Shown here in pieces: positions 1 through 64,000 of a DNA stretch of 64,000 nt; position 1 is the stretch's first letter; each line of letters starts with the position of its first letter. The position numbers and the translations under genes are program-made. This stretch comes from Paraglaciecola sp. L1A13 (GTDB taxonomy: Bacteria; Pseudomonadota; Gammaproteobacteria; Enterobacterales; Alteromonadaceae), in the NCBI RefSeq assembly GCF_009796745.1, contig NZ_CP047024.1, positions 496,001-560,000 on the forward strand. Direction: 5' to 3'. The notes beneath the pieces were generated by a model. That model saw only the letters and a list, made by a program, of their open reading frames with translations, did no database searches and had not been told where the DNA came from.

Positions 1-480
1 CTTAAATACCTAATTGCGGGACCTTAAAGTCGCGCATTATAGTGAACAAATATCTTCAGCGCTATGGTGGCGAAGATAGTTTAGTGAAATCTTTAATTGT
101 CGAATAACTGGTCAATCACAGGATGTTATTTCCCGTTACAAAAAGGCATAAACGTTCTCACAAAATTTACCCTTTGATACTTATAGCTGTGACCTTCAGC
201 TTTAGATCCAGACGAGCATATCTCATCAGCGAAATACATTAAACCATTGCAACATTCTCGATTTAAGGTGGATGGCGCGTATTTTGCTGGTCTAAGGGTA
301 TATTTATTAAATTCTACATCTATACTCGCGATTAAAAGCGCAAAGTTGAAAACTGACTCGCTGCTAATTATCCAAGTAAAACATCCCTGAAGAACAATCA
401 TTGCTTGACGAAACACCTGCGCTGGTACAGGTTGTTACTCGTGAACAAACCCTATTAAAACGGAGCCAAACGGTACGCTT
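1..480. other. Non-coding or unassigned left edge
   Basis: No convincing gene lies in this stretch. The only long open frame runs on the minus strand from about 416 (GTG) or 401 (ATG) down to 126; its product of up to 96 residues has no motif I recognise and no good ribosome binding site. The right end carries the leader of the GNAT-nitrilase gene, with a CGGAG about 15 bases before its ATG. Confidence 0.4.
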
Positions 481-2040
481 ATGCATGATAACAACAGCAC
501 TACACCATCGGTCGATGACCCTGAACATATATTAGAATTACGCCACTTAACCATTGATGATTATGCAGATGTAAAAGAGTTGATGGACATTGTATATGCG
601 CAAGTTGGCGGCGCTTGGCCTTTGAAAAATTTTCAATCACAGTTGAATGTTTTTCCTGAAGGACAGATCTGTATTGAAGATAAAGGCAAAGTCGTCGCGG
701 CCGCCATATCAGTTATTATTGATTATGAAAAATTTGGTGATAAACATACCTACGATGATATAACGGGTGATGCGTATATGTCGACGCACGACCCCAAAGG
801 AGATGTATTATACGGGATCGATTTATTTGTATCCCCTGAATATCGTGGATTGCGTTTAGGACGCCGTTTATACGAGGCTCGTAAAGATGTATGTCGAAAT
901 CTAAATTTGAAATCGATTGTAGCCGGTGGTCGTATTCCAAATTACGCCAAGCATGCAGCACAGATGTCACCTTACGAATATGTCGAGTTAGTTAAGTCCA
1001 AAGACCTACACGATCCTATTTTAACCTTTCAGTTATCAAATGGCTTTGAAGTAAAACAATTACTTAAAGCGTACTTCCCTGAAGATAGAGCCTCTCGAGG
1101 ATATGCCACGCTTCTGCAATGGCATAACATCTATTACGATGCAGAAGAGCCAGGCCCATTGGCTAGCCAACGCAACTCGGCGCGCATCGGTTGTATTCAG
1201 TGGCAAATGCGTTACTTCAACGATATTCCTGAATTACTTCAACAGGTAGAATACTTTGTTGATGCGTTGTCAGACTACAAGTGTGATGTGGCACTTTTCC
1301 CCGAGTTTTTTAACGCCCCTTTGATGGGTATTAAACACGCCGATTCTTCGATAGATGCTATATGGAATTTGGCAACCTATACCGATGAAATACTCACAGA
1401 AATTTCGCGTTTGGCGGTGTCTTACAATATTAATGTCATTGCTGGTTCGGTACCTGTTATCGAAGATGATGAATTGTACAATGTGAGTTATTTTTGTCAC
1501 CGAGATGGGCGAGTAGAAAGCCAATATAAATTGCATCTGACACCACATGAGAAGAAAGATTGGATCATGCAAGGGGGCAATAAACTACAAGCCTTTGACA
1601 CCGATTTTGGCAAGGTGGGCATTCTAATTTGCTACGATGTGGAGTTCCCTGAACTGGGTAGATTACTTGCTGAACAAGATGTTCAGATCCTATTTGTACC
1701 CTTCTGGACGGATACCAAAAATGGTTATTTACGGGTACGTAGATGTTCGCAAGCAAGAGCTATCGAGAACGAATGTTATGTGGCAATTGCTGGTAGTGTG
1801 GGTAACTTACCTAAGGTCGATAATGTTGATATTCAGTATGGTCAGACTGCTGTTTTTTCGCCTTCTGATTTCTCGTTTCCTCATGATGCGATCGTATCTG
1901 AAACCACTCCTAATACTGAGATGACGCTGATAGTTGACCTTGATTTTGATAAATTGAAACAGCTCAAAAACGAAGGTTCAGTACGTAACTATCTGGATCG
2001 CCGACGTGACCTATATGAAGTAAAATGGAAGGGTGAATAG
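481..2040 (+). CDS. GNAT acetyltransferase-nitrilase (carbon-nitrogen hydrolase) fusion protein
   Basis: This 519-residue protein joins two enzymes. Residues about 17-200 form a GNAT acyltransferase domain; the acetyl-CoA-binding loop is visible as R-G-L-R-L-G at 122-127. Residues about 235-500 form a carbon-nitrogen hydrolase (nitrilase superfamily) domain with the full Glu-Lys-Cys triad: E275 in FPEFF, K350 in YKLHLTPHEK and C384 in ILICYDVEF. Nitrilase-family enzymes hydrolyse amides or nitriles through the cysteine. The combination is known as a bifunctional family, but its substrate is not established. The gene stands alone, with the XRE/membrane pair convergent to it. It is probably cytoplasmic since no signal peptide is seen. 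One guess is that it recycles or acylates small amines or amides. Confidence 0.9.
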   Translation: MHDNNSTTPSVDDPEHILELRHLTIDDYADVKELMDIVYAQVGGAWPLKNFQSQLNVFPEGQICIEDKGKVVAAAISVIIDYEKFGDKHTYDDITGDAYMSTHDPKGDVLYGIDLFVSPEYRGLRLGRRLYEARKDVCRNLNLKSIVAGGRIPNYAKHAAQMSPYEYVELVKSKDLHDPILTFQLSNGFEVKQLLKAYFPEDRASRGYATLLQWHNIYYDAEEPGPLASQRNSARIGCIQWQMRYFNDIPELLQQVEYFVDALSDYKCDVALFPEFFNAPLMGIKHADSSIDAIWNLATYTDEILTEISRLAVSYNINVIAGSVPVIEDDELYNVSYFCHRDGRVESQYKLHLTPHEKKDWIMQGGNKLQAFDTDFGKVGILICYDVEFPELGRLLAEQDVQILFVPFWTDTKNGYLRVRRCSQARAIENECYVAIAGSVGNLPKVDNVDIQYGQTAVFSPSDFSFPHDAIVSETTPNTEMTLIVDLDFDKLKQLKNEGSVRNYLDRRRDLYEVKWKGE

Positions 2041-2073
2041 TAAGTAAGTATTTACTATTTATTTAACTTTTTC

Positions 2074-2107
2074 GTCAGCATAGGATAGTAATATTTCCTG
2101 TGCTGAC
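2074..2107. terminator. Possible hairpin terminator between convergent genes
   Basis: A 7-bp stem (GTCAGCA at 2074-2080 with TGCTGAC at 2101-2107) plus an inner GGA/TCC pairing lies between the convergent fusion gene and the XRE regulator. It has no strong T-run, so its terminator role is uncertain. Confidence 0.35.
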
Positions 2108-2182
2108 TATATTATATGTTTTATTGTTAGCTATAAATGTATAAAAAATATCATTGTTAGTAATTACTAACAAAAGATTTTA

Positions 2183-2404
2183 TTAACCTTCGTATTGAAA
2201 TACTTCTTCAATAGATTGACCAAATACCTCTGCAATTTTAAAGGCCACTTCAAGCGTTGGTGAATACTTACTTTTTTCAATAGCCATAATTGTTTGGCGT
2301 GTTACACCAACCAATTCTGCTAACTCTTTCTGCGTCATTTCATCAGCAAAAAATCGTAATTCTCGAACCTTATTTTTGATGGGTACATTTGCCACTCTAG
2401 GCAC
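2183..2404 (-). CDS. Small XRE-family helix-turn-helix regulator
   Basis: The 73-residue protein is almost entirely one Cro/C1-type helix-turn-helix, centred on MTQKELAELVGVTRQTIMAIEKSKYSP. It belongs to the short XRE class often encoded beside a small membrane protein. Its start overlaps the end of the upstream membrane-protein gene by 8 bases, so the two are almost certainly cotranscribed and translationally coupled. It probably autoregulates the pair. DNA target and signal are unknown. Confidence 0.88.
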   Translation of the reverse strand: MPRVANVPIKNKVRELRFFADEMTQKELAELVGVTRQTIMAIEKSKYSPTLEVAFKIAEVFGQSIEEVFQYEG

Positions 2405-2861
2405 CTTTTCTATAAAAAAATAATTGACTCGTAAAACGTGCCAACTCGGAAATAATAAAACTGAACAGTAAGATATGGGCCGTCAAAAGTGGAAATACTT
2501 GGATGACTTCTGATGTGTCAGTTGGGGCGAGAAATTCGTTCAATAAAATGTGTCCTAAGGAAATCATCACACCTAAAATTAAGAAGGAATAACCAATGCT
2601 ATTCGCTTTTAGTTGATAAAGTTTATCACGCTCATCTGCTTTTTGTTGAGCGTCATCAGGATTGAAAATTGCAATGATAATATGAAAAATAATCTCAACT
2701 ATTATCATCATAATAATGGCTTTTAAAAGTAACTCACCCGCAATTTGTTTTGTCTCATTGACAGGCAGGTCAGCCAAACTTTGTAAACTTATAAAATAAT
2801 AACTAAAGATAAATACAGTTGTAACCAGTGACACCCAAATACTTTTCTCTTTAAACGACAT
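2397..2861 (-). CDS. Four-helix membrane protein paired with XRE regulator
   Basis: The 154-residue protein shows about four hydrophobic segments (roughly residues 8-28, 45-68, 90-110 and 122-145), with a charged cytosolic loop in the middle (DDAQQKADERDK). It resembles the DUF2178-like membrane partners of small XRE regulators, but I cannot assign the family firmly. The regulator's start codon overlaps the end of this gene, which implies a sensor-regulator or dosage-linked pair. No catalytic motif is visible. Confidence 0.7.
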   Translation of the reverse strand: MSFKEKSIWVSLVTTVFIFSYYFISLQSLADLPVNETKQIAGELLLKAIIMMIIVEIIFHIIIAIFNPDDAQQKADERDKLYQLKANSIGYSFLILGVMISLGHILLNEFLAPTDTSEVIQVFPLLTAHILLFSFIISELARFTSQLFFYRKGA

Positions 2862-2987
2862 ACGATTACGATCCCATAAATTAATATGTAAAAAATATAG
2901 AATACAATTCTCGTAATGTAAATTATATTTAACTTTATGAGTGGTATTTAAAGCATAGTGATTATTATTTTACTCTCAAAGTCGCTT

Positions 2988-3428
2988 TTACTCACCTATG
3001 TCTTCGTTCCACAATTCTGGTTTATCGCGAATAAAATCATTCATCAGTGAGATGCAAGCTTCGCTGTGAACCACGTCTATGGCTACACCGCGAGCCGTCA
3101 GTAGCGCTTCTTCTCCTTGGAATGTCTGATTTTCGCCAATAACAAGTTTCGGAATACCATAAAGTAATATTGTGCCACTGCACATGCTACAAGGTGACAA
3201 AGTTGTGTATAAGGTTGACGCTTGGTATACGCTAGCTGGTTGACGACCTGCGTTATTCAGTGCATCCATTTCGCCATGTAGAATAGGGCTGCCACTTTGT
3301 ACGCGCTTGTTGTGACCTCTACCTATAATTTCACCTTTGTAAACTAATACAGAACCAATGGGGATTCCCCCTTCTTCAAGCCCAATTTTTGCTTCATCGA
3401 TGGCAGCTTGCATAAATTTGTCTATCAT
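2988..3428 (-). CDS. Yeast-type cytosine deaminase / nucleoside deaminase
   Basis: This 146-residue zinc deaminase has the motif H51-G-E53 and P-C80-S-M-C83, giving the zinc ligands and proton shuttle of the cytidine/deoxycytidylate deaminase fold. It follows yeast cytosine deaminase (Fcy1) along its length, including the TTLSPC-MC block, the YGIPK-x-VIGEN strand and the C-terminal W-x-EDIGE end that caps the Fcy1 active site. It is therefore a better match to cytosine deaminase than to TadA or guanine deaminase. It would convert cytosine to uracil for pyrimidine salvage. It is unrelated to the amidohydrolase CodA of E. coli. GAGG lies nine bases before the ATG. No transporter is adjacent. 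Confidence 0.85.
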   Translation of the reverse strand: MIDKFMQAAIDEAKIGLEEGGIPIGSVLVYKGEIIGRGHNKRVQSGSPILHGEMDALNNAGRQPASVYQASTLYTTLSPCSMCSGTILLYGIPKLVIGENQTFQGEEALLTARGVAIDVVHSEACISLMNDFIRDKPELWNEDIGE

Positions 3429-3764
3429 ACAGTCCTCATTATTTTTGCTAGTGCGAAAGAATATTATCGCCTAATAAGCATCAAGCTCACAACCGTGTTT
3501 GATGGATTTTCTGTTCGTGGCTATTGATTTATGAGCGATATTCCTCATTTAACTAGACATTATCGGAATTTGTTTTCAGGCTAAGACTGTATAAATATTA
3601 TGCTAGTATCTTCGCTGAGCTGAACTGCTTATTTTCGTTTATATTTTAGTTCTGTATTTAGCGATAATTGGTAGCTTAATTTTGCCGCTATCGATTACTA
3701 AATCATGATTTAAAAAAAGTGTCATGGGCTGTTGTTATCATTAAATAAAATACAGGAGAACAGA
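3429..3764. other. Divergent intergenic region
   Basis: This AT-rich stretch separates the minus-strand deaminase from the plus-strand PHP phosphatase and must hold both promoters. I found no gene, RNA or clear palindrome in it. Confidence 0.5.
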
Positions 3765-4517
3765 ATGACATTATTGGTTGATACGCATTCACATACCGTT
3801 GCAAGCACTCATGCGTATAGCACAGTACAAGAATATGCGGTACAAGCAAAACTCAAGGGTATGCAGATGTTTTCGTTGACTGAGCATGGGCCCACTATGC
3901 CAGATTCTCCACATCCATGGCATTTCGGAAATCGTCATGTGTTACCTCGGCTAGTTGACGGCGTCGCTATATTACGTGCAATTGAGGCGAATATTATGCC
4001 AGTAGATGGCGGCCATGATATTCCCAATGGTCTTCATCCTTTTCTTGATTTTGCTATTGCAAGTTTTCATGAACCGGTTTTTGCTCCAGCCAGTAAAGCG
4101 CAGAATACTAAGGCCATGATTGCGACCATCGAAACAGGCGATATTCAGATAATCGGCCATCCGGGCAATCCGAATTTCCCTATAGATATTGCAGAGGTTG
4201 TTCGAGCAGCAAAAGACAACAATGTAGTATTAGAAGTGAATAATAGCTCGTTCAAGGGCTCTCGCTCAGGGAGTGCGCCAAACTGTAAAAAGGTACTTGA
4301 GGTAACCGATCAGCTTGACTGGAAGATTGTTTTTGCCAGCGATGCTCATGTTGCTTACGATGTGGGAAATGACGCGTTAAGTATGGCTTGTGCGAACGAA
4401 GTGGGTTTTCCGATGCACCGTATTGTTAATAGAGATGCCCATAGTTTCACAGCGTTTCTAGCGCAACACAATAAGCCTGTGGCAGTGGAACTTAAGGATT
4501 GGTTGAAGACACTCTAA
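3765..4517 (+). CDS. PHP-domain phosphatase, YcdX family
   Basis: The 250-residue protein is a PHP-fold metallophosphoesterase. The N-terminal metal-binding D-T-H-S-H motif comes within the first ten residues. TEHGP, a second histidine cluster near IIGHPGNP and the C-terminal ASDAHV complete the trinuclear metal site typical of E. coli YcdX. Members hydrolyse phosphomonoesters; the physiological substrate is unknown. I chose the ATG at 3765 because AGGAGA sits six bases upstream and the protein then begins at the conserved strand. A TTG at 3732 in the same frame has no such support. The gene appears monocistronic. Confidence 0.9.
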   Translation: MTLLVDTHSHTVASTHAYSTVQEYAVQAKLKGMQMFSLTEHGPTMPDSPHPWHFGNRHVLPRLVDGVAILRAIEANIMPVDGGHDIPNGLHPFLDFAIASFHEPVFAPASKAQNTKAMIATIETGDIQIIGHPGNPNFPIDIAEVVRAAKDNNVVLEVNNSSFKGSRSGSAPNCKKVLEVTDQLDWKIVFASDAHVAYDVGNDALSMACANEVGFPMHRIVNRDAHSFTAFLAQHNKPVAVELKDWLKTL

Positions 4518-4573
4518 CGTTAGATTTCCATTTGAAAGATAAAAAGACCGAAAGGTCAGCTAAGGTGCTGACC

Positions 4574-4906
4574 TTATCCACAACATTTTTTGAATTTTTT
4601 GCCACTTCCGCATATACAAGGATCATTGCGGTTAGGCGTTTTTTCAGATGTTTGGGTTCCAGGTAGGCTTAATAACGTATCAAGTTGTATGGTATTTTCT
4701 GATTTGGCTGAATCGACAATTATCTCGCCATAAAAATTGTGTTGTTTGAGAACAGTTTCAAGTTCGAGCTGTCTTTCCTGTGTTTGTACGCTCAATATAA
4801 GAGGCGCATTTTTACTGCCTAATTTTGTTTTACGTTGGGTGTTATAACCAAAGTGTTGATATTTCTCCCGCGGATCTATGCGGCCTTTAAAGAAAAGTTT
4901 AGACAT
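4574..4906 (-). CDS. SEC-C motif metal-binding protein, PBPRA1643 type
   Basis: This 110-residue protein ends in a SEC-C zinc-binding motif (C-I-C-x8-C-C) following NRNDP, like the zinc tail of SecA. The N-terminal part starts with a conserved SKLFFKGRIDPREKYQHFGY block characteristic of the small PBPRA1643-type SWIM/SEC-C family of gammaproteobacteria. A zinc-dependent role in protein or ribosome contacts is possible but not shown. It stands alone, convergent with the PHP phosphatase. Confidence 0.85.
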   Translation of the reverse strand: MSKLFFKGRIDPREKYQHFGYNTQRKTKLGSKNAPLILSVQTQERQLELETVLKQHNFYGEIIVDSAKSENTIQLDTLLSLPGTQTSEKTPNRNDPCICGSGKKFKKCCG

Positions 4907-5137
4907 TTTTATTCCTATAAACGTTGAAAAAATGGGCGCAGATACTAGCAGCCTTTTCTCTAAGTCCCTATCAATTCTTAATTTATTATTAGGTAAGCAG
5001 ATTTACCCTCTCCAAGTATTGCCATTAAAGGTATAAAAAACTACACCTAGGTATTTTGTTGGTTATTTATTAGGCAATCATATTACTGTCTAATCCGCGA
5101 CATCAGAGACCGACTCATATTTATTCAAGGATCCACC

Positions 5138-5533
5138 ATGTTGAAAATTGCTAAAACCACCGCTGTTATTATTATGTCTTGCTGCGTATTTTCTTTATCA
5201 GCACATGCAGACGTAAACGAAGATTTGCAAAATATTTGTACGATAGTTAAAGCAGATGATAAGGGGGAATTGCGCAAAAAAATGAAAAAGGTAGAGAGCG
5301 ATTACCGTCTGAAATTGCAAGATTACTACACAGGTATTAGCTGTGATGGTGAAAGTCTAATCCGTATTGCTTTTTTGAATAATGCACTCGAAACGGGGGA
5401 GTTGATGATAAAGAAGATGCCAAAAAGTTTACTCAATACACCTGAAAGCGATGGTAAGACCTTGCGGGCTTGGGTATCAGAGCGTCAGCTAATGTCATCA
5501 CCCATAGCTAATGTGTTAAACGAACGCATCTAA
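5138..5533 (+). CDS. DUF3718 periplasmic protein
   Basis: The 131-residue protein begins with a clear Sec signal peptide, cleaved probably after AHA (residue 24). The mature part has two cysteines (in ICTI and SCDG) that could form a disulphide, and resembles the DUF3718 family of Alteromonadales and Shewanella, whose function is unknown. AAGGA lies before the ATG. A strong bidirectional terminator follows. Confidence 0.78.
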   Translation: MLKIAKTTAVIIMSCCVFSLSAHADVNEDLQNICTIVKADDKGELRKKMKKVESDYRLKLQDYYTGISCDGESLIRIAFLNNALETGELMIKKMPKSLLNTPESDGKTLRAWVSERQLMSSPIANVLNERI

Positions 5534-5566
5534 CCTTATCTCAACATATTTTAAGATGAAACATTA

Positions 5567-5608
5567 GACAATAAAAAAGCGACTTTTTTATTGTCGCTTT
5601 TTTATCTC
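5567..5608. terminator. Bidirectional terminator with two competing hairpins
   Basis: Two perfect and mutually exclusive hairpins share sequence here: a 12-bp stem (5567-5578 with 5584-5595, loop GCGAC) and an 11-bp stem (5573-5583 with 5593-5603). The second is followed by a T-run. It separates the convergent DUF3718 and BPSS1780-type genes and can act in both directions. Confidence 0.8.
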
Positions 5609-5677
5609 TGGCGTTATTGACGTCGATAGGAATGACGTATTGAATGATTTGGTTGCTGTCTTATGAGCAGAATTTGT

Positions 5678-6451
5678 TTAATCCACAGGTGTGGTGACAA
5701 CAACTGGTTCTAAAAATATCTGCACATAAGACGCGTATATGCTGATCATAATCACGGGTAACACAATCAGTAACCCCAAACCCAGCGTAAACATTCCAAA
5801 TAACAACATAGGGATTAAAATTAAGCCGTACCAAAAGAATGGTAGAGTATTTATAAAGCAGGCGACAAAGCTTAATCGTAACGCAGCAAAGATAGATAAA
5901 TCATGTCTAATGATTAAGACCGGAGCGAACCATAAGCCCATCATTAACGGAATAAGTAACAGGCTAGCTATCAAAATAGATAATAACAGACCCTCTATAT
6001 CTATATCCGCTGGTATAGTCTCTAGGTCTCCACTGAGCATCGCCGGATACATATCTCCAAGTGCCAGCCACATTATTCCACCTGAAACCACCATACTGAC
6101 AACGCCAAGCCCAACTAACTTCGATACATTGTGTTTAAAGCCTGCAAACATATACTGACTGGTAAATGTTCCTCCTTGATGTGCTTCGTAACATCCCAAC
6201 ATCAAACCCGCGATAAATACATAGTTTAATAAACCACTTAAAATTTGCCCAATAATGGGAATAAATGACATCAACAGCGAAAAGGCAAACCAAATTAGCA
6301 TGCAGGTTACCCACGGGCCCGGCGCGCGTTTAAATTGTTGCTTACCTTCCCTGAGCCAAGTGACGACATCGCGTGTTTTACATACTTTGGGGAATACTAG
6401 GCGATAGGCACCGCCGTCAGGCGATGAAGGAGAGTAGGGAGACGACGGCAT
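5678..6451 (-). CDS. BPSS1780-family membrane protein
   Basis: The 257-residue protein has a short proline/serine-rich N-terminus, a soluble lead with GYR-like VFPKVCKTRDVVTWLREGKQQFKRAPGPWV, then about six hydrophobic segments. This layout matches the BPSS1780 family of inner-membrane proteins, whose function is unknown. The amphipathic lead is the family's most conserved part. It appears to be a single-gene unit ending at the bidirectional terminator near 5600. Confidence 0.78.
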   Translation of the reverse strand: MPSSPYSPSSPDGGAYRLVFPKVCKTRDVVTWLREGKQQFKRAPGPWVTCMLIWFAFSLLMSFIPIIGQILSGLLNYVFIAGLMLGCYEAHQGGTFTSQYMFAGFKHNVSKLVGLGVVSMVVSGGIMWLALGDMYPAMLSGDLETIPADIDIEGLLLSILIASLLLIPLMMGLWFAPVLIIRHDLSIFAALRLSFVACFINTLPFFWYGLILIPMLLFGMFTLGLGLLIVLPVIMISIYASYVQIFLEPVVVTTPVD

Positions 6452-6756
6452 ACTGAACTTTACTCGTAGTTGTTTTCGAAAAGAGAATGATTAGATATGT
6501 ATCCTGACAAAGTGAATAGGCAAGAACAAGAAATAACCACGCTTAATGTTGTAACTCAGTGTTGCCAATGTCCCACATTTACACGCGGTTAGCATTACAT
6601 TTTTAGTTAAAGACCCGAAATTTCAATCGCTTATGACTTGGCATGATAATCGCATTAGGTTGGTTAAAGGATATTATCAAATTGAATGAATTTTCCAAAT
6701 GGGCGTTTGATGCTTACTTGGATGGAAATATTCGTTAAAAATTACAGGAGACAATC
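6452..6756. other. Intergenic region
   Basis: This stretch separates the minus-strand BPSS1780-type gene from the plus-strand small membrane protein. It should contain both promoters. I see no gene, palindrome or RNA. Confidence 0.45.
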
Positions 6757-6939
6757 ATGTATTTCTTCGTCATCATAGTGTGTGCTTTGACCGCACTTTT
6801 AACATTGCGAAATGTGGCTATGCTTGAAGGGGTAGTGCATGGTCTTGGCAAAGTAGTTTGTTACTTCGGGTTAATTTTATTCATGGTTAATACCTTAATA
6901 AAAGTAATACTCAATCGCTTGAATATTCGAGCAGCGTAA
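6757..6939 (+). CDS. Small two-helix membrane protein
   Basis: This 60-residue ORF has an excellent AGGAG seven bases before its ATG. It encodes two hydrophobic segments (about residues 2-20 and 30-50) joined by a short loop and ends in a basic tail. It lies 15 bases before the repeat lipoprotein gene, so the two are probably cotranscribed. I recognise no family. The ribosome site, hydrophobic pattern and tight spacing support it being real. Confidence 0.6.
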   Translation: MYFFVIIVCALTALLTLRNVAMLEGVVHGLGKVVCYFGLILFMVNTLIKVILNRLNIRAA

Positions 6940-6954
6940 ATACAAGGAACTAAA

Positions 6955-7332
6955 ATGAAAAATACATTTACTAAAACAGCCATGGTGATATTTGTTGCCT
7001 CATTATCTCTTGCCGCATGTAGTGATAACAAAGAAGCAACAACAGGTGAGAAAGTAGATTCAGCTGTGCAAACAAGCAAAGATAAAATGGAATCTGCTGG
7101 CGAAAAAAGCAAAGACATGTATGAAGACGCTAAAGAATCTACTGCCGATGCTTATGAAGATGCCAAAGAAGAAAGTGCAGACGCTTATGAAGATGCTAAA
7201 GAAACATCAAAAGATGCCTACGAAGATGCTAAAGACAAAGCAAGCGAAATGAAGACTGATGCTGGTAATGCATTAGAAGATGCTTGTGAAGATGCAAAAG
7301 CGAAAATGGGTTCTGAAGACACTGACTGTTAA
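6955..7332 (+). CDS. Lipoprotein with LEA-like 11-residue repeats
   Basis: The 125-residue protein has a lipoprotein signal peptide with lipobox L-A-A-C, lipidated Cys22. The mature chain is highly charged and rich in Ala, Asp, Glu, Lys. Residues 56-99 are four consecutive 11-residue repeats each starting Y-E-D-A-K (bases 7120-7251), flanked by looser copies. Hendecad repeats of this kind form amphipathic helices or right-handed coiled coils and resemble the 11-mers of group 3 LEA stress proteins. Two cysteines near the C-terminus (CEDAKAK and the final Cys) may pair. It sits beside rpoS, convergently. A stress or envelope-protective role is inference only. Confidence 0.8.
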   Translation: MKNTFTKTAMVIFVASLSLAACSDNKEATTGEKVDSAVQTSKDKMESAGEKSKDMYEDAKESTADAYEDAKEESADAYEDAKETSKDAYEDAKDKASEMKTDAGNALEDACEDAKAKMGSEDTDC

Positions 7333-7368
7333 TAGCAGTTTTGCGCTTTAGGAAGCTAAAATCCATAC

Positions 7369-7406
7369 AAAAATGCCGCTTTCATTATTGAGCGGCATTT
7401 TTTTTA
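7369..7406. terminator. Bidirectional rho-independent terminator
   Basis: A 12-bp perfect stem (7369-7380 with 7391-7402) is flanked by A-run and T-run, between the repeat lipoprotein (plus) and rpoS (minus). It can serve both. Confidence 0.88.
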
Positions 7407-7419
7407 AAACGTGTTTTAT

Positions 7420-8397
7420 TTAAGCAAGTTGATTAAATAAAGACTCTAAATTCAAGCCTTTGTGACCTAACATATCCTTTAATCTGCGCAGTGATTCAAC
7501 TTGAATCTGTCTGACGCGTTCTCGTGTCAAACCAATTTCTACGCCTACGTCTTCTAGTGTTGAAGGTTCGTATCCTAATAAGCCAAATCGTCTCGCTAGC
7601 ACTTCACGTTGTTTGGGGTTTAGGTCTTCTAGCCAGCCGACTATACTTAATTTTATATTTTTGTCTTGTAGGTCTTCTTCCGGATCATGGCCTTTGTCGT
7701 CGGCGATGATATCGAGTAAGACATTATCGTTTTCGCTACCAATAGGGGTGTCGACCGACGTAATGCGTTCATTCAAACGTAGCATTTTATTCACATCTGC
7801 AACTGGCTTTTGCACGGCCTCTGCAATTTCTTCAGCAGTGGGTTCGTGATCTAGCTTTTGTGCCAATTCGCGGGCAGTGCGTAAATACACATTAAGTTCT
7901 TTTACCACGTGTATAGGCAAACGTATGGTGCGCGTTTGATTCATGATTGCACGTTCTATGGTCTGGCGGATCCACCAGGTGGCATAGGTTGAGAAACGGA
8001 AGCCACGCTCAGGATCGAATTTTTCAACAGCACGTATGAGGCCTAAATTACCTTCTTCAACTAAATCAAGTAGAGCTAAACCACGGTTGTTATAACGTCG
8101 CGCGATTTTAACCACTAAGCGCAAGTTACTGACGATCATTCGTTGTCTGGAGGCTTCGTCGCCTTTTAGAGCTCGGCGTGAAAAGTATTTCTCTTCATCC
8201 GCTGTAAGTAGTGGAGAAAAGCCAATTTCGCCTAAATACAATTGGGTAGCATCGAGGTTTTTACTGGGGGCTTCTTTATTTGAGACAATATCTTTAAATT
8301 TGTCTTTTGATTCTGCTTTGACTAATTCTTTTTCAACAGCTTGTTCTATATCATCAACTACATCTAATTCTATGGTATTGCTTTTTTGCTGACGCAT
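7420..8397 (-). CDS. rpoS: RNA polymerase sigma factor RpoS
   Basis: The 325-residue protein is the general stress and stationary-phase sigma factor (E. coli RpoS, 330 residues). Region 1.2 starts around residue 50 (QLYLGEIG), region 2 contains [10 protein letters not shown] at 111-120, and the promoter-melting helix [18 protein letters not shown] spans 133-150. Region 4 ends with the helix-turn-helix [18 protein letters not shown], which contacts the -35 element. GGAG lies eight bases before the ATG. It follows nlpD with 66 bases between, as in other gammaproteobacteria, where a main rpoS promoter lies inside nlpD. Confidence 0.98.
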
Positions 8398-8463
8398 GGG
8401 GTGACTCCTTAGCTATAACTTATTCCTAAACATCTCCTGAAACTTTATATTTATTTATTGTTA

Positions 8464-9282
8464 TTATCGTTTAGGCAGATAGCGTAGCGGATCTATAGAT
8501 TGTCCCTTGTAGCGCACTTCAAAATGAAGTTTGACTGAATCGGAACCACTATTTCCCATAGTCGCAATTTTTTGTCCTGCCCTAACCCACTGTTGCTCTT
8601 TCACTAGAATACTGTCGTTGTGCGCATAAGCACTTAAAAATGAGTCCGAATGCTTCACTATAATCAGTTTTCCATATCCACGCAGGGCATCCCCTGTGTA
8701 AACAACTTTGCCAGCAGCGGCCGCCAAAATAGGTGACCCTAAGGTTCCGCTAAAATCTAAGCCTTTGTTGCCATGTTCGGTGTTAGAAAAACCACTTGCA
8801 ACACTATTTTTAGTTGGCCACAGCCAAGCCGTAATTTTACTCGGAAACTCACTGCTGGAAGAGGTAACAACCCCTTTCTTAACAGTGGCGTTAGAATCAC
8901 CATACGCCTGCTTCTTAGGGGGGTCAACTACTTGATTTGTTTTTGATTTCGAGCTCTGACCAGTATGTTTATTAGACTTTTTTACGATTGACACTGGTGG
9001 TTTTTTGAGCGTTAGGCGCTGGCCTGGGAAGATATTATACGGAGGTCGTATATTGTTGAATTTAGCAATATCGCGATAATCCTGACCGCTTTTCCACGAT
9101 ATTGTGAAGAGCGTATCTCCTTTTTCAACGATATAAATATGAGAATTATAGGATGATTTTTTAACATCACGAAATGTTTTCCCTTGATACAGCTCGGCTA
9201 CAGGCGCCGGAGACTTGCGACCCGAACAAGCCACTAACTGCAGACAAAGTAAAAGCACCAACAGTAAGTAGGCGTTTTTCAT
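8464..9282 (-). CDS. nlpD: Murein hydrolase activator NlpD
   Basis: This outer-membrane lipoprotein has a signal peptide ending in a lipobox (LVAC), a LysM peptidoglycan-binding domain (YIVEKGDTLFTISWKSG onward) and a C-terminal M23/LytM domain. The LytM zinc ligands look degenerate: the first motif reads GNKGLDF and the last KLHFEVR rather than HLHF. This fits a non-catalytic activator of cell-separation amidases such as AmiC. I prefer the ATG at 9282 (product MKNAYLLL..., 272 residues), which gives a normal signal peptide; an ATG at 9309 adds nine polar residues. It sits between the DUF368 gene and rpoS. Confidence 0.95.
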   Translation of the reverse strand: MKNAYLLLVLLLCLQLVACSGRKSPAPVAELYQGKTFRDVKKSSYNSHIYIVEKGDTLFTISWKSGQDYRDIAKFNNIRPPYNIFPGQRLTLKKPPVSIVKKSNKHTGQSSKSKTNQVVDPPKKQAYGDSNATVKKGVVTSSSSEFPSKITAWLWPTKNSVASGFSNTEHGNKGLDFSGTLGSPILAAAAGKVVYTGDALRGYGKLIIVKHSDSFLSAYAHNDSILVKEQQWVRAGQKIATMGNSGSDSVKLHFEVRYKGQSIDPLRYLPKR

Positions 9283-9349
9283 TGGTAACTTTTGCCTTGA
9301 TGATGACAAAAGATAACGAAATGTAACGTCACAAATAAGGTTAACAAGA

Positions 9350-10291
9350 TCACTCCCTGGATGCTGAACCTATTTTTTCTAGTAACAACACACTACCAGC
9401 ACCAAAAATAGTTAATGCTATGGCGTACCATAAGTAAGAAGGCTCACTGGTTAAGACTTCAAAAGTGCCAGGTAAGATATTCTCTTGCACGAGAGGGATA
9501 ATTTTGCCGTGACTATTAACCGTTGATTCAAGCGTATATTTCCAAGGCCAAACTTTATTAAGTGATCCGAGCATAAAACCACCCAACAGAGCCAATGTAA
9601 GCGTGCGATGAGCGCTAAACATCCAGTTTAAAACGCGGGAGAAACTTAATAGTCCAGCAACACAACCCACGGCAAAAAGTCCCAAAGTTGCTAATTCGAG
9701 ATTTTTCACGGCGCTTAAAATGGGGGTATACATCCCCAGTAGCAATAGGATAAAGCTCCCTGATATACCGGGTAATATCATGGCGCAAATGGCTAACATA
9801 CCGGATAAAAATATAAATAGGTTGGTTGGCGGAATGACGCTTGGAGTAATCATAGTAATTAAATAAGCAGCAAGGGTGCCCAACAGAAAGAAAGCGACGG
9901 TATTGAATTTCCATTGTTCGATATGGCGGATCAGTGACCATATTGCGGCCAATATTAAACCAAAGAAAAACGACCATAACATAACGGGGTAAGTGTCGAG
10001 CCAGAATAATACGATCCTGGAAACAGTCAAGATACTCAGTAAAATACCAAACAGTAGGGTAATGAGGAATGTGCCATTGATATGTCGCCACATGGCGCCT
10101 AAGCCTTGGCGAAAAAGAACCTTCAATGCTTCAGGACCACATTGTTTTAACGAATATATCAGCTCTTCATAAATACCCGTAATAAATGCAATAGTGCCAC
10201 CCGACACACCAGGAACCGCATCTGCGGCGCCCATTATTATGCCCTTTGATACCAACGCTAGGTAGTCGCGCCATGTTCGTTTAAGTTGCAT
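9350..10291 (-). CDS. DUF368 (PopT-type) undecaprenyl phosphate translocase
   Basis: The 313-residue polytopic protein has about eight to nine hydrophobic segments. It carries both halves of the DUF368 repeat signature: G-A-A-D-A-V-P-G-V-S-G-G-T near residues 20-32, and ILPGISGSFILLLLG in the middle. DUF368 proteins (PopT) were recently shown to recycle undecaprenyl phosphate across the inner membrane in some bacteria, acting in cell-wall lipid carrier recycling. The gene lies inside the otherwise classical pcm-nlpD-rpoS block. No strong ribosome site is seen before the ATG. Confidence 0.9.
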   Translation of the reverse strand: MQLKRTWRDYLALVSKGIIMGAADAVPGVSGGTIAFITGIYEELIYSLKQCGPEALKVLFRQGLGAMWRHINGTFLITLLFGILLSILTVSRIVLFWLDTYPVMLWSFFFGLILAAIWSLIRHIEQWKFNTVAFFLLGTLAAYLITMITPSVIPPTNLFIFLSGMLAICAMILPGISGSFILLLLGMYTPILSAVKNLELATLGLFAVGCVAGLLSFSRVLNWMFSAHRTLTLALLGGFMLGSLNKVWPWKYTLESTVNSHGKIIPLVQENILPGTFEVLTSEPSYLWYAIALTIFGAGSVLLLEKIGSASRE

Positions 10292-10373
10292 TATTTTTCA
10301 GCCCATAAATGATTTGTTAAAAATACCCAAGACGGATTGGCTTGGGCTATGTCGCCAGACTGGAGCAGGGCAT

Positions 10374-11012
10374 TCAAATGATATCTCCAGCGACAAGTGG
10401 TACGAAGCGTACCGCTTCAATTATTTTTTCACTAAAGCCTTCACCCTCACGAGTGATGCAATGTAATTGCTGGCTTTGTTCGCCAACGGGGATAATTAAG
10501 CGTCCGCCATCGTTGAGTTGCTCAACTAATTTACTGGGCACTTGACTCGCTGCTGCTGTAACAATAATCGCATCGAATGGGCCTTTGCTTGCCCAACCTT
10601 GCCAACCATCACCGTGCTTCATAGAGACATTGTGCAAATCCAATTGGTTCATTCTGCGTTTAGCTTGAAATTGCAGACTTTTTATTCGTTCAACGCTAAA
10701 TACTTTATCGAAGAGCTGAGCCAATATGGCGGTTTGGTAACCTGAGCCGGTGCCGATTTCAAGCACAGCCTTGGGGGCATTACTTGATGCCAGCAATAAC
10801 TCTGTCATTTTTGCTACTATATACGGTTGCGAAATCGTCTGACCCTGACCGATTGGCAAAGCAGTATTCTGATAGGCTTTATGACGTAAAGCATCAGGCA
10901 AGAATAATTCTCGAGGGATGCAGGCCACTGCATTAAGAACCGAAGCATTATGGATGCCTTCTTGTTTTAACAGATGGGCTAGGCTTTCCCCTTTGCGTGA
11001 AGAAACTCTCAT
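10374..11012 (-). CDS. pcm: Protein-L-isoaspartate O-methyltransferase
   Basis: The 212-residue protein repairs isoaspartyl damage by S-adenosylmethionine-dependent methylation. Family hallmarks are [20 protein letters not shown], the SAM-binding [16 protein letters not shown] and the C-terminal AVRFVPLV. It is close to E. coli Pcm throughout (208 residues). It follows surE at 75 bases, in the conserved surE-pcm-nlpD-rpoS order, linking damage repair with stationary phase. Confidence 0.97.
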
Positions 11013-11087
11013 GTAACTGTTTATCCAACGTGTGTGATTAAGGCCAAATGGTGAATAGCAATAAAGTACTTATGCCGTTACTAATTA

Positions 11088-11834
11088 TTATATTTTTGTT
11101 ATCCATTGTCGCACATCCTCAAGAGATTGATGAGCGGTCATATCCACAGATAAAGGCGTCACTGAGCAATAGCCTTCGCTAATGGCGTGAAAATCAGTTC
11201 CTGGACCTGCATCTTGTTCGTCGCCCACCGTACCATACCAGTAAATCTGCTTACCTCTAGGGTCAACATCTTTGATCATTGTTTTAGCGCGGTGTCGTCT
11301 ACCTTGGCGCGTGACTTTTATACCCTTAATTTGCGCATAGGGTAAATCAGGAATATTAACGTTTAAAATCTGATCAGTCGGCAGCGGATGCGCTTGTAAA
11401 TGTCTTACAATACGGCTAACTAGTTTAGCTGCACCGGCAAAGTTATCACTGGTGTGTGCACAAAGCGACACCGCAATTGCGGGTAATCCCATATACCTGC
11501 CTTCGGTTGCGGCTGCTACAGTGCCAGAATAAATAACATCGTCACCTAAGTTTGCGCCGTGGTTAATGCCGGATATAACAAGTTCGGGGTCTTGCTCAAG
11601 AAAGCTGTTCACTCCCAGATGTACGCAATCCGAAGGGGTTCCATTAACTGCGTAGAAGCCACTTTCCATCTGTTCTATGCGTAAGGGTTGCAATAAAGAT
11701 AACGCATTACTAGCGCCACTACAGTTGCGATCTGGGGCGATGACGGTTATCTCATGCTCTGGGCTTAATTGGCGATATAATTCAGCTAAGCCTTGGGCGA
11801 ATACGCCATCATCATTGCTCAGTAGAATTCTCAT
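11088..11834 (-). CDS. surE: 5'/3'-nucleotidase SurE
   Basis: The 248-residue protein is a metal-dependent nucleoside monophosphate phosphatase. The N-terminal SNDDG motif (residues 6-10) and [18 protein letters not shown] supply the metal and substrate site of the SurE fold. The start codon overlaps the truD stop region by four bases, so the two genes are coupled. It acts in nucleotide salvage and stationary-phase survival. Confidence 0.97.
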
Positions 11835-12883
11835 TCTGCAGGCGCCAATTCAGTTGTGACGACAGTTAATATTTCACGTAACACCGAAGTGGCAAATGTA
11901 CCGGCTGGCAAATCGAAGGTAATACGTAAGTTGTTCTGTTCCAATGCCCAGGTAAGATTATGTGGGTATAAAACAATGGGGCGCCTTTCTTGCTCTAAGC
12001 CCAAGGAGACCAGTGTTTCTGTCACTTTGGGATGTTTAATGACGACATTTTTTTCGAAAACTAAAGCCGCTCCCGTTGAGGCAAGCTCTCCCTTTCCCCA
12101 CAGTGGCGCAGATAAATAGATATCTTGCTCAGCTAAACGACGCTTAACATCGCCGTCTATGGTTTCGCTAACGAAGTAACTGTGGTTGCCCGCTAAAGAC
12201 ATTACATCACCTTCAAGAGGCGTGTCGAAATAGCCTGATTTAATGCGCTCACTTAGTACTTCGTTGAATAGCCAAGAGCGTAAGGCGGAAATAGCCATCG
12301 AGCGTTTATTGCGATTACGTATTGCTTCGCCGTTAATCATTTTTTCCGCGAGAACCAGATTACTCCCTTTGGGATCGTAACGGCTGTCACCAAAGCGTTG
12401 CGGACCATAATAGTTAGGTACACCGGTTTTACATATCTGTTCAATCCGTTCGGCCATGCCATCAGGCTTGGTGATGTCACGTAGTAAAATGGTGAATTTA
12501 TTGCCTTTTAAAGCACCGGTACGGAGTTTCTTATTATGCCTTATTGCTTTGAGTACCTTTGCGCCGGGCACGTTTAAGGCAGACCAGTCATACTCTGCTT
12601 TGCCGGGTTTGTGTACGCCAAACCACTGCTCACTCACAGAGTGTTTGTCTTTTCGCCCGGCGTAAGTTACGGCACGTAGGGGTAATTGAGCGAACTTAGC
12701 TATTTGTTCGGCTAAATATGCGGTGTTTAGCTCTTCTTTACGTACCCATAAATAAATATGTTCGCCTTCGCCTATAGGTTCGTAGCCAAGAATTTCTTGC
12801 ACGATAAAGTCTTTGGGCTGTTGCTTGAATATACCAGTGGTTTCTGGTGTGCTGTGTAGATATCGCCAATTATCAATTTGCAT
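11831..12883 (-). CDS. truD: tRNA pseudouridine(13) synthase TruD
   Basis: The 350-residue protein makes pseudouridine at position 13 of tRNA-Glu. The catalytic aspartate is D79 in [14 protein letters not shown]. The [10 protein letters not shown] block in the middle is also diagnostic. It starts five bases after the ispF stop and overlaps surE by four bases, so the run from ispD to surE reads as one operon. Confidence 0.97.
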
Positions 12884-12888
12884 TTAAG

Positions 12889-13377
12889 TTATACCGTATC
12901 GTTTGTGCTTAAAAGCACAACCGCGTAACAGGCAATGCCTTCTTTGCGTCCTGCAAAGCCTAACTTTTCAGTCGTGGTTGCTTTTACATTGACTTGATTC
13001 AACTGAGCACTAACATCATGCGCGATGTTTTCGCGCATCGTTAAGATGTGAGGCGACATTTTAGGGGCTTGAGCCACTATGGTTAAATCAATATTGCCAA
13101 TTTGATAACCTTGTTGATTCACTAATTTCATTACATGAAGTAATAACGCTCTGCTATCAGCACCCTTAAATTCTGCATCCGTATCCGGGAAATGTTTGCC
13201 TATATCACCTAGAGCGAGCGCGCCTAACAACGCGTCGCATAGCGCATGCAGAGCGACGTCACCATCAGAGTGCGCTAGCAGACCTTGCTCGTAGTCAATT
13301 TTAACGCCGCAAATAGTGATAGGGCCGTTGTCACCAAATTTGTGTACGTCGTAACCGTGACCTATGCGCATAGTCAT
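12889..13377 (-). CDS. ispF: 2-C-methyl-D-erythritol 2,4-cyclodiphosphate synthase
   Basis: The 162-residue trimeric enzyme converts CDP-ME 2-phosphate to the cyclodiphosphate in the non-mevalonate isoprenoid pathway. Metal ligands are visible in G-Y-D10-V-H12 and in [22 protein letters not shown]. The [16 protein letters not shown] block near the C-terminus is the signature. It overlaps ispD by four bases, the usual coupling of these two pathway steps. Confidence 0.97.
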
Positions 13378-14069
13378 AAACTTGCCTTGTGTTGTAAGTA
13401 AAATTCCGCCAATTGTAAATCCTCTGGTTGGGTTACTTTGATGTTACTCGCGCGCCCTTCAATCAACTTTACTGTGCCTTGAGCCCATTCTATTGCAGAG
13501 GCTTCATCTGTGATCTGCACACCCTGTTGTGCCGCATTACGCAGCGCATCGCGCAGTGTCATTAAGGGGAAGAATTGCGGCGTCAAAGCATGCCATAAAT
13601 TATCTCGGCTCTCAGTCAGTAATATATTTTGCGAAGCATCACCCCGCTTCATGGTATCGCGTACGCGGCAAGCGAGTATCGCGCCGTGTTTTGAATACTG
13701 CGCGACCGCTAACAACTTGGTTAAATCATCGTGGGCTAAACAAGGACGAGCAGCATCGTGCACCAATACCCATTCTTCATTTTCAATAGTACTTAGCCCT
13801 GCAAGGACTGATTCGGCGCGCTCATCACCGCCATCGACTTGCGTGATCCAAGGTTGACTAGCGATGGCTAAACTTGAAAAATAGTTATCTTGTGGGTTTA
13901 GCGCGACCACGAGATGCTTAACCTGCGGATGGGCGTACAAATTCTCTAGGGTGTGCTCTAAAATTGTTTTGCCAGCTATGGTTAAGTACTGCTTGGGTCT
14001 GTCGGCCTTCATTCTTTGACCAATGCCTGCTGCGGGCACAACTACGGTGTATTGGGGGAGAAGTGACAT
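13374..14069 (-). CDS. ispD: 2-C-methyl-D-erythritol 4-phosphate cytidylyltransferase
   Basis: The 231-residue enzyme transfers CMP onto methylerythritol phosphate. It has the nucleotidyltransferase start PAAGIGQRM with K-Q-Y, followed by VLVHDAARP and a C-terminal [10 protein letters not shown] block, all hallmarks of IspD. It begins six bases after ftsB and overlaps ispF. Confidence 0.97.
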
Positions 14070-14075
14070 CTATGT

Positions 14076-14354
14076 TTAATCTTCGCTAGGTAAAATACGG
14101 TAGAAGGTTTCACCTTGTTTGATCAGGCCGAGCTCGTTTCGCGCTCTTTCTTCTACTGCCTCAAGACCAACTTTGAGATCTTTAATATCTGCTTTGAGTA
14201 GATTATTACGTTGCAGTAATTCAGCGTTTTGCTCGGCTTGGTCAGCGACAGACTGCTCCATAGCGACGTATTCTGGAATACTATTTTTACCAAACCATAA
14301 GCGATATTGTAGTGCTGCCAACAAAGCGAAAAGGAGTATGGGCACTACTTTCAT
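14076..14354 (-). CDS. ftsB: Cell division protein FtsB
   Basis: This 92-residue bitopic protein has a short cytosolic start, one membrane segment (about residues 4-20, with QYRLWFG just after it) and a periplasmic coiled coil (about 30-75), then a conserved RARNELGLIKQGETFYRI end. FtsB forms the FtsQLB complex, which activates septal wall synthesis. The usual ftsB-ispD-ispF order is kept, but the upstream eno/pyrG neighbours common in other species are absent. Confidence 0.96.
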   Translation of the reverse strand: MKVVPILLFALLAALQYRLWFGKNSIPEYVAMEQSVADQAEQNAELLQRNNLLKADIKDLKVGLEAVEERARNELGLIKQGETFYRILPSED

Positions 14355-14480
14355 TTTTGTCGGCTCCTTGTGTTGGCTGAGGTTAATTAAATCTTTGGCA
14401 GGTATTATGCCGAGGTTTTGTTACCGCGGCTAGTGAAACACTGCTTGTAAGCGAAGCAGGCAATGAGCGAACAATATAAA

Positions 14481-14515
14481 AAGGCCAGTTAACAAAAACT
14501 GGCCTTACAATTTTT
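14481..14515. terminator. Rho-independent terminator
   Basis: A 10-bp perfect stem (14481-14490 with 14497-14506, loop AACAAA) is flanked by A-rich and T-rich runs on both sides. It ends the TIGR03546-TIGR03545 transcript on the minus strand before ftsB. Confidence 0.85.
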
Positions 14516-14572
14516 TACCGAATTTAGTCATTAACCTAAAACCGAAAAATGTCGAAAGACGCCGGTTTAAAA

Positions 14573-16336
14573 CTAATTAAAAAACTTACCTTTTAGCTTA
14601 TCTTTTAACTTGTCGGTTAACTCGTTTTTCTTGTTGTCTACCACACTATTCAGCTTGCTATCAAGCATGCTTTGCATACTGCTTAAGTCGCCATCAGCGA
14701 GCTTTTCCCAGTCTAACCATTGGCTCATCTCTGAATCGGTAGCGCCTAATGGCCCTTCGATTTTAGCATTGAGTTTTTGCTTAAGTTCAGCAAGCTTACT
14801 GTTCTGGTCGCCAGTCAAATTCGATAGCATAGCCGTAGCTAATTGTTTATCTAAATCAGAGCTAAAGCTTAAATTGATATCGCCTAATGTACCGCCAATA
14901 TCGGAGTTAATGGTTAGGTTAGACAGGCCTGAAAGCGTTTCAGCAATAACGCTGGTAAGATTATTACTACCGGTTGCTGTTAACTGTAATTGACTAAGGG
15001 CGGCATTACCTGTGCCCGAAACAACGTTCTGATTGATACTGGCTTTGCCTGAGCTTGATAACAATCCTTTAAGTAATTTTGAAGACAGCTTATCTTGGTC
15101 TAACAACGAAACATCAGACAGTGCCAGACCACGTAAATTCCAATCTTGGTTGGCTTTTACACCTGTATCGTTTAGCCAAAAATCGCCGTTTAATTTAAGG
15201 GACTGCCACAACTTGCTCGCACTTGAGTCAACTTTGAACGTGGTAGGACGCCCGATTTTGTCGTGCTGATTAGTAATGTCGTGCCATACGCTCAGCACGT
15301 TTTCACTCTGCCATTTGATAGATATATCAGCATTGCGTACTAAAAAATCTGGCAGCGCAGCTGTGTCATCAAATGCTATCCAGCGGCCATTATATGCTTG
15401 CTCTTCAGCGAGTTCTTCTTTGCTTTTACTCAGCATAGGAGCAGCTAAATCATATGCACCGAGTACGTATTGACTAAATTCTCCTGCTTTTTCTCCAAAA
15501 ACCATGGTTGTTACGTCTTTGATTGCTCCTTCATCACCGGCAATCAACCCCTGTAGTTGAGCGTAATCTTCCCCGGGCGCTGATTTTAGTTCAGCTAACG
15601 TCGGTGCCATCTCGCTTTTAGCTGCGTTTGCCGCATCTTTAAACTCGGTAAGCTTGGCTTTATCACTTTTAATTTCTTCGCGCAGGGCATCAAACTCTTC
15701 TTTTGCTTTAGCGAGTTCCAGCGGATTTTTATAATCTGTATTAGTAATAGCTTCTACACGTTTCTTATAATTTTCTAAGGTGTCTTTACTGGGCAGTTGG
15801 GTGTATTTGCTTTTGAGTATATCGCTGTGTTTTTTATAAGCGGCTTGAGTTTGCTCAACCGCTTTAGTGGTTTTTAACGGCGAATTAGCAAGTATTTCAT
15901 CTACACTGGGAAGATTTTTTGGATCAAACGCTTCTTGTAACTCTTCTTTTATCGCAGTAGTGGCAGTGCGATAAACCGCGCCTTCAGATTCTCTAGGCTG
16001 GGCAAACTGCACCCCACTGATCGTTAAATCATCAATGATTATTTTACGTAACAACAAAGGCGTTAATTCGATTTGCGCAGTAATCTCTTGTGCTTGAACT
16101 TGGTTCTGAGTTGGCGTTGCGGGATCTGTTAACTGAATGCCGCTTAGCGTGACACCAAAAGGAGAAAATGTATGCGTGACTTGGGCAATATTGACCTCGG
16201 CACCGGTGGTTGATTCTAAACTTTTTTCTGCGGCTAATTTAATCCAAAAATCTAAAAATAGGATAGCGATAGCGGCTATAAGCCCAGTAATAACGAAAAA
16301 TGCGATGAGTCCAGGCCAACGAATAAGTTTCTGCAT
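14573..16336 (-). CDS. TIGR03545 family membrane-anchored protein
   Basis: The 587-residue protein has one N-terminal membrane segment (about residues 8-30). A large, mostly periplasmic body follows, including a long charged helical stretch (about 170-265) and a C-terminal AsmA/DUF748-like beta-rich half, ending in a lysine-rich amphipathic tail. It matches the TIGR03545 family, which is nearly always paired with TIGR03546, as here, two bases downstream. An AsmA-like role in lipid transport to the outer membrane is possible, but the function is not established. Confidence 0.85.
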   Translation of the reverse strand: MQKLIRWPGLIAFFVITGLIAAIAILFLDFWIKLAAEKSLESTTGAEVNIAQVTHTFSPFGVTLSGIQLTDPATPTQNQVQAQEITAQIELTPLLLRKIIIDDLTISGVQFAQPRESEGAVYRTATTAIKEELQEAFDPKNLPSVDEILANSPLKTTKAVEQTQAAYKKHSDILKSKYTQLPSKDTLENYKKRVEAITNTDYKNPLELAKAKEEFDALREEIKSDKAKLTEFKDAANAAKSEMAPTLAELKSAPGEDYAQLQGLIAGDEGAIKDVTTMVFGEKAGEFSQYVLGAYDLAAPMLSKSKEELAEEQAYNGRWIAFDDTAALPDFLVRNADISIKWQSENVLSVWHDITNQHDKIGRPTTFKVDSSASKLWQSLKLNGDFWLNDTGVKANQDWNLRGLALSDVSLLDQDKLSSKLLKGLLSSSGKASINQNVVSGTGNAALSQLQLTATGSNNLTSVIAETLSGLSNLTINSDIGGTLGDINLSFSSDLDKQLATAMLSNLTGDQNSKLAELKQKLNAKIEGPLGATDSEMSQWLDWEKLADGDLSSMQSMLDSKLNSVVDNKKNELTDKLKDKLKGKFFN

Positions 16337-16338
16337 GT

Positions 16339-16842
16339 TTACTCTCCTAGCGTCTGGTAGATTTGGTAGATACGGCTACCTTTAAGGAACTGAACAATCT
16401 TCAACTTATTTATCCATTGCATGAAGCGTACGCGATATTGAACGACTAAAACTTTACTCAATATTAGAATAAAAGGTGCCAAAATTAGGCTGAACAGTAA
16501 GCTTCCTAAGGTAAGTGTATGATAAAATTGGGTAAGTTGACCAAATGTCGAATTATACAAACTAGTCCACAAACCCGTTAGGCCTGGTGATGTCAGCAAG
16601 GATTCGCCTATATCTGCCATCATAGGATTCAGCAGCAGCGTGAAGCCAGAAAACAGTGCATAAGCGAGTAGGAAGGTGCTGAGGTTAACCCGTAAAAAAA
16701 GTACGATAAATAAAATGAACACGCTGTGTAAGCCGAGAAATGGGGTTAAGCCCATAATCATCCCTAACATTACGCCAAAAGCAAGTTGCCAAGGACTGTC
16801 GTCCGAGTTCAATGCTTTTAAAAGCTTGGCCAATAGTTGCAT
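16339..16842 (-). CDS. TIGR03546 family membrane protein
   Basis: The 167-residue protein has an N-terminal amphipathic helix (LLAKLLKALNSDDSPWQLAFG) and three to four membrane segments with the LGMIMGLTPFLGLHS motif, related to DUF2062. It belongs to TIGR03546, the fixed partner of TIGR03545, whose gene starts two bases downstream. The pair probably acts as one envelope unit of unknown function. Confidence 0.85.
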   Translation of the reverse strand: MQLLAKLLKALNSDDSPWQLAFGVMLGMIMGLTPFLGLHSVFILFIVLFLRVNLSTFLLAYALFSGFTLLLNPMMADIGESLLTSPGLTGLWTSLYNSTFGQLTQFYHTLTLGSLLFSLILAPFILILSKVLVVQYRVRFMQWINKLKIVQFLKGSRIYQIYQTLGE

Positions 16843-16884
16843 GGGTAAGTCCTTGTATTAAGAGTAATTTAAATAAAAATAATG

Positions 16885-17526
16885 TTATGTACCACTAACT
16901 AGTTCGTCAATTGCAATGTAACTACCAAGCGACAATAACAACCCGCCACTAAAGCGGTTTTGCCATATTTCAAAGGCAGGGTGTTGGTTTAACCATTTGC
17001 CCAATTTTCCAGCAAGCATAGCCACAGATACGTCACAAATAAACGCGATAAGCGCATACATAATGCCCAGTACCGCAAATTGTCCAATAACAGAGCCCGA
17101 ATCCTCTTTGATGAACTGGGGCAAAAATGCAATGAAGAATAATGCTGTTTTTGGGTTGGTGAGTTCAACCAAAATACTTTGCGCAAAAATGCGCGGGATC
17201 GACATCACTGTTATTTTAGGTTTGTTTTCATCTCGGTGTTTGTGACTAAACAGATATAACCAACCAAGGTAAAGTAAGTATGCCGCACCTGCGAGTTTGA
17301 GCAACATAAACGCCAGTGGAGAATAAATAAAAATTGCTGCTAGGCCAAATGCAGTCGCCAGTACATATACAAAAGAGCCTACCGCCATTCCACCTGCGGC
17401 AGCGATGCCTGCTTGATGCCCCTGACTAATACTGCGAGCCATGATGTACAGATTTGAGGGGCCTGGAGATAAGCTGAGTAACAGCGCTGCAACGGAAAAC
17501 GATAACAATATATCTAAAGATGGCAT
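16885..17526 (-). CDS. LysE/RhtB-type amino acid exporter
   Basis: The 213-residue protein has five to six membrane segments and the LysE/RhtB signature SPGPSNLYIMARSISQGHQAG near residues 20-40. A second family block is VELTNPKTALFFIAFLPQF. Members export amino acids such as homoserine, threonine or lysine; the substrate cannot be read from sequence. The gene lies between a terminator (17552-17573) and the TIGR03546 gene, with its own spacing. Confidence 0.92.
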   Translation of the reverse strand: MPSLDILLSFSVAALLLSLSPGPSNLYIMARSISQGHQAGIAAAGGMAVGSFVYVLATAFGLAAIFIYSPLAFMLLKLAGAAYLLYLGWLYLFSHKHRDENKPKITVMSIPRIFAQSILVELTNPKTALFFIAFLPQFIKEDSGSVIGQFAVLGIMYALIAFICDVSVAMLAGKLGKWLNQHPAFEIWQNRFSGGLLLSLGSYIAIDELVSGT

Positions 17527-17550
17527 GGTGACTTCCTTGGAATAAAAACA

Positions 17551-17575
17551 AAAAGCCGCCTTGGGGCGGCTTTAT
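17551..17575 (-). terminator. Rho-independent terminator after SH3 protein gene
   Basis: A 9-bp GC-rich stem (17552-17560 with 17565-17573, loop TTGG) is followed on the minus strand by a T-run. It ends the TIGR04211 gene. Confidence 0.85.
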
Positions 17576-17599
17576 AAGTAATGAGGAATATCCTAAACA

Positions 17600-18199
17600 T
17601 TACATCCAAGTATCGCTTTTTCGGCGTTTTTTAGGCAAGTAAGCCACGATCACACCTAAAATCAAACTAATGAGTGCCACAATACCACCACGTGTGAACC
17701 ATTGCATTTTCGCTGTTTGATCGGCTGCGTCTAGTTTCTGACTAAAGTCGGCATTTTGCTCTTCAAGAGTTTTTAATTGCTTCGTCAGTCTATTGTTCTG
17801 GGATTGAAGCTCAGAAAATTGCTGGCGCAAACTATCGTTTTCATTTTGTTGAGCAGAGGTACTTTGGGTTGCATCAGCCAGTTGCTGCTGTAATCCAGGC
17901 ACTAATTCACGTAAACTTTTTTGTTTACTAACAAACTCACCATCAACCCAACCTGTGCGGTCTTTGTCATCGACAATTTCAACATAGTTGCTTTCACTGT
18001 CGGTGCGCAGAACTGTAACTTCAGATCCTGCGATGATAGAGCCCAGAATACGGTAATTTCTACCTGGTCCTGAATGTATAAAAGTAAATAAATCATCTGA
18101 AATATATTGCGTCTCACCCTGTGATTGTTGAGCACTTGCTTGAATAGTAGGCAACAAAAATAAGGCGCAGGTAACACTGATCAAAAATCGCTTTAGCAT
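17600..18199 (-). CDS. TIGR04211 family SH3 domain protein
   Basis: The 199-residue protein has a signal peptide cut near residue 23 (QASA). A bacterial SH3 domain follows at about 30-92 (YISDDLFTFIHSGPGRNYRILG onward), then a coiled coil at about 97-160 and a C-terminal membrane segment at about 168-188 with a basic tail. This layout is TIGR04211, related to E. coli YgiM. It is next to and divergent from the CYTH-CHAD gene, as ygiM and ygiF are neighbours in E. coli. It probably binds envelope peptides or peptidoglycan. Confidence 0.9.
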   Translation of the reverse strand: MLKRFLISVTCALFLLPTIQASAQQSQGETQYISDDLFTFIHSGPGRNYRILGSIIAGSEVTVLRTDSESNYVEIVDDKDRTGWVDGEFVSKQKSLRELVPGLQQQLADATQSTSAQQNENDSLRQQFSELQSQNNRLTKQLKTLEEQNADFSQKLDAADQTAKMQWFTRGGIVALISLILGVIVAYLPKKRRKSDTWM

Positions 18200-18344
18200 A
18201 ATAAATATATAGTCTCTGAATGTCTGGCTCGATCTTATGGCCTAGCTATGGGAAAGGCAATAGGTGAACCGGATTAGTCTTACACCTTGACCTTTGCGTT
18301 GTACTGTACAAAAGGGAAAGGTAAGGTACTTTTTTAAAAATTAA

Positions 18345-19751
18345 ATGACAATCACTATGGACATAGAAATTGAATTAAAGTTGCTTGCAACCCCAAGCGC
18401 ATATCAAGATATTTTATCTTGGTTAGCGCAAAGTAAACTAAATTACACTGATTCTGCTGGGAAGCAACTGCGCAATGATTACTTCGAAACACCTCAACGA
18501 ACATTGCGTAAACATGACATAGGCCTACGTATCCGAGGTTGCAATGGTGAATTTGAACAAACGGTAAAAACCAAGGGCATTGTAGTGGCGGGCATGCACC
18601 AGCGTCCAGAATATAATGTACCGTTGCCTAGTCCTGACTTGAAGTTAGATTTATTTGATCCACGAATTTGGCCTGCTTCGGTAGATCTAATTGCACTAGA
18701 AAACGATTTATATCTCATGTTTTCCACTGATTTTTTGCGCCATACCTTTCTTATTACATTTTCAGATGATGCTCAAGTTGAGTTGGTATTCGACCAAGGG
18801 ACCATTAGCGCGAATGGCCGAAGTGTTGATATATGTGAAGTCGAGCTCGAATTGAAAAAGGGTGACCCAGCAATACTCTTTGAAATTGCCCAGCAACTTG
18901 TTTGTATCACTCCTTTACGCTTTGGTATGCAGTCAAAGGCGGCTAGGGGCTACCGCTTGGCAGATAACGCGGCACTGCAATGCTACCAATCGCCAGCAAA
19001 TTTCAACATGAACACAAATATGTCGACGGCTCAAGGTGCGATCGCTGCACTCGAGCAGTCTCTTGAGGTTTGGCAAGGTGGTGAAGATGCGTTTTATCAA
19101 AGCCAAAACGTTAATGATTGGCGTACGATTAAAGCGGGTATGTTATTGGCTGAGGAAACGTTAAACCTATTTGAAAATCAATTCAGCCCGGCCAAAAAGC
19201 AACAAATTTTAACGTTAGGCCATCAACTAAGGTCGTTGATAGGGCAGTATGAAAATGTCGATTTAAGCCTTTGCGCGCAGGCGCTAAGCGACGAAGAAAA
19301 CCCGTTCCTTGTCGGTGCGCCTCACGCATCAGAACTCAAGGAAAAACTGGCAACATTGGCTTCAACTGCTACGTTACTGTCTACGATGAATGCCTTGCTT
19401 AATGATAAACAAAATATGCAGTTACAACTGGGCATTGGCGCGTTGCTACTAGAGGAGTCAAAAGCGCCTAAAGCCTGTGATAAGTCTTTGAGCTACTTTG
19501 TAGATGAAGCACTCGAGTGTTTTGATGATGGGTTAGCGAGCGCACGCAATAAGTTGGCGCTTTTCAAGGTCCTGTTGGTAGACCTGAAATTACCTATTGA
19601 TATAAATCACAATGATGACCCATGGCCAGTACTTCGCCAGGAAGATGAAAGTAGTTTTCGCACTGGCCTTACTAAGTTGCTTCAGCAGGGTACGATAGTG
19701 TTGCAACCAGAAGTAACAGAAAGAGTGCTTATTTGGTGTGCTAAGAATTAA
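18345..19751 (+). CDS. CYTH-CHAD domain inorganic triphosphatase, YgiF-like
   Basis: The 468-residue protein carries an N-terminal CYTH domain with the tunnel-fold signature E-x-E-x-K (in MDIEIELKLL) and, from about residue 225, a helical CHAD-like domain. E. coli YgiF has the same arrangement and hydrolyses inorganic triphosphate. The CHAD part is poorly conserved and could bind polyphosphate. The start could be the ATG at 18345 or one four codons later; neither has a strong ribosome site. It is divergent from the SH3 gene, a conserved neighbourhood. Confidence 0.9.
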   Translation: MTITMDIEIELKLLATPSAYQDILSWLAQSKLNYTDSAGKQLRNDYFETPQRTLRKHDIGLRIRGCNGEFEQTVKTKGIVVAGMHQRPEYNVPLPSPDLKLDLFDPRIWPASVDLIALENDLYLMFSTDFLRHTFLITFSDDAQVELVFDQGTISANGRSVDICEVELELKKGDPAILFEIAQQLVCITPLRFGMQSKAARGYRLADNAALQCYQSPANFNMNTNMSTAQGAIAALEQSLEVWQGGEDAFYQSQNVNDWRTIKAGMLLAEETLNLFENQFSPAKKQQILTLGHQLRSLIGQYENVDLSLCAQALSDEENPFLVGAPHASELKEKLATLASTATLLSTMNALLNDKQNMQLQLGIGALLLEESKAPKACDKSLSYFVDEALECFDDGLASARNKLALFKVLLVDLKLPIDINHNDDPWPVLRQEDESSFRTGLTKLLQQGTIVLQPEVTERVLIWCAKN

Positions 19752-19932
19752 TCGATTTAAGTAATCGATTTTTCGTACTTTAATCTTTTTTGTTAAATGG
19801 CATGCTAGACAACATAGCAAAAGCTTAGCTGATTAATTGCTCGTCGGTTGGCACAGTAAACGTTAGATAATTATCAAGAACAACGGTGAAAACCGGCGCG
19901 CTGAATGCGCATAACAACAACGTGGAGATTAA

Positions 19933-21573
19933 ATGAAAGCGTCAGATTTATTCGTTAAAGCCCTAGAGGCGGAAGGTGTTGAATACATTTTTGGGATCCC
20001 TGGTGAAGAAAACCTGGATTTATTGGAATCTCTACGAGACTCAGACATTAAATTGATATTAACCCGCCATGAGCAAGGTGCTGGCTTTATGGCTGCAACA
20101 TATGGACGATTGACCGGAAAAGTAGGCGTGTGTTTATCAACGCTCGGTCCTGGTGCTACCAACCTTGTTACGCCAGGTGCTTACGCTCAGCTAGGTGCTA
20201 TGCCCATGCTAATGATCACTGGGCAAAAGCCAGTGAAGACCAGCAAGCAAGGGCGCTTTCAGGTGATTGATGTGGTCGATATGATGCGTTCAATCACTAA
20301 ATACACTACGCAAGTTGTTAGTGGTGACCGTATTCCTTCAGTTGTGCGTGAAGCGTTTCGACTTGCTCATGAAGAACGTCCAGGTGCGACCCACATTGAA
20401 TTGCCTGAAGATATCGCTGCAGAAAACACCCAAGCTCAATTGCTTAAGCCAAGTATTTCTCGACGTCCCATTGCAGAGTATAAAGCGATTAACAAAGCCA
20501 TTGAGATGATTGAAGGTGCCCGTTCACCGTTGCTGCTTATTGGAGCGGCGGCGAATCGCAAACTCACGTCAAAAATGTTAAAGGAATTTGTTGAAAAAAC
20601 AGGTATTCCGTATGTGACGACCCAAATGGGTAAAGGCGTGCTTGACGAATCCCATGAGTTATTTATGGGTAATACCGCGCTTTCATCCGGTGATTTCGTG
20701 CATCGAATCATCGACAGCTCTGACCTTATTATCAATGTTGGCCATGATGTCGTAGAGAAGCCACCATTTTTCATGCAGCACGGTGGTCGAGAAGTCATTC
20801 ATATTAACTTTGAAACCGCAGCTGTCGATCCAGTTTACTTCCCGCAACTTGAAGTGGTGGGTGATATTGCTAACAGTATTTGGCAGATTAAAGAACAAAT
20901 TCAGAAACAAAGTGCATGGGAATTTAGTTTTTTCAAAAAAGCACATCAAGCATTTTTAGAGCATAAAGCGGAAAGTGAAAATGACGATCGTTTTCCTGTG
21001 TTACCCGAGCGTTTTGTGCGCGATATACGTGAAGCGATGCCTAGAGATGGCATAGTCACATTAGATAACGGCGTATATAAAATTTGGTTTGCACGCAATT
21101 ATCCTGCAGCGTTGACAAACACCTTGTTACTGGACAACGCGCTGGCAACCATGGGCGCAGGTTTACCTTCCGCGATGGCCGCTAAAATGGTTCACCCAGA
21201 CAAGCCGGTGTTGACTGTATGTGGCGATGGTGGGTTTATGATGAACAGCCAAGAGTTAGAAACGGCTGTGCGCTTGAAATTGCACATAGTCGTCGTCATC
21301 TTAAGAGATGATGCGTATGGCATGATCAAGTGGAAACAAGCCAACATGCAATTTGCGAATTACGGTTTAGATTATGGCAACCCTGATTTTGTAAAGTACG
21401 CAGAAAGCTATGGCGCCAAAGGTTGGAGAATTGAAGCGGCCGATGAAATTTTGCCTCTTGTAAAAGCCTGCTTGGCAGAGCCCGGTGTACACGTTATCGA
21501 TGTGCCGGTCGACTATAGCCTAAATGACAAGACGTTGAACGAGACGATCCGCGAACGTAGTCAGCAACTATAA
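19933..21573 (+). CDS. Thiamine-diphosphate enzyme, acetolactate synthase-like
   Basis: The 546-residue protein has the three ThDP-enzyme domains: the N-terminal Pyr domain with catalytic glutamate E47 (in TRHEQ), a central domain and a C-terminal PP domain with the GDGG motif at 431-434. The expected NN pair of the ThDP motif is replaced by RDD before AYGMIKWKQ, as in catabolic-type acetolactate synthases. No small regulatory subunit (IlvN/IlvH) is nearby, so branched-chain biosynthesis is unlikely to be its sole job. The aldehyde dehydrogenase starts ten bases after it, implying a joint pathway. Confidence 0.88.
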   Translation: MKASDLFVKALEAEGVEYIFGIPGEENLDLLESLRDSDIKLILTRHEQGAGFMAATYGRLTGKVGVCLSTLGPGATNLVTPGAYAQLGAMPMLMITGQKPVKTSKQGRFQVIDVVDMMRSITKYTTQVVSGDRIPSVVREAFRLAHEERPGATHIELPEDIAAENTQAQLLKPSISRRPIAEYKAINKAIEMIEGARSPLLLIGAAANRKLTSKMLKEFVEKTGIPYVTTQMGKGVLDESHELFMGNTALSSGDFVHRIIDSSDLIINVGHDVVEKPPFFMQHGGREVIHINFETAAVDPVYFPQLEVVGDIANSIWQIKEQIQKQSAWEFSFFKKAHQAFLEHKAESENDDRFPVLPERFVRDIREAMPRDGIVTLDNGVYKIWFARNYPAALTNTLLLDNALATMGAGLPSAMAAKMVHPDKPVLTVCGDGGFMMNSQELETAVRLKLHIVVVILRDDAYGMIKWKQANMQFANYGLDYGNPDFVKYAESYGAKGWRIEAADEILPLVKACLAEPGVHVIDVPVDYSLNDKTLNETIRERSQQL

Positions 21574-21583
21574 GGAAAACAGC

Positions 21584-23014
21584 ATGTTAGCGAAAGAATA
21601 TCCCTATTATTTGGCGAGTAAAGCCGTATACGCGAATCGCGATCTGAAGATCACCAATAAGTATACGGGTGAAGTAGCGACTTATGCCGCATTGGCTGAC
21701 GCCGCCGTTATTGATAAAGCCATTGCGGCTGCTGAGAAAGCCCAGCCATTGCTCAATAAAATGGCGCCTTATGAAAGACAAGCCATACTTAATCACTGCG
21801 TAAAGCGCTTTGAAGAACGCTTTGATGAGCTAGCCCACGCATTGTGTATTGAAGCAGGTAAGCCCATTAAAGATGCTAGAGGCGAAGTGACACGCTTAAT
21901 CGACACCTTTAGAATTGCTGCAGAAGAGTCTGTGCGCATGAAAGGTGAAGTGCTTAATCTAGAAATTACCCCTCGTGCAAAAGGGTATCAAGGTAAGTAT
22001 AAGCGTGTACCCATTGGCCCATGTTCATTTATTTCACCGTTTAATTTCCCACTGAATTTAGCGGCTCATAAAATCGCGCCGGCCTTAGCTGTCGGTTGTG
22101 CTTTTGTGATGAAGCCCGCAAGTCGTACACCATTAGGTGCGATAATTATTGGCGAAGTGTTAGCAGAAACAGACTTGCCTGAAGGTGCATTCTCCATTTT
22201 ACCTTGTAGTCGTGATGGTGCAGATTTATTTACTACTGACGAGCGCTTCAAATTACTGAGTTTTACCGGTTCACCGCAAGTCGGTTGGGAATTAAAAGCT
22301 AAAGCTGGCAAGAAGCCAGTGATCCTAGAGTTAGGTGGCAACGCAGCTTGTGTGGTGGATGAAGACACCGATTTAGACGATGCAATAGAGCGCATTGTTT
22401 TTGGTGCTTATTATCAGTCGGGACAAAGCTGCATTAGCGTGCAGCGTATTTTGGTTCACGAAAAACTGTATAGCGAATTCAAACAGCGTTATACCGAGAA
22501 AGTGGCCAATCTAGTACATGGTGACCCGCTTGATGAAAGTACCTTTATCGGACCGATGATTTCAGAATCGGAAGCCGAGCGTCTAGATACTTGGATCCAA
22601 GAAGCGGTGAAAGGTGGTGCGACTCTGCTAGCTGGCGGTAAACGCGATGGCGCTATGTTGCAAGCTACCTTGTTAGAAGGGGTTGCTCACGATGCGACCG
22701 TGAATGCCGAGGAAGCGTTTGGGCCTGTGTCTATTATCAGCTCATTCAGTGACTTTGATGAAGCGTTGAAAGAAGTGAATAACAGCCAATTCGGTTTGCA
22801 AGCCGGCATATTCACTCGTGACATTTATAAAGCCCATAAAGCATGGGACGAATTAGATGTGGGTGGCGTGGTAATTGGCGATGTGCCAAGTTGGCGTGTT
22901 GATAATATGCCTTACGGTGGTGTGAAAGAATCGGGCCTAGGCCGTGAAGGGATCACATATGCTATGGAAGATATGACAGAAATTAAATTAATGGTACTGC
23001 GCACACCGCAGTAG
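21584..23014 (+). CDS. NAD(P)-dependent aldehyde dehydrogenase
   Basis: The 476-residue enzyme has the ALDH superfamily catalytic residues: C283 in QSCISVQR and general-base E249 in LELGGNA. It also has the cofactor-contacting FNFPLNL and FTGSPQVG motifs and the C-terminal MPYGGVKESGLGREG. It oxidises an aldehyde to an acid. Substrate is unknown; lactaldehyde or semialdehyde-type enzymes are closest by feel. Coupled to the acetolactate-synthase-like gene (10-base gap, AAGGAAA ribosome site) and ended by a strong terminator. Confidence 0.92.
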   Translation: MLAKEYPYYLASKAVYANRDLKITNKYTGEVATYAALADAAVIDKAIAAAEKAQPLLNKMAPYERQAILNHCVKRFEERFDELAHALCIEAGKPIKDARGEVTRLIDTFRIAAEESVRMKGEVLNLEITPRAKGYQGKYKRVPIGPCSFISPFNFPLNLAAHKIAPALAVGCAFVMKPASRTPLGAIIIGEVLAETDLPEGAFSILPCSRDGADLFTTDERFKLLSFTGSPQVGWELKAKAGKKPVILELGGNAACVVDEDTDLDDAIERIVFGAYYQSGQSCISVQRILVHEKLYSEFKQRYTEKVANLVHGDPLDESTFIGPMISESEAERLDTWIQEAVKGGATLLAGGKRDGAMLQATLLEGVAHDATVNAEEAFGPVSIISSFSDFDEALKEVNNSQFGLQAGIFTRDIYKAHKAWDELDVGGVVIGDVPSWRVDNMPYGGVKESGLGREGITYAMEDMTEIKLMVLRTPQ

Positions 23015-23037
23015 ATTGTTAAAATTGTCAGTTTATT

Positions 23038-23063
23038 AAGGCGCCCAAAGGCGCCTTTTTTGT
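23038..23063 (+). terminator. Rho-independent terminator
   Basis: An 8-bp GC-rich stem (23038-23045 with 23050-23057, loop CAAA) followed by six T ends the ThDP enzyme-aldehyde dehydrogenase operon. Confidence 0.9.
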
Positions 23064-23114
23064 AGCACTACATTATTCATGGTGAGCAATTAGGCGCTTT
23101 GTTACGAACCCAAT

Positions 23115-23792
23115 TTATTCGCCAAAATAATCAGCTAATATTTTGCTGGTAAATTCTTTGCGCAAATAAAATCCTCTTGGCCGAGTTTGCACTATTTGGC
23201 CATTACGACCAATGGCGTCCGTTAGTGCACTGCCATTAGCGGCTTTAGGGCGCAGTTGTAAATATTCACCATGCCTCGCGGTAATGTTCTCGATATCTCC
23301 CATGGCTATCATGTCCATTATCTCTTCCCAGTCCTGACGCAAAGCCGCCTCTTCCTCTGCTTGTAAAGACCACAGAAATGGCGTGGCAATGCAGCGCTCA
23401 CTTGGCGAAATATCGCGCCTTCCATCAATTGGCACCCACAACACTTTGTTTAGCTTATTGCGCACGCTGCTGGTAGCCCAATGAATTCCGGCTACATCGG
23501 TTAAATGGGCGTAACACACGTAGGTGGTTTCCAATGGTTTACCGGTTAAATCGATGGGAATAGTTTTCAGCTCAACGCCAATGTTGGCAAAGTCTTGCTG
23601 AGCTTTGGAACCAGCTTGTGCGCCAAGGGCTAATTCGAGTAATTGACCGCTCCAACCTTTTTCGCGCTTGAAGTCTTTGGGCACACGAATATTAGCCATG
23701 TGGCCCAATTCCCCTAAGGTTAGGCCTGCTAATTGCTCAGCCCGTTGGAGTAACTCGTCGATACTACTGGGAGGTGAGCTAGGTAATCTCAT
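23115..23792 (-). CDS. mutH: DNA mismatch repair endonuclease MutH
   Basis: The 225-residue protein nicks the unmethylated strand at hemimethylated GATC during mismatch repair. The catalytic core is visible as the acidic residue before VELKTIPID (D-x(n)-E-x-K), typical of the Sau3AI/MutH nuclease fold. KGWSGQLLE in the N-terminal half is a family block. Its presence implies Dam methylation in the organism. It overlaps the 3' end of the lysoplasmalogenase-like gene by 14 bases. Confidence 0.95.
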
Positions 23793-24420
23793 GTTCTTTT
23801 GCCAGTTGAATGCAGCCCAAAGCGATAAAGTATTGGGCGGCGTAATAGGTGCCCATGACTAAGACAGACTGGATAGGTAATGGAGTGATAAAGGCGTTAA
23901 TGGCCAATAAGCTATCCGATGCGACAAACAATAGTGCGCCGAAACGTATTGATATACTTTGCGTTTGCGCCCCCATGGCTGTGATGACCATCGCGCTGAT
24001 AACAACAAAATAACCTTTAACGGGTACTTGTAGATTACCTACTGCGGGGATCAACAAAAACATCATTCCAATCAGATACACCACAAATAAGCAGGTAAAT
24101 AACGCAGTGATACGTTTCAAATTTAGCCATTGCAGTAAAAACAGGGCGTATAAGATATGTGCCAATGCAAACGCTGCTAAACCCAAAATAAAACTATTTT
24201 GAATTGGCAAAGCAAGCAACATATCGCCACCGGCACTGGATAATATGCCTGCTAGCAAAAGCCATTTTTTCGGTAAACAACAGCGCTGCCATACGACTAA
24301 GGCCAGAAGTATTATGGGCAGGGCTTTATGTACAAAACTCCACGAATACGCCGTAGTAAGTGTTGTCGCGATATAGCTCAGGGCCAAGAGCCCGTAAATT
24401 ATTGTGATTATTCTATGCAT
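23779..24420 (-). CDS. YhhN-family (lysoplasmalogenase-like) membrane protein
   Basis: With the ATG at 24420 the product is 213 residues, nearly all in eight hydrophobic segments. The pattern and the [13 protein letters not shown] block match the YhhN/TMEM86 family, whose animal members hydrolyse the vinyl-ether bond of lysoplasmalogens. Bacterial function is less certain. I reject an in-frame TTG at 24447 because the ATG gives a normal membrane start. Its end overlaps mutH by 14 bases, so the two are probably cotranscribed. Confidence 0.88.
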
Positions 24421-24479
24421 AGTCAGTAGTTTATGGAAGAATGCCAATCAATAAAAGAATTGAATTCTCGGGAGTCTAA

Positions 24480-25004
24480 GTGATTGATGCCGAAGGATTC
24501 CGCGCCAACGTTGGCATAGTGATTTGCAATAGCCTAGGTCAAGTCTTTTGGGCAAGACGCTATGGTCAACATTCTTGGCAGTTTCCGCAGGGCGGAATCG
24601 ATGAAGGTGAAACTGCTGAACAAACCATGTATCGCGAACTTTACGAGGAAGTTGGACTAAAGCCAGAGCAAGTTAAAATTTTAGCGGTAACCAAAAATTG
24701 GTTGAGATACAAATTGCCTAAGCGCTTGATTCGTCAAGGCAGTGCGCCTGTTTGTATTGGACAAAAACAAAAGTGGTTTTTGTTACAACTGACGTGCAAA
24801 GAACAAGATGTTGATTTGCTACAATCGGGCCATCCTGAGTTTGACGACTGGCGCTGGGTAAGCTTTTGGTATCCGGTTCGCAATGTGGTGTCGTTTAAAC
24901 GTGAAGTGTATCGCCGAGCAATGAAAGAGTTCGCGCCTACTACCATGTCTTTAAGCTCAAAGCCGGCCCAAGGCCAAAGAAGTAAACGTAGACGCAAAAA
25001 CTAA
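24480..25004 (+). CDS. rppH: RNA pyrophosphohydrolase RppH
   Basis: The 174-residue Nudix hydrolase removes pyrophosphate from mRNA 5' ends, starting RNase E-dependent decay. The Nudix box spans residues 38-60 (GGIDEGE...REL-EEVGL). FPQGG and the YWYPVR-like [16 protein letters not shown] block are RppH-specific. It starts at GTG with GGGAG six bases upstream. It is nine bases upstream of ptsP, the conserved rppH-ptsP pairing. Confidence 0.96.
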
Positions 25005-25013
25005 AGGGTTAAT

Positions 25014-27302
25014 ATGTTAACCAAGCTAAAACGCATCGTTAAAGAGGTGAATCAAAATCCCGTCCTAGATGATGCGCTTAGCGGTGTGGTAAAGAGTCTC
25101 AAAGAGGCGATTAAAGTTGACTCAGTCAGTATCTACCTCGCGAATTACGAAAAGCAGTGCTTTACCTTGCGCGCTACTGAAGGGTTGGCTAAAAGTGCGA
25201 TAGGTAAGGTTTCGATAGGTTTTTCTGAAGGCCTTATAGGTTTGATTGGTCAACGCGAAGAGCCAATAAATATTAGTAATGCCCAAACTCATCCGCGGTT
25301 TAAGCACTACCCCGAAGTGCAAGAAGAGCAATATCACGCCTTTTTAGGCGCCCCGATTATCCATCAGCGAAAAGTGTTAGGTGTACTAACGTTACAACAG
25401 CAACGTAAACGCCTTTTTAGCCAAGATGAAGAAGCTTTTTTAGTCACTCTCGCCATGCAATTGGCAGTAGAAATAGTTAATGCGGAAGCCCGCGGTCGAT
25501 TTAGCTTAAGTGACGAAAACTCCGAACAGAATGAGATTAAAAGTCTAAATGGAGTTCCCGGTTCATCAGGGCTAGCGGCAGGAGTGGGGGTAGTACAAAA
25601 CTTACTGGTTAACTTGCGTAACCACGTTCCAAAACGCAGCAACGACCATGATATTCAGATAAAGCATTACCGTGCTGCTGTTAAGCAAACCCGTGAGCAA
25701 GTTGAGCTTTTATCTCAGCGTATTCAAGGGGAGGTTCCGGATGACGTACAAGCCATTTTCACGCTCTATCAACATTTACTAGATGCCAATAGTTTGGGGC
25801 GAGAAGTAGAGCAGAAGATTGTCTTGGGTTGGGATGCTCCCACCTCACTCAAATTAGTGATTGAAACCTACATTGCTCAGTTTCAGGCGATGAGCGATGC
25901 TTATATGCGTGAACGAGCGGTAGATGTGGAAGATCTATCCAACCGTATTTTAGCGAATTTACTCAATCTGGATACGACCCGGTTAACGCGTGAAGAATTA
26001 CCCGAAAAATGTATTTTGGTGGCCGAAGAATTAACAGCAACCATGTTGGCCGAATTTCCAAAGGGTCGATTGTGTGGCTTGATTTCCATTCGAGGTTCGA
26101 GCAACTCCCACGCAGCAATTATGGCTCGAGCCTTGGGTGTGCCTGCGGTCATGGGTGTTACTGGTCTGCCACTGTCGTTATTGAATGACAAAGATATTTT
26201 GCTCGATGGTTATACTGGTGCAATTATTGTCTCGCCAAATCAGACAATTGAACGTGAGTTTCAGCAGCTTATCCATGAAGAACAATTACTAAGTGATAAA
26301 ATTCTTGCGCAAGATGACTTGCCTGCACTGACCAAAGATAACTGTCAGCTGAGCTTAATGGTTAATGCTGGACTATCTGCTGAAATTGAAAACACCTATT
26401 CAAAATATGCAGACGGCGTTGGCTTATTCCGCACCGAAATTCCGTTTATGATGCGCCAACGTTTCCCCACGGAGACTGAGCAGGTTGAGCTATACCGAGC
26501 CATGCTTATGGCTGAGCCTGATAAACCGTTTACGATGCGTACCTTGGATGTTGGTGGAGATAAACCACTACCGTATTTTCCCATGTCTGAGGAAAATCCG
26601 TTCCTAGGCTGGCGAGGTATCAGGCTGACACTTGATCATCCTGAAGTGTTCTTGGTACAGATCCGCGCCATGTTACGAGCCAGTATCGGCTTGAAAAATT
26701 TGCAAATTATGCTGCCTATGATTACTTCTGTTAGTGAAGTACTAGAAGCAAAACGCTTAATCAGCCAAGCATTCTTTGAAGTTAAAGAAGAGACAAAAGA
26801 AAATAGCGGGCAGCTACATAAACCCAAAATTGGGGTGATGTTGGAAGTCCCAGCAGTTATATATCAAATGCCACAGTTGGCAAAAATAGTCGACTTTTTC
26901 TCTGTTGGTAGTAACGATTTAACCCAATATTTGCTGGCAGTTGATAGAAACAATGCTCGGGTCTCTGAATTATATGATAGTTATCATCCTGCTGTGCTTG
27001 CTGCATTATACGATATTGCTCAACAGGCGAATAAATTAGATGTGCCTATTACTTTATGTGGTGAGTTAGCAGGTGAACCTGGTGGTACTATTTTGCTGAT
27101 GGCCATGGGATATCGAAAACTGAGTATGAATAGTCACAGTGTGATGAAAATCAAGTGGGTCGCACGCAGTGCTAGACTCGACGACGCCAAAATATTGCTT
27201 GATGAAGTGTTAGCAATGAGTGATCCGAAAAACGTGCGCGAGCGGGTTAATCAATATCTTGAATCGATTGGTCTGGGCGCTCTTATCCGCGCAGGTATTT
27301 AG
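25014..27302 (+). CDS. ptsP: Phosphoenolpyruvate-protein phosphotransferase PtsP (EI-Ntr)
   Basis: The 762-residue protein has an N-terminal GAF domain (about 1-165), which in relatives senses nitrogen status, then the full enzyme I body. The phosphorylated histidine is H366 in SSNSHAAIMAR and the PEP-site cysteine is C682 in LCGELAGE. It starts the nitrogen-related PTS cascade (EI-Ntr to NPr to EIIA-Ntr). It is cotranscribed with rppH. Confidence 0.97.
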   Translation: MLTKLKRIVKEVNQNPVLDDALSGVVKSLKEAIKVDSVSIYLANYEKQCFTLRATEGLAKSAIGKVSIGFSEGLIGLIGQREEPINISNAQTHPRFKHYPEVQEEQYHAFLGAPIIHQRKVLGVLTLQQQRKRLFSQDEEAFLVTLAMQLAVEIVNAEARGRFSLSDENSEQNEIKSLNGVPGSSGLAAGVGVVQNLLVNLRNHVPKRSNDHDIQIKHYRAAVKQTREQVELLSQRIQGEVPDDVQAIFTLYQHLLDANSLGREVEQKIVLGWDAPTSLKLVIETYIAQFQAMSDAYMRERAVDVEDLSNRILANLLNLDTTRLTREELPEKCILVAEELTATMLAEFPKGRLCGLISIRGSSNSHAAIMARALGVPAVMGVTGLPLSLLNDKDILLDGYTGAIIVSPNQTIEREFQQLIHEEQLLSDKILAQDDLPALTKDNCQLSLMVNAGLSAEIENTYSKYADGVGLFRTEIPFMMRQRFPTETEQVELYRAMLMAEPDKPFTMRTLDVGGDKPLPYFPMSEENPFLGWRGIRLTLDHPEVFLVQIRAMLRASIGLKNLQIMLPMITSVSEVLEAKRLISQAFFEVKEETKENSGQLHKPKIGVMLEVPAVIYQMPQLAKIVDFFSVGSNDLTQYLLAVDRNNARVSELYDSYHPAVLAALYDIAQQANKLDVPITLCGELAGEPGGTILLMAMGYRKLSMNSHSVMKIKWVARSARLDDAKILLDEVLAMSDPKNVRERVNQYLESIGLGALIRAGI

Positions 27303-27317
27303 CAGGAGTGAAATAAA

Positions 27318-28118
27318 GTGGATCCTGCATTATTTATATTATTGGTGTGCATAGGCCTCGGGGCCGTTGTGGGCTTATTCGCAGGTTTATTAGGCATCGG
27401 TGGTGGCTTAATCATTGTGCCATCTTTACTCTATCTATTAACTGAATACGTACACTTACCACTTAAGGTAGCCATGCCTATGGCTATCGCCACCTCACTT
27501 TCAACGATTGTGCTGACTGCTATTTCTTCATCTCGAGCCCATTATAAACTTGGGAACTTAAGGCAATTTTATTTACTTTGGACTGGGTTAGGCATTTCGG
27601 TTGGCGCGATCATCGGTCCGCAATTTGCCACGATGATCCCCGCCGAGTCGTTAAAGACTTTGTTTGCGATTTTGGTGTTAGTGATTGCAGCACAAATGAT
27701 CTTGCTGGGGAACAAGAGCGCTAAACGCGATGTCTCTAAGGAGATATTGCTGCTTATTGGTGTGATCACTGGGTGTATATCTTCGGTGATGGGGATAGGC
27801 GGAGGTGCTATTATGGTGCCCGCTTTATTATGGTGCCGAGTGGATATTCGTATCGCAATCGGTTGTGCCGCCTTTAGTGGATTAGTTATTGCGCTATTTG
27901 GATCCGCCAGCTTTATTGTCGCTGGCTGGAACAACGAACATTTACCTCAATGGGCAGTCGGTTTTATTTATTTGCCTGCTACTTTAGGTATTGTTTGCAC
28001 ATCGGTCTTTACAGCAGGTTTTGGTGCGAAGCTAAGTCGCACCTTGAATACACAACTTTTAAAGAAAATTTTTGCCGGCTTTTTAATTATTGTTAGCCTT
28101 CGAATGTTACTAGGATAA
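27318..28118 (+). CDS. TauE/SafE-family sulfite-exporter-like membrane protein
   Basis: The 266-residue protein has about eight membrane segments in two homologous halves. Each half has a glycine-rich signature: GLFAGLLGIGGGLIIVP near the start and SSVMGIGGGAIMVPAL in the middle, typical of TauE/SafE (DUF81). Members move sulfur-containing anions, but substrates vary widely. It starts at GTG after CAGGAG and lies 15 bases after ptsP and nine before lgt, so it is part of the same operon. Confidence 0.93.
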   Translation: MDPALFILLVCIGLGAVVGLFAGLLGIGGGLIIVPSLLYLLTEYVHLPLKVAMPMAIATSLSTIVLTAISSSRAHYKLGNLRQFYLLWTGLGISVGAIIGPQFATMIPAESLKTLFAILVLVIAAQMILLGNKSAKRDVSKEILLLIGVITGCISSVMGIGGGAIMVPALLWCRVDIRIAIGCAAFSGLVIALFGSASFIVAGWNNEHLPQWAVGFIYLPATLGIVCTSVFTAGFGAKLSRTLNTQLLKKIFAGFLIIVSLRMLLG

Positions 28119-28127
28119 AAATTCAAC

Positions 28128-28967
28128 ATGGTAAGTAGTTATTTTACATTTCCGCAGATAGACCCCATCATTTTTAGTGTTGGGCCTCTTAGTTTGCGTT
28201 GGTATGGCTTGATGTACCTTATCGGCTTTGCTGCCGCATTTTGGCTTGCCGGCGTCCGTTTATCACGTACTAACTGGACAAAAGACCAACTGAGCGATTT
28301 GTTATTTTGGGGCTTCTTAGGGGTGATTTTAGGGGGACGGATCGGCTACGTATTTTTCTATCAATTTGATCTCTTTCTATCTGATCCCATGTATCTGTTT
28401 AAAATATGGACTGGCGGTATGTCCTTCCATGGTGGGTTATTAGGGGTTATCGTTGCATTGTGGTGGTTCTCTCGTAAAGCCAAATGTAGTTTTCTGCAAG
28501 TGGGAGATTTTATTGTGCCGTTGGTGCCCATTGGCTTAGGGGCAGGGCGTATTGGTAATTTTATTAATGCCGAACTGTGGGGACGCACCACGGATGTATC
28601 TTGGGGCGTTATATTTCCAGGTGCTGGTTCCTTACCGCGCCATCCATCACAATTGTATGAATTTGCCCTTGAAGGCGTTGCTTTGTTTATCATTCTTTGG
28701 CTTTATTCACGCAAGCCACGTCCTGTAGGGGCGGTTAGCGGACTGTTCTTGGTCTGTTATGGTTGCTTCCGTTTCTTTGTGGAGTTCTTCCGTGAACCGG
28801 ATCAACATATTGGACTTTATGAAGGAGCATTTTCAATGGGAATTTCTCAAGGGCAAATATTGTCTGCTCCCATGATTATTGGTGGGCTTGTACTCATGAT
28901 TTGGTCGTTACGTCGCAATAAGATGGTAGAGACCCCAGCAATGCAGCACAAGGGTGTGAAAGCTTAA
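28128..28967 (+). CDS. lgt: Prolipoprotein diacylglyceryl transferase
   Basis: The 279-residue inner-membrane enzyme attaches diacylglycerol to the lipobox cysteine of prolipoproteins. Family signatures include [20 protein letters not shown] and [14 protein letters not shown]. About seven membrane segments are visible. It serves lipoproteins such as NlpD, the repeat lipoprotein and the AttH-like protein in this window. thyA, its usual downstream partner, is 5 kb away in the opposite orientation. Confidence 0.97.
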
Positions 28968-28979
28968 TTGCTTATTTGT

Positions 28980-29008
28980 CTGGCTCACGTCTTTCGTGAG
29001 TCAGTCTT
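28980..29008 (+). terminator. Possible terminator after lgt
   Basis: A 10-bp stem with one G-T wobble (28980-28989 with 28995-29004) follows lgt by 12 bases, with a weak T-rich tail. Confidence 0.55.
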
Positions 29009-29130
29009 GTTCAAACCGGTCTATTCTACCCACGATACCTATACTTAATTATCACCCTAAAAAATAATCTGCTTTAGTTGTTCTTGTTAGTCTAAATCAA
29101 CGATGGTTGATTTATATTCAGGAGTATTTG

Positions 29131-29913
29131 ATGCTGGAAAATTTGTTTTCAATGCAGGGCAAAGTATGCGTGGTTACTGGTGGATCGCGCGGTTTAGGTG
29201 CTTTTATGGCGCAGGGCTTTTTAGAAGCCGGTGCCAAACGCGTTTATATTACTGCTCGCAAGGCGCAGGCATGTTTGGACACGGCCAAAGAATTGAGTAA
29301 GTTTGGCGACTGTGTCGCGCTGGTGGGCGATGTCGCCACAAGTGAAGGCGTGATGGACCTAGTGAAGCAAATCAATGAGCGTGAGCAACATATTGATGTA
29401 TTAGTGAATAACGCAGGGACCGCTTGGGGCGCACCTTTTGGTCAGTTCCCTGAGAAGGGGTGGGACAAAGTAATGGATCTCAACGTGAAGAGCCCGTTCT
29501 TTTTGACTCAAGCACTGATGCCACTGCTGGAAAAAAATGCGACGAGTGAGAATACATCAGCGGTCATTAATATTGGCTCTATTGCGGGTATTGTTGGTAA
29601 TGGACTGGATAACTTCAGCTATGCCGTTTCTAAGACAGCAATTCATCAAATGACGCGTGTATTGGCTAATGAACTGGTGGGTAAGCACATTCGCGTCAAT
29701 GCGATTGCTCCAGGACGTTTTTATTCAAAGATGACCGAGTTTTTAAGCGAAGATAAAGAAGCATTCGAAGAAGAGTTACAGTCTATTCCTATGCGTCGCT
29801 GGGGAGAAGCGTCTGATATTGCTGGCGTAGCTGTTATGTTAGCAAGCCGGGCTAGCGCGTTTATGACTGGGCAGATATTACCGATTGATGGCGGCACCAC
29901 ACTCGTTAACTAA
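29131..29913 (+). CDS. Short-chain dehydrogenase/reductase
   Basis: From the ATG at 29131 the protein is 260 residues. It has the Rossmann cofactor motif T-G-G-S-R-G-L-G, N-N-A-G and the catalytic S...Y-x-x-x-K (FSYAVSKTAIH). The tail with FMTGQILPIDGGTTL is typical of classical SDRs. I chose this start because AGGAG lies six bases before it; an upstream ATG at 29107 would add eight residues. Substrate is unknown. It stands between lgt and dps and ends at a strong terminator. Confidence 0.92.
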   Translation: MLENLFSMQGKVCVVTGGSRGLGAFMAQGFLEAGAKRVYITARKAQACLDTAKELSKFGDCVALVGDVATSEGVMDLVKQINEREQHIDVLVNNAGTAWGAPFGQFPEKGWDKVMDLNVKSPFFLTQALMPLLEKNATSENTSAVINIGSIAGIVGNGLDNFSYAVSKTAIHQMTRVLANELVGKHIRVNAIAPGRFYSKMTEFLSEDKEAFEEELQSIPMRRWGEASDIAGVAVMLASRASAFMTGQILPIDGGTTLVN

Positions 29914-29935
29914 TTTTCTCGGTTATATGCAAAAG

Positions 29936-29962
29936 AAGGGCTAGTAAACTAGCCCTTTTTTA
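29936..29962. terminator. Bidirectional terminator
   Basis: A 9-bp perfect stem (29936-29944 with 29949-29957, loop TAAA) with a T-run lies between the convergent SDR and dps genes. Confidence 0.9.
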
Positions 29963-29975
29963 AACTGATTGGTAT

Positions 29976-30446
29976 TTACTTTCTTGTTGCGCGTAACATC
30001 CAAGAGGTCTTTTCATGGATACGCATGCGGTCAGATACTAACGCCGCAGTAGATTCATCATCACCCGCCTGAGCTAATTTCAATACTTCTCGTGAGGTTT
30101 TCACGACTTGTTCATGACCTTTTGTTAGCAGGTCAACCATTTCTGAGGCTTCTGGCACACCGTCAACTTCTTTGATAGAGCTTAGTTTTGCGAATTCTTT
30201 ATACGTGCCTGGGGCCGCTATGTCTAAGGTACGAATACGTTCAGCAATGTCGTCTACTGCTGTGGCAAGCTCAGTGTATTGCTCTTCAAACATTAAATGC
30301 AATTCACGAAATTGTGGGCCAGTCACATTCCAATGGAAATTATGGGTTTGTAGATACAAAGTATAAGTATCTGCCAACAAAGCTTTTAGTCCGTCAGCAA
30401 TCTTCAATCTGTCTGCTTCATTGATACCGATATTGATGGTCGTCAT
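29976..30446 (-). CDS. dps: Dps-family ferritin-like DNA-protection protein
   Basis: The 156-residue protein forms dodecamers that oxidise and store iron and protect DNA. The inter-subunit ferroxidase ligands have the exact Dps spacing: H38, H50, D65 and E69. The N-terminal tail is short and not lysine-rich, so DNA binding may be weak. AGGGAGAT lies before the ATG. Dps genes are often under RpoS or OxyR, but no site is assigned here. Confidence 0.94.
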
Positions 30447-30720
30447 ATTTATCTCCCTAAGGTCAGTTATTAAAATGCACAGAAATTAAAATTGTTGTCT
30501 TTATATAGGTGATATATGTGTCGTTTGCAGGGGCTTTACAAGGGGGAATGTGAAAAATAATACCTGTGAAATGTCTTTTTCATAAAGCGCATTAATTACT
30601 TATCGTTTAGATAAATTCTAGAATGATATTATATTTTTTGATTGCTAACATAAATACATGACAATTTTATGAACAAAAACTGCGCGGTAATTGTATAATA
30701 TTCCATCTAGGAGTTTTTAT

Positions 30721-31353
30721 ATGCATTTGCTACGTTGGTCTGAGCTGACCGTTCTATTTTTATGTACCCCGCTGTTAATATTGTTCCTCGTCTCAGACTA
30801 CGACACTTGGTTGATGCCATTATTGATTTTGATGGGGGGTTATTGTCTGTGGTTACTGTGGAGAGACGTCGACTTCAAACGTTTTCGCCTGTTTAATACC
30901 CATGATTTTTGGATGCATATTCGCGCGTCCTTAAAACTCTTCGTGCCAGCGGCTATCGCGCTCGGGTTGCTAGTGTATTATTTTGCACCACAAATTCTAT
31001 TTAAATTGCCCAGAGAAGATCTCCAGTTTTGGTTGATAACTTTGGCTATTTATCCAATTATTTCGGTTATTCCACAAGAGCTAATCTTTAGAACGTTCTT
31101 TTTTCATCGGTATAAAGGCATTATCCCCTCGAAAAATATACGCTGGGCTCTGAGTACGTTGAGTTTCTCTCTTGCTCATGTGGTTTACGGAAACTGGATA
31201 GCAGTCGGCTTATCAGGTATTGGTGGGGTGCTTTTTGGATATCGCTATATGCAATCACGTTCAACATTAGTTGTTGTTATTGAGCACTCTCTGTGGGGTT
31301 CATATTTATTTACCCTAGGAGTTGGCGTGTTTTTGCTGACGCAAAATATTTAA
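30721..31353 (+). CDS. CPBP-family (CAAX protease-like) intramembrane protein
   Basis: From the ATG at 30721, preceded by TAGGAG, the product is 210 residues with about six membrane segments. The CPBP/Abi catalytic motif is present as Q119-E120-L-I-F-R124, with glutamine where most members have the first glutamate of EExxxR, and a second-motif histidine H153 in SLAHVVYGNW. Members are glutamate-type intramembrane proteases or inactive relatives. An in-frame TTG at 30691 is less likely as start. Function unknown. Confidence 0.82.
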   Translation: MHLLRWSELTVLFLCTPLLILFLVSDYDTWLMPLLILMGGYCLWLLWRDVDFKRFRLFNTHDFWMHIRASLKLFVPAAIALGLLVYYFAPQILFKLPREDLQFWLITLAIYPIISVIPQELIFRTFFFHRYKGIIPSKNIRWALSTLSFSLAHVVYGNWIAVGLSGIGGVLFGYRYMQSRSTLVVVIEHSLWGSYLFTLGVGVFLLTQNI

Positions 31354-31617
31354 CCGTGCTAAACAATATCGCTCTACAAAAAATATATTCAAAGCATCTC
31401 CATTGTTAATGCCTGGTTAGTATTACGTGAATTAATAGTTAAATTCGCTATTGGTGAAACTTTAATATTGGTTAGTTGTACGATTTTACCGCAAAGTAGC
31501 TGCATTTTATCGACTAATACTGACATTTTCTTAACAAAAGCTATATTATCCGCTTCCTAATTTTTGGACAGACTCTACGCTTATCCTTTGCGGTTATTCG
31601 AGTCATAGAGAGAACAT

Positions 31618-32910
31618 ATGAAATTAAATAAAATCCTTTTAGCGGCAGGTTTAAGCACCTTATCATTGAACTCCTTCGCTGCTGCCTTTCAACTATCAGA
31701 GCACAGTGCTTCTGGTTTAGGGCGGGCCTTTGCTGGTGACGCCGCAATCGCTGAAAATGCCTCTGTTGTTGCCCGTAACCCAGCTTTGATGTCACAGTTT
31801 AGCGAGAATCAATTGTCTGTTGTTGGTACATATATTGTTCCTGATGTGAGCCTGACGGGCGAGAGCGCACCAGAATATTCTAGTGCCGCTGGGTTAGACG
31901 ATGACAGTATTGCCCCCGAAGCCTTTGTACCTGCTACTTACTTTGTTATGCCTATTGATGACAAATTCGCCGTGGGATTTGGTCTATTCTCAAATTTCGG
32001 ACTTGCTACAGAGTTTGATGAAGATTATGCGGCGGGACAGTTAGCGGGTAAAACTGAAATTGTGACCATCAATTTTAACAGCAGTGTTTCCTATAAGCTA
32101 AATGATCGCTTAACGGTTGCTGGTGGATTAAATGTTATTTATGCCGATGCAACGATTACCCGTCACTTAGGGGATTTCAGTAACGCCTTAGCTGCTAATG
32201 GTATAACTGTGCCTGCTAGTACGTTGGCTGTTGACTTAGAAGGCGATGACTACGGTTACGGATATAACTTAGGCGTAGCTTACGATATTGATGAAAACTC
32301 TCGCTTCGGATTCCATTACCGCAGTAAAGTTGATATCACCTTTGACGGTACGTATACCAATGAATTACCGCTTATCCCTAGCGTATTTCCCAATGGTCAG
32401 GCCGGTGAATCACAACCAGGTACAGTAAATATAGAATTACCTGCGATAGCTGAATTTTCAGGTAGTCATAAGTTAGACGAAAAATGGGGTCTTCATTACA
32501 GCGTAATGTGGACCCACTGGAGCAGTTTTGAGCGTTTAGAAGCGTACGTTCCTAGCCAAGAAGATCCTATTTTTGAAAAAGAAGAAAACTTTTCTGATAG
32601 CTTCCGTTACGCCATTGGTACCGATTACCAGTTAAATGCAAAAGTGAAATTGCGTGCTGGTATTGCTTACGACGAAACACCTACTGACTCTCAGTTGTTG
32701 TCAATTTCAATCCCTGATACCAATCGTTTGTGGTTAAGCGCCGGCGCAAACTACTTACTTGATGACAGTTCATCGATTGACTTAGGATTAAGCATTGTTC
32801 GTGGTCAAGATCGCACGTTTACTGAAGCAGATGATGCGGGTGGTGAGTGGGAGTTTAGTAGTGAAGGCAACGCTTTTATTTTAGCAGCCCAGTATAACTA
32901 CGCATTCTAA
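31618..32910 (+). CDS. FadL/OmpP1-type outer-membrane transporter
   Basis: The 430-residue protein has a signal peptide cut near residue 22 (NSFAAA). The mature N-terminus AFQLSEHSASGLGRAFAGDAA is the FadL/TodX hallmark, forming the hatch region. Repeated amphipathic strands follow, ending in aromatic YNYAF as expected for a beta-barrel. FadL proteins take up long-chain fatty acids or hydrophobic compounds. The acyl-CoA ligase and enoyl-CoA hydratase at 56.8-59.3 kb could process imports, but this link is inference. Confidence 0.93.
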   Translation: MKLNKILLAAGLSTLSLNSFAAAFQLSEHSASGLGRAFAGDAAIAENASVVARNPALMSQFSENQLSVVGTYIVPDVSLTGESAPEYSSAAGLDDDSIAPEAFVPATYFVMPIDDKFAVGFGLFSNFGLATEFDEDYAAGQLAGKTEIVTINFNSSVSYKLNDRLTVAGGLNVIYADATITRHLGDFSNALAANGITVPASTLAVDLEGDDYGYGYNLGVAYDIDENSRFGFHYRSKVDITFDGTYTNELPLIPSVFPNGQAGESQPGTVNIELPAIAEFSGSHKLDEKWGLHYSVMWTHWSSFERLEAYVPSQEDPIFEKEENFSDSFRYAIGTDYQLNAKVKLRAGIAYDETPTDSQLLSISIPDTNRLWLSAGANYLLDDSSSIDLGLSIVRGQDRTFTEADDAGGEWEFSSEGNAFILAAQYNYAF

Positions 32911-32926
32911 GCTTATCAGCTACTAC

Positions 32927-32967
32927 AAAAACCAGCTTCGAGTCGTTACTTAAAGCTGGTTTTTTTA
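32927..32967 (+). terminator. Rho-independent terminator after fadL-like gene
   Basis: A 12-bp stem (32927-32938 with 32953-32964) ends in a T-run. It also borders the stop of the convergent EamA gene. Confidence 0.85.
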
Positions 32968-33843
32968 TGCCAAAATAACAAATATCGCACCGACAAGTAT
33001 CATTCCTAAACCCAACTTATCTGAACGTTGTAATTTTTCTCTGAACCATTTTGCTGAAATCAGTAGAGTAAAGAAAATCTCTACTTGCCCCAAGGTTTTC
33101 ACTAAAGCCACTGTTTCCAAACTCATCGCGGTGAACCAACCAATCGAACCTACAAAACTACAAAAGCTAATGACAAATACCAGTTTGGGCCTTGCCCATA
33201 GTGCGCGCAGAGTAATGGGTCTGCGGATTAGTAGCCACACCAGCATGATAATGGTTTGTACGAGTAAAACCCAAAACAACACATAACCCGCACCTAGTAA
33301 AAACGGCAGCTTCGTCATTAAGCTAGCTTCACGTACCAAAAGCGTTGTAAATGCGAAACATAGCCCGCTAGCTAGGCCTATTATCAGCGTTGGCCATGAT
33401 ATATTTCTCATGCCTTTTGGCACACTCATTAGCCATACGGCAATCCCACCGATAAGTACGCCAATCCAAGCTATATAAGATAGCGGCGCCGCAAAGAATA
33501 ACGCCCCTAAAACGGCTGCAATAACGGCTTCACTTTTAGCTAAGCCAACGCCCATGGCAAAATTACGTAGACGAAATAACGTAACCATTAAAGCTGTGGC
33601 AAATATCTGTGATATTGCCCCGAGAATGATAATTAGATAAAAATGCCATTCCATTAGGGGGATCTCAGTATCACCATAATAGAACAGAAGAGATACGTAG
33701 ATAGCCGCCATAGGAACGGCGAGTATAAAGCGCGCAAGAGTAACGCCTAATGTGTCAACGTCAGCACTCAAACGTTTTTGAAATGCATTTCGCCAAGACT
33801 GCATAAATGCAGCCATTAACGTAAACGGGATCCACAAACTCAT
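32965..33843 (-). CDS. EamA-family (DMT) transporter
   Basis: The 292-residue protein has ten hydrophobic segments in two repeats, the EamA arrangement of drug/metabolite transporters. The N-terminus SLWIPFTLMAAFMQSWRNAFQK and the C-terminal KWFREKLQRSDKLGLGMILVG resemble inner-membrane exporters of amino acids or metabolites. Substrate is unknown. Confidence 0.9.
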   Translation of the reverse strand: MSLWIPFTLMAAFMQSWRNAFQKRLSADVDTLGVTLARFILAVPMAAIYVSLLFYYGDTEIPLMEWHFYLIIILGAISQIFATALMVTLFRLRNFAMGVGLAKSEAVIAAVLGALFFAAPLSYIAWIGVLIGGIAVWLMSVPKGMRNISWPTLIIGLASGLCFAFTTLLVREASLMTKLPFLLGAGYVLFWVLLVQTIIMLVWLLIRRPITLRALWARPKLVFVISFCSFVGSIGWFTAMSLETVALVKTLGQVEIFFTLLISAKWFREKLQRSDKLGLGMILVGAIFVILA

Positions 33844-33952
33844 ATTCGATGCCTAAAATTTTGTGCGTGGTCAACTTTAGCGGGTAAAAATATGCAGTTT
33901 TCAGGAGGTGCTGCTAAGAAAACGCCTTTTTATCTAAAGTGATTAGTAATTT

Positions 33953-34804
33953 TTATACTGAGAAAGGGTACTTGATAGCCGGATGGTGCTCATAGCCCTC
34001 TATACTAAAGTCATCCATAGTGACCCAGGTTTCCAAGTCTTTTAGTGACTTAATCTCTGGATTAATAATGAGCTTTGGTATGGCCAGTGGTTCACGTGCC
34101 AACTGGACATCGCGCATCAGTTCAAGTTGATCTTCATAAATATGTGCATTAACTATCTTATGGTATGCCATACCAGCTTTCTTGCCCGTAATCTGAGCTA
34201 CGATGGCCAGAAGGAAATAGACTTGTACCATATTGAAATTCAGACCTAGAGGCACGTCGCAACTACGCTGTGTACTATTTAAATATAAAGTATCGCCCAG
34301 TAAGGAAAAGTGATGGCTGTACATGCACGGACGAAGGCAGCCCATATGAAAAGCCCCAGGGTGATAAAAGGTGAGAATTTCACCACGATCATCAATGCCG
34401 TTTTTCAGGTCGTGCACAATTTTGGCCAACAAATCGATACTCCCACCATCGGGTTTGGGAAAGTTTCGTCCTATTTTGCCATAAATTAATCCGCAGTCGT
34501 CGTCACCTTTACGATAGGGATTATTCAACCAAGCTTCGTTTTCATTGGCATTTGCATCCCATGTTGACGTGCCTATTTTTCGAAAATCTGCAGCGTTATC
34601 GTAGCCGCGAATGTAGCCAATCATTTCAGCTATCGCTGACTTATAAAAGCTTTTACGGGTCGTAACCAGCGGGAACTCACCATTTGCAACATCATAACTG
34701 AGATCGGCGTTGATGACCGTCAGACATTTTTTACCGGTTCTTTCATTATTTACCCATATGCCATCGTCGACTATGCGTCGGCATAAATCCAGATATTGTT
34801 TCAT
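33953..34804 (-). CDS. thyA: Thymidylate synthase
   Basis: The 283-residue enzyme methylates dUMP to dTMP with methylene-tetrahydrofolate. The catalytic cysteine is C160 in RPCMYSHHF, and R180-S-C-D then PLGLNFN bind substrate and phosphate. It is longer than E. coli ThyA (264) and has PCM where E. coli has PCH, features of the divergent ThyA subgroup I associate with Vibrio and Shewanella. It is inverted and separated from lgt, its common neighbour. Confidence 0.96.
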
Positions 34805-35035
34805 AACGTTTGGCGACCACTCATTTAGAAATTACTGGCGATATTTTAGCAGATTATAAGCATTTGTTGGCTCGAAATTATGAGTCTTAATCATGAATAC
34901 TTTGAACTAAGGTCTGCTTGTGGAAAAAGCCGATTAACCTTAAGATTAATGGATTCGTTTTATACATCACTGCGCAAAAAATTTTCCTTATCTGGCTTAA
35001 ATGTTCAGGCTTTAACTACGGAATCGGTACTTTAT

Positions 35036-36052
35036 ATGACAACGTCAGTTCTTATTTGTGATGACTCCGCTTTTGCTCGTCGGCAGATGGCTCGTTCTAT
35101 CCCTGACGGATGGGATGTGGAAATGCACTTTGCTGAAAACGGCAAAGAAGCAATAGAGTTTATAGAGCAAGGTAAAGGCGATGTTATGTTTTTAGACTTG
35201 AATATGCCGGTGATGGATGGTTACCAAACAATGCAAGTTGTTAAGGATCAAGACTTACCCACCATGGTGATTGTTGTCTCAGGTGATGTTCAGCCAGAAG
35301 CGCACAAAAAAATGTTAGCGTTGGGGGCGATTGCGTTTATCGGCAAACCCGTCGATAACCAAAAGCTGTGTGACATTCTGCGTCAATATGGCATTTACGC
35401 GGGAAAGCCAAGTGCCCAAGCGCGCAAGGATAATTTCGCGGTCATTGAATCCCACAGTCAAGGGGCTGAACTCGATGCTTATCGAGAAATGGCCAATGTC
35501 GCCATGGGGCGAGCTGGTGAACAATTGGCTAAGTTACTCGGGGAGTTTATTCGGTTACCTATTCCAAACGTAAATCTTATTACCCATAACGAATTGCATA
35601 TGGCGATTTCTGATGTGAAGAATAGTGATAGTATATCTGCTGTATCCCATGGTTTTATTGGTGCAGGCATTAATGGTGAAGCATTAGTGCTGTTTGATGA
35701 TGCAAATTTTGTCAACATGGGTAAGCTGCTCAAATACAGCCAAAAAAGCTCAATATCAGAATTTGAATTAGAAGTGTTGATGGATATTTCTAATATTTTG
35801 GTTGCGGCATGTTTGAATGCCTTATCAGAGCAGCTGAATGTCAGCTTTAGTCATAATCATCCCATTATTTTGGGACGCCATTGCGATATCGATCAAGTAC
35901 TTGAAAATAACAGCCAGCGATGGGATAAAATTTTAGCAATTGAAATTGCCTACGCAATTAACTCACAAGATATCCAATTTGATCTGTTGCTGTTATTTCC
36001 AGGTCATGCCATGGAATTGGTTTACGATAAATTGCTCAAAACCTCACTTTAG
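35036..36052 (+). CDS. Response regulator with CheC-like phosphatase domain
   Basis: From the ATG at 35036 the protein is 338 residues. The N-terminal receiver has D9-D10, phospho-acceptor D54 in FLDLNMP, S82 and K104. The C-terminal part (about 150-338) resembles CheC/CheX phosphatases, with ELEVLMDISNILVAACLNAL carrying the E...N active-site pattern. CheC-type domains dephosphorylate response regulators, so the protein may tune itself or a CheY. It starts a two-gene unit with a diguanylate cyclase 11 bases downstream. An upstream frame extension to 34880 is unlike a receiver. Confidence 0.9.
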   Translation: MTTSVLICDDSAFARRQMARSIPDGWDVEMHFAENGKEAIEFIEQGKGDVMFLDLNMPVMDGYQTMQVVKDQDLPTMVIVVSGDVQPEAHKKMLALGAIAFIGKPVDNQKLCDILRQYGIYAGKPSAQARKDNFAVIESHSQGAELDAYREMANVAMGRAGEQLAKLLGEFIRLPIPNVNLITHNELHMAISDVKNSDSISAVSHGFIGAGINGEALVLFDDANFVNMGKLLKYSQKSSISEFELEVLMDISNILVAACLNALSEQLNVSFSHNHPIILGRHCDIDQVLENNSQRWDKILAIEIAYAINSQDIQFDLLLLFPGHAMELVYDKLLKTSL

Positions 36053-36063
36053 GAGTCTGGTCT

Positions 36064-37014
36064 GTGCGGGACACAAACGACATAGCAGAAATGCATTGGA
36101 AGCATGATTTACTAGGCTCTATTGAGGTTGGTATTGTGGTGGTAGACCGTGATTACCGTGTAGTGGTTTGGAATCAATTTATGGAAAATCACAGTAGTAT
36201 CGTTCCGAGTATGATCCGTGGGAAATCGCTGTTCGATAGTTTTTCTGAAATAGATGAGAACTGGTTGCGAGCTAAAGCTGAGCCTGTATTCTCACTGAAA
36301 AGTCCGGTTTTTGTCATTTGGGAACAACGCCCTTATTTATTTCACTTTGGTGCCAATAGACCGATTACTTCACCTTCCAAATTCATGTATCAAAATATCA
36401 CTATTTTTCCTCTTGCTTCGTTATCTGGTCATGTTGATCAGATGTGTATAATTGTATATGACGTGACTGATCAAGCAGTAAGCAAGAAAGCAGTTGATGC
36501 GCTAAACATTAAATTGGAGCAGTTAAGTCGAGTAGACGGTTTAACTGAAATTTTTAATCGCCGTTATTGGGAAGAGCAACTCAGTAGAGAATTTAAGCGA
36601 AACATGCGCAGTCCAGGAAATTCATCGGTCATCATGTTGGATATCGATCATTTTAAAAAAATTAATGATACCTATGGTCACCCTGCGGGCGATGAAGTTA
36701 TTCGCCAATTGGCAAAATTAATCAGCCATGTCTCTAGGGAGACGGACATCTGCGGTCGATATGGAGGAGAGGAGTTCACAATCTTGCTGCCCGATACTGC
36801 TGCGGAAAATGTCATGGTACTTGCCCAACGTATACGTCAGTCGGTTGAAAAGCTAACAATAGAGTATGAACAACAAAGTATTTCCTTTACAGTCAGTGTA
36901 GGGATAGCCCAATTTGATCCTGCATTTGAACAACATACGCAGTGGTTAGAGCGAGTAGATAAGGCCCTATACCAAGCAAAAACGGGCGGCCGCAATCAAG
37001 TGGTTATTGCCTAG
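36064..37014 (+). CDS. PAS-GGDEF diguanylate cyclase
   Basis: The 316-residue protein has an N-terminal PAS-type sensor (about 12-135) and a GGDEF domain. The active motif is GGEEF at 234-238. The inhibitory I-site R225-E-T-D228 lies exactly five residues upstream, so it probably makes cyclic di-GMP with product feedback. It starts at GTG after AGGAG. It is coupled with the receiver-CheC protein, which suggests a joint switch for motility or surface behaviour. Confidence 0.94.
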   Translation: MRDTNDIAEMHWKHDLLGSIEVGIVVVDRDYRVVVWNQFMENHSSIVPSMIRGKSLFDSFSEIDENWLRAKAEPVFSLKSPVFVIWEQRPYLFHFGANRPITSPSKFMYQNITIFPLASLSGHVDQMCIIVYDVTDQAVSKKAVDALNIKLEQLSRVDGLTEIFNRRYWEEQLSREFKRNMRSPGNSSVIMLDIDHFKKINDTYGHPAGDEVIRQLAKLISHVSRETDICGRYGGEEFTILLPDTAAENVMVLAQRIRQSVEKLTIEYEQQSISFTVSVGIAQFDPAFEQHTQWLERVDKALYQAKTGGRNQVVIA

Positions 37015-37060
37015 TTTAGCCAATATCGTCACACTATAATTATAAGAAAACGCAGTTGCT

Positions 37061-38305
37061 ATGAATAATAAAACGTTACGCCAGGCGTTATTAAATAAAC
37101 GCATGCTCATTTGTATTTGCACTGGCTTTTCCTCCGGTCTCCCCTTGTATTTACTGATCCAATTTGTACCTGCTTGGCTGCGCTCTGCAGACATCGATCT
37201 GTCTACGATTGGGTTAATTAACCTAGTACTTTTTCCTTACACGTGGAAGTTTATATGGTCTCCGGTGATGGACCGTTTCGTGGTCCCATTTTTAGGTCGG
37301 CGACGGGGATGGATGTTTATCACCCAAATTGCACTTATCCTATTGATGAGCCTATTGTCTTTCTACGACCCTGCCACGGAAATCAGTCACATTATCGTTA
37401 TTGTTGCGGCTATTGCATTTTTCAGTGCAAGCCAAGATATCGTCATTGATGCCTATCGACGGGAATTATTACCCGATGATGAACTGGGGGCAGGTAACGG
37501 GTTTTACGCTCAAGCCTATCGCATATCGTCTTTTGTACCCGGTTCATTGGCGATGATTTTGGCCGGTTTTTATCCTTGGTCAGTGGCTCATTTGAGCATC
37601 GCAGTCTTTATGCTGGTTGGCTTGGTCACAACTTTGATGATAGATGAAACCTCTAAAGCTGGGGATGAACCCAAAACATTACGCTCAGCTGTGGTTGAGC
37701 CGTTTGTAGAGTTTTTCCAGCGTCAAGGCTGGCAACAAGCCGTACTTATTCTATTGTTCATCATGTTTTATAAGTTAGGCGATAGTATGGCGACTGCGCT
37801 GGAAACGCCGTTCTTTTTAGATATGGGGTTTTCCACTGTTGAAATTGGGTCAATAGCCAAAATTGCCAAAACCATAGGAGCGACTGCTGGCACGATATTA
37901 GGTGGGATCATAATGGTTAAGTTGGGGATTAATCGCAGCTTATGGATTTTTGGCGTTTTTCAACTGATCTCCATTTTGGGTTACGTGATGCTATCTATGG
38001 TGGGTTATAACCATCTCGTTTTAGCAGTAGCCAGCGGCTTTGAGTACTTTGGAGTGGGCTTAGGTTCAGTTGCTTTAATTGCATTTATGGCTAAATCAAC
38101 CAACCGACATTTTACCGCTACCCAATTTGCATTATTTTCCAGTATCGCATCTGTCCCTCGAACATTTGTGAGTGCGGGGACAGGCTATATTATTGAATCA
38201 ATTGGCTACACACAATTCTTTATGCTGTGCTTTGTGTGCGCTTTGCCTGGCATGGCTATGCTGTTGAAAATAGCCCCTTGGAATACTAAAGCCAGCGAAT
38301 CATAA
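37061..38305 (+). CDS. AmpG-like MFS transporter
   Basis: The 414-residue protein has twelve membrane segments. FSSGLPLYLL near the start, the KFIWSPVMDRF loop and RRRGWMF are typical of the AmpG/muropeptide permease branch of the major facilitator superfamily. AmpG imports anhydromuropeptides for wall recycling and beta-lactamase signalling. The ampG label is likely but not certain. No strong ribosome site is visible. Confidence 0.85.
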   Translation: MNNKTLRQALLNKRMLICICTGFSSGLPLYLLIQFVPAWLRSADIDLSTIGLINLVLFPYTWKFIWSPVMDRFVVPFLGRRRGWMFITQIALILLMSLLSFYDPATEISHIIVIVAAIAFFSASQDIVIDAYRRELLPDDELGAGNGFYAQAYRISSFVPGSLAMILAGFYPWSVAHLSIAVFMLVGLVTTLMIDETSKAGDEPKTLRSAVVEPFVEFFQRQGWQQAVLILLFIMFYKLGDSMATALETPFFLDMGFSTVEIGSIAKIAKTIGATAGTILGGIIMVKLGINRSLWIFGVFQLISILGYVMLSMVGYNHLVLAVASGFEYFGVGLGSVALIAFMAKSTNRHFTATQFALFSSIASVPRTFVSAGTGYIIESIGYTQFFMLCFVCALPGMAMLLKIAPWNTKASES

Positions 38306-38318
38306 TGCATGAAAAACG

Positions 38319-38343
38319 AGACCTTAACGAGATGTTAAGGTCT
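38319..38343. terminator. Terminator overlapping a stop codon
   Basis: A perfect 10-bp stem (38319-38328 with 38334-38343, loop GAGAT) lies just after the MFS gene and covers the stop codon of the convergent small ORF at 38335. A T-run follows on the minus strand. Confidence 0.7.
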
Positions 38344-38667
38344 AGCGCCAGAGTACTCAAAGGGGAAAGGGTAGTCTTCTTGACTCTCGAGAAAATGCAC
38401 ACACAAATCTAAGTCTCTGCGTACATTAATGTCTTCACGCAATTTCTGTTCAGGCCAAAAATGTAATTGATGCAGCACATACCAAAATACCCGTTCTCGT
38501 TGTGATATTGGCTGATTAGCGAGATGACTCACCTGAGACCATTCTTCCATGGTGTCCCAAAAGTATAGGTCTAATTCGTTGTATACTATACGGTTGTTCC
38601 AAAAAGCTCGCACAAAATACGCGAGTTGTTGAGACTTAACATTTAAGAATTTTTGTACATGGATCAC
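38335..38667 (-). CDS. Conserved-looking hypothetical protein
   Basis: This 110-residue protein starts at GTG after a GAGGG/AGG leader. It is rich in tryptophan, aromatic and charged residues (for example FWDTMEEW and RERVFWYVLHQLHFWPEQKL), suggesting a compact helical soluble protein. I do not recognise its family. It has no signal peptide or membrane segment. Its 3' end doubles as a terminator hairpin. Confidence 0.62.
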   Translation of the reverse strand: MIHVQKFLNVKSQQLAYFVRAFWNNRIVYNELDLYFWDTMEEWSQVSHLANQPISQRERVFWYVLHQLHFWPEQKLREDINVRRDLDLCVHFLESQEDYPFPFEYSGARP

Positions 38668-38822
38668 AGCCTAATACCCTCGTATTTGAAAGTCGAATTA
38701 GACAAAAGTATAGTGTTTCGAATAAATTTTGTTGGATTTTTATGCAGGAAATAGTCGACAATTTAACTATCTAGTTGATAATTAAAATGTTTTATATGGC
38801 TACTACAATGTAATGAAATGTG

Positions 38823-39740
38823 TTACCAGCCTAAATTATGTAGCCACCCGTATATTTCTTTACTCACAAAAGCGCTATCAGGTTTAGTATTAAAAGCGCT
38901 GGTAAGTTCTCTCTGGCGATAATCTAACTTCAAGCTTTTAGTGGCGGTGGTTGTTCGTTGAGCTGCGCTTAGTAAACTCCAGCTATTATCTTGGGCGCTG
39001 TAAATATCTAGTATCGGCATTTCAGTGATAGCTGTGTACTTGGCAATAAGTGAGTTTAGATTCCGCTGGGGCCAAAATGGACTAATAGCGACCATTGCAT
39101 CTGGGTTAGGAATTTGCTTTTCAGCATATATTTTTATCAACCAAGCGGCACTACTTCCTTGGGCTATGACTAAGCGAAATCCTGAATATTCTTGTGCCCG
39201 TAGCATCGTCGCTTTTATCAATTCCTTGAGCTCTGCTTCGTGCTCTAAAAAATGCGCATTACTGATGCGATGAATTTGGTATTGCGGGGAGCTGGGTGTT
39301 GCGGGTTTACTCTGTTGAGATTGCGGGTTTTGTTCCCTTGTCTCAGTTGGGGTTTCATCTGTTGGTGTTGCATTAGATTGCGTCCCAGATTGACCATTAT
39401 CTTCTATAGCTAGATCAGGTTCAAAACCAATCGTCGGTGGCGAAACTTGCATGGTGACCCAACCTAAATCATTTAAATATTGCGTCAACATAGCGAGATT
39501 CTGCTGGCTTACTGGAGGACGCCCTGATTCACCAATTAGAATCACCACGCCATTGAGGTTAGACGTTGTATTTTGTGATTCAATTAACGGGACTGCATCC
39601 TGATTAACCTGTAAAACTTTAGCTTTGTCGGGAAACAGTTGTCGCTGAACATCGCTTAACGTACTCGCACTGGCTGCATATTGGGCAAGCGTAATGCAAT
39701 ACGCAATTAAGCAGTAAAATGTAGTCGTGCGGATATTCAT
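38823..39740 (-). CDS. DUF3530 family exported protein
   Basis: The 305-residue protein has a signal peptide (cut near residue 25) and an alpha/beta-hydrolase-like layout: GVVILIGESGRPP...YLNDLGWVTMQVSPP, a nucleophile-elbow-like GSSAAWLI, and a low-complexity Ser/Gln/Pro/Thr-rich insert at about 118-150. It fits DUF3530, periplasmic proteins of unknown function. The insert is probably disordered. It is a single gene. Confidence 0.85.
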   Translation of the reverse strand: MNIRTTTFYCLIAYCITLAQYAASASTLSDVQRQLFPDKAKVLQVNQDAVPLIESQNTTSNLNGVVILIGESGRPPVSQQNLAMLTQYLNDLGWVTMQVSPPTIGFEPDLAIEDNGQSGTQSNATPTDETPTETREQNPQSQQSKPATPSSPQYQIHRISNAHFLEHEAELKELIKATMLRAQEYSGFRLVIAQGSSAAWLIKIYAEKQIPNPDAMVAISPFWPQRNLNSLIAKYTAITEMPILDIYSAQDNSWSLLSAAQRTTTATKSLKLDYRQRELTSAFNTKPDSAFVSKEIYGWLHNLGW

Positions 39741-40047
39741 AAAAAGCCGTTATTCACCTAATCATTACCTGTTATCGGATATGTAATGAAGTTACTTTAA
39801 TAAACGCTGATTAAAAAGATAAAGGCGGATTAAGTATCTTTAGTGGGACGTATAAAACCGAATATGTAAGCACTAAATTATAACCTTGTCACTGCCCACA
39901 ATAGCACTGGGTTGGTGATGGCTTGCGTATTTGACGGTAAACAAATAGTAGAGCGAAGTGGCTAGGCCAATTTTTAAAAAGCAGGTTCATCCTTGAACCC
40001 CATGTTCAGTTATAGCTGTCTTGGCAGCATATTATTAACCTGTGTCT
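39741..40047. other. Intergenic region
   Basis: This 307-base stretch between the DUF3530 and rapA genes holds the DUF3530 promoter and the 3' end of rapA. I see no gene and no clear terminator. Confidence 0.45.
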
Positions 40048-42879
40048 TTACGGATTATTCACGACCAGGCGAATAGCTTCCAAGTTGACGCGTGCTTCGC
40101 TAATCACCTTTTTCAAATCATCAATTTGACCCTGTAAATACGCGATTTCTTCATCTCGAATAGAAGGGTTAACTTTCTGTAAGCTTTGCAAGCGTTTTAA
40201 TTCGCCGCCTAATAGAGATCGCATTTGCTTTTGACATTGCTTACGCACTTTATCTGCGTCTTTTTCACCTTGGCTTTGCGCCACAGCAAGGGCTTTAGTT
40301 AACTGAGGTGTAAGAGCTTTAATAAGCTGATTGCCCATTTTTCCGCGCACTTTATCGAGTTTGATAAATTGTTTGTCCACAACATTATTAGTCGTATCAA
40401 CGCATATCTTTATTGGCGTTGGCGGTAAGAAGCGATCAAGCTGCAATGACTTATCAGCTTTGCCTGACAGCACAAATAGACACTCAAGCCAATATGCGCC
40501 AGCAGGTAGTGATTTATCCTCTCCTAGTGCGACTGAGCTCTTTCCGGTAATTTCTGTGGTGACGGTTTCCATGGCGTGTTGCACCATAGGGTGGTCCCAA
40601 CTAAAGAAGCTAACATGCTCTAAACGAGTAGCAGTAGTACGCTCATAGGTTATAGTCATACCTTCTTCATCGAGCCCGGGCAACGTTGCTACCATGGTTT
40701 CCGTAGGACGAAGAATATAACAGCTCTCGTCTTTGTCCTCTTGCGCAAGGCCTAGGGTATCGAACAAGCGTGTCATAAAAAGCTCAAGGGTAGGAGAGTC
40801 TTCTGCTTGTAAAATTTCTTTTTGCAGTTTTTCTACTCGGCCTTTACCTGATGAATTTAATTCAAGTAGTTTATCGCGACCTTGCTCTAGACGCGCTTTG
40901 AGTTGCCTGTGCAAACTAGCGGTTTGATTGATTAGTTTTTCACTGGCTGCAAAGTCTGTGGGAAACATCAAGCAGCTTTGCAATAGTTCTTGAGTCTCTT
41001 CGAATACCGTCATGCCAGTAGGGCAAGTTTGCTCAAATGCGTTGAGTCCCTGATGGTACCAGTCGAGTAATACCTGCTGGGCGCTCATATCAAAGTACGG
41101 CACATGAATGCATACATCTTGGGTCTGACCGATACGATCCAAACGGCCTATGCGCTGCTCAAGTAAATCGGGTACTTGGGGTAAATCAAACAAGACCAAA
41201 TGATGTGCAAATTGGAAGTTCCTACCTTCACTGCCAATCTCACTACAAATAAGCACCTGGGCGCCCTCTTCGTCTTGAGCGAAATAGTTTGCTGCTTTGT
41301 CACGCTCTACTATGCCCATACCTTCGTGGAATACCGTTGCTCGGGTACCGGCTTTAACGCGTAATACTTCTGCTAGTTGTAATGCGGTACTCGCGTTCGC
41401 GCAGATGGTCAGTACTTTTTCGCCTTTAAGAGCTTGCAGTTTATCGATAAACCAATCAACGCGGGGATCGACATTAAACCAACTGTTGACCAAGTCTGGA
41501 TTGCGTTCAGGGGTAAGATGTAACGATAAATTAGACGGGTCTTCCGCTTGGGCATTCAGGTATTCTTCCGGTTGCTCTAAGCTGTAGCTGAATAATTTAC
41601 GATCCGGGAAGCCACTTACGCCTGCTCGGCTATTACGGAACAATAAACGTCCGGTCCCATGTCTATCTAACAGATTATGCAGTAACTGCGTCTTTTTTCT
41701 AGCGGTCATGGCATTGATATCGCCAAGCTCTTCATCTTTAGCGAAGGCTTCGATAGCCTCGATATCTTCTTTGCTTAGCACCTCACCGGATATTAAGGGA
41801 GAGATGGCTTGGGCTAGCTGGCTGTATTGCTGCTCTTCTTTCACAAAGCTGTGGTAATCATGAAAGCGCGCTGGATCGAGCAAGCGCAAACGAGCAAAGT
41901 GGCTTTCATGGCCAAGTTGATCTGGTGTTGCGGTTAACAGTAATACACCCTTGGTCACTTGAGCCAAACCTTGTATCACTTGATATTCTTGTGAAGCTTG
42001 TCCTTCACTCCAAATAAGATGATGAGCTTCATCTACAACCATTAAATCCCATTTGGCTTGCATGGCTAGTTCATAATAGCTGCTGTTGTGCGTTAAAAAA
42101 TCTAAACTACAAATCACTAATTGCTCAGATTCAAACGGATTACCGCTTTCTCCGGCCATTGCGCTGCAACGTTCCTCATCGAAGATAGAAAATGCCAAGT
42201 TCACTCTGCGTAGCATTTCCACTAACCACTGATGTACCAAGCTTGAGGGGACGATTATTAATACACGCTCAGCCCTAGCGGTTAATAACTGCTGGTGGAT
42301 GATAAGCGCGGCTTCAATGGTTTTACCTAAACCCACTTCATCGGCTAACAGTACGCGGGGCGCAAAGCGGCGACCTACTTCAGCAGCGATATGTAATTGG
42401 TGCGGAATTAAATCAACCCGTGCGCCTACAAAACCCAGTAATGACGACGTGCTATGGGCATATTGATGATTTAAACACTGCTCTCGTAAATCAAACCACT
42501 TGGGATGGTCAAACTGGCCGGCAAACAAGCGCTGCTCTGGCTGATTCAACTGAAAATGATGATCGATAAAGGTTTCTTTAAGAATTGCCTTTTCTTGGGT
42601 GTCTTGGCGAATACCTGTATAAGTGAGCATGCCGTTTTCTTCGCTCACACTAATAACCTGCATATCCCAGCCTTCATAACTGGTTACGTCGTCTCCTTCG
42701 CCAAATGAAATTCGGGTCAGAGGAGCACTCTGCTTGGCATAGGCACGGCTATCGCCAGTGGCCGGGAACAATAGGCTCACTGCGCGATTATCAACCGATA
42801 CCACAGTCCCCAAGCCGAGTTCTGTTTGGGTATCGCTTAGCCAACGTTGACCAAGTGCGAATGAATGTTTTTGCGCCAT
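40048..42879 (-). CDS. rapA: RNA polymerase-associated ATPase RapA
   Basis: The 943-residue Swi2/Snf2 protein recycles stalled RNA polymerase. It aligns with E. coli RapA from the start (FALGQRWLSDTQTELGLGTVVSVD). Helicase motifs include ADEVGLGKTIEA (Walker A), VVDEAHHL (DEAH box), LLLTATPDQLG, and the C-terminal SEIGSEGRNFQFAHHLV and EQRIGRLDRIGQ. I set the start at 42879, where GGGAG precedes the ATG; a longer frame to 42984 has no homology. Confidence 0.97.
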   Translation of the reverse strand: MAQKHSFALGQRWLSDTQTELGLGTVVSVDNRAVSLLFPATGDSRAYAKQSAPLTRISFGEGDDVTSYEGWDMQVISVSEENGMLTYTGIRQDTQEKAILKETFIDHHFQLNQPEQRLFAGQFDHPKWFDLREQCLNHQYAHSTSSLLGFVGARVDLIPHQLHIAAEVGRRFAPRVLLADEVGLGKTIEAALIIHQQLLTARAERVLIIVPSSLVHQWLVEMLRRVNLAFSIFDEERCSAMAGESGNPFESEQLVICSLDFLTHNSSYYELAMQAKWDLMVVDEAHHLIWSEGQASQEYQVIQGLAQVTKGVLLLTATPDQLGHESHFARLRLLDPARFHDYHSFVKEEQQYSQLAQAISPLISGEVLSKEDIEAIEAFAKDEELGDINAMTARKKTQLLHNLLDRHGTGRLLFRNSRAGVSGFPDRKLFSYSLEQPEEYLNAQAEDPSNLSLHLTPERNPDLVNSWFNVDPRVDWFIDKLQALKGEKVLTICANASTALQLAEVLRVKAGTRATVFHEGMGIVERDKAANYFAQDEEGAQVLICSEIGSEGRNFQFAHHLVLFDLPQVPDLLEQRIGRLDRIGQTQDVCIHVPYFDMSAQQVLLDWYHQGLNAFEQTCPTGMTVFEETQELLQSCLMFPTDFAASEKLINQTASLHRQLKARLEQGRDKLLELNSSGKGRVEKLQKEILQAEDSPTLELFMTRLFDTLGLAQEDKDESCYILRPTETMVATLPGLDEEGMTITYERTTATRLEHVSFFSWDHPMVQHAMETVTTEITGKSSVALGEDKSLPAGAYWLECLFVLSGKADKSLQLDRFLPPTPIKICVDTTNNVVDKQFIKLDKVRGKMGNQLIKALTPQLTKALAVAQSQGEKDADKVRKQCQKQMRSLLGGELKRLQSLQKVNPSIRDEEIAYLQGQIDDLKKVISEARVNLEAIRLVVNNP

Positions 42880-43229
42880 AGAGTGTCTCCCAACAGTGTA
42901 TGCATAACTGATTTTTTGATGCGGGCGGAATAATTTCGGCGCGCATTGTATACCAATAGTGCTTAGGGATGGAGGTGAATCCACCTTCTTCTAAACATAT
43001 TGTGCATAAATACACATAACCCAAGCTTATGCAGGTCTAACCATAGGTGAAAAGACATGAATAGGCGCGTATATACACATAACATTTACTTAATAAAAGT
43101 AGATGATTAAGCACGAAAAGTGGTTTATTGTTTAACTAACAGGTAACCAATAGCAGTTCAATATTGAATACGGTTGGCTGTTTATTGGTGATTTGTAATG
43201 CAGTGCCTTTTATAAAAACGGAGTGACGA
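42880..43229. other. Divergent intergenic region
   Basis: About 350 bases separate rapA (minus) from the PhoH gene (plus), with room for both promoters. It is AT-rich and contains no gene or RNA that I can support. Confidence 0.5.
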
Positions 43230-44627
43230 ATGCCAGAAAAAAAAGCGTTAGACACCAGAATTTATGTACTAGATACCAATATACTGCTTCACGAACCCCT
43301 TGCCTTTTTATCCTTTAAAGAAAACGACGTTGTCGTCCCGATGACTGTTCTTGAAGAACTCGATTACATCAAAGACAGTAAAAAAGACGTTGCTCGTGAC
43401 GCACGGGTATCCATTCGTGCCATGGAAGATTTGCTCCATGACGCTACCCCAGAGCAGCTTATGGAAGGCGTCAGTATGAAGGGGATTGGTTCTGGCGATA
43501 CTGCGCCTACAGGGTCATTATCTATTTTCGTGGACCATGCTCTGCCTGCCGATCAACATGTGTTTACTAGCGACGAAAACGACAACCGCATCATTAATAC
43601 TGCGTTGTACTTACAGGAGCAGAATAAACTTGGTCAAGTCACACTCGTGACTAAAGACATCAATATGCGACTCAAAGCAAAAGGAGCCGGGCTAGCGCAC
43701 GTTGAAGACTACCGAACCGATCAATTAATTAGTGATATCAAATATTTGTCCAAAGGTTTTCATCGTTTTAAGGGAGATTTTTGGAGCGAAGTTACCGCGG
43801 TAAATAGTCGCTCTGAGGGCCGAGACACTATTCATACCCTGACCAAAGATGTTTTACCTGAAGCATACGTTAATGAATATTTACTTGATGACACTGAACA
43901 TTTCGCTGGGTTGGTTGAATCGGTAACCGAGACCGAAATAGACGTGTTAGATTTAGGCTACGAACGCTTGATGGGTCGCCGAGCATGGGGGATCACGCCC
44001 AAGAATATAGGTCAGGCAATGGCGCTACATTCGTTACTCGACCCACACATCGACTTAGTTATCTTAACGGGTCCAGCAGGCAGTGGTAAAACCTTATTGG
44101 CATTAGCGGCAGCCCTTGAAATGGTGGTCGAAAAAAACATGTACGATAAGATTATTGTGACACGTAGCACCCCTGAAATTGCCGAATCTATTGGCTTTTT
44201 ACCCGGTACAGAAGAAGAAAAAATGGCACCTTGGCTAGCGGCGATTACCGACTCTCTAGAAGTGCTGCACAAAAACGATGAAAACGTTAAGGGGTCCATG
44301 AGCTACATTATGGAAAAGGCCAATATTCAGTTTAAATCCGTAAACTTTATGCGTGGCCGCAGTATTCAAAACGCTATTGTAATTTTGGATGAATCACAAA
44401 ACCTAACCGCGTCTCAGCTTAAAACTATCATTACGCGTTGTGGTGAAGGCACTAAGTTAATTTGCAGTGGTAACTTGGCGCAAATAGACAGTAATTATTT
44501 GTCTGCGGTTACCTCAGGACTAACTTACATAGTAGAGAAATTTAAAAACTTCTCAGGTAGTGCTACCGTCAATCTAGACGGTGTGGTGCGCAGCCGTTTA
44601 GCGGAATTTGCCGAAGAGCAGTTATAA
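43230..44627 (+). CDS. PIN-PhoH fusion ATPase (PhoH2-like)
   Basis: The 465-residue protein has an N-terminal PIN nuclease domain (D15 in YVLDTNILLHEP, then VLEELDYIKDS and DENDNRI) and a C-terminal PhoH ATPase domain. Walker A is GPAGSGKT at 281-288 and Walker B is IVILDESQN. PhoH2-type proteins combine RNase and RNA-helicase activity. CGGAG lies before the ATG. It ends with a terminator. Confidence 0.93.
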   Translation: MPEKKALDTRIYVLDTNILLHEPLAFLSFKENDVVVPMTVLEELDYIKDSKKDVARDARVSIRAMEDLLHDATPEQLMEGVSMKGIGSGDTAPTGSLSIFVDHALPADQHVFTSDENDNRIINTALYLQEQNKLGQVTLVTKDINMRLKAKGAGLAHVEDYRTDQLISDIKYLSKGFHRFKGDFWSEVTAVNSRSEGRDTIHTLTKDVLPEAYVNEYLLDDTEHFAGLVESVTETEIDVLDLGYERLMGRRAWGITPKNIGQAMALHSLLDPHIDLVILTGPAGSGKTLLALAAALEMVVEKNMYDKIIVTRSTPEIAESIGFLPGTEEEKMAPWLAAITDSLEVLHKNDENVKGSMSYIMEKANIQFKSVNFMRGRSIQNAIVILDESQNLTASQLKTIITRCGEGTKLICSGNLAQIDSNYLSAVTSGLTYIVEKFKNFSGSATVNLDGVVRSRLAEFAEEQL

Positions 44628-44656
44628 CACTACTCAATGAGTAAATTGGTCATTAA

Positions 44657-44686
44657 AACCGCCATTATCAATGGCGGTTATTTTCT
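44657..44686. terminator. Rho-independent terminator
   Basis: A 10-bp perfect stem (44657-44666 with 44670-44679, loop ATC) lies between the PhoH gene and the convergent membrane-protein gene, with T-rich flank. Confidence 0.85.
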
Positions 44687-45354
44687 TAAATAAAAAGTGG
44701 TTTTGCGATACCCACATAAGCCTCAAGTATCAATACCAACCAAATAATTACTACCCAAGGTTTTACCTTTTTAAGGCTACGAACCATTTTCTGGTTATCG
44801 CTATCATCGTGCGAGTCCTGGAGCATTTTGGCATAAGTGACAGAAAATTCTTTTAGGTTTATTCGGATCATAAGACCGCAAAATATTAAAAATCCGAAAC
44901 CCAATAGTTTTAACGTTAACCACGGCGCTTGATCTAAGCTACCAGAATTGTACGCGTACACACACGAGGTGGCGATTACTGCGATCATTATCCAGCGGAA
45001 GATATAATCAATTTTAGTCAATGTGGGTATATAACGAGCGTTATGGTAATAGTGCAATACTAGCACCATGGTAAGCCATATTGGGCCCAGTAATATAATG
45101 CCTACAAACTGCCATGGATCATGTTGTACCCCTAAATAGTGAGCCAAAATCCCTCCGACTGTGAGCATTAAGCTCATACATATTTTGGGGATAAGATCGC
45201 AGCCAAGCATAATTTTAGCGGCTGTCATTCTGGTTTCTCTGCTGAGTTGGCTATCTACTACAAATTGACTTGAGTAGAAAACGCCAATGTCACCACCCAA
45301 CCAATAACAGAAGAGTAAAATATGGATTAACAGCACGATGTCATATGGATTCAT
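44686..45354 (-). CDS. Polytopic membrane protein of unknown function
   Basis: The 222-residue protein has five to six membrane segments and begins MNPYDIVLLIHILLFCYWLGGDIGVFYSS, with a histidine in the first helix and WLGGD, a pattern seen in CopD/DUF2269-type proteins. I do not assign it firmly. A soluble charged loop (about 175-195) precedes the last helix. It stands alone. Confidence 0.7.
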   Translation of the reverse strand: MNPYDIVLLIHILLFCYWLGGDIGVFYSSQFVVDSQLSRETRMTAAKIMLGCDLIPKICMSLMLTVGGILAHYLGVQHDPWQFVGIILLGPIWLTMVLVLHYYHNARYIPTLTKIDYIFRWIMIAVIATSCVYAYNSGSLDQAPWLTLKLLGFGFLIFCGLMIRINLKEFSVTYAKMLQDSHDDSDNQKMVRSLKKVKPWVVIIWLVLILEAYVGIAKPLFI

Positions 45355-45487
45355 AGGGACTCACAATTTTACTGAATATAAACTATTTCAGGCTAGGTAT
45401 AATCGACCGCCTTTTATAATTACATGGCAATTATCAAAGGGCGCGTATTTTTCATTAAAAAGCATTATAAAAATTGGCATATGACGC

Positions 45488-46498
45488 TTAAGGTATAATT
45501 TCGTAGCTATACATTCCCATATCGAGTGATCGTTGGCTCGTGGCAGCGGTTTCGTTTAATGTCATTAAAGCAGGGCCCGTCGGTTCCATTAACAAGTATG
45601 TTTCTCCTTCTATTTGTCGGCCTTTTTCATCCTTAGACAAGGGGAGTGATATGGCCAACAATGCGTGATTTGGTAAATACAGCATAGCTAATTCAATTCG
45701 TGGAAACAGCGCCCGTATTATACTGGCCATCAACACGGATTTGCTGTCGCAATCACCACGGTTGTTGCTAAGCAGAGCTAAAGGTGGCGAAAATCCAGAG
45801 CCATTTGAAGATAACCGATTCTCTAAGTCATCATACGGAATACTTTGCAACCAACTCAATAGTAAGTTTAAAAAAGCGCGCATATCCCCCTCTTCTGATG
45901 CCTCTAAATACATGGCTTCGGCAAACGGCTTCAGAACCGTTTGGTTCTCACTGATATAGCGTAAATGATCTGGCTTAATACCTTGCTGACCCAAATAATC
46001 ACTAAAATGAGCGTAATAATTATCACTCAAATATTGCTCGAAGGCTTCGTCTTTGGCATCGAGTAATTGACGCTGGTACTTGGCAGCGGCTTGGGGTAAA
46101 CGGCTACTTACACTGAGCTGTAGGTCACCACCAATACGCTTTATTTCAATTCGAGCATCTTTTGCATCGATTTTATTGCGTTCTTTTTGCATGGCAATGT
46201 ATTGATATCGACTAACTTGCTGAGGCACAAACCGTTTGTGGTGACTGGTTTTTATATCATTAAGAGGTAAGGTGAAAGAAAACTGATGACGTTCCTGGTC
46301 TTTATCGTTCCATTGGTAACTCAGCTGAATATCATTTTTTAGCGTGTTTTTGGTAAAGCTAATTTGCTCACTAAAGGCCGTTTTCGGTAGCGACAATGAT
46401 AGAAGTGCAACCGCGAGTAATGGCCCAGAACCAAGTGGACCATTACTCGAAATTAAAGCAGTAAACTTAACTAAGTAGTTTTTTATGCAAAAAGCCAT
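45488..46498 (-). CDS. Putative exported transglutaminase-like protein
   Basis: The 336-residue protein has an N-terminal hydrophobic signal-like segment (about 25-43, ending FSEQ). Its C-terminal half has the features of a transglutaminase-like cysteine fold: the nucleophile-like NNRGDCDSKSVLMASIIR, a histidine in LPNHALLAI, and an acidic residue in LMEPTGPA. It may be a periplasmic protease or transpeptidase-like enzyme. The start lies inside the end of the upstream gene (32-base overlap), so they are likely cotranscribed. Confidence 0.75.
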   Translation of the reverse strand: MAFCIKNYLVKFTALISSNGPLGSGPLLAVALLSLSLPKTAFSEQISFTKNTLKNDIQLSYQWNDKDQERHQFSFTLPLNDIKTSHHKRFVPQQVSRYQYIAMQKERNKIDAKDARIEIKRIGGDLQLSVSSRLPQAAAKYQRQLLDAKDEAFEQYLSDNYYAHFSDYLGQQGIKPDHLRYISENQTVLKPFAEAMYLEASEEGDMRAFLNLLLSWLQSIPYDDLENRLSSNGSGFSPPLALLSNNRGDCDSKSVLMASIIRALFPRIELAMLYLPNHALLAISLPLSKDEKGRQIEGETYLLMEPTGPALMTLNETAATSQRSLDMGMYSYEIIP

Positions 46499-46823
46499 TG
46501 CGCTCTACTGCGTCAACCAAAGGAATAAAACCCGCCGGGGTGGACAGATTAATATAGCCAGTTTGGCGCTCTAGTAATATGTCGTTAAATTGCGTTGGGC
46601 GGTTAACCACTGGGGTGCATGCAATCTCTATGGCATCAGTATTAGCGAAATGACTGGGGCCGCCTGATGCAGCAAAAGCAATATCCAATTCAGTGTGTTC
46701 AACACGCGTAGCAAACCGGTACTGACTTAAATTTTTAAGCACTAGTTGCATTAAATCGCGCTCGTTTTCAATGGTGTGTAATTTGCGTCGCAAAGAGTCG
46801 GACGCATGGAAAATGTCAATCAA
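46467..46823 (-). CDS. Hypothetical protein with probable TTG start
   Basis: I set the start at a TTG (46823) because GGAG sits seven bases before it and this places it 22 bases after the upstream stop; longer readings have no ribosome site. The 118-residue product (MIDIFHASDSLRRKL...) has no signal peptide. Its second half (GPSHFANTDAIEIACTP... GYINLSTPAGFIPLVDAVERNGFLHKKLL) looks like a globular domain that I do not recognise. It lies between the CPXCG protein and the transglutaminase-like gene. Confidence 0.65.
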   Translation of the reverse strand: MIDIFHASDSLRRKLHTIENERDLMQLVLKNLSQYRFATRVEHTELDIAFAASGGPSHFANTDAIEIACTPVVNRPTQFNDILLERQTGYINLSTPAGFIPLVDAVERNGFLHKKLLS

Positions 46824-46845
46824 AGTAGAACTCCGTAAAAATAGA

Positions 46846-47043
46846 CTATTCGCTGTCGGTACGAGCGTGAATAATAAAGTCGTTATCATCGTCTTGGGTA
46901 ATAAGGATTTCTATAGGGCTACAACAGACCTGACAATCAGCAATCAGTTGTTGGCCCAGATCGTTATCTTGATCAATTTCAATATCATTGATTTCCATAC
47001 AATATGGGCAGCTGAATTTAGCATTTGAAGTAAGGCTCATCAT
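46846..47043 (-). CDS. CPXCG-motif cysteine-rich protein
   Basis: This 65-residue protein has two cysteine pairs (C-P-Y-C and C-Q-V-C-C) that likely bind one zinc, as in the CPXCG-motif cysteine-rich family. The rest is acidic. A GGAGAA lies before the ATG. It heads the three-gene minus-strand cluster to 45488. Function unknown. Confidence 0.85.
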   Translation of the reverse strand: MMSLTSNAKFSCPYCMEINDIEIDQDNDLGQQLIADCQVCCSPIEILITQDDDNDFIIHARTDSE

Positions 47044-47110
47044 GGTTCTCCTATAAGAGCCCTATATGGTAAAGGAAGATCCCCCTCTGAGCCTACCGTT
47101 TTATCACGGT

Positions 47111-47773
47111 TTATTTTTTAAAACTTGTTACATACTCTACAAATGCTTTATTTGCTACTTTGCGATCCTCTGCAATTTTCTGCACTTCAGGTAGTTCATT
47201 TAACTTAGCCATCAATGCTTTAGCGCCATTAGAGCCTTCGAGCAGGTCTATATCGTACAATTTTTTAGCCACTGAGCTAGCTAAATCAACGCTGTATAAA
47301 AACATAATGTCAGCGGCGCTAAATTCCTCACCAGCCACGTAAGGTGAGAAAGACGCTAATCTATTTAATCCTGTGATGCCTCGGAAAAGTGCGCGTTTTA
47401 CATCCTTGCGCGTTTCATCACTAACCTTGCTGCCAAAAAAGGCTTCTTGGTGGCAGCGACGGGCAGGCAATTCAAGATATAATTCGATGAATTTGACGAG
47501 CTCTTTTACTCTTGCTTGTGCGAACGGGTCGGATGGATACAACGGCTTATCAGGATATTTAGCGTCTAGATATTCCATAATAATGTTGGTTTCAACGATA
47601 ATGCCATCTTCGGTTTCAAGAGCGGGAACTTTACCCATGGGGCTTTTGGCTAAAAACTCAGGTTCTTGATTAGGGTAAACAATTTCAACTTCGTAATCTA
47701 AGCCTTTACGATACAAGGCTAATTTGATCATATTAAAGTAATTACTGACGTCAAATCCGTACAATTTAAGCAT
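47111..47773 (-). CDS. Glutathione S-transferase family protein
   Basis: The 220-residue protein has an N-terminal thioredoxin-like GST domain (MLKLYGFDVSNYFNMIKLAL, with cis-proline KVPALE and V-E-T-N in place of the usual ES) and a helical C-terminal domain. It is a cytosolic GST of unknown substrate. It appears monocistronic and divergent from the LacI gene. Confidence 0.92.
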   Translation of the reverse strand: MLKLYGFDVSNYFNMIKLALYRKGLDYEVEIVYPNQEPEFLAKSPMGKVPALETEDGIIVETNIIMEYLDAKYPDKPLYPSDPFAQARVKELVKFIELYLELPARRCHQEAFFGSKVSDETRKDVKRALFRGITGLNRLASFSPYVAGEEFSAADIMFLYSVDLASSVAKKLYDIDLLEGSNGAKALMAKLNELPEVQKIAEDRKVANKAFVEYVTSFKK

Positions 47774-47957
47774 GGTGATTCTCGGGTTTTTATATGAAGT
47801 TCAATAATCAGTCAAGTTGCTAGGCTACTCAACATCGAAGTATTGATAGATATCTATAAGTGATTTTCACCTTGTTATTGAGCCCTGTTGAGCTGGCGAC
47901 AATACTGTCAATCTTGCTAAATTAAGCCCTTAATAATGTTAGTGGAACGTCGCGGTT

Positions 47958-48992
47958 ATCAATAAAAAACTCAACCTTAAACAAGTATCAGTGCAGCTTG
48001 GTGTATCCACTGCAACTGTATCGAATGCGTTTAATCGCCCGGTTCAGTTGTCAGCAAAGTTACGTGAACGTATTTTGCGTGAATCTGCGGAGTTGGGTTA
48101 TCACGGGCCAAACTTTGCCGCCCGCACGTTGCGTAAAGGGGAGTCTGGTGTTATTGCCGTAGTTCTTGCCGATTCAATTAGTTATAGCTTGTCAGATCCG
48201 GTTGCGAGTCAGTTTTTGCAAGGTGTAGCAGAGGTATTGGTTAACGAGAACAAACAATTACTTTTGTTATCCAGTGCGTCTGATCAGCAGACCCAAAGTA
48301 GTTCTGAATCGTTACCTGATGGGTTTGTGTTTTATGGCGCGCCCGCAGGGGATATTTTTGAACGGGTTCAGCGAGGTGGAAAACCACTAATAGCTGTGGA
48401 CTTTGAAACCAACGATAGCGCATCAGTCAATATCAATAACGAGGACGGCGCTTATACAGTGGCAAATCACGGGTTAGCCACTAAGCCGGACAGCGTGGCT
48501 ATTTTGGGTTTGCGTTTGGTAGACTCTAACCGTATTTGTCGATTAACGGCGGTAGATATTGATCTTGAGTCAAAAGAAATATCGCGCAATCGTTTAAAAG
48601 GCTATGTGCGAGCGTTAACCGATAACCAGATTATGTTTTCCCCTAGTCAAATCTGGCATATCCCACTTAATACACCTGATATGGCAGAAATAGCTGCGAG
48701 AGAAGCCCTCACGTTAAGTCCATTACCTAAAATGGTTTTATGCATGAGTGACGTGATCGCATTGGCGGTTATTCGCATAGCGGGGGAATTGAACATCGAC
48801 ATTCCAAAGGATTTGCACGTTACCGGGTTTGATGACATACCTGAAGCACAACGCAGTGTCCCCAGTCTTACCACTGTGTGTCAGCGAAGTCTGGAAAAAG
48901 GCCGAGTAGCCGCAGGATTGTTATTTAGTCACGATACTAAGCAAGTAGTGTTGTTAGATACTCACCTAGTGGTGCGTCAAAGTTGCCCGTAG
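47958..48992 (+). CDS. LacI-family regulator with no canonical start in place
   Basis: The helix-turn-helix is intact in sequence (LNLKQVSVQLGVSTATVSNAFNRP), followed by a full periplasmic-binding-protein-like sensor ending VVLLDTHLVVRQS. In this frame a TAG lies at 47940, and no ATG, GTG or TTG precedes the first helix; the first is GTG at 47991, inside the HTH. Either a rare ATC start (47958) is used or the start codon was lost. It probably controlled the sugar genes whose remnants lie just downstream. Confidence 0.75.
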   Translation: MNKKLNLKQVSVQLGVSTATVSNAFNRPVQLSAKLRERILRESAELGYHGPNFAARTLRKGESGVIAVVLADSISYSLSDPVASQFLQGVAEVLVNENKQLLLLSSASDQQTQSSSESLPDGFVFYGAPAGDIFERVQRGGKPLIAVDFETNDSASVNINNEDGAYTVANHGLATKPDSVAILGLRLVDSNRICRLTAVDIDLESKEISRNRLKGYVRALTDNQIMFSPSQIWHIPLNTPDMAEIAAREALTLSPLPKMVLCMSDVIALAVIRIAGELNIDIPKDLHVTGFDDIPEAQRSVPSLTTVCQRSLEKGRVAAGLLFSHDTKQVVLLDTHLVVRQSCP

Positions 48993-49099
48993 TCAAAGAG
49001 GGTGAGGTGCTGTCAGCCTGAATTGATGGCTGGCAACATTTATTATTTGGCTGACGTGTTAGCCTATAGTGTTTTAATAAAGCATACAGATACATTGAC

Positions 49100-49702
49100 T
49101 TATGCTTGCGGCGTCAGCCACATGACTTGGTAGGGTTTCAGTATTAGTATTAGTATTAGTATTTTTGGTTTTGGGGTTTTAACCAAGTCAGATAAAAAAT
49201 CCTGCCAAATATCACCGTTATCCAGTCCCAAATATGTGCTGCTAATATTTTGTTTGTGTTCGCTGAAATTGCATATGGCGACTAACTTTTTACCGTCATC
49301 CGTATAACGTTCATAAGCAAAAATAGCCGCATTATCACTGTTCAAAATACGCGTTTCGGCTTGTCCAAATACACGGTGTTGTTTACGTATGGCAATGCGT
49401 TGCTGTAAACCTGTTGTTACTTTATGTTGCGGTGTGTGGAGGGTTTTACTTTGCTCAATTACTTCGTCTGTTACCGGTATACGGTGTACCCAGCGCCCGT
49501 CGTGTTTTTTACTGTCATCTCGCTCGTAGCGATAGTCGTTCAATAGGGCTAATTCGTCTCCCGAATAGATTAGCGGTATACAACCGATACTCAAAATAAT
49601 GCTATGCACCATTAAAATACGGGCAATCGCATGGTCAATTAATGTGTCATTGTGGCTATTTAGGCCTTGCTCTAAACCAGCCAAAGACGCAAGGGAACCG
49701 CT
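49100..49702 (-). pseudogene. C-terminal remnant of an amylosucrase-like glycoside hydrolase (GH13)
   Basis: The frame encodes about 200 residues that match the end of amylosucrase-type enzymes: SGSLASLAGLEQGL, the GGIPLIYSGDE-like GCIPLIYSGDELALLNDY block, GRWVHR and the C-terminal KPYQVMWL. The catalytic barrel is missing. Homology stops at about 49702, where it meets the TonB-receptor remnant. There is no proper start codon; the first near start is TTG. A hexanucleotide repeat near the end adds ILILILIL. Confidence 0.82.
49140..49163. repeat. AGTATT hexanucleotide repeat, four units
   Basis: Four perfect tandem copies of AGTATT lie in the C-terminal part of the amylosucrase-like remnant. 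Read on the minus strand they encode alternating Ile-Leu. Because the unit is six bases, copy-number changes keep the frame. Confidence 0.9.
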
Positions 49703-50011
49703 TATTATGCCATGGGTGGTTTTGAAGTGCGTTTAGCAGGGACTGACCGTTCTGAGTTCAGTACCTATCAACGTGGTGGTTCAAACAAAATTGAAACATC
49801 CACCCGTAATGCGGAAACTCTACTGGACGCGCAGATCAGTTACGACTTTGAAGATTCTGACATCGATTATTTACAAGGATTACGCGTTTCGCTACAGGGC
49901 ACTAATTTGACTGATGTGGACGAAGAAACGGTAGATGACAATGGTATTGTGACCACGCGTCGTCAGTTCGGTCCGTCTTATATGGTTAACGTTAATTATG
50001 CCTTCTATTAA
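49703..50011 (+). pseudogene. C-terminal remnant of a TonB-dependent receptor
   Basis: About 100 residues of a TonB-dependent receptor barrel end remain: GGFEVRLAGTDRSEF, ETLLDAQISYDF, LQGLRVSLQGTNLTD, RQFGPSYMVNVNYAFY with the terminal aromatic typical of these barrels. The plug and most strands are missing. It begins where the amylosucrase-like remnant stops. A strong terminator follows, as for an intact gene. It was probably the sugar receptor of the same locus. Confidence 0.85.
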
Positions 50012-50027
50012 ATAGTACAAAGTAATG

Positions 50028-50062
50028 GCCCCTCAGCGTCTTCGCTGCAGGGGCTTTTTTTG
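50028..50062 (+). terminator. Rho-independent terminator of the receptor gene
   Basis: A GC-rich stem (50028-50038 with 50043-50054, one bulge) is followed by seven T. Confidence 0.88.
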
Positions 50063-50234
50063 TTTAATTGATTGAGCGTTGCCAGTTACCAGAATGACTA
50101 AATATTAGCGGCAACACTGGCGCCTCTTACTAATGTGCTGCACCATAATGAATTTTTAACGCGTTTTACCAAACAAGGTTAACGTCTGCTGATTTTGCGT
50201 TATACTGCGCGGGTCTTAATAAGTTGGGTGATAT

Positions 50235-50681
50235 ATGAAAGTTTGTGGTGTTGAAATAAATAGTAATGATGTGAATGTGTGTTTGTTATCGTTGGCTGAA
50301 GAGGTGTTTCAGTTACCAGATTTTCGCAGTCGTCGCTTGACCTTGACCGATATAAATAGCACGAAAGACTTACGTTATTTTCAGCAAACTTTTGCCAAGT
50401 TAATGGCTGACTACTCAGTGGATAAAGTGGTGATTCGCCAGCGTCCAATGAAAGGAAAATTTGCCGGTGGTGCCGTGGGTTTTAAACTGGAAGCCGCTAT
50501 CGAGCTGATTGCTGATTTAGATGTGACGATAATGTCACCCACTGATATTAAAGAATCACTCAAGCGCAACCCTGTGCATATTCCTTACGGCGATACAGGT
50601 CTTAAAATTTATCAAGAAGTGGCGTTTAGTACGGCGTTCGCTTATTTGATGAAAGATAAGTACGCCCCGAAAGAAGACTAG
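50235..50681 (+). CDS. DUF3010 family protein
   Basis: The 148-residue protein matches DUF3010 of marine gammaproteobacteria; function is unknown. The start MKVCGVEINSNDVNVCLL and the pattern KVVIRQRP...GGAVGFKLEAAIELIAD...VTIMSPTDIKESLK recall an RNase H/RuvC-like fold, but the key acidic positions are altered, so nuclease activity is uncertain. It ends at a strong terminator. Confidence 0.85.
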   Translation: MKVCGVEINSNDVNVCLLSLAEEVFQLPDFRSRRLTLTDINSTKDLRYFQQTFAKLMADYSVDKVVIRQRPMKGKFAGGAVGFKLEAAIELIADLDVTIMSPTDIKESLKRNPVHIPYGDTGLKIYQEVAFSTAFAYLMKDKYAPKED

Positions 50682-50708
50682 TTATATTGGATTTTGCTAT
50701 TTACTAAT

Positions 50709-50736
50709 AAAAAAGGCGTTTAGCGCCTTTTTTAAT
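50709..50736. terminator. Rho-independent terminator
   Basis: A 10-bp stem (50709-50718 with 50724-50733, loop TTTAG) with A- and T-runs lies between DUF3010 and the convergent Nramp-like gene. Confidence 0.85.
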
Positions 50737-50777
50737 GCCCGTATTTTACCAACTGTTATGCGTTATAAGAATAGTGG

Positions 50778-52004
50778 TTACATTATCGAGAATGATTTAA
50801 GCACTAAGCGAATGCCTAAGCCAACAGACACTAAAAATACTAGAGCCCCCAATCCATTGGCTAACAAGCCATTGGTGTGCTTGCCTAGCAATGCTTTGTT
50901 GTTCATGGTGTAAAGTAAGAAAGCGGCGATAATGGGTAGCAGTAACCCGTTGGCGAATTGAGCGCCGATAATGATATTAATGGGCTTTGCTCCACTCAAG
51001 GCAAATACCACCCCGACTATCAAGACACTTAAGCTCACAGAGCGAAACAGTTTTTCCCGTGTTTTTTCACTGGGGTTAATAATTTCTGTTATGGCATAAG
51101 CCGTTGCAAGTGGCGCGGTCAGTGAGCTGCTTAATCCTGCTGCGAGAAGTCCTGCCCCTAATAAGTACTTGGAAAAAGAACCAAAAAGAGGCTCCAGTTG
51201 AATCGCCATATCAGCCGCACTGCTTGCCCCTAACCCTCTTGAAAATAAACTGGCTGCGGCTGTGGATACAATAAACATGGCGACTAAGCCTCCTAAGCCA
51301 ATGGAAATTACTGAGTCAGCTCGGGCGGCAGGTAAGTCAGCCTCACCTTGCCAACGCGCTTTGGCTGCTGAAGCATGTAAAAATAGATTATATGGCACTA
51401 CGGTTGTGCCGATTAACGCAACCACAGTAATCAAACTGTCGTCGGGTAGCGTTGGGGTAAACAATCCATGGGTAAACGCTGATAAATCAGGTTGGCTGAC
51501 GATAAATGTGCCGATAAAAGCCACGCCCATAAAGAGCACCAGAACCATTAGTAAGCGTTCAACCTGACGATAGCTACCCCGCCATAGAGCTAATCCTGCG
51601 AGGGTTGCAATGCTCAGTATGGTCCAGGTAAAAGCCGCTTCGTTTGGCTCACTTAGAATTGCACTAACCCCCAATGCTGCCCCAGACAAATTACCGGCTT
51701 CGTAGGCAGCGTTGCCACCGTATAAGGCAACGGTTATGAGGATAAACAACGGCCATTTCCAAATAGAGAATTGCAGGCTTTCACGCAACGCTTCACCTAA
51801 GCCTTTTTGCGCTATGGTGCCCAAACGACCTGACATTTCTTGAAAAATAATGGTGGCGATGGTGGCAAACAGCAAAGCCCACAACAGCACGTAGCCATAA
51901 TTAGCCCCTGCCAGTGTGCAAACCGTCACTGTACCTGGACCAATAAACGCTGCGGCGACCAGTGCACCGGGTCCGACATTTTTAAAAATATTCAGTGAGG
52001 GCAT
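50778..52004 (-). CDS. Nramp-superfamily transporter with atypical metal site
   Basis: The 408-residue protein has eleven membrane segments in the Nramp/LeuT fold. The TM1 motif, D-P-G-N in true Nramp metal transporters, reads G22-P-G-T25 here. The TM6 M-P-H-N is V203-P-Y-N206. Both metal ligands (Asp and Met) are thus missing, so transport of manganese or iron is doubtful. It may belong to an Nramp-related clade with another substrate. It is divergent from the oxoprolinase gene with about 200 bases between, so sharing a substrate pathway is possible. Confidence 0.87.
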   Translation of the reverse strand: MPSLNIFKNVGPGALVAAAFIGPGTVTVCTLAGANYGYVLLWALLFATIATIIFQEMSGRLGTIAQKGLGEALRESLQFSIWKWPLFILITVALYGGNAAYEAGNLSGAALGVSAILSEPNEAAFTWTILSIATLAGLALWRGSYRQVERLLMVLVLFMGVAFIGTFIVSQPDLSAFTHGLFTPTLPDDSLITVVALIGTTVVPYNLFLHASAAKARWQGEADLPAARADSVISIGLGGLVAMFIVSTAAASLFSRGLGASSAADMAIQLEPLFGSFSKYLLGAGLLAAGLSSSLTAPLATAYAITEIINPSEKTREKLFRSVSLSVLIVGVVFALSGAKPINIIIGAQFANGLLLPIIAAFLLYTMNNKALLGKHTNGLLANGLGALVFLVSVGLGIRLVLKSFSIM

Positions 52005-52140
52005 TATTCTTAATTCCTATGTGCACGCTTGGGCGTATCTAATCTCGTTAGGCAATATCAGGTAAGCATATTAGCTTTTTTTGACGATGATCCAACTTAG
52101 CAACATAAAAAATGCATATCAACATTATATTTATAAAATA

Positions 52141-52169
52141 TTGATAAATTGTCATTGTATGGTTAGATT
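52141..52169 (+). promoter_or_regulatory. Candidate promoter of the oxoprolinase gene
   Basis: TTGATA (52141-52146) and TAGATT (52164-52169) are spaced 17 bases, a good sigma-70 match upstream of the oxoprolinase start. Inferred from sequence only. Confidence 0.5.
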
Positions 52170-52193
52170 GAATGCATACAAAGCATTCAATCT
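52165..52193. promoter_or_regulatory. Perfect 11-bp inverted repeat, probable operator
   Basis: AGATTGAATGC (52165-52175) and GCATTCAATCT (52183-52193) form an exact inverted repeat with a 7-base spacer. It overlaps the candidate -10 box and predicted start site, where a repressor would block transcription. It ends at the ribosome site. The winged-helix regulator encoded downstream is the likely binder. Alternatively it folds as a 5'-leader hairpin. Confidence 0.65.
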
Positions 52194-52207
52194 GGGGATG
52201 AAGACAC

Positions 52208-55200
52208 ATGAGCAGCGCAGCAAACAAAACGAGTAAGCCCATTCAAAAATCGAATCAGGCGATCAGCAATGCTGATAGCCCGTGTTGGGATTTTTGGGTT
52301 GACCGCGGCGGTACGTTTACGGATATCGTAGCCAAAGATCCGCAAAACCGCTTACTGACCAGAAAGTTGCTCTCTGAAAACCCTACGGCTTATGAAGATG
52401 CAGCCTTACAAGGTATTCGAGATTTTCTAAGTATTGAGGCCAATGCGCCTATTCCAACGCATTTAATTGGCAGTGTCAAAATGGGTACCACGGTTGCTAC
52501 CAATGCTTTGCTTGAGCGAAAAGGTGAGCCCACTGTGCTGGCTATCACCCATGGTCTGCGTGATGTGCTAGAAATCGGCTATCAAGTGCGTCCCAAAACG
52601 TTTGCCCTGAATATTGAAAAGCCAGAAGTCTTGTATCAAGACGTTATTGAAATCTGTGAGCGTGTTGATAATGACGGCAACGTACTTGTGCCCTTAGATG
52701 ATCAAGCTGTGGGCGTTAATCTTCAGCAGCAATATGATGCCGGGTATCGCTCAGTGGCCATAGTACTTATGCATGCTTACAAATATCCAGAGCATGAATT
52801 GCGTGTCGCGCAAATAGCCAAAGAAATCGGCTTTAGTCAAATCAGCACAAGCCATGATGTTAGCCCTATGGTGCGCATCGTACCCAGAGGTGATACCACA
52901 GTAGTTGATGCTTACTTGTCGCCCATTTTGCGTCGCTACGTACAGCGGGTTGGCGCCGCTATCGGTGCAAACACAGATGAGCAGCCCAAAGAAGGGCAGC
53001 AGAGTAGCAACAGACGTTTACAGTTTATGCGTTCATCCGGCGGCTTAACAGCGGCCAGCAAATTCCAAGGGCGCGATGCGATTTTGTCAGGCCCCGCAGG
53101 TGGCATTATTGGTGCGGTGCGCACCAGTGAGCTAGCCGGTTTTAATAAAATCATTGGATTTGATATGGGAGGAACATCTACCGACGTTTCTCATTATGCC
53201 GGTGACTATGAGCGGGCATTTGAAACCCAAGTCGCAGGGGTACGCATGAGCGTCCCTATGATGAGTGTGCATACTGTGGCTGCAGGCGGTGGCTCAGTGT
53301 TGCACTTTGACCAGCAGCGATTTCGGGTTGGGCCTGAATCGGCTGGCGCATTCCCAGGGCCCATGTCTTATCGCAATGGTGGGCCACTTACCGTTACCGA
53401 TGCGAATGTGTGTTTGGGGAAAGTCGACCCACGTTTTTTCCCTAAATTATTTGGCCCTGAGCACAACCAATCCATTGACGATAAAGTGGTTAAAACTGCC
53501 TTTAATACCATAGCGCAAAAACAGGGAATGGATGCCAGTGGTGAGCAAGTGGCCGAAGGCTTTTTAACCATCGCCATTGAGCATATGGCGCAAGCTATTA
53601 AAAAAATCTCTATTGAGCGTGGTTACGATGTACAACAATACGCTTTGACTTGTTTTGGTGGTGCGGGCGGTCAGCATGCTTGTTTAGTGGCGGACCGTTT
53701 AGGCATGCAAACTATTTTTATTCATCCTTTTGCTAGTATTTTATCGGCCTATGGCATGGGACTGGCTGATATTCGCAGCCAGCGCACCGAGACATTTCAA
53801 CATGTTATGGCAGCCAGCAGTTTGGCTGAATTGCAGCGCGCATTTGCTCGCTTGCAAGCCCACACTGCTAACGAGTTATCTGAACAAGGCATAACCAGTG
53901 ATGCGCAAAGCCATAGTGCCAAGGTGTTTCTACGTTATCATGGCACCGATACCACTTTGCCTATAGATCTGGGCTCGATCGCGCAGATGAAGACTGACTT
54001 TGAGGCAGTGCATCTGGCGCAGTATGGGTTTATTTCCCCTGAGAAAGACATCGTTATTGAGTCTATCTCTATGGAATCTGCGGGGGGAGGCCAGCATATT
54101 GACGAGCCTGTTTATCCTCTTACCGATAGTACCTTGCCTGATGCGCAAGAAAACACGCAAATTTTTTCTGGGGGGCAGTGGCATCATACCCCCATTTATT
54201 CGTTGAACCAGTTACTTCCCGGTCATAGTGTTCAGGGCCCGGCGATTATTATAGAAGACAACGGCACTGTCATTGTTGAGCCGCATTGGTCAGCAATGAT
54301 GACGACACACAAGCACTTAGTGCTGCAAAAAGAGCAGATTAGCGACACGTCAAAGGCACAGGATAGTGAGCAAGTAACCCATAATAAAAGCCAACAAAGC
54401 ACGGTAGAACAGGCTCAAAGCGATCCGGTGATGGTGGAGATTTTTAATAATCAGTTTATGTCTATCGCAGAGCAAATGGGCATAGTGCTACGTAATACGT
54501 CATCCTCGGTGAACATTAAAGAGCGGTTAGATTTTTCTTGTGCTGTGTTTGATTTAAGTGGTCGCTTAATCGCTAATGCACCGCATATTCCGGTGCATTT
54601 AGGTTCAATGGACGCAACGGTTAAAGTATTAATCAAGAGCGGTTTGAGCATAGAATCAGGTGATGTATTTATTCACAACGATCCCTTTAATGGCGGTTCG
54701 CATCTACCTGATGTGACCGTGATCACGCCGATATTCGATAAGCAAAATGAGCAGGTCATTTTCTATGTGGCCAGCCGAGCTCATCACGCCGATATAGGCG
54801 GGATCGCGCCGGGTTCCATGTCGCCAAACGCGAAAACAATTATCGAAGAAGGGGTGATTATTCCTTGTATGAAATTGGTTTCAAAAGGACAGTTTTTACA
54901 TAATGAATTAGAACGCTTGCTGCTAGGCGCAAAATACCCTGTGCGCAATTTCAGCCAAAATGTGGCTGACTTACACGCGCAAATTGGCGCGAATCGTCGA
55001 GGCTATCAAGAGCTGCTTAAGCTGGTGGACGAACACACCTTACCTGTGGTGAACACTTACACCCAACATATTATGGATAACGCCGAACAGAGTGTGCGTC
55101 GCACGATAGACTCTCTACAGGGTGGCCAATACACCTATGAAATGGATGGCGGCTTGCGTATATGCGTTAAGGTTGATGTTGACCGAGTTACTCGCAGCGC

Positions 55201-55957
55201 CCGCATTGACTTTACGGGGACCAGTGCACAGCAACCGAGCAATTTTAACGCGCCTGGAGCGATCACCCAAGCTGTTGTGCTGTATGTGTTTCGTTGCTTG
55301 GTCGATAGTGATATTCCACTCAATGCAGGCTGTATGCGCCCGCTGACAATCATTGTGCCAGAAGGCTCCATGCTCAATCCTGTTTATCCCGCCGCGGTAG
55401 TGGCTGGTAACGTGGAAGTGAGTCAGGCAGCGACCAATGCCTTGTTTGGCGCGCTGGGTACCTTGGGTATGAGTCAGGGCACTATGAATAACTTAACATT
55501 TGGTAATGATGAATATCAATATTACGAAACCATATGTTCTGGGGCACCTGCTGGACCGGGTTTTAACGGCGCTGCGGCAGTACATACCCATATGACTAAT
55601 TCACGCTTAACGGATCCTGAAATACTAGAATCGCGTTATCCCGTGTTATTAGAGAAATTTATCGTGCGCCGGGGTTCTGGTGGTAAAGGTCACTGGCATG
55701 CGGGGGATGGCATAGAACGACGTATTCGCTTCTTGGCTAATATGCAGTGCGCTATTTTATCCGGTCATCGTGAGGTACCCCTAGCTGGGGTAAAGGGTGG
55801 CCAAGCCGGAGAGCTCGGGCATAACTGGATTGAACGAGAAGGACAAAAATGGTTCGACCTTGGAGGCAGTGGTGAGACAGCTGTACAATGTGGTGATGTT
55901 GTGGTGATCCAAACGCCCACAGGCGGTGGTTTTGGTGCAGTTGGTGAAGACGAATAA
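52208..55957 (+). CDS. 5-oxoprolinase / hydantoinase A-B fusion protein
   Basis: The 1249-residue protein fuses the HyuA part (actin-like ATPase fold, DRGGTFTDIVAKD near residue 32, then GFDMGGTSTDVSHY) and the HyuB part (from about residue 740: EIFNNQFMSIAEQMG, HNDPFNGGSHLPDV, and TPTGGGFG at the end). This order and length fit ATP-dependent 5-oxoprolinase, which opens 5-oxoproline to glutamate, though related fused enzymes act on hydantoins. A linker at about 705-735 is rich in Ser/Gln. It is preceded by a perfect palindrome and followed by a regulator gene. Confidence 0.92.
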   Translation: MSSAANKTSKPIQKSNQAISNADSPCWDFWVDRGGTFTDIVAKDPQNRLLTRKLLSENPTAYEDAALQGIRDFLSIEANAPIPTHLIGSVKMGTTVATNALLERKGEPTVLAITHGLRDVLEIGYQVRPKTFALNIEKPEVLYQDVIEICERVDNDGNVLVPLDDQAVGVNLQQQYDAGYRSVAIVLMHAYKYPEHELRVAQIAKEIGFSQISTSHDVSPMVRIVPRGDTTVVDAYLSPILRRYVQRVGAAIGANTDEQPKEGQQSSNRRLQFMRSSGGLTAASKFQGRDAILSGPAGGIIGAVRTSELAGFNKIIGFDMGGTSTDVSHYAGDYERAFETQVAGVRMSVPMMSVHTVAAGGGSVLHFDQQRFRVGPESAGAFPGPMSYRNGGPLTVTDANVCLGKVDPRFFPKLFGPEHNQSIDDKVVKTAFNTIAQKQGMDASGEQVAEGFLTIAIEHMAQAIKKISIERGYDVQQYALTCFGGAGGQHACLVADRLGMQTIFIHPFASILSAYGMGLADIRSQRTETFQHVMAASSLAELQRAFARLQAHTANELSEQGITSDAQSHSAKVFLRYHGTDTTLPIDLGSIAQMKTDFEAVHLAQYGFISPEKDIVIESISMESAGGGQHIDEPVYPLTDSTLPDAQENTQIFSGGQWHHTPIYSLNQLLPGHSVQGPAIIIEDNGTVIVEPHWSAMMTTHKHLVLQKEQISDTSKAQDSEQVTHNKSQQSTVEQAQSDPVMVEIFNNQFMSIAEQMGIVLRNTSSSVNIKERLDFSCAVFDLSGRLIANAPHIPVHLGSMDATVKVLIKSGLSIESGDVFIHNDPFNGGSHLPDVTVITPIFDKQNEQVIFYVASRAHHADIGGIAPGSMSPNAKTIIEEGVIIPCMKLVSKGQFLHNELERLLLGAKYPVRNFSQNVADLHAQIGANRRGYQELLKLVDEHTLPVVNTYTQHIMDNAEQSVRRTIDSLQGGQYTYEMDGGLRICVKVDVDRVTRSARIDFTGTSAQQPSNFNAPGAITQAVVLYVFRCLVDSDIPLNAGCMRPLTIIVPEGSMLNPVYPAAVVAGNVEVSQAATNALFGALGTLGMSQGTMNNLTFGNDEYQYYETICSGAPAGPGFNGAAAVHTHMTNSRLTDPEILESRYPVLLEKFIVRRGSGGKGHWHAGDGIERRIRFLANMQCAILSGHREVPLAGVKGGQAGELGHNWIEREGQKWFDLGGSGETAVQCGDVVVIQTPTGGGFGAVGEDE

Positions 55958-56018
55958 TGTTTCGTCGTTATTGATAGTTCCCCGTTAGTCGATAGATAAA
56001 GCAAAAGAGAGTCATACC

Positions 56019-56591
56019 GTGAGTGAAAAAGAAAAACAGTCTGGCGATAGATCACAGAGTAACGCGAACGATATACCCGTACATGGGCACGAACAAAAAA
56101 TTGTGTCCTCCGAGCATTTAGCGTCCCCTGAAAATTGGCCTTTGTCAGAAGTCGAGTACGGCATGACTATCGTCTACAACGCATTTTCACAATGGATGGT
56201 GCGCTGTGCAAGCGCATCGGGCATTGGCGAGCTTGCGGTGTTAGACATTCTGATTCTGCATAACATTAATCATCGTGGCCGAGAAAAACGTCTAAATGAT
56301 ATTGCGTTTATGCTCAATATCATTGATACCCACACGGTCAATTACGCCATTAAAAAATTGCTTAAGCTCGAATTAGTCGTCGGTAGTAAGCGCGGAAAAG
56401 AAATTTTTTATGCCACAACAGATAAAGGTCGCGCAGCATGTGAAGAATATGGGCGGGTGCGCGAGCAATGCTTACTTGACGGATTGAAATTGTTAGACGT
56501 TGACGCCGACGAGCTAGTGAAGTTGGCCGCTACACTTCGTTCGATGTCTGGATTATACGATCAGGCTTCGCGAGCTGCGGCGTCTTTGTAA
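56019..56591 (+). CDS. Winged-helix (MarR-like) regulator
   Basis: The 190-residue protein starts at GTG. A disordered N-terminus precedes a winged-helix domain (about 50-140: SGIGELAVLDILILHNINHRGREKRLNDIAFML, then TVNYAIKKLLKLELV and KGKEIFYATT). It resembles predicted MarR-type regulators found beside hydantoinase/oxoprolinase genes. It begins 61 bases after the oxoprolinase stop and probably controls that gene through the palindrome at 52165. Confidence 0.85.
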   Translation: MSEKEKQSGDRSQSNANDIPVHGHEQKIVSSEHLASPENWPLSEVEYGMTIVYNAFSQWMVRCASASGIGELAVLDILILHNINHRGREKRLNDIAFMLNIIDTHTVNYAIKKLLKLELVVGSKRGKEIFYATTDKGRAACEEYGRVREQCLLDGLKLLDVDADELVKLAATLRSMSGLYDQASRAAASL

Positions 56592-56813
56592 CATTATGTG
56601 CAAATTGAGCCGCATTTTTCAATACTCGCGGCTTGGTTTCACTCTTTAACCCGCGTCAAACAGTGCATTAACACTTCTATAACATCTGAATATGGTCACT
56701 CATAGTTAGATTCAATTTTACAAATTCGGCTACTCAGTGGCATTGTCTACTCCTTAATTTCATTTGATTGGCGTCTTGCTGGTATTTCAGCGATGCCTAG
56801 CTGAGATAGAACC

Positions 56814-57596
56814 GTGCCAGAATCATCATCCGTTACCACTTCTATAAACGGCGCCGTGGCCGTTATTCGTTTTAATCGACCCGATAAACTTAATGCCTTC
56901 GACGAAAATCAACGCACTGCCTTTCGCTATGCAGCCGAGCGAGTGAATAGCAACGACGATATACGCGTGGTTATTTTAACCGGAGAAGGACGCGCGTTTA
57001 GCGCTGGTGCAGATTTAACTGAGCCTATGCCTGACGATCTCGACGTAGAGGAAGGACTAATACAGTCATACAAACCCGCCCTTATGGCTATCACTGAATC
57101 GCCAAAACCTTGGATTAGCGCAATTAATGGCGCAGCGGCGGGTATTGGCAGTGCATTTGCCATGGCCTGTGATTTAACCGTAATGGGTAAAGGTGCCTAT
57201 ATTTATCAAGCTTTTAGTGCCATTGGTTTAATACCCGATGGTGGTGCAACTTGGCATTTAGCCCACACAGTCGGCCGCAAACGTGCATATGAACTCATTG
57301 CCCTAGGGACTAAATTAGGTGCACAAGATTGCCTTAGTTTAGGGCTATGTAACAAGGTCGTTAATGATGATGAGTTGCTTGAGCAAAGCATGTTATTGGC
57401 GCAACAACTCTGCCAGAAAGCGCCATTGTCTTTGCGCTACGCCAAAGAGGCGCTTAATCAGGCGATGCACAGTGATTTAAGCCAAACGATTAACCATGAA
57501 GCGAAATTACAAAACATATGTGCCCATAGCAACGATGCGAAAGAAGGCAGCCGTGCATTTTTAGCTAAGCGCCCCGCAAAATTCACCGGCAGTTAA
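56814..57596 (+). CDS. Enoyl-CoA hydratase/isomerase family protein
   Basis: The 260-residue protein is a crotonase-fold enzyme. The oxyanion-hole strands are visible in FSAGADLTEPMP and AINGAAAGIGSAFAMACDL; the usual second glutamate region reads GLIPDGGATWHL. Members hydrate or isomerise enoyl-CoA esters. The start is GTG, without a strong ribosome site. It is 78 bases upstream of the acyl-CoA ligase, suggesting a two-gene acyl-CoA module. Confidence 0.92.
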   Translation: MPESSSVTTSINGAVAVIRFNRPDKLNAFDENQRTAFRYAAERVNSNDDIRVVILTGEGRAFSAGADLTEPMPDDLDVEEGLIQSYKPALMAITESPKPWISAINGAAAGIGSAFAMACDLTVMGKGAYIYQAFSAIGLIPDGGATWHLAHTVGRKRAYELIALGTKLGAQDCLSLGLCNKVVNDDELLEQSMLLAQQLCQKAPLSLRYAKEALNQAMHSDLSQTINHEAKLQNICAHSNDAKEGSRAFLAKRPAKFTGS

Positions 57597-57674
57597 TGGC
57601 TTGTTCCGACCGCTAATAACTTATTTTTGCACTTTAGGTTTTGCCTCGAAGTGATACTTAATTAGGAGAATGTA

Positions 57675-59318
57675 ATGAACAATGCAACGGTTATACATAG
57701 TTTACTTGAGGGCCATGCCGAGCACCCAGACAAACCGTTTTTTCATCAGCCTATCGATCGCCAATGGCGCACATTTACTTGGGCTGATGTAACCCATCAA
57801 GCGCAGAGCATTGCCCAAGGTTTGCGCGCCCAAGGTTTTGAAAAAGGCGACCGTATTGTCATTATGTCAAAAAATTGTGCCGAGTGGATTATTGCTGACT
57901 TTGCGATAGCTATGGCAGGTATGGTCAGTGTGCCAATCTACGCGACCGCAGGTGTTAATATCATTGAGCATGTCATTAAGCACAGTGGTGCAAAAGCTAT
58001 CTTTGTTGGCAAGCTTGATAACCTAGATGCCGCTACAAAGGCGATTCCTAAATCATTGTTGAGCATATCGTTTCCTTACCCCACTGTTGAATGTCATGAA
58101 AAGTGGGACGACTGGCTAAAAGCATTTGATCCGATTGAAGACCCGCATATGCCTGAAAGTGCCGATATGGCGACTATTTCGTATACCTCAGGCACTACAT
58201 CTTTGCCTAAAGGTGTGGTGTTATCACACAAGAACTTTGCCTCTGCAGCTGACAATATTATTAGTCTATTCGAAATTAAATCTGATGATCGTTCTATCAG
58301 TTATTTGCCGTTGGCCCATATTACTGAGCGCAGCTTAGTACCGGTTTTTGTGCGCTGTAAAGTTGAAGTGTACTTCACTGAAAATTTAAAAACGTTCGTG
58401 GAAGATATTCAGTACGCTAGCCCTACTGGCTTTTCATCTGTACCCCGTCTTTGGTCAGTTTTTCAAGCACAGGTTATAAGTCAAGTGGGTGCCGAAAAAC
58501 TGGAAAAAATGCTCAAAATACCCATTGTTGGTAAACTAGTAGCGGGTAAAATACGTAAAAAACTTGGCTTACATAAAGCTCGTACGTTCGGTTCTGGGGC
58601 CGCCCCTATGTCAGAGTCTGTTTTATCCTGGTATCACCGTTTAGGTATCCCTATTAATGAAGGCTGGGGAATGACAGAAACCACCGGACTTGCTAGCGGC
58701 AATATGCCCTATAGCCATGAAGATTTGGGCACCATCGGTAAACCTATGCCCAATATTGAAATGAAGTTATCACCAGATAGTGAAATTCTCATTCGCGGTG
58801 ACTTGGTGTTTTCCGAATATTACGACGATGAGAAAGCCACAGCAGAGAACTTTGTCGATGGTTGGTTTAGAACGGGTGACGTCGCGACTATGACGCCGAC
58901 CGGGGCCTATAAAATAACCGGACGTATTAAAGAACAATTTAAAACAGCCAAAGGCAAATACGTGATGCCTGTTCCGATTGAAAGTTTATTGTTCGCTAAC
59001 TTAAATGTCGAACAAGCCTGCGTATTGGGTTCAGGGCAAAAACAACCAGTGGCCATGGTGGTCTTGAATCAGTCATGCAAGCGTAAAGCAAAAGATATAG
59101 AACAGTCTCTGCAAGACACACTAGCACACGTAAATAGCCAGTTAGAGAGTCATCAGAGACTTGATTTCATTATGGTATGCAGTAACGGTTGGACGGTAGA
59201 AAACGATTTATTAACTGCTACTACTAAAGTGAAACGCAGTGATGTGGAACGTCACTATAGTTGGTTGTTTGATGAGACGCGGCCAGACGGAATATTATGG
59301 GAAGAGGATTTACATTAA
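57675..59318 (+). CDS. AMP-dependent (long-chain) acyl-CoA ligase
   Basis: The 547-residue protein has the adenylate-forming signature ISYTSGTTSLPKGVVLSHKN, then INEGWGMTETTG and GWFRTGDVA, and a C-terminal K in KTAKGKYVMP. It activates a carboxylic acid to acyl-CoA through an acyl-AMP. TAGGAGAA precedes the ATG. Long-chain fatty acids are likely substrates because of the FadD-like lid region, but this is inference. It may feed the enoyl-CoA hydratase upstream. Confidence 0.92.
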   Translation: MNNATVIHSLLEGHAEHPDKPFFHQPIDRQWRTFTWADVTHQAQSIAQGLRAQGFEKGDRIVIMSKNCAEWIIADFAIAMAGMVSVPIYATAGVNIIEHVIKHSGAKAIFVGKLDNLDAATKAIPKSLLSISFPYPTVECHEKWDDWLKAFDPIEDPHMPESADMATISYTSGTTSLPKGVVLSHKNFASAADNIISLFEIKSDDRSISYLPLAHITERSLVPVFVRCKVEVYFTENLKTFVEDIQYASPTGFSSVPRLWSVFQAQVISQVGAEKLEKMLKIPIVGKLVAGKIRKKLGLHKARTFGSGAAPMSESVLSWYHRLGIPINEGWGMTETTGLASGNMPYSHEDLGTIGKPMPNIEMKLSPDSEILIRGDLVFSEYYDDEKATAENFVDGWFRTGDVATMTPTGAYKITGRIKEQFKTAKGKYVMPVPIESLLFANLNVEQACVLGSGQKQPVAMVVLNQSCKRKAKDIEQSLQDTLAHVNSQLESHQRLDFIMVCSNGWTVENDLLTATTKVKRSDVERHYSWLFDETRPDGILWEEDLH

Positions 59319-59391
59319 TCCTCGCTCCTCTGCATCTTTCTTTAACTACTGTGGGCTGCGCAGCTTTAGATTTTCTTAGAGCAAAGTCAGG

Positions 59392-60525
59392 TTAGTAACC
59401 TGTCAGCTCCATAAAACCTCTGCCGCTATGAGTACCACTAATGTCTAATGCTCCCTCGTAATATGTAAAACGACCCGAATTAACCTGGTCGTTTTTACTG
59501 GCTTGCAGTTTAAGGTTGATATTTTTACCTGGTAGATTCAGGCGCCAAGCCAACGGGTATAATCGTCCTGACATCTCGGTTTGGCCTTGGGGCTCCAGAA
59601 CCAATTCACTCGATGACAAGGCAGTAGAAGTGCCGTTGGGCTCGATATAACTGCCTGAGATGTAGTCTGTTTGGCCTGACAAACGCATGCGAAAAGCCAT
59701 GATCTTCGCGCCGCTGTCTAAGTGTAAAGAAAACCAATCCCAGCCTGCAGTGCTAGCGTCCATTAACTGGGAGCTCCACTCATGATCAAACCAACCTTGT
59801 CCTGTTAGTTGGTGTTCTTTGCCGTTGACCTGCAAATTCCCGGTGACTTGAATAAATGGCTGACTGTAATAATGAGAAGCCAAAGGCGGTGTCACTGATT
59901 TTACGCTATAACCTTTTTGCCCATGTAGCACAAAGGGTCCATTAGTAGATAGATGCAAACTAAGCTGGGCATCTTGTGTTGATTGTTGCGTCTGGGTATC
60001 AGCAATATTACTGGCGGTTATCGTGGAAGGGAATAGAGACCTTTGTCCGTCGTTTGCTTGCCATTGCCAGTCATCTAAAAATAGGGTCAGAGGTTGTTCG
60101 GTCAGACCCGCATTGCCTACACCTCCTCGGGCGAAACGCTCTGCAAACCAGTGTTGATTTTCGCTGTGCAAAGACACATGGGCCATATAACTTTGGCCAT
60201 TATCCCAACTGCTAATTTGTTCACCAGTTCTAAAACGAAATAAGGTCCACTGAAAGGCGTAATCGTCGCCATTCTCATCGTTTAGATTGGCTGTTATGTA
60301 CCACCACTCTACACTGAAATCTGGATGGGCTAGGTGATCTGCTGGCAAATTTATCACATAATTTGGGTTAGCAGGTTTGCCGGTAACTGAGGGTGTTGAT
60401 TCGGAAAATAAAACGCTTTTTGGGTCAGTGCTGACCGACTGATCGCTACATGCGCTCAGTAGTAATGCCAATAAGGGGCATAACGTGAGCATAGTCGCTA
60501 GCCTTAAAAAGATTAATTTAGCCAT
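59392..60525 (-). CDS. AttH-like lipocalin lipoprotein (CrtC-like domain)
   Basis: The 377-residue protein has a lipoprotein signal with lipobox L-S-A-C, lipidated C26. The rest is a two-part lipocalin-like barrel: HPDFSVEWWYITANL, then WFDHEWSSQLMD and GWDWFSLHLDSGAKIMAFR, the hallmarks of the AttH/carotenoid 1,2-hydratase-like family. No carotenoid genes are near, so hydratase action is unlikely. Its start overlaps the permease end by 13 bases. The set matches AttEFGH-type systems. Confidence 0.88.
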   Translation of the reverse strand: MAKLIFLRLATMLTLCPLLALLLSACSDQSVSTDPKSVLFSESTPSVTGKPANPNYVINLPADHLAHPDFSVEWWYITANLNDENGDDYAFQWTLFRFRTGEQISSWDNGQSYMAHVSLHSENQHWFAERFARGGVGNAGLTEQPLTLFLDDWQWQANDGQRSLFPSTITASNIADTQTQQSTQDAQLSLHLSTNGPFVLHGQKGYSVKSVTPPLASHYYSQPFIQVTGNLQVNGKEHQLTGQGWFDHEWSSQLMDASTAGWDWFSLHLDSGAKIMAFRMRLSGQTDYISGSYIEPNGTSTALSSSELVLEPQGQTEMSGRLYPLAWRLNLPGKNINLKLQASKNDQVNSGRFTYYEGALDISGTHSGRGFMELTGY

Positions 60526-63023
60526 CTAATATCCTTAATTAGCGGTTTGTTATTCGCCCACAATAATGGCAACAGAATTATCATACTGACCAGTAATAAA
60601 CCCATAGCTGATACGGCCCCAATTTGACTAATGGAAATATTCAAAGAATACGTCCAATAGAACGCTTGTTTGTTGATAAAGTTGATCAATAGCCAACTAA
60701 GCAATATGCCAAAAGGAATGGCAAATATCAGTGCCAATAAACATAAAAAGAGATATTGCATCAGCGACAATCCTTGTATCACCCAACGGCTAACGCCCAA
60801 GGTACGCAGTAACGTCAGCTGAGGTTTGGTGTCTTGCATTAATACAATAATCCCACAAGCCAAAGAAATGGCGGCAACCAATAATGTCACTATGTTAAGA
60901 CTGTCGGTGATAACAAAAGTACGCTCGAATGTTGCCATAGACAAATCGATTAATTGATTGGCGCTATACAATTGTTGAGCGCGATTAAAACCATGTTGTT
61001 CAAGGTACTCGCTTAAGATTTTAATTGGCGCCGCGCTACCATATAAGGCCAGCACATTTGAGCGTTTACTATTATCGTTAAATAGTTTTGGTGGCAATAA
61101 TATCTGTCCAAAAGGATTGCCATAGTCATAGACGATGCCTACCACTTCAAAGGCACTTACCCCTGAATTGAGCGGCACCAATAAAGACTGTCCTAGCTTA
61201 ATTTTATTGCGCAGGGCAAATTGCTGATTTACATATGCACCTTGACCGGCGGCATATACCACGCCGGCATCAGGTATTTGGCTTTGGGTTTTCAACGCCG
61301 CAATAAAACCCGCAGTACTGGGGTGAGAATGCACTTGAATTGGCAAGCCTGCATACTGGGCCTTAAGCTCAAAGCGTTGTACTGCTTGGATATTCAGTCC
61401 TAATTGTTGAATGCTGGTGACCGCATCTATTTTGTCCGTCTGATACAGATAATAGTCGGCAATTAACTTCTGGTTGAGCCAATCATCAGTGGCTTGGCGA
61501 AAACTATCGACCATCAAGTTCATACCAATATTACTCATCAGGGCAATAAAAAATGCACAACAGGCTATTTTACTGCGCCCAGACAGCCATAGACTATGTT
61601 GCAGGCTCCAGTGCAATAGCGGCCAGTCCTTAGGCACTAATGCACTCGCCGTGTTTAGTACGTAGGGGTAACAGGCAATCAAAACGAAACAGCCTGCCAA
61701 AATCAACAAGGCAATACCTATTAAACTGACCAGTATCGTTTGGCTTAACCATAACGTGACGGCAGCTGACACTAAAAGCAGCCAGGCAACGGGTGTAACC
61801 CAAAAAGACTTAGCAGGGGATGCCGCATCGGCGCGATATAACGTTTGATTAAGTTGTTTGACTGGCAACAAAGCAGCAAGGGTAACGCCCACTGCGCTGA
61901 GTAATAAGACCTGCACCAACAAACTTAAATAAGACACCTCTGCAAAACCCACACTGACTCGAAATAGACTTTCTAGGGTAGCTTGAATACTTGGCGCTAA
62001 ATAAAGCGCTAATGCTACCCCCAAATAGACGCCTAAGGCGGCCCCGAGCAAGGTTAATATCCATAATTCGATCAGTTGGCCGGTTAATATGCTTAGGCGT
62101 GAAATTCCTAACTGACGGAATATTTTGAGCATAGGTAGGCGCTGCATTATCAATAACTGACAAGCGTTCATTACAATAAATAGACATACCACAAACATCA
62201 GTAGAGCCATGGCAAGTAGGTTTAGTTGAAAACTGTCGCTCATGCCGGTGTTTTGTTCGGCACTTGGCAGGCTTAGTAGAGTTAGATGCGCTGGTAGCAA
62301 ACGACGAATATTGTTTAAACGTTGGGGGCTAATTTCCCCCACGAGCAATATATCGCTGATAGACGTTTCGCCAAATTGCTGAGCAAAAAGGCTTATGTCC
62401 ATCATGATTTCATTATCCATGTTGGATAGATTTACCTGTTGTAATAATGGTAAACGCTGGCCCTGTGCGGTTGTGATAACAATGCTGTTATCTATTTCTA
62501 AATGGCTCGGCGCTTGGTCGCGTAATTTAGTATAAAGCTCTGTAGAAATAAAAGCTGAATTCCGGGGTAGGTTAGTGAGCTTACGCGTTAGTCGTGATTG
62601 TTGCGACTGCTCCTGAGGACGAATTTCCTTATGCTGTTGGCTCGTCAGATAATTAAGCAAAGCTAGACTATCAAAGCCCATAATATCAATGGGTTTAATC
62701 GTTAACGGTTGATGTTGTGCGTTAAGCAATAGAGTTGAAATTTGGGATACAGCCACCGCTTCTGTAATACCTAAGCGGCGCACTTGTGCATAATCGAGTT
62801 TACTCAGTTGCTGGGCAGACGCGGCGACCAGCTTGTACTCAATCAAAGGTAGTAACCCCTGACCTTGCTGAGCATAGCTTTGCTTGGCGCCCTGATTGAT
62901 AACCAGTACCGCACTTACGCCTACGCAACCTATTACCAAAGCTATATACAACAGGGCTAGCCGGAGCCACGCACTGGGATAACTTTGCACCACGGTGCGT
63001 AAATACCAGAACAATAGGCGCAT
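60513..63023 (-). CDS. FtsX-type ABC transporter permease
   Basis: From the ATG at 63023 the protein is 836 residues. It has an N-terminal membrane segment, a large periplasmic domain, two FtsX-type four-helix modules and C-terminal helices, as in the MacB/LolC-like large permeases. The start is one base after the ATPase stop, which suggests translational coupling; an ATG at 63050 in the same frame is possible. It likely exports or extracts a lipid-like substrate, with the lipocalin lipoprotein as receiver. Confidence 0.9.
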   Translation of the reverse strand: MRLLFWYLRTVVQSYPSAWLRLALLYIALVIGCVGVSAVLVINQGAKQSYAQQGQGLLPLIEYKLVAASAQQLSKLDYAQVRRLGITEAVAVSQISTLLLNAQHQPLTIKPIDIMGFDSLALLNYLTSQQHKEIRPQEQSQQSRLTRKLTNLPRNSAFISTELYTKLRDQAPSHLEIDNSIVITTAQGQRLPLLQQVNLSNMDNEIMMDISLFAQQFGETSISDILLVGEISPQRLNNIRRLLPAHLTLLSLPSAEQNTGMSDSFQLNLLAMALLMFVVCLFIVMNACQLLIMQRLPMLKIFRQLGISRLSILTGQLIELWILTLLGAALGVYLGVALALYLAPSIQATLESLFRVSVGFAEVSYLSLLVQVLLLSAVGVTLAALLPVKQLNQTLYRADAASPAKSFWVTPVAWLLLVSAAVTLWLSQTILVSLIGIALLILAGCFVLIACYPYVLNTASALVPKDWPLLHWSLQHSLWLSGRSKIACCAFFIALMSNIGMNLMVDSFRQATDDWLNQKLIADYYLYQTDKIDAVTSIQQLGLNIQAVQRFELKAQYAGLPIQVHSHPSTAGFIAALKTQSQIPDAGVVYAAGQGAYVNQQFALRNKIKLGQSLLVPLNSGVSAFEVVGIVYDYGNPFGQILLPPKLFNDNSKRSNVLALYGSAAPIKILSEYLEQHGFNRAQQLYSANQLIDLSMATFERTFVITDSLNIVTLLVAAISLACGIIVLMQDTKPQLTLLRTLGVSRWVIQGLSLMQYLFLCLLALIFAIPFGILLSWLLINFINKQAFYWTYSLNISISQIGAVSAMGLLLVSMIILLPLLWANNKPLIKDIRWLN

Positions 63024-63024
63024 A

Positions 63025-63687
63025 TTAATTCGCCCGCACCAGCTTGCCATCTTTCATCAGGTAATGCTGCTCGGCCAAAGCGGCGACCGCACTGCTATGG
63101 GTCACAACAACTAAACTAGTTTGCAATTTGAGACATTGCTCATAGAGCAGTTTGGCGACTTTGCTGCTGTTTTTATTATCTAAGTTGCCTGTGGGTTCAT
63201 CTGCCAGCAATAACGCGGGTTTATGGGACAAGGCTCGAGCAATGGCAACTCGTTGTTGTTCACCACCAGATAGCTGATTAGGCCGTTTTTTACTGTGCTG
63301 GGCGATTCCCAGCGCATCAAGTAATTGTGCAATATAGCCGGAATCGAGATTGTTGTTCAACCGGGCCGGTAAACATAAATTGTCATATACCGACAGACAA
63401 TCGATCAGATTAAAGCGCTGAAATATCAGGCCCACTGTGGAGCGGCGGTAATGGTCAGCCTGACGCTCGCCTATCGTGGTTAAATCCAGTTGGTTGACTG
63501 TTAGCTGACCACTGTCAGGTTTGTCTAAGCCTGCAAGCATGTGTAATAAGGTCGATTTACCCGAACCAGACTCCCCTTGAATACTCATTTGTCCACCGGG
63601 AGGCAAATTTACATCCAGCTCACTTAATACCACCTGACGCCGGTCGCCATCTTGATAGGTTTTACAAATTTTATGGGCATGGATCAT
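63025..63687 (-). CDS. ABC transporter ATP-binding protein (LolD/MacB type)
   Basis: The 220-residue ATPase has Walker [10 protein letters not shown] at 38-46, signature LSGGEQQ at 139-145, Walker B ALLLADEP at 158-165 and a switch histidine in VVVTHS. It belongs to the LolD/MacB/FtsE class that pairs with FtsX-type permeases. It heads the three-gene operon. Confidence 0.95.
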
Positions 63688-64000
63688 GGCGCTTGGCTAC
63701 TGACTGATTAATGCTAGGGAACAGTATATTAGCATGGGTTTTAATGACCGCTATGTGCTTGCTAGGCAGGCTTGAGCATATTGATAATTAAAAAGACTGT
63801 TAATAGTGAGAAAAAAGACTTTTTAATCGGCATAAACAATTACAGCTATAGCCTTTTCAGTTAGCCGAAAAACAATAGAACGGTCTTTGATTTAGTTGGT
63901 CATACTTTGAATCGTTGTTTAATCGCGCATCACGTTTGAATAGAATAGCAAAAAGCCTAGATAAACTAAAAATGATAGGCAGTAAATTGCTTCGTTTTAT
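63688..64000. other. Right-edge intergenic region
   Basis: This AT-rich stretch lies upstream of the ABC operon and should contain its promoter. I see no gene or RNA in it. Confidence 0.45.

Follow-up and report, generated by a model that had tools for sequence, protein, structure and literature searches.

The sux locus of Xanthomonas campestris brings together a receptor (suxA), an amylosucrase (suxB), a transporter (suxC) and a LacI-type repressor (suxR) (PMC1790865, in the passages on the locus). As described there, sucrose uptake fell to 3.5% in a suxA mutant and to 2.1% in a suxC mutant, suxA was dispensable for growth on sucrose, and a suxR mutant overexpressed the locus (PMC1790865). 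The authors further state, in the same part of the report, that the amylosucrase gene is well conserved solely in Caulobacter crescentus (PMC1790865). A separate body of work concerns spontaneous small deletions in bacteria, for which a homology cut-off of 8 bp or more was deduced for expected true deletions (PMC3411829, in the relevant section).

The DNA examined here (the window) is a stretch of 64,000 nucleotides from Paraglaciecola sp. L1A13 (NZ_CP047024.1, positions 496,001 to 560,000), a strain with a genome of one contig of 4,965,707 bases (4.97 Mb). It very probably carries the trace of a single recent deletion of ~5.65 kb, by which a sux-like locus for sucrose use lost its core. The gene order across window positions 47111-50681 begins with an intact GST-family gene on the minus strand (47111-47773; Pfam GST_N and GST_C; 94% identical to P. 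polaris) and a full-length, SuxR-like LacI-family repressor on the plus strand (47958-48992; 93.6% identical to P. polaris). These are followed by a minus-strand amylosucrase (GH13) stub that retains the C-terminal part only (49100-49701), a plus-strand TonB-dependent receptor stub comprising the last 102 codons and the stop (49702-50011), the receptor terminator on the plus strand (50027-50060), and an intact plus-strand DUF3010 gene (50235-50681; PF11215, E 1.2e-54; 93% identical to P. polaris). The terminator, which an earlier note on this DNA had listed among the remnants, is indeed present as a hairpin and T run; the hairpin (~50027-50060) folds at -25.4 kcal/mol (z -5.4), a value equaled by 0 of 200 shuffles. 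It was not picked up by a simple pattern scan; the stem is interrupted by a bulge of one base.

The corresponding region of P. polaris (L034) runs from GST through LacI, a divergent amylosucrase, an MFS transporter and a TonB receptor of 967 residues to DUF3010. With window positions 47001-51000 as the query, 47001-49704 aligns to L034 3410-6095 (84% DNA identity) and 49697-50101 aligns to L034 11740-12146 (87%), the second block continuing past the receptor stop. The match is far beyond chance; both flanks are collinear with the intact relative and the middle is missing, which is the signature of a deletion scar with a pair of pseudogenes. The claim that both genes had lost their 5' ends is borne out at the protein level, with the enzyme stub corresponding to residues 468-661 of the 664 in the P. 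polaris amylosucrase (78% identity) and the receptor stub to residues 864-967 of 967 (97%). Family models are weak on the stubs alone: the receptor stub gives no Pfam match by itself, and the enzyme stub falls just under the Pfam cut-offs for the C-terminal domains of amylosucrase and maltogenic amylase. The stubs are identified by their match to intact relatives.

The same comparison agrees with the proposal that one deletion took the 5' parts of two divergent genes together with everything between them, as 5,652 bases are missing relative to P. polaris when the junction is set between 49701 and 49702. The missing piece includes the N-terminal two thirds of the amylosucrase, where the catalytic motifs lie; the divergent promoter region, which contains a shared palindrome; the entire MFS transporter gene; and ~865 of the 967 receptor residues. 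In the P. polaris enzyme, the three acidic motifs that mark the GH13 amylosucrase catalytic domain, and that we take to be the catalytic-region motifs of amylosucrases, begin at residues 305, 346 and 410, whereas the window stub begins at ~470 and has no such domain. The P. polaris transporter belongs to MFS_1 and the receptor to TIGR01782. Elsewhere in the 4.97 Mb genome of the studied strain there is no second amylosucrase (best-scoring other match 28% identical) and no close transporter (26%). By the four genes that define a sux-like sucrose CUT locus, P. polaris has a complete copy, whereas the window has LacI alone at full length, two stubs and no transporter. The enzyme points to sucrose as the probable substrate of the lost locus.

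The reading frames on the two sides meet where the earlier note had placed them. On the minus strand, the amylosucrase frame stays open between 49702 and its stop (49100-49102); on the plus strand, the receptor frame does so between 49703 and its stop (50009-50011). The junction, predicted to lie within 49695-49710, is narrowed by base-by-base comparison to 49696-49702. Identity of the left flank to P. polaris extends through 49701, and receptor-side sequence runs from 49703 on. Base 49702 is unlike either P. polaris flank; its T fits a GCT alanine codon, as in the receptors of three other genus genomes (G006, G007 and G011). The junction had also been flagged as a place to look for short repeats, and on this point the outcome is mixed: there is no clear repeat, and homology amounts to 2 bases with certainty and 6 at most, depending on two third-codon bases of the ancestor. 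An apparent 8 bp repeat at 49697-49704, suggested by the overlap of the blastn blocks, was dropped when base-by-base comparison revealed mismatches. No transposase was recognized by eye among the ORF lists of the locus.

A second sequence bears on whether the junction is real. The protein search with the amylosucrase stub returned P0001, a match of 192 residues (98% identity) that begins at the same TTG, has Gly for Cys and is two residues shorter in the tract encoded by a hexamer repeat. This repeat, four perfect copies of AGTATT at 49140-49163 within the amylosucrase stub, is without counterpart in the P. polaris protein and is apparently one unit longer in the window than in P0001, likely through slippage. 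The LacI search returned P0030 (333 residues, 98%; source lgn), and the two proteins probably lie on one 16.6 kb contig, the longest contig being 16654 for both, although the source field of P0001 is empty. Since P0001 and P0030 carry differences of their own, the second sequence does not duplicate the present assembly, and P0001 has the appearance of this scar as carried by a different strain. The second sequence backs the enzyme side and LacI only, because a protein search with the receptor stub (23 matches, best 87%) gave no near-identical copy from the same species; the window's own receptor stub was likewise absent from the matches, and the frame may simply be uncalled.

The evidence at the junction was weighed against three other accounts of the two short frames. 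An error of assembly or scaffolding at this point, with the intact locus really present, is very unlikely: the strain is represented by a single assembly and the second sequence did not yield the scar's receptor side, but there is no long repeat at the junction, the truncated enzyme frame recurs in a sequence with its own small differences, and the single 4.97 Mb contig holds no other amylosucrase or close transporter. A receptor stub copied from a paralogous receptor elsewhere in the genome is equally hard to credit. An intact paralog is present at C1:2028028-2030943 (L003 7029-9944), matches the stub at 84% DNA identity and encodes a protein 90-92% identical to the P. polaris receptor; yet the stub is nearer to the receptor of the P. 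polaris locus, with 87% DNA identity in an alignment that runs beyond the stop to 50101, and it precedes the same DUF3010 neighbor as in P. polaris. It is extremely improbable that the short frames are new small genes created by the rearrangement. In favor of new genes, neither frame has closed and the second sequence has the enzyme stub as well, but openness is explained by youth, the enzyme frame has no usual start codon apart from TTG, promoter-like sites number 2 compared to a shuffle mean of 3.1, and the enzyme stub has Cys where Gly is found in five of five other species and in P0001.

The event is, in kind, an ordinary deletion. The 3' ends of the amylosucrase and receptor genes are joined head to head, with LacI left in place, and the chromosomal deletion would have arisen through illegitimate joining with little or no homology. 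Before the deletion, sucrose would have been taken up via the receptor and then the transporter and split by the amylosucrase, with LacI controlling expression; afterward, LacI would be an orphan on which selection has weakened. G015, the nearest relative, has a larger deletion, which would be a separate event.

The deletion appears recent when set against the split from G015. Synonymous distance to G015 is ~0.22 (GST 0.217, DUF3010 0.223), and to P. polaris it is 0.56-0.98 (five genes). Across the two stubs, ~22 nonsynonymous changes are inferred, a number that covers the entire window branch since P. polaris, compared to ~77 expected over the time since the G015 split alone had the stubs been free to change (Poisson 1.8e-13). 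The loss is considered recent because neutral decay over the time since the G015 split would have put far more amino-acid changes into the stubs than they have, and because neither of two further tests, for relaxed selection, shows acceleration in the stubs: derived residues number 10 in the window vs. 12 in P. polaris for the enzyme and 1 vs. 2 for the receptor, and a comparison of how radical the changes are, over 7 in the window and 12 in P. polaris, gives p 0.19 (junction codon excluded from the count). The receptor stub gives a 95% upper bound on the age of the deletion of within ~19% of the time since the G015 split; the bound becomes 41% if all window-branch changes in both stubs postdate the deletion.

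The locus is also damaged in G015, where the LacI gene is itself cut into and little more than short 3' fragments of the enzyme and receptor genes are kept. This different, larger deletion is most likely independent of that in the window, as judged from rates, since event counting alone does not tell two separate deletions from a shared one followed by a second in G015. An older deletion that predates the G015 split, followed by a second deletion in G015 that removed most of the stubs, is allowed by event counting and by the short enzyme and receptor 3' pieces that G015 keeps; it is nonetheless unlikely, as both stubs are open in the window (chance of no stop 0.012 over the time since the split, substitutions only) and the nonsynonymous changes are too few in each, with 1 against ~25 expected in the receptor and ~21 against ~51 in the enzyme. 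Separate deletions at different points in two sister lineages raise the further idea that loss of the locus was favored, not just tolerated, which is unlikely. It would fit with the lack of any perfect operator in both genomes, and with a lineage that retains a near-copy of the receptor at another site while its targetless repressor wears down. Were it so, carrying the locus may be selected against, for example where an unneeded receptor is open to phage; absence of the sugar from the habitat is an alternative example of a cause.

The intact cluster of LacI, amylosucrase and receptor that the earlier note expected in related bacteria is found in the genus, with the addition of an MFS transporter between the two genes that are truncated in the window. 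Among 22 genus genomes, 10 have an amylosucrase that is full length, not a conserved short frame, one (the studied genome) has the stub, and 11, G015 included, are without a match at the threshold of E 1e-60. All 10 full-length amylosucrases are open from about residue 22 on (nine re-translated, and the P. polaris frame read in the locus), and relatives such as P. chathamensis start the enzyme with Met near P. polaris residue 22. Stops flagged in 5 of the 10 were set aside, since they fall either upstream of about residue 22 in P. polaris numbering or beyond the limits of the aligned gene. A literature search on Paraglaciecola amylosucrase found no match.

Next to the intact receptor paralog of the studied genome lie two genes that presumably encode flavin-dependent halogenases. 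The receptor of the P. polaris sucrose locus is closer to the type of this paralog (90-92% identity) than to its counterparts in the G006, G007 and G011 loci (81-83%), which hints at a receptor swap. No match to the P. polaris receptor was found at E 1e-8 in P. chathamensis (L036 5834-8694) or P. mesophila KMM 241 (L037 5074-7932), where ~2.8 kb separates the amylosucrase and transporter genes, and these species possibly carry a different receptor there.

The surviving repressor has an unusual probable start. Read from 47991, the protein has a Peripla_BP_3 domain above the cut-off and a LacI HTH domain just below it; GTG at 47991 is the first common start, and the probable start codon is ATC at 47958. 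Across nine loci this codon is ATC in eight and ATT in one, no in-frame ATG, GTG or TTG occurs between the last stop and the ATC (four records, upstream frame translated), and the 344-residue LacI protein of P. agarilytica begins MNKKL at the same codon. A conserved rare start codon of this type may limit repressor synthesis.

The predicted operator of the locus is the palindrome CTTAAWCGWTTAAG, which was derived by comparing promoter regions at the intact loci of P. polaris, P. chathamensis, G006, G007 and G011. A perfect copy is present in each of the 10 loci that have an intact amylosucrase, always upstream of the amylosucrase gene, and five of the 10 were absent from the derivation set. 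The best match in the window, at 46726, has two mismatches, and perfect sites number zero in the entire genomes of the studied strain and G015, compared to two in P. polaris (G009), three in G006 and two in G007. Sites with one mismatch equal a reversed-pattern control in the studied strain (3 vs. 3) and in G015 (5 vs. 5), and totals with one mismatch allowed are 10 vs. 7 in P. polaris, 9 vs. 5 in G006 and 7 vs. 5 in G007; as mismatch totals are near the control even in intact genomes, the signal resides in the perfect sites. Perfect copies outside the locus in P. polaris (G009:C141:28954) and G006 (G006:C1:2787208) may mark further members of the regulon. The perfect palindrome is also upstream of LacI in G007 (L038 6526), G006 (L039 13116) and G005 (L041 4560), which suggests that LacI controls itself in these genomes; no perfect copy is upstream of LacI in P. 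polaris or the window.

With no perfect copy of the predicted operator in the genome, the window LacI is apparently a repressor without a remaining target. It differs from P0030 at five positions, and at all five the window residue is unique to it among the 10 sequences of an alignment (one partial row is without the first of these positions). The imbalance is 5 vs. 0 against P0030 and 9 vs. 2 on the longer branch, each with p ~0.06; these changes, though statistically weak, fit an orphan repressor under weaker selection.

The window offers a clean case in which a carbohydrate locus was lost recently and the loss can be dated. What was deleted, where the ends were joined, which repressor survived and an apparently independent loss in a sister lineage are visible together, and this makes it a usable example for asking about the pace at which a regulator decays after losing its regulon. 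It is also a caution for annotation, as a LacI gene and a receptor 3' end in the window do not imply sucrose use. Beyond what the earlier note had read from the scar, the analysis adds that the deleted piece held a transporter gene and a predicted operator, that a second sequence has the truncated enzyme frame, that the loss is recent and probably has a parallel in the sister lineage, and that the repressor is apparently orphaned.

Compared to solved amylosucrases, the P. polaris enzyme aligns almost full length and through the motifs (residues 46-659, E about 1e-197 to 2e-197), the best row being PDB 5n6v and others including 1g5a, which we take to be the amylosucrase of Neisseria polysaccharea; by contrast, the window stub starts downstream of all three motifs. 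The intact relatives cluster an amylosucrase, an MFS transporter, a TonB-Xanth-Caul receptor (TIGR01782) and a LacI-family repressor and, compared by kind of gene, these are the same four as in the sux locus outlined in PMC1790865. The likeness does not extend to layout or content: suxA and suxB form one operon in the Xanthomonas locus as given in that account, whereas the Paraglaciecola amylosucrase and receptor genes are on opposite strands, and the window keeps just the repressor and two 3' stubs. The event itself resembles the spontaneous small deletions treated in the relevant section of PMC3411829 in being a few kilobases in size with little homology, and differs from them in that junction homology is 2 bases with certainty and 6 at most, compared to the 8 bp cut-off deduced there.
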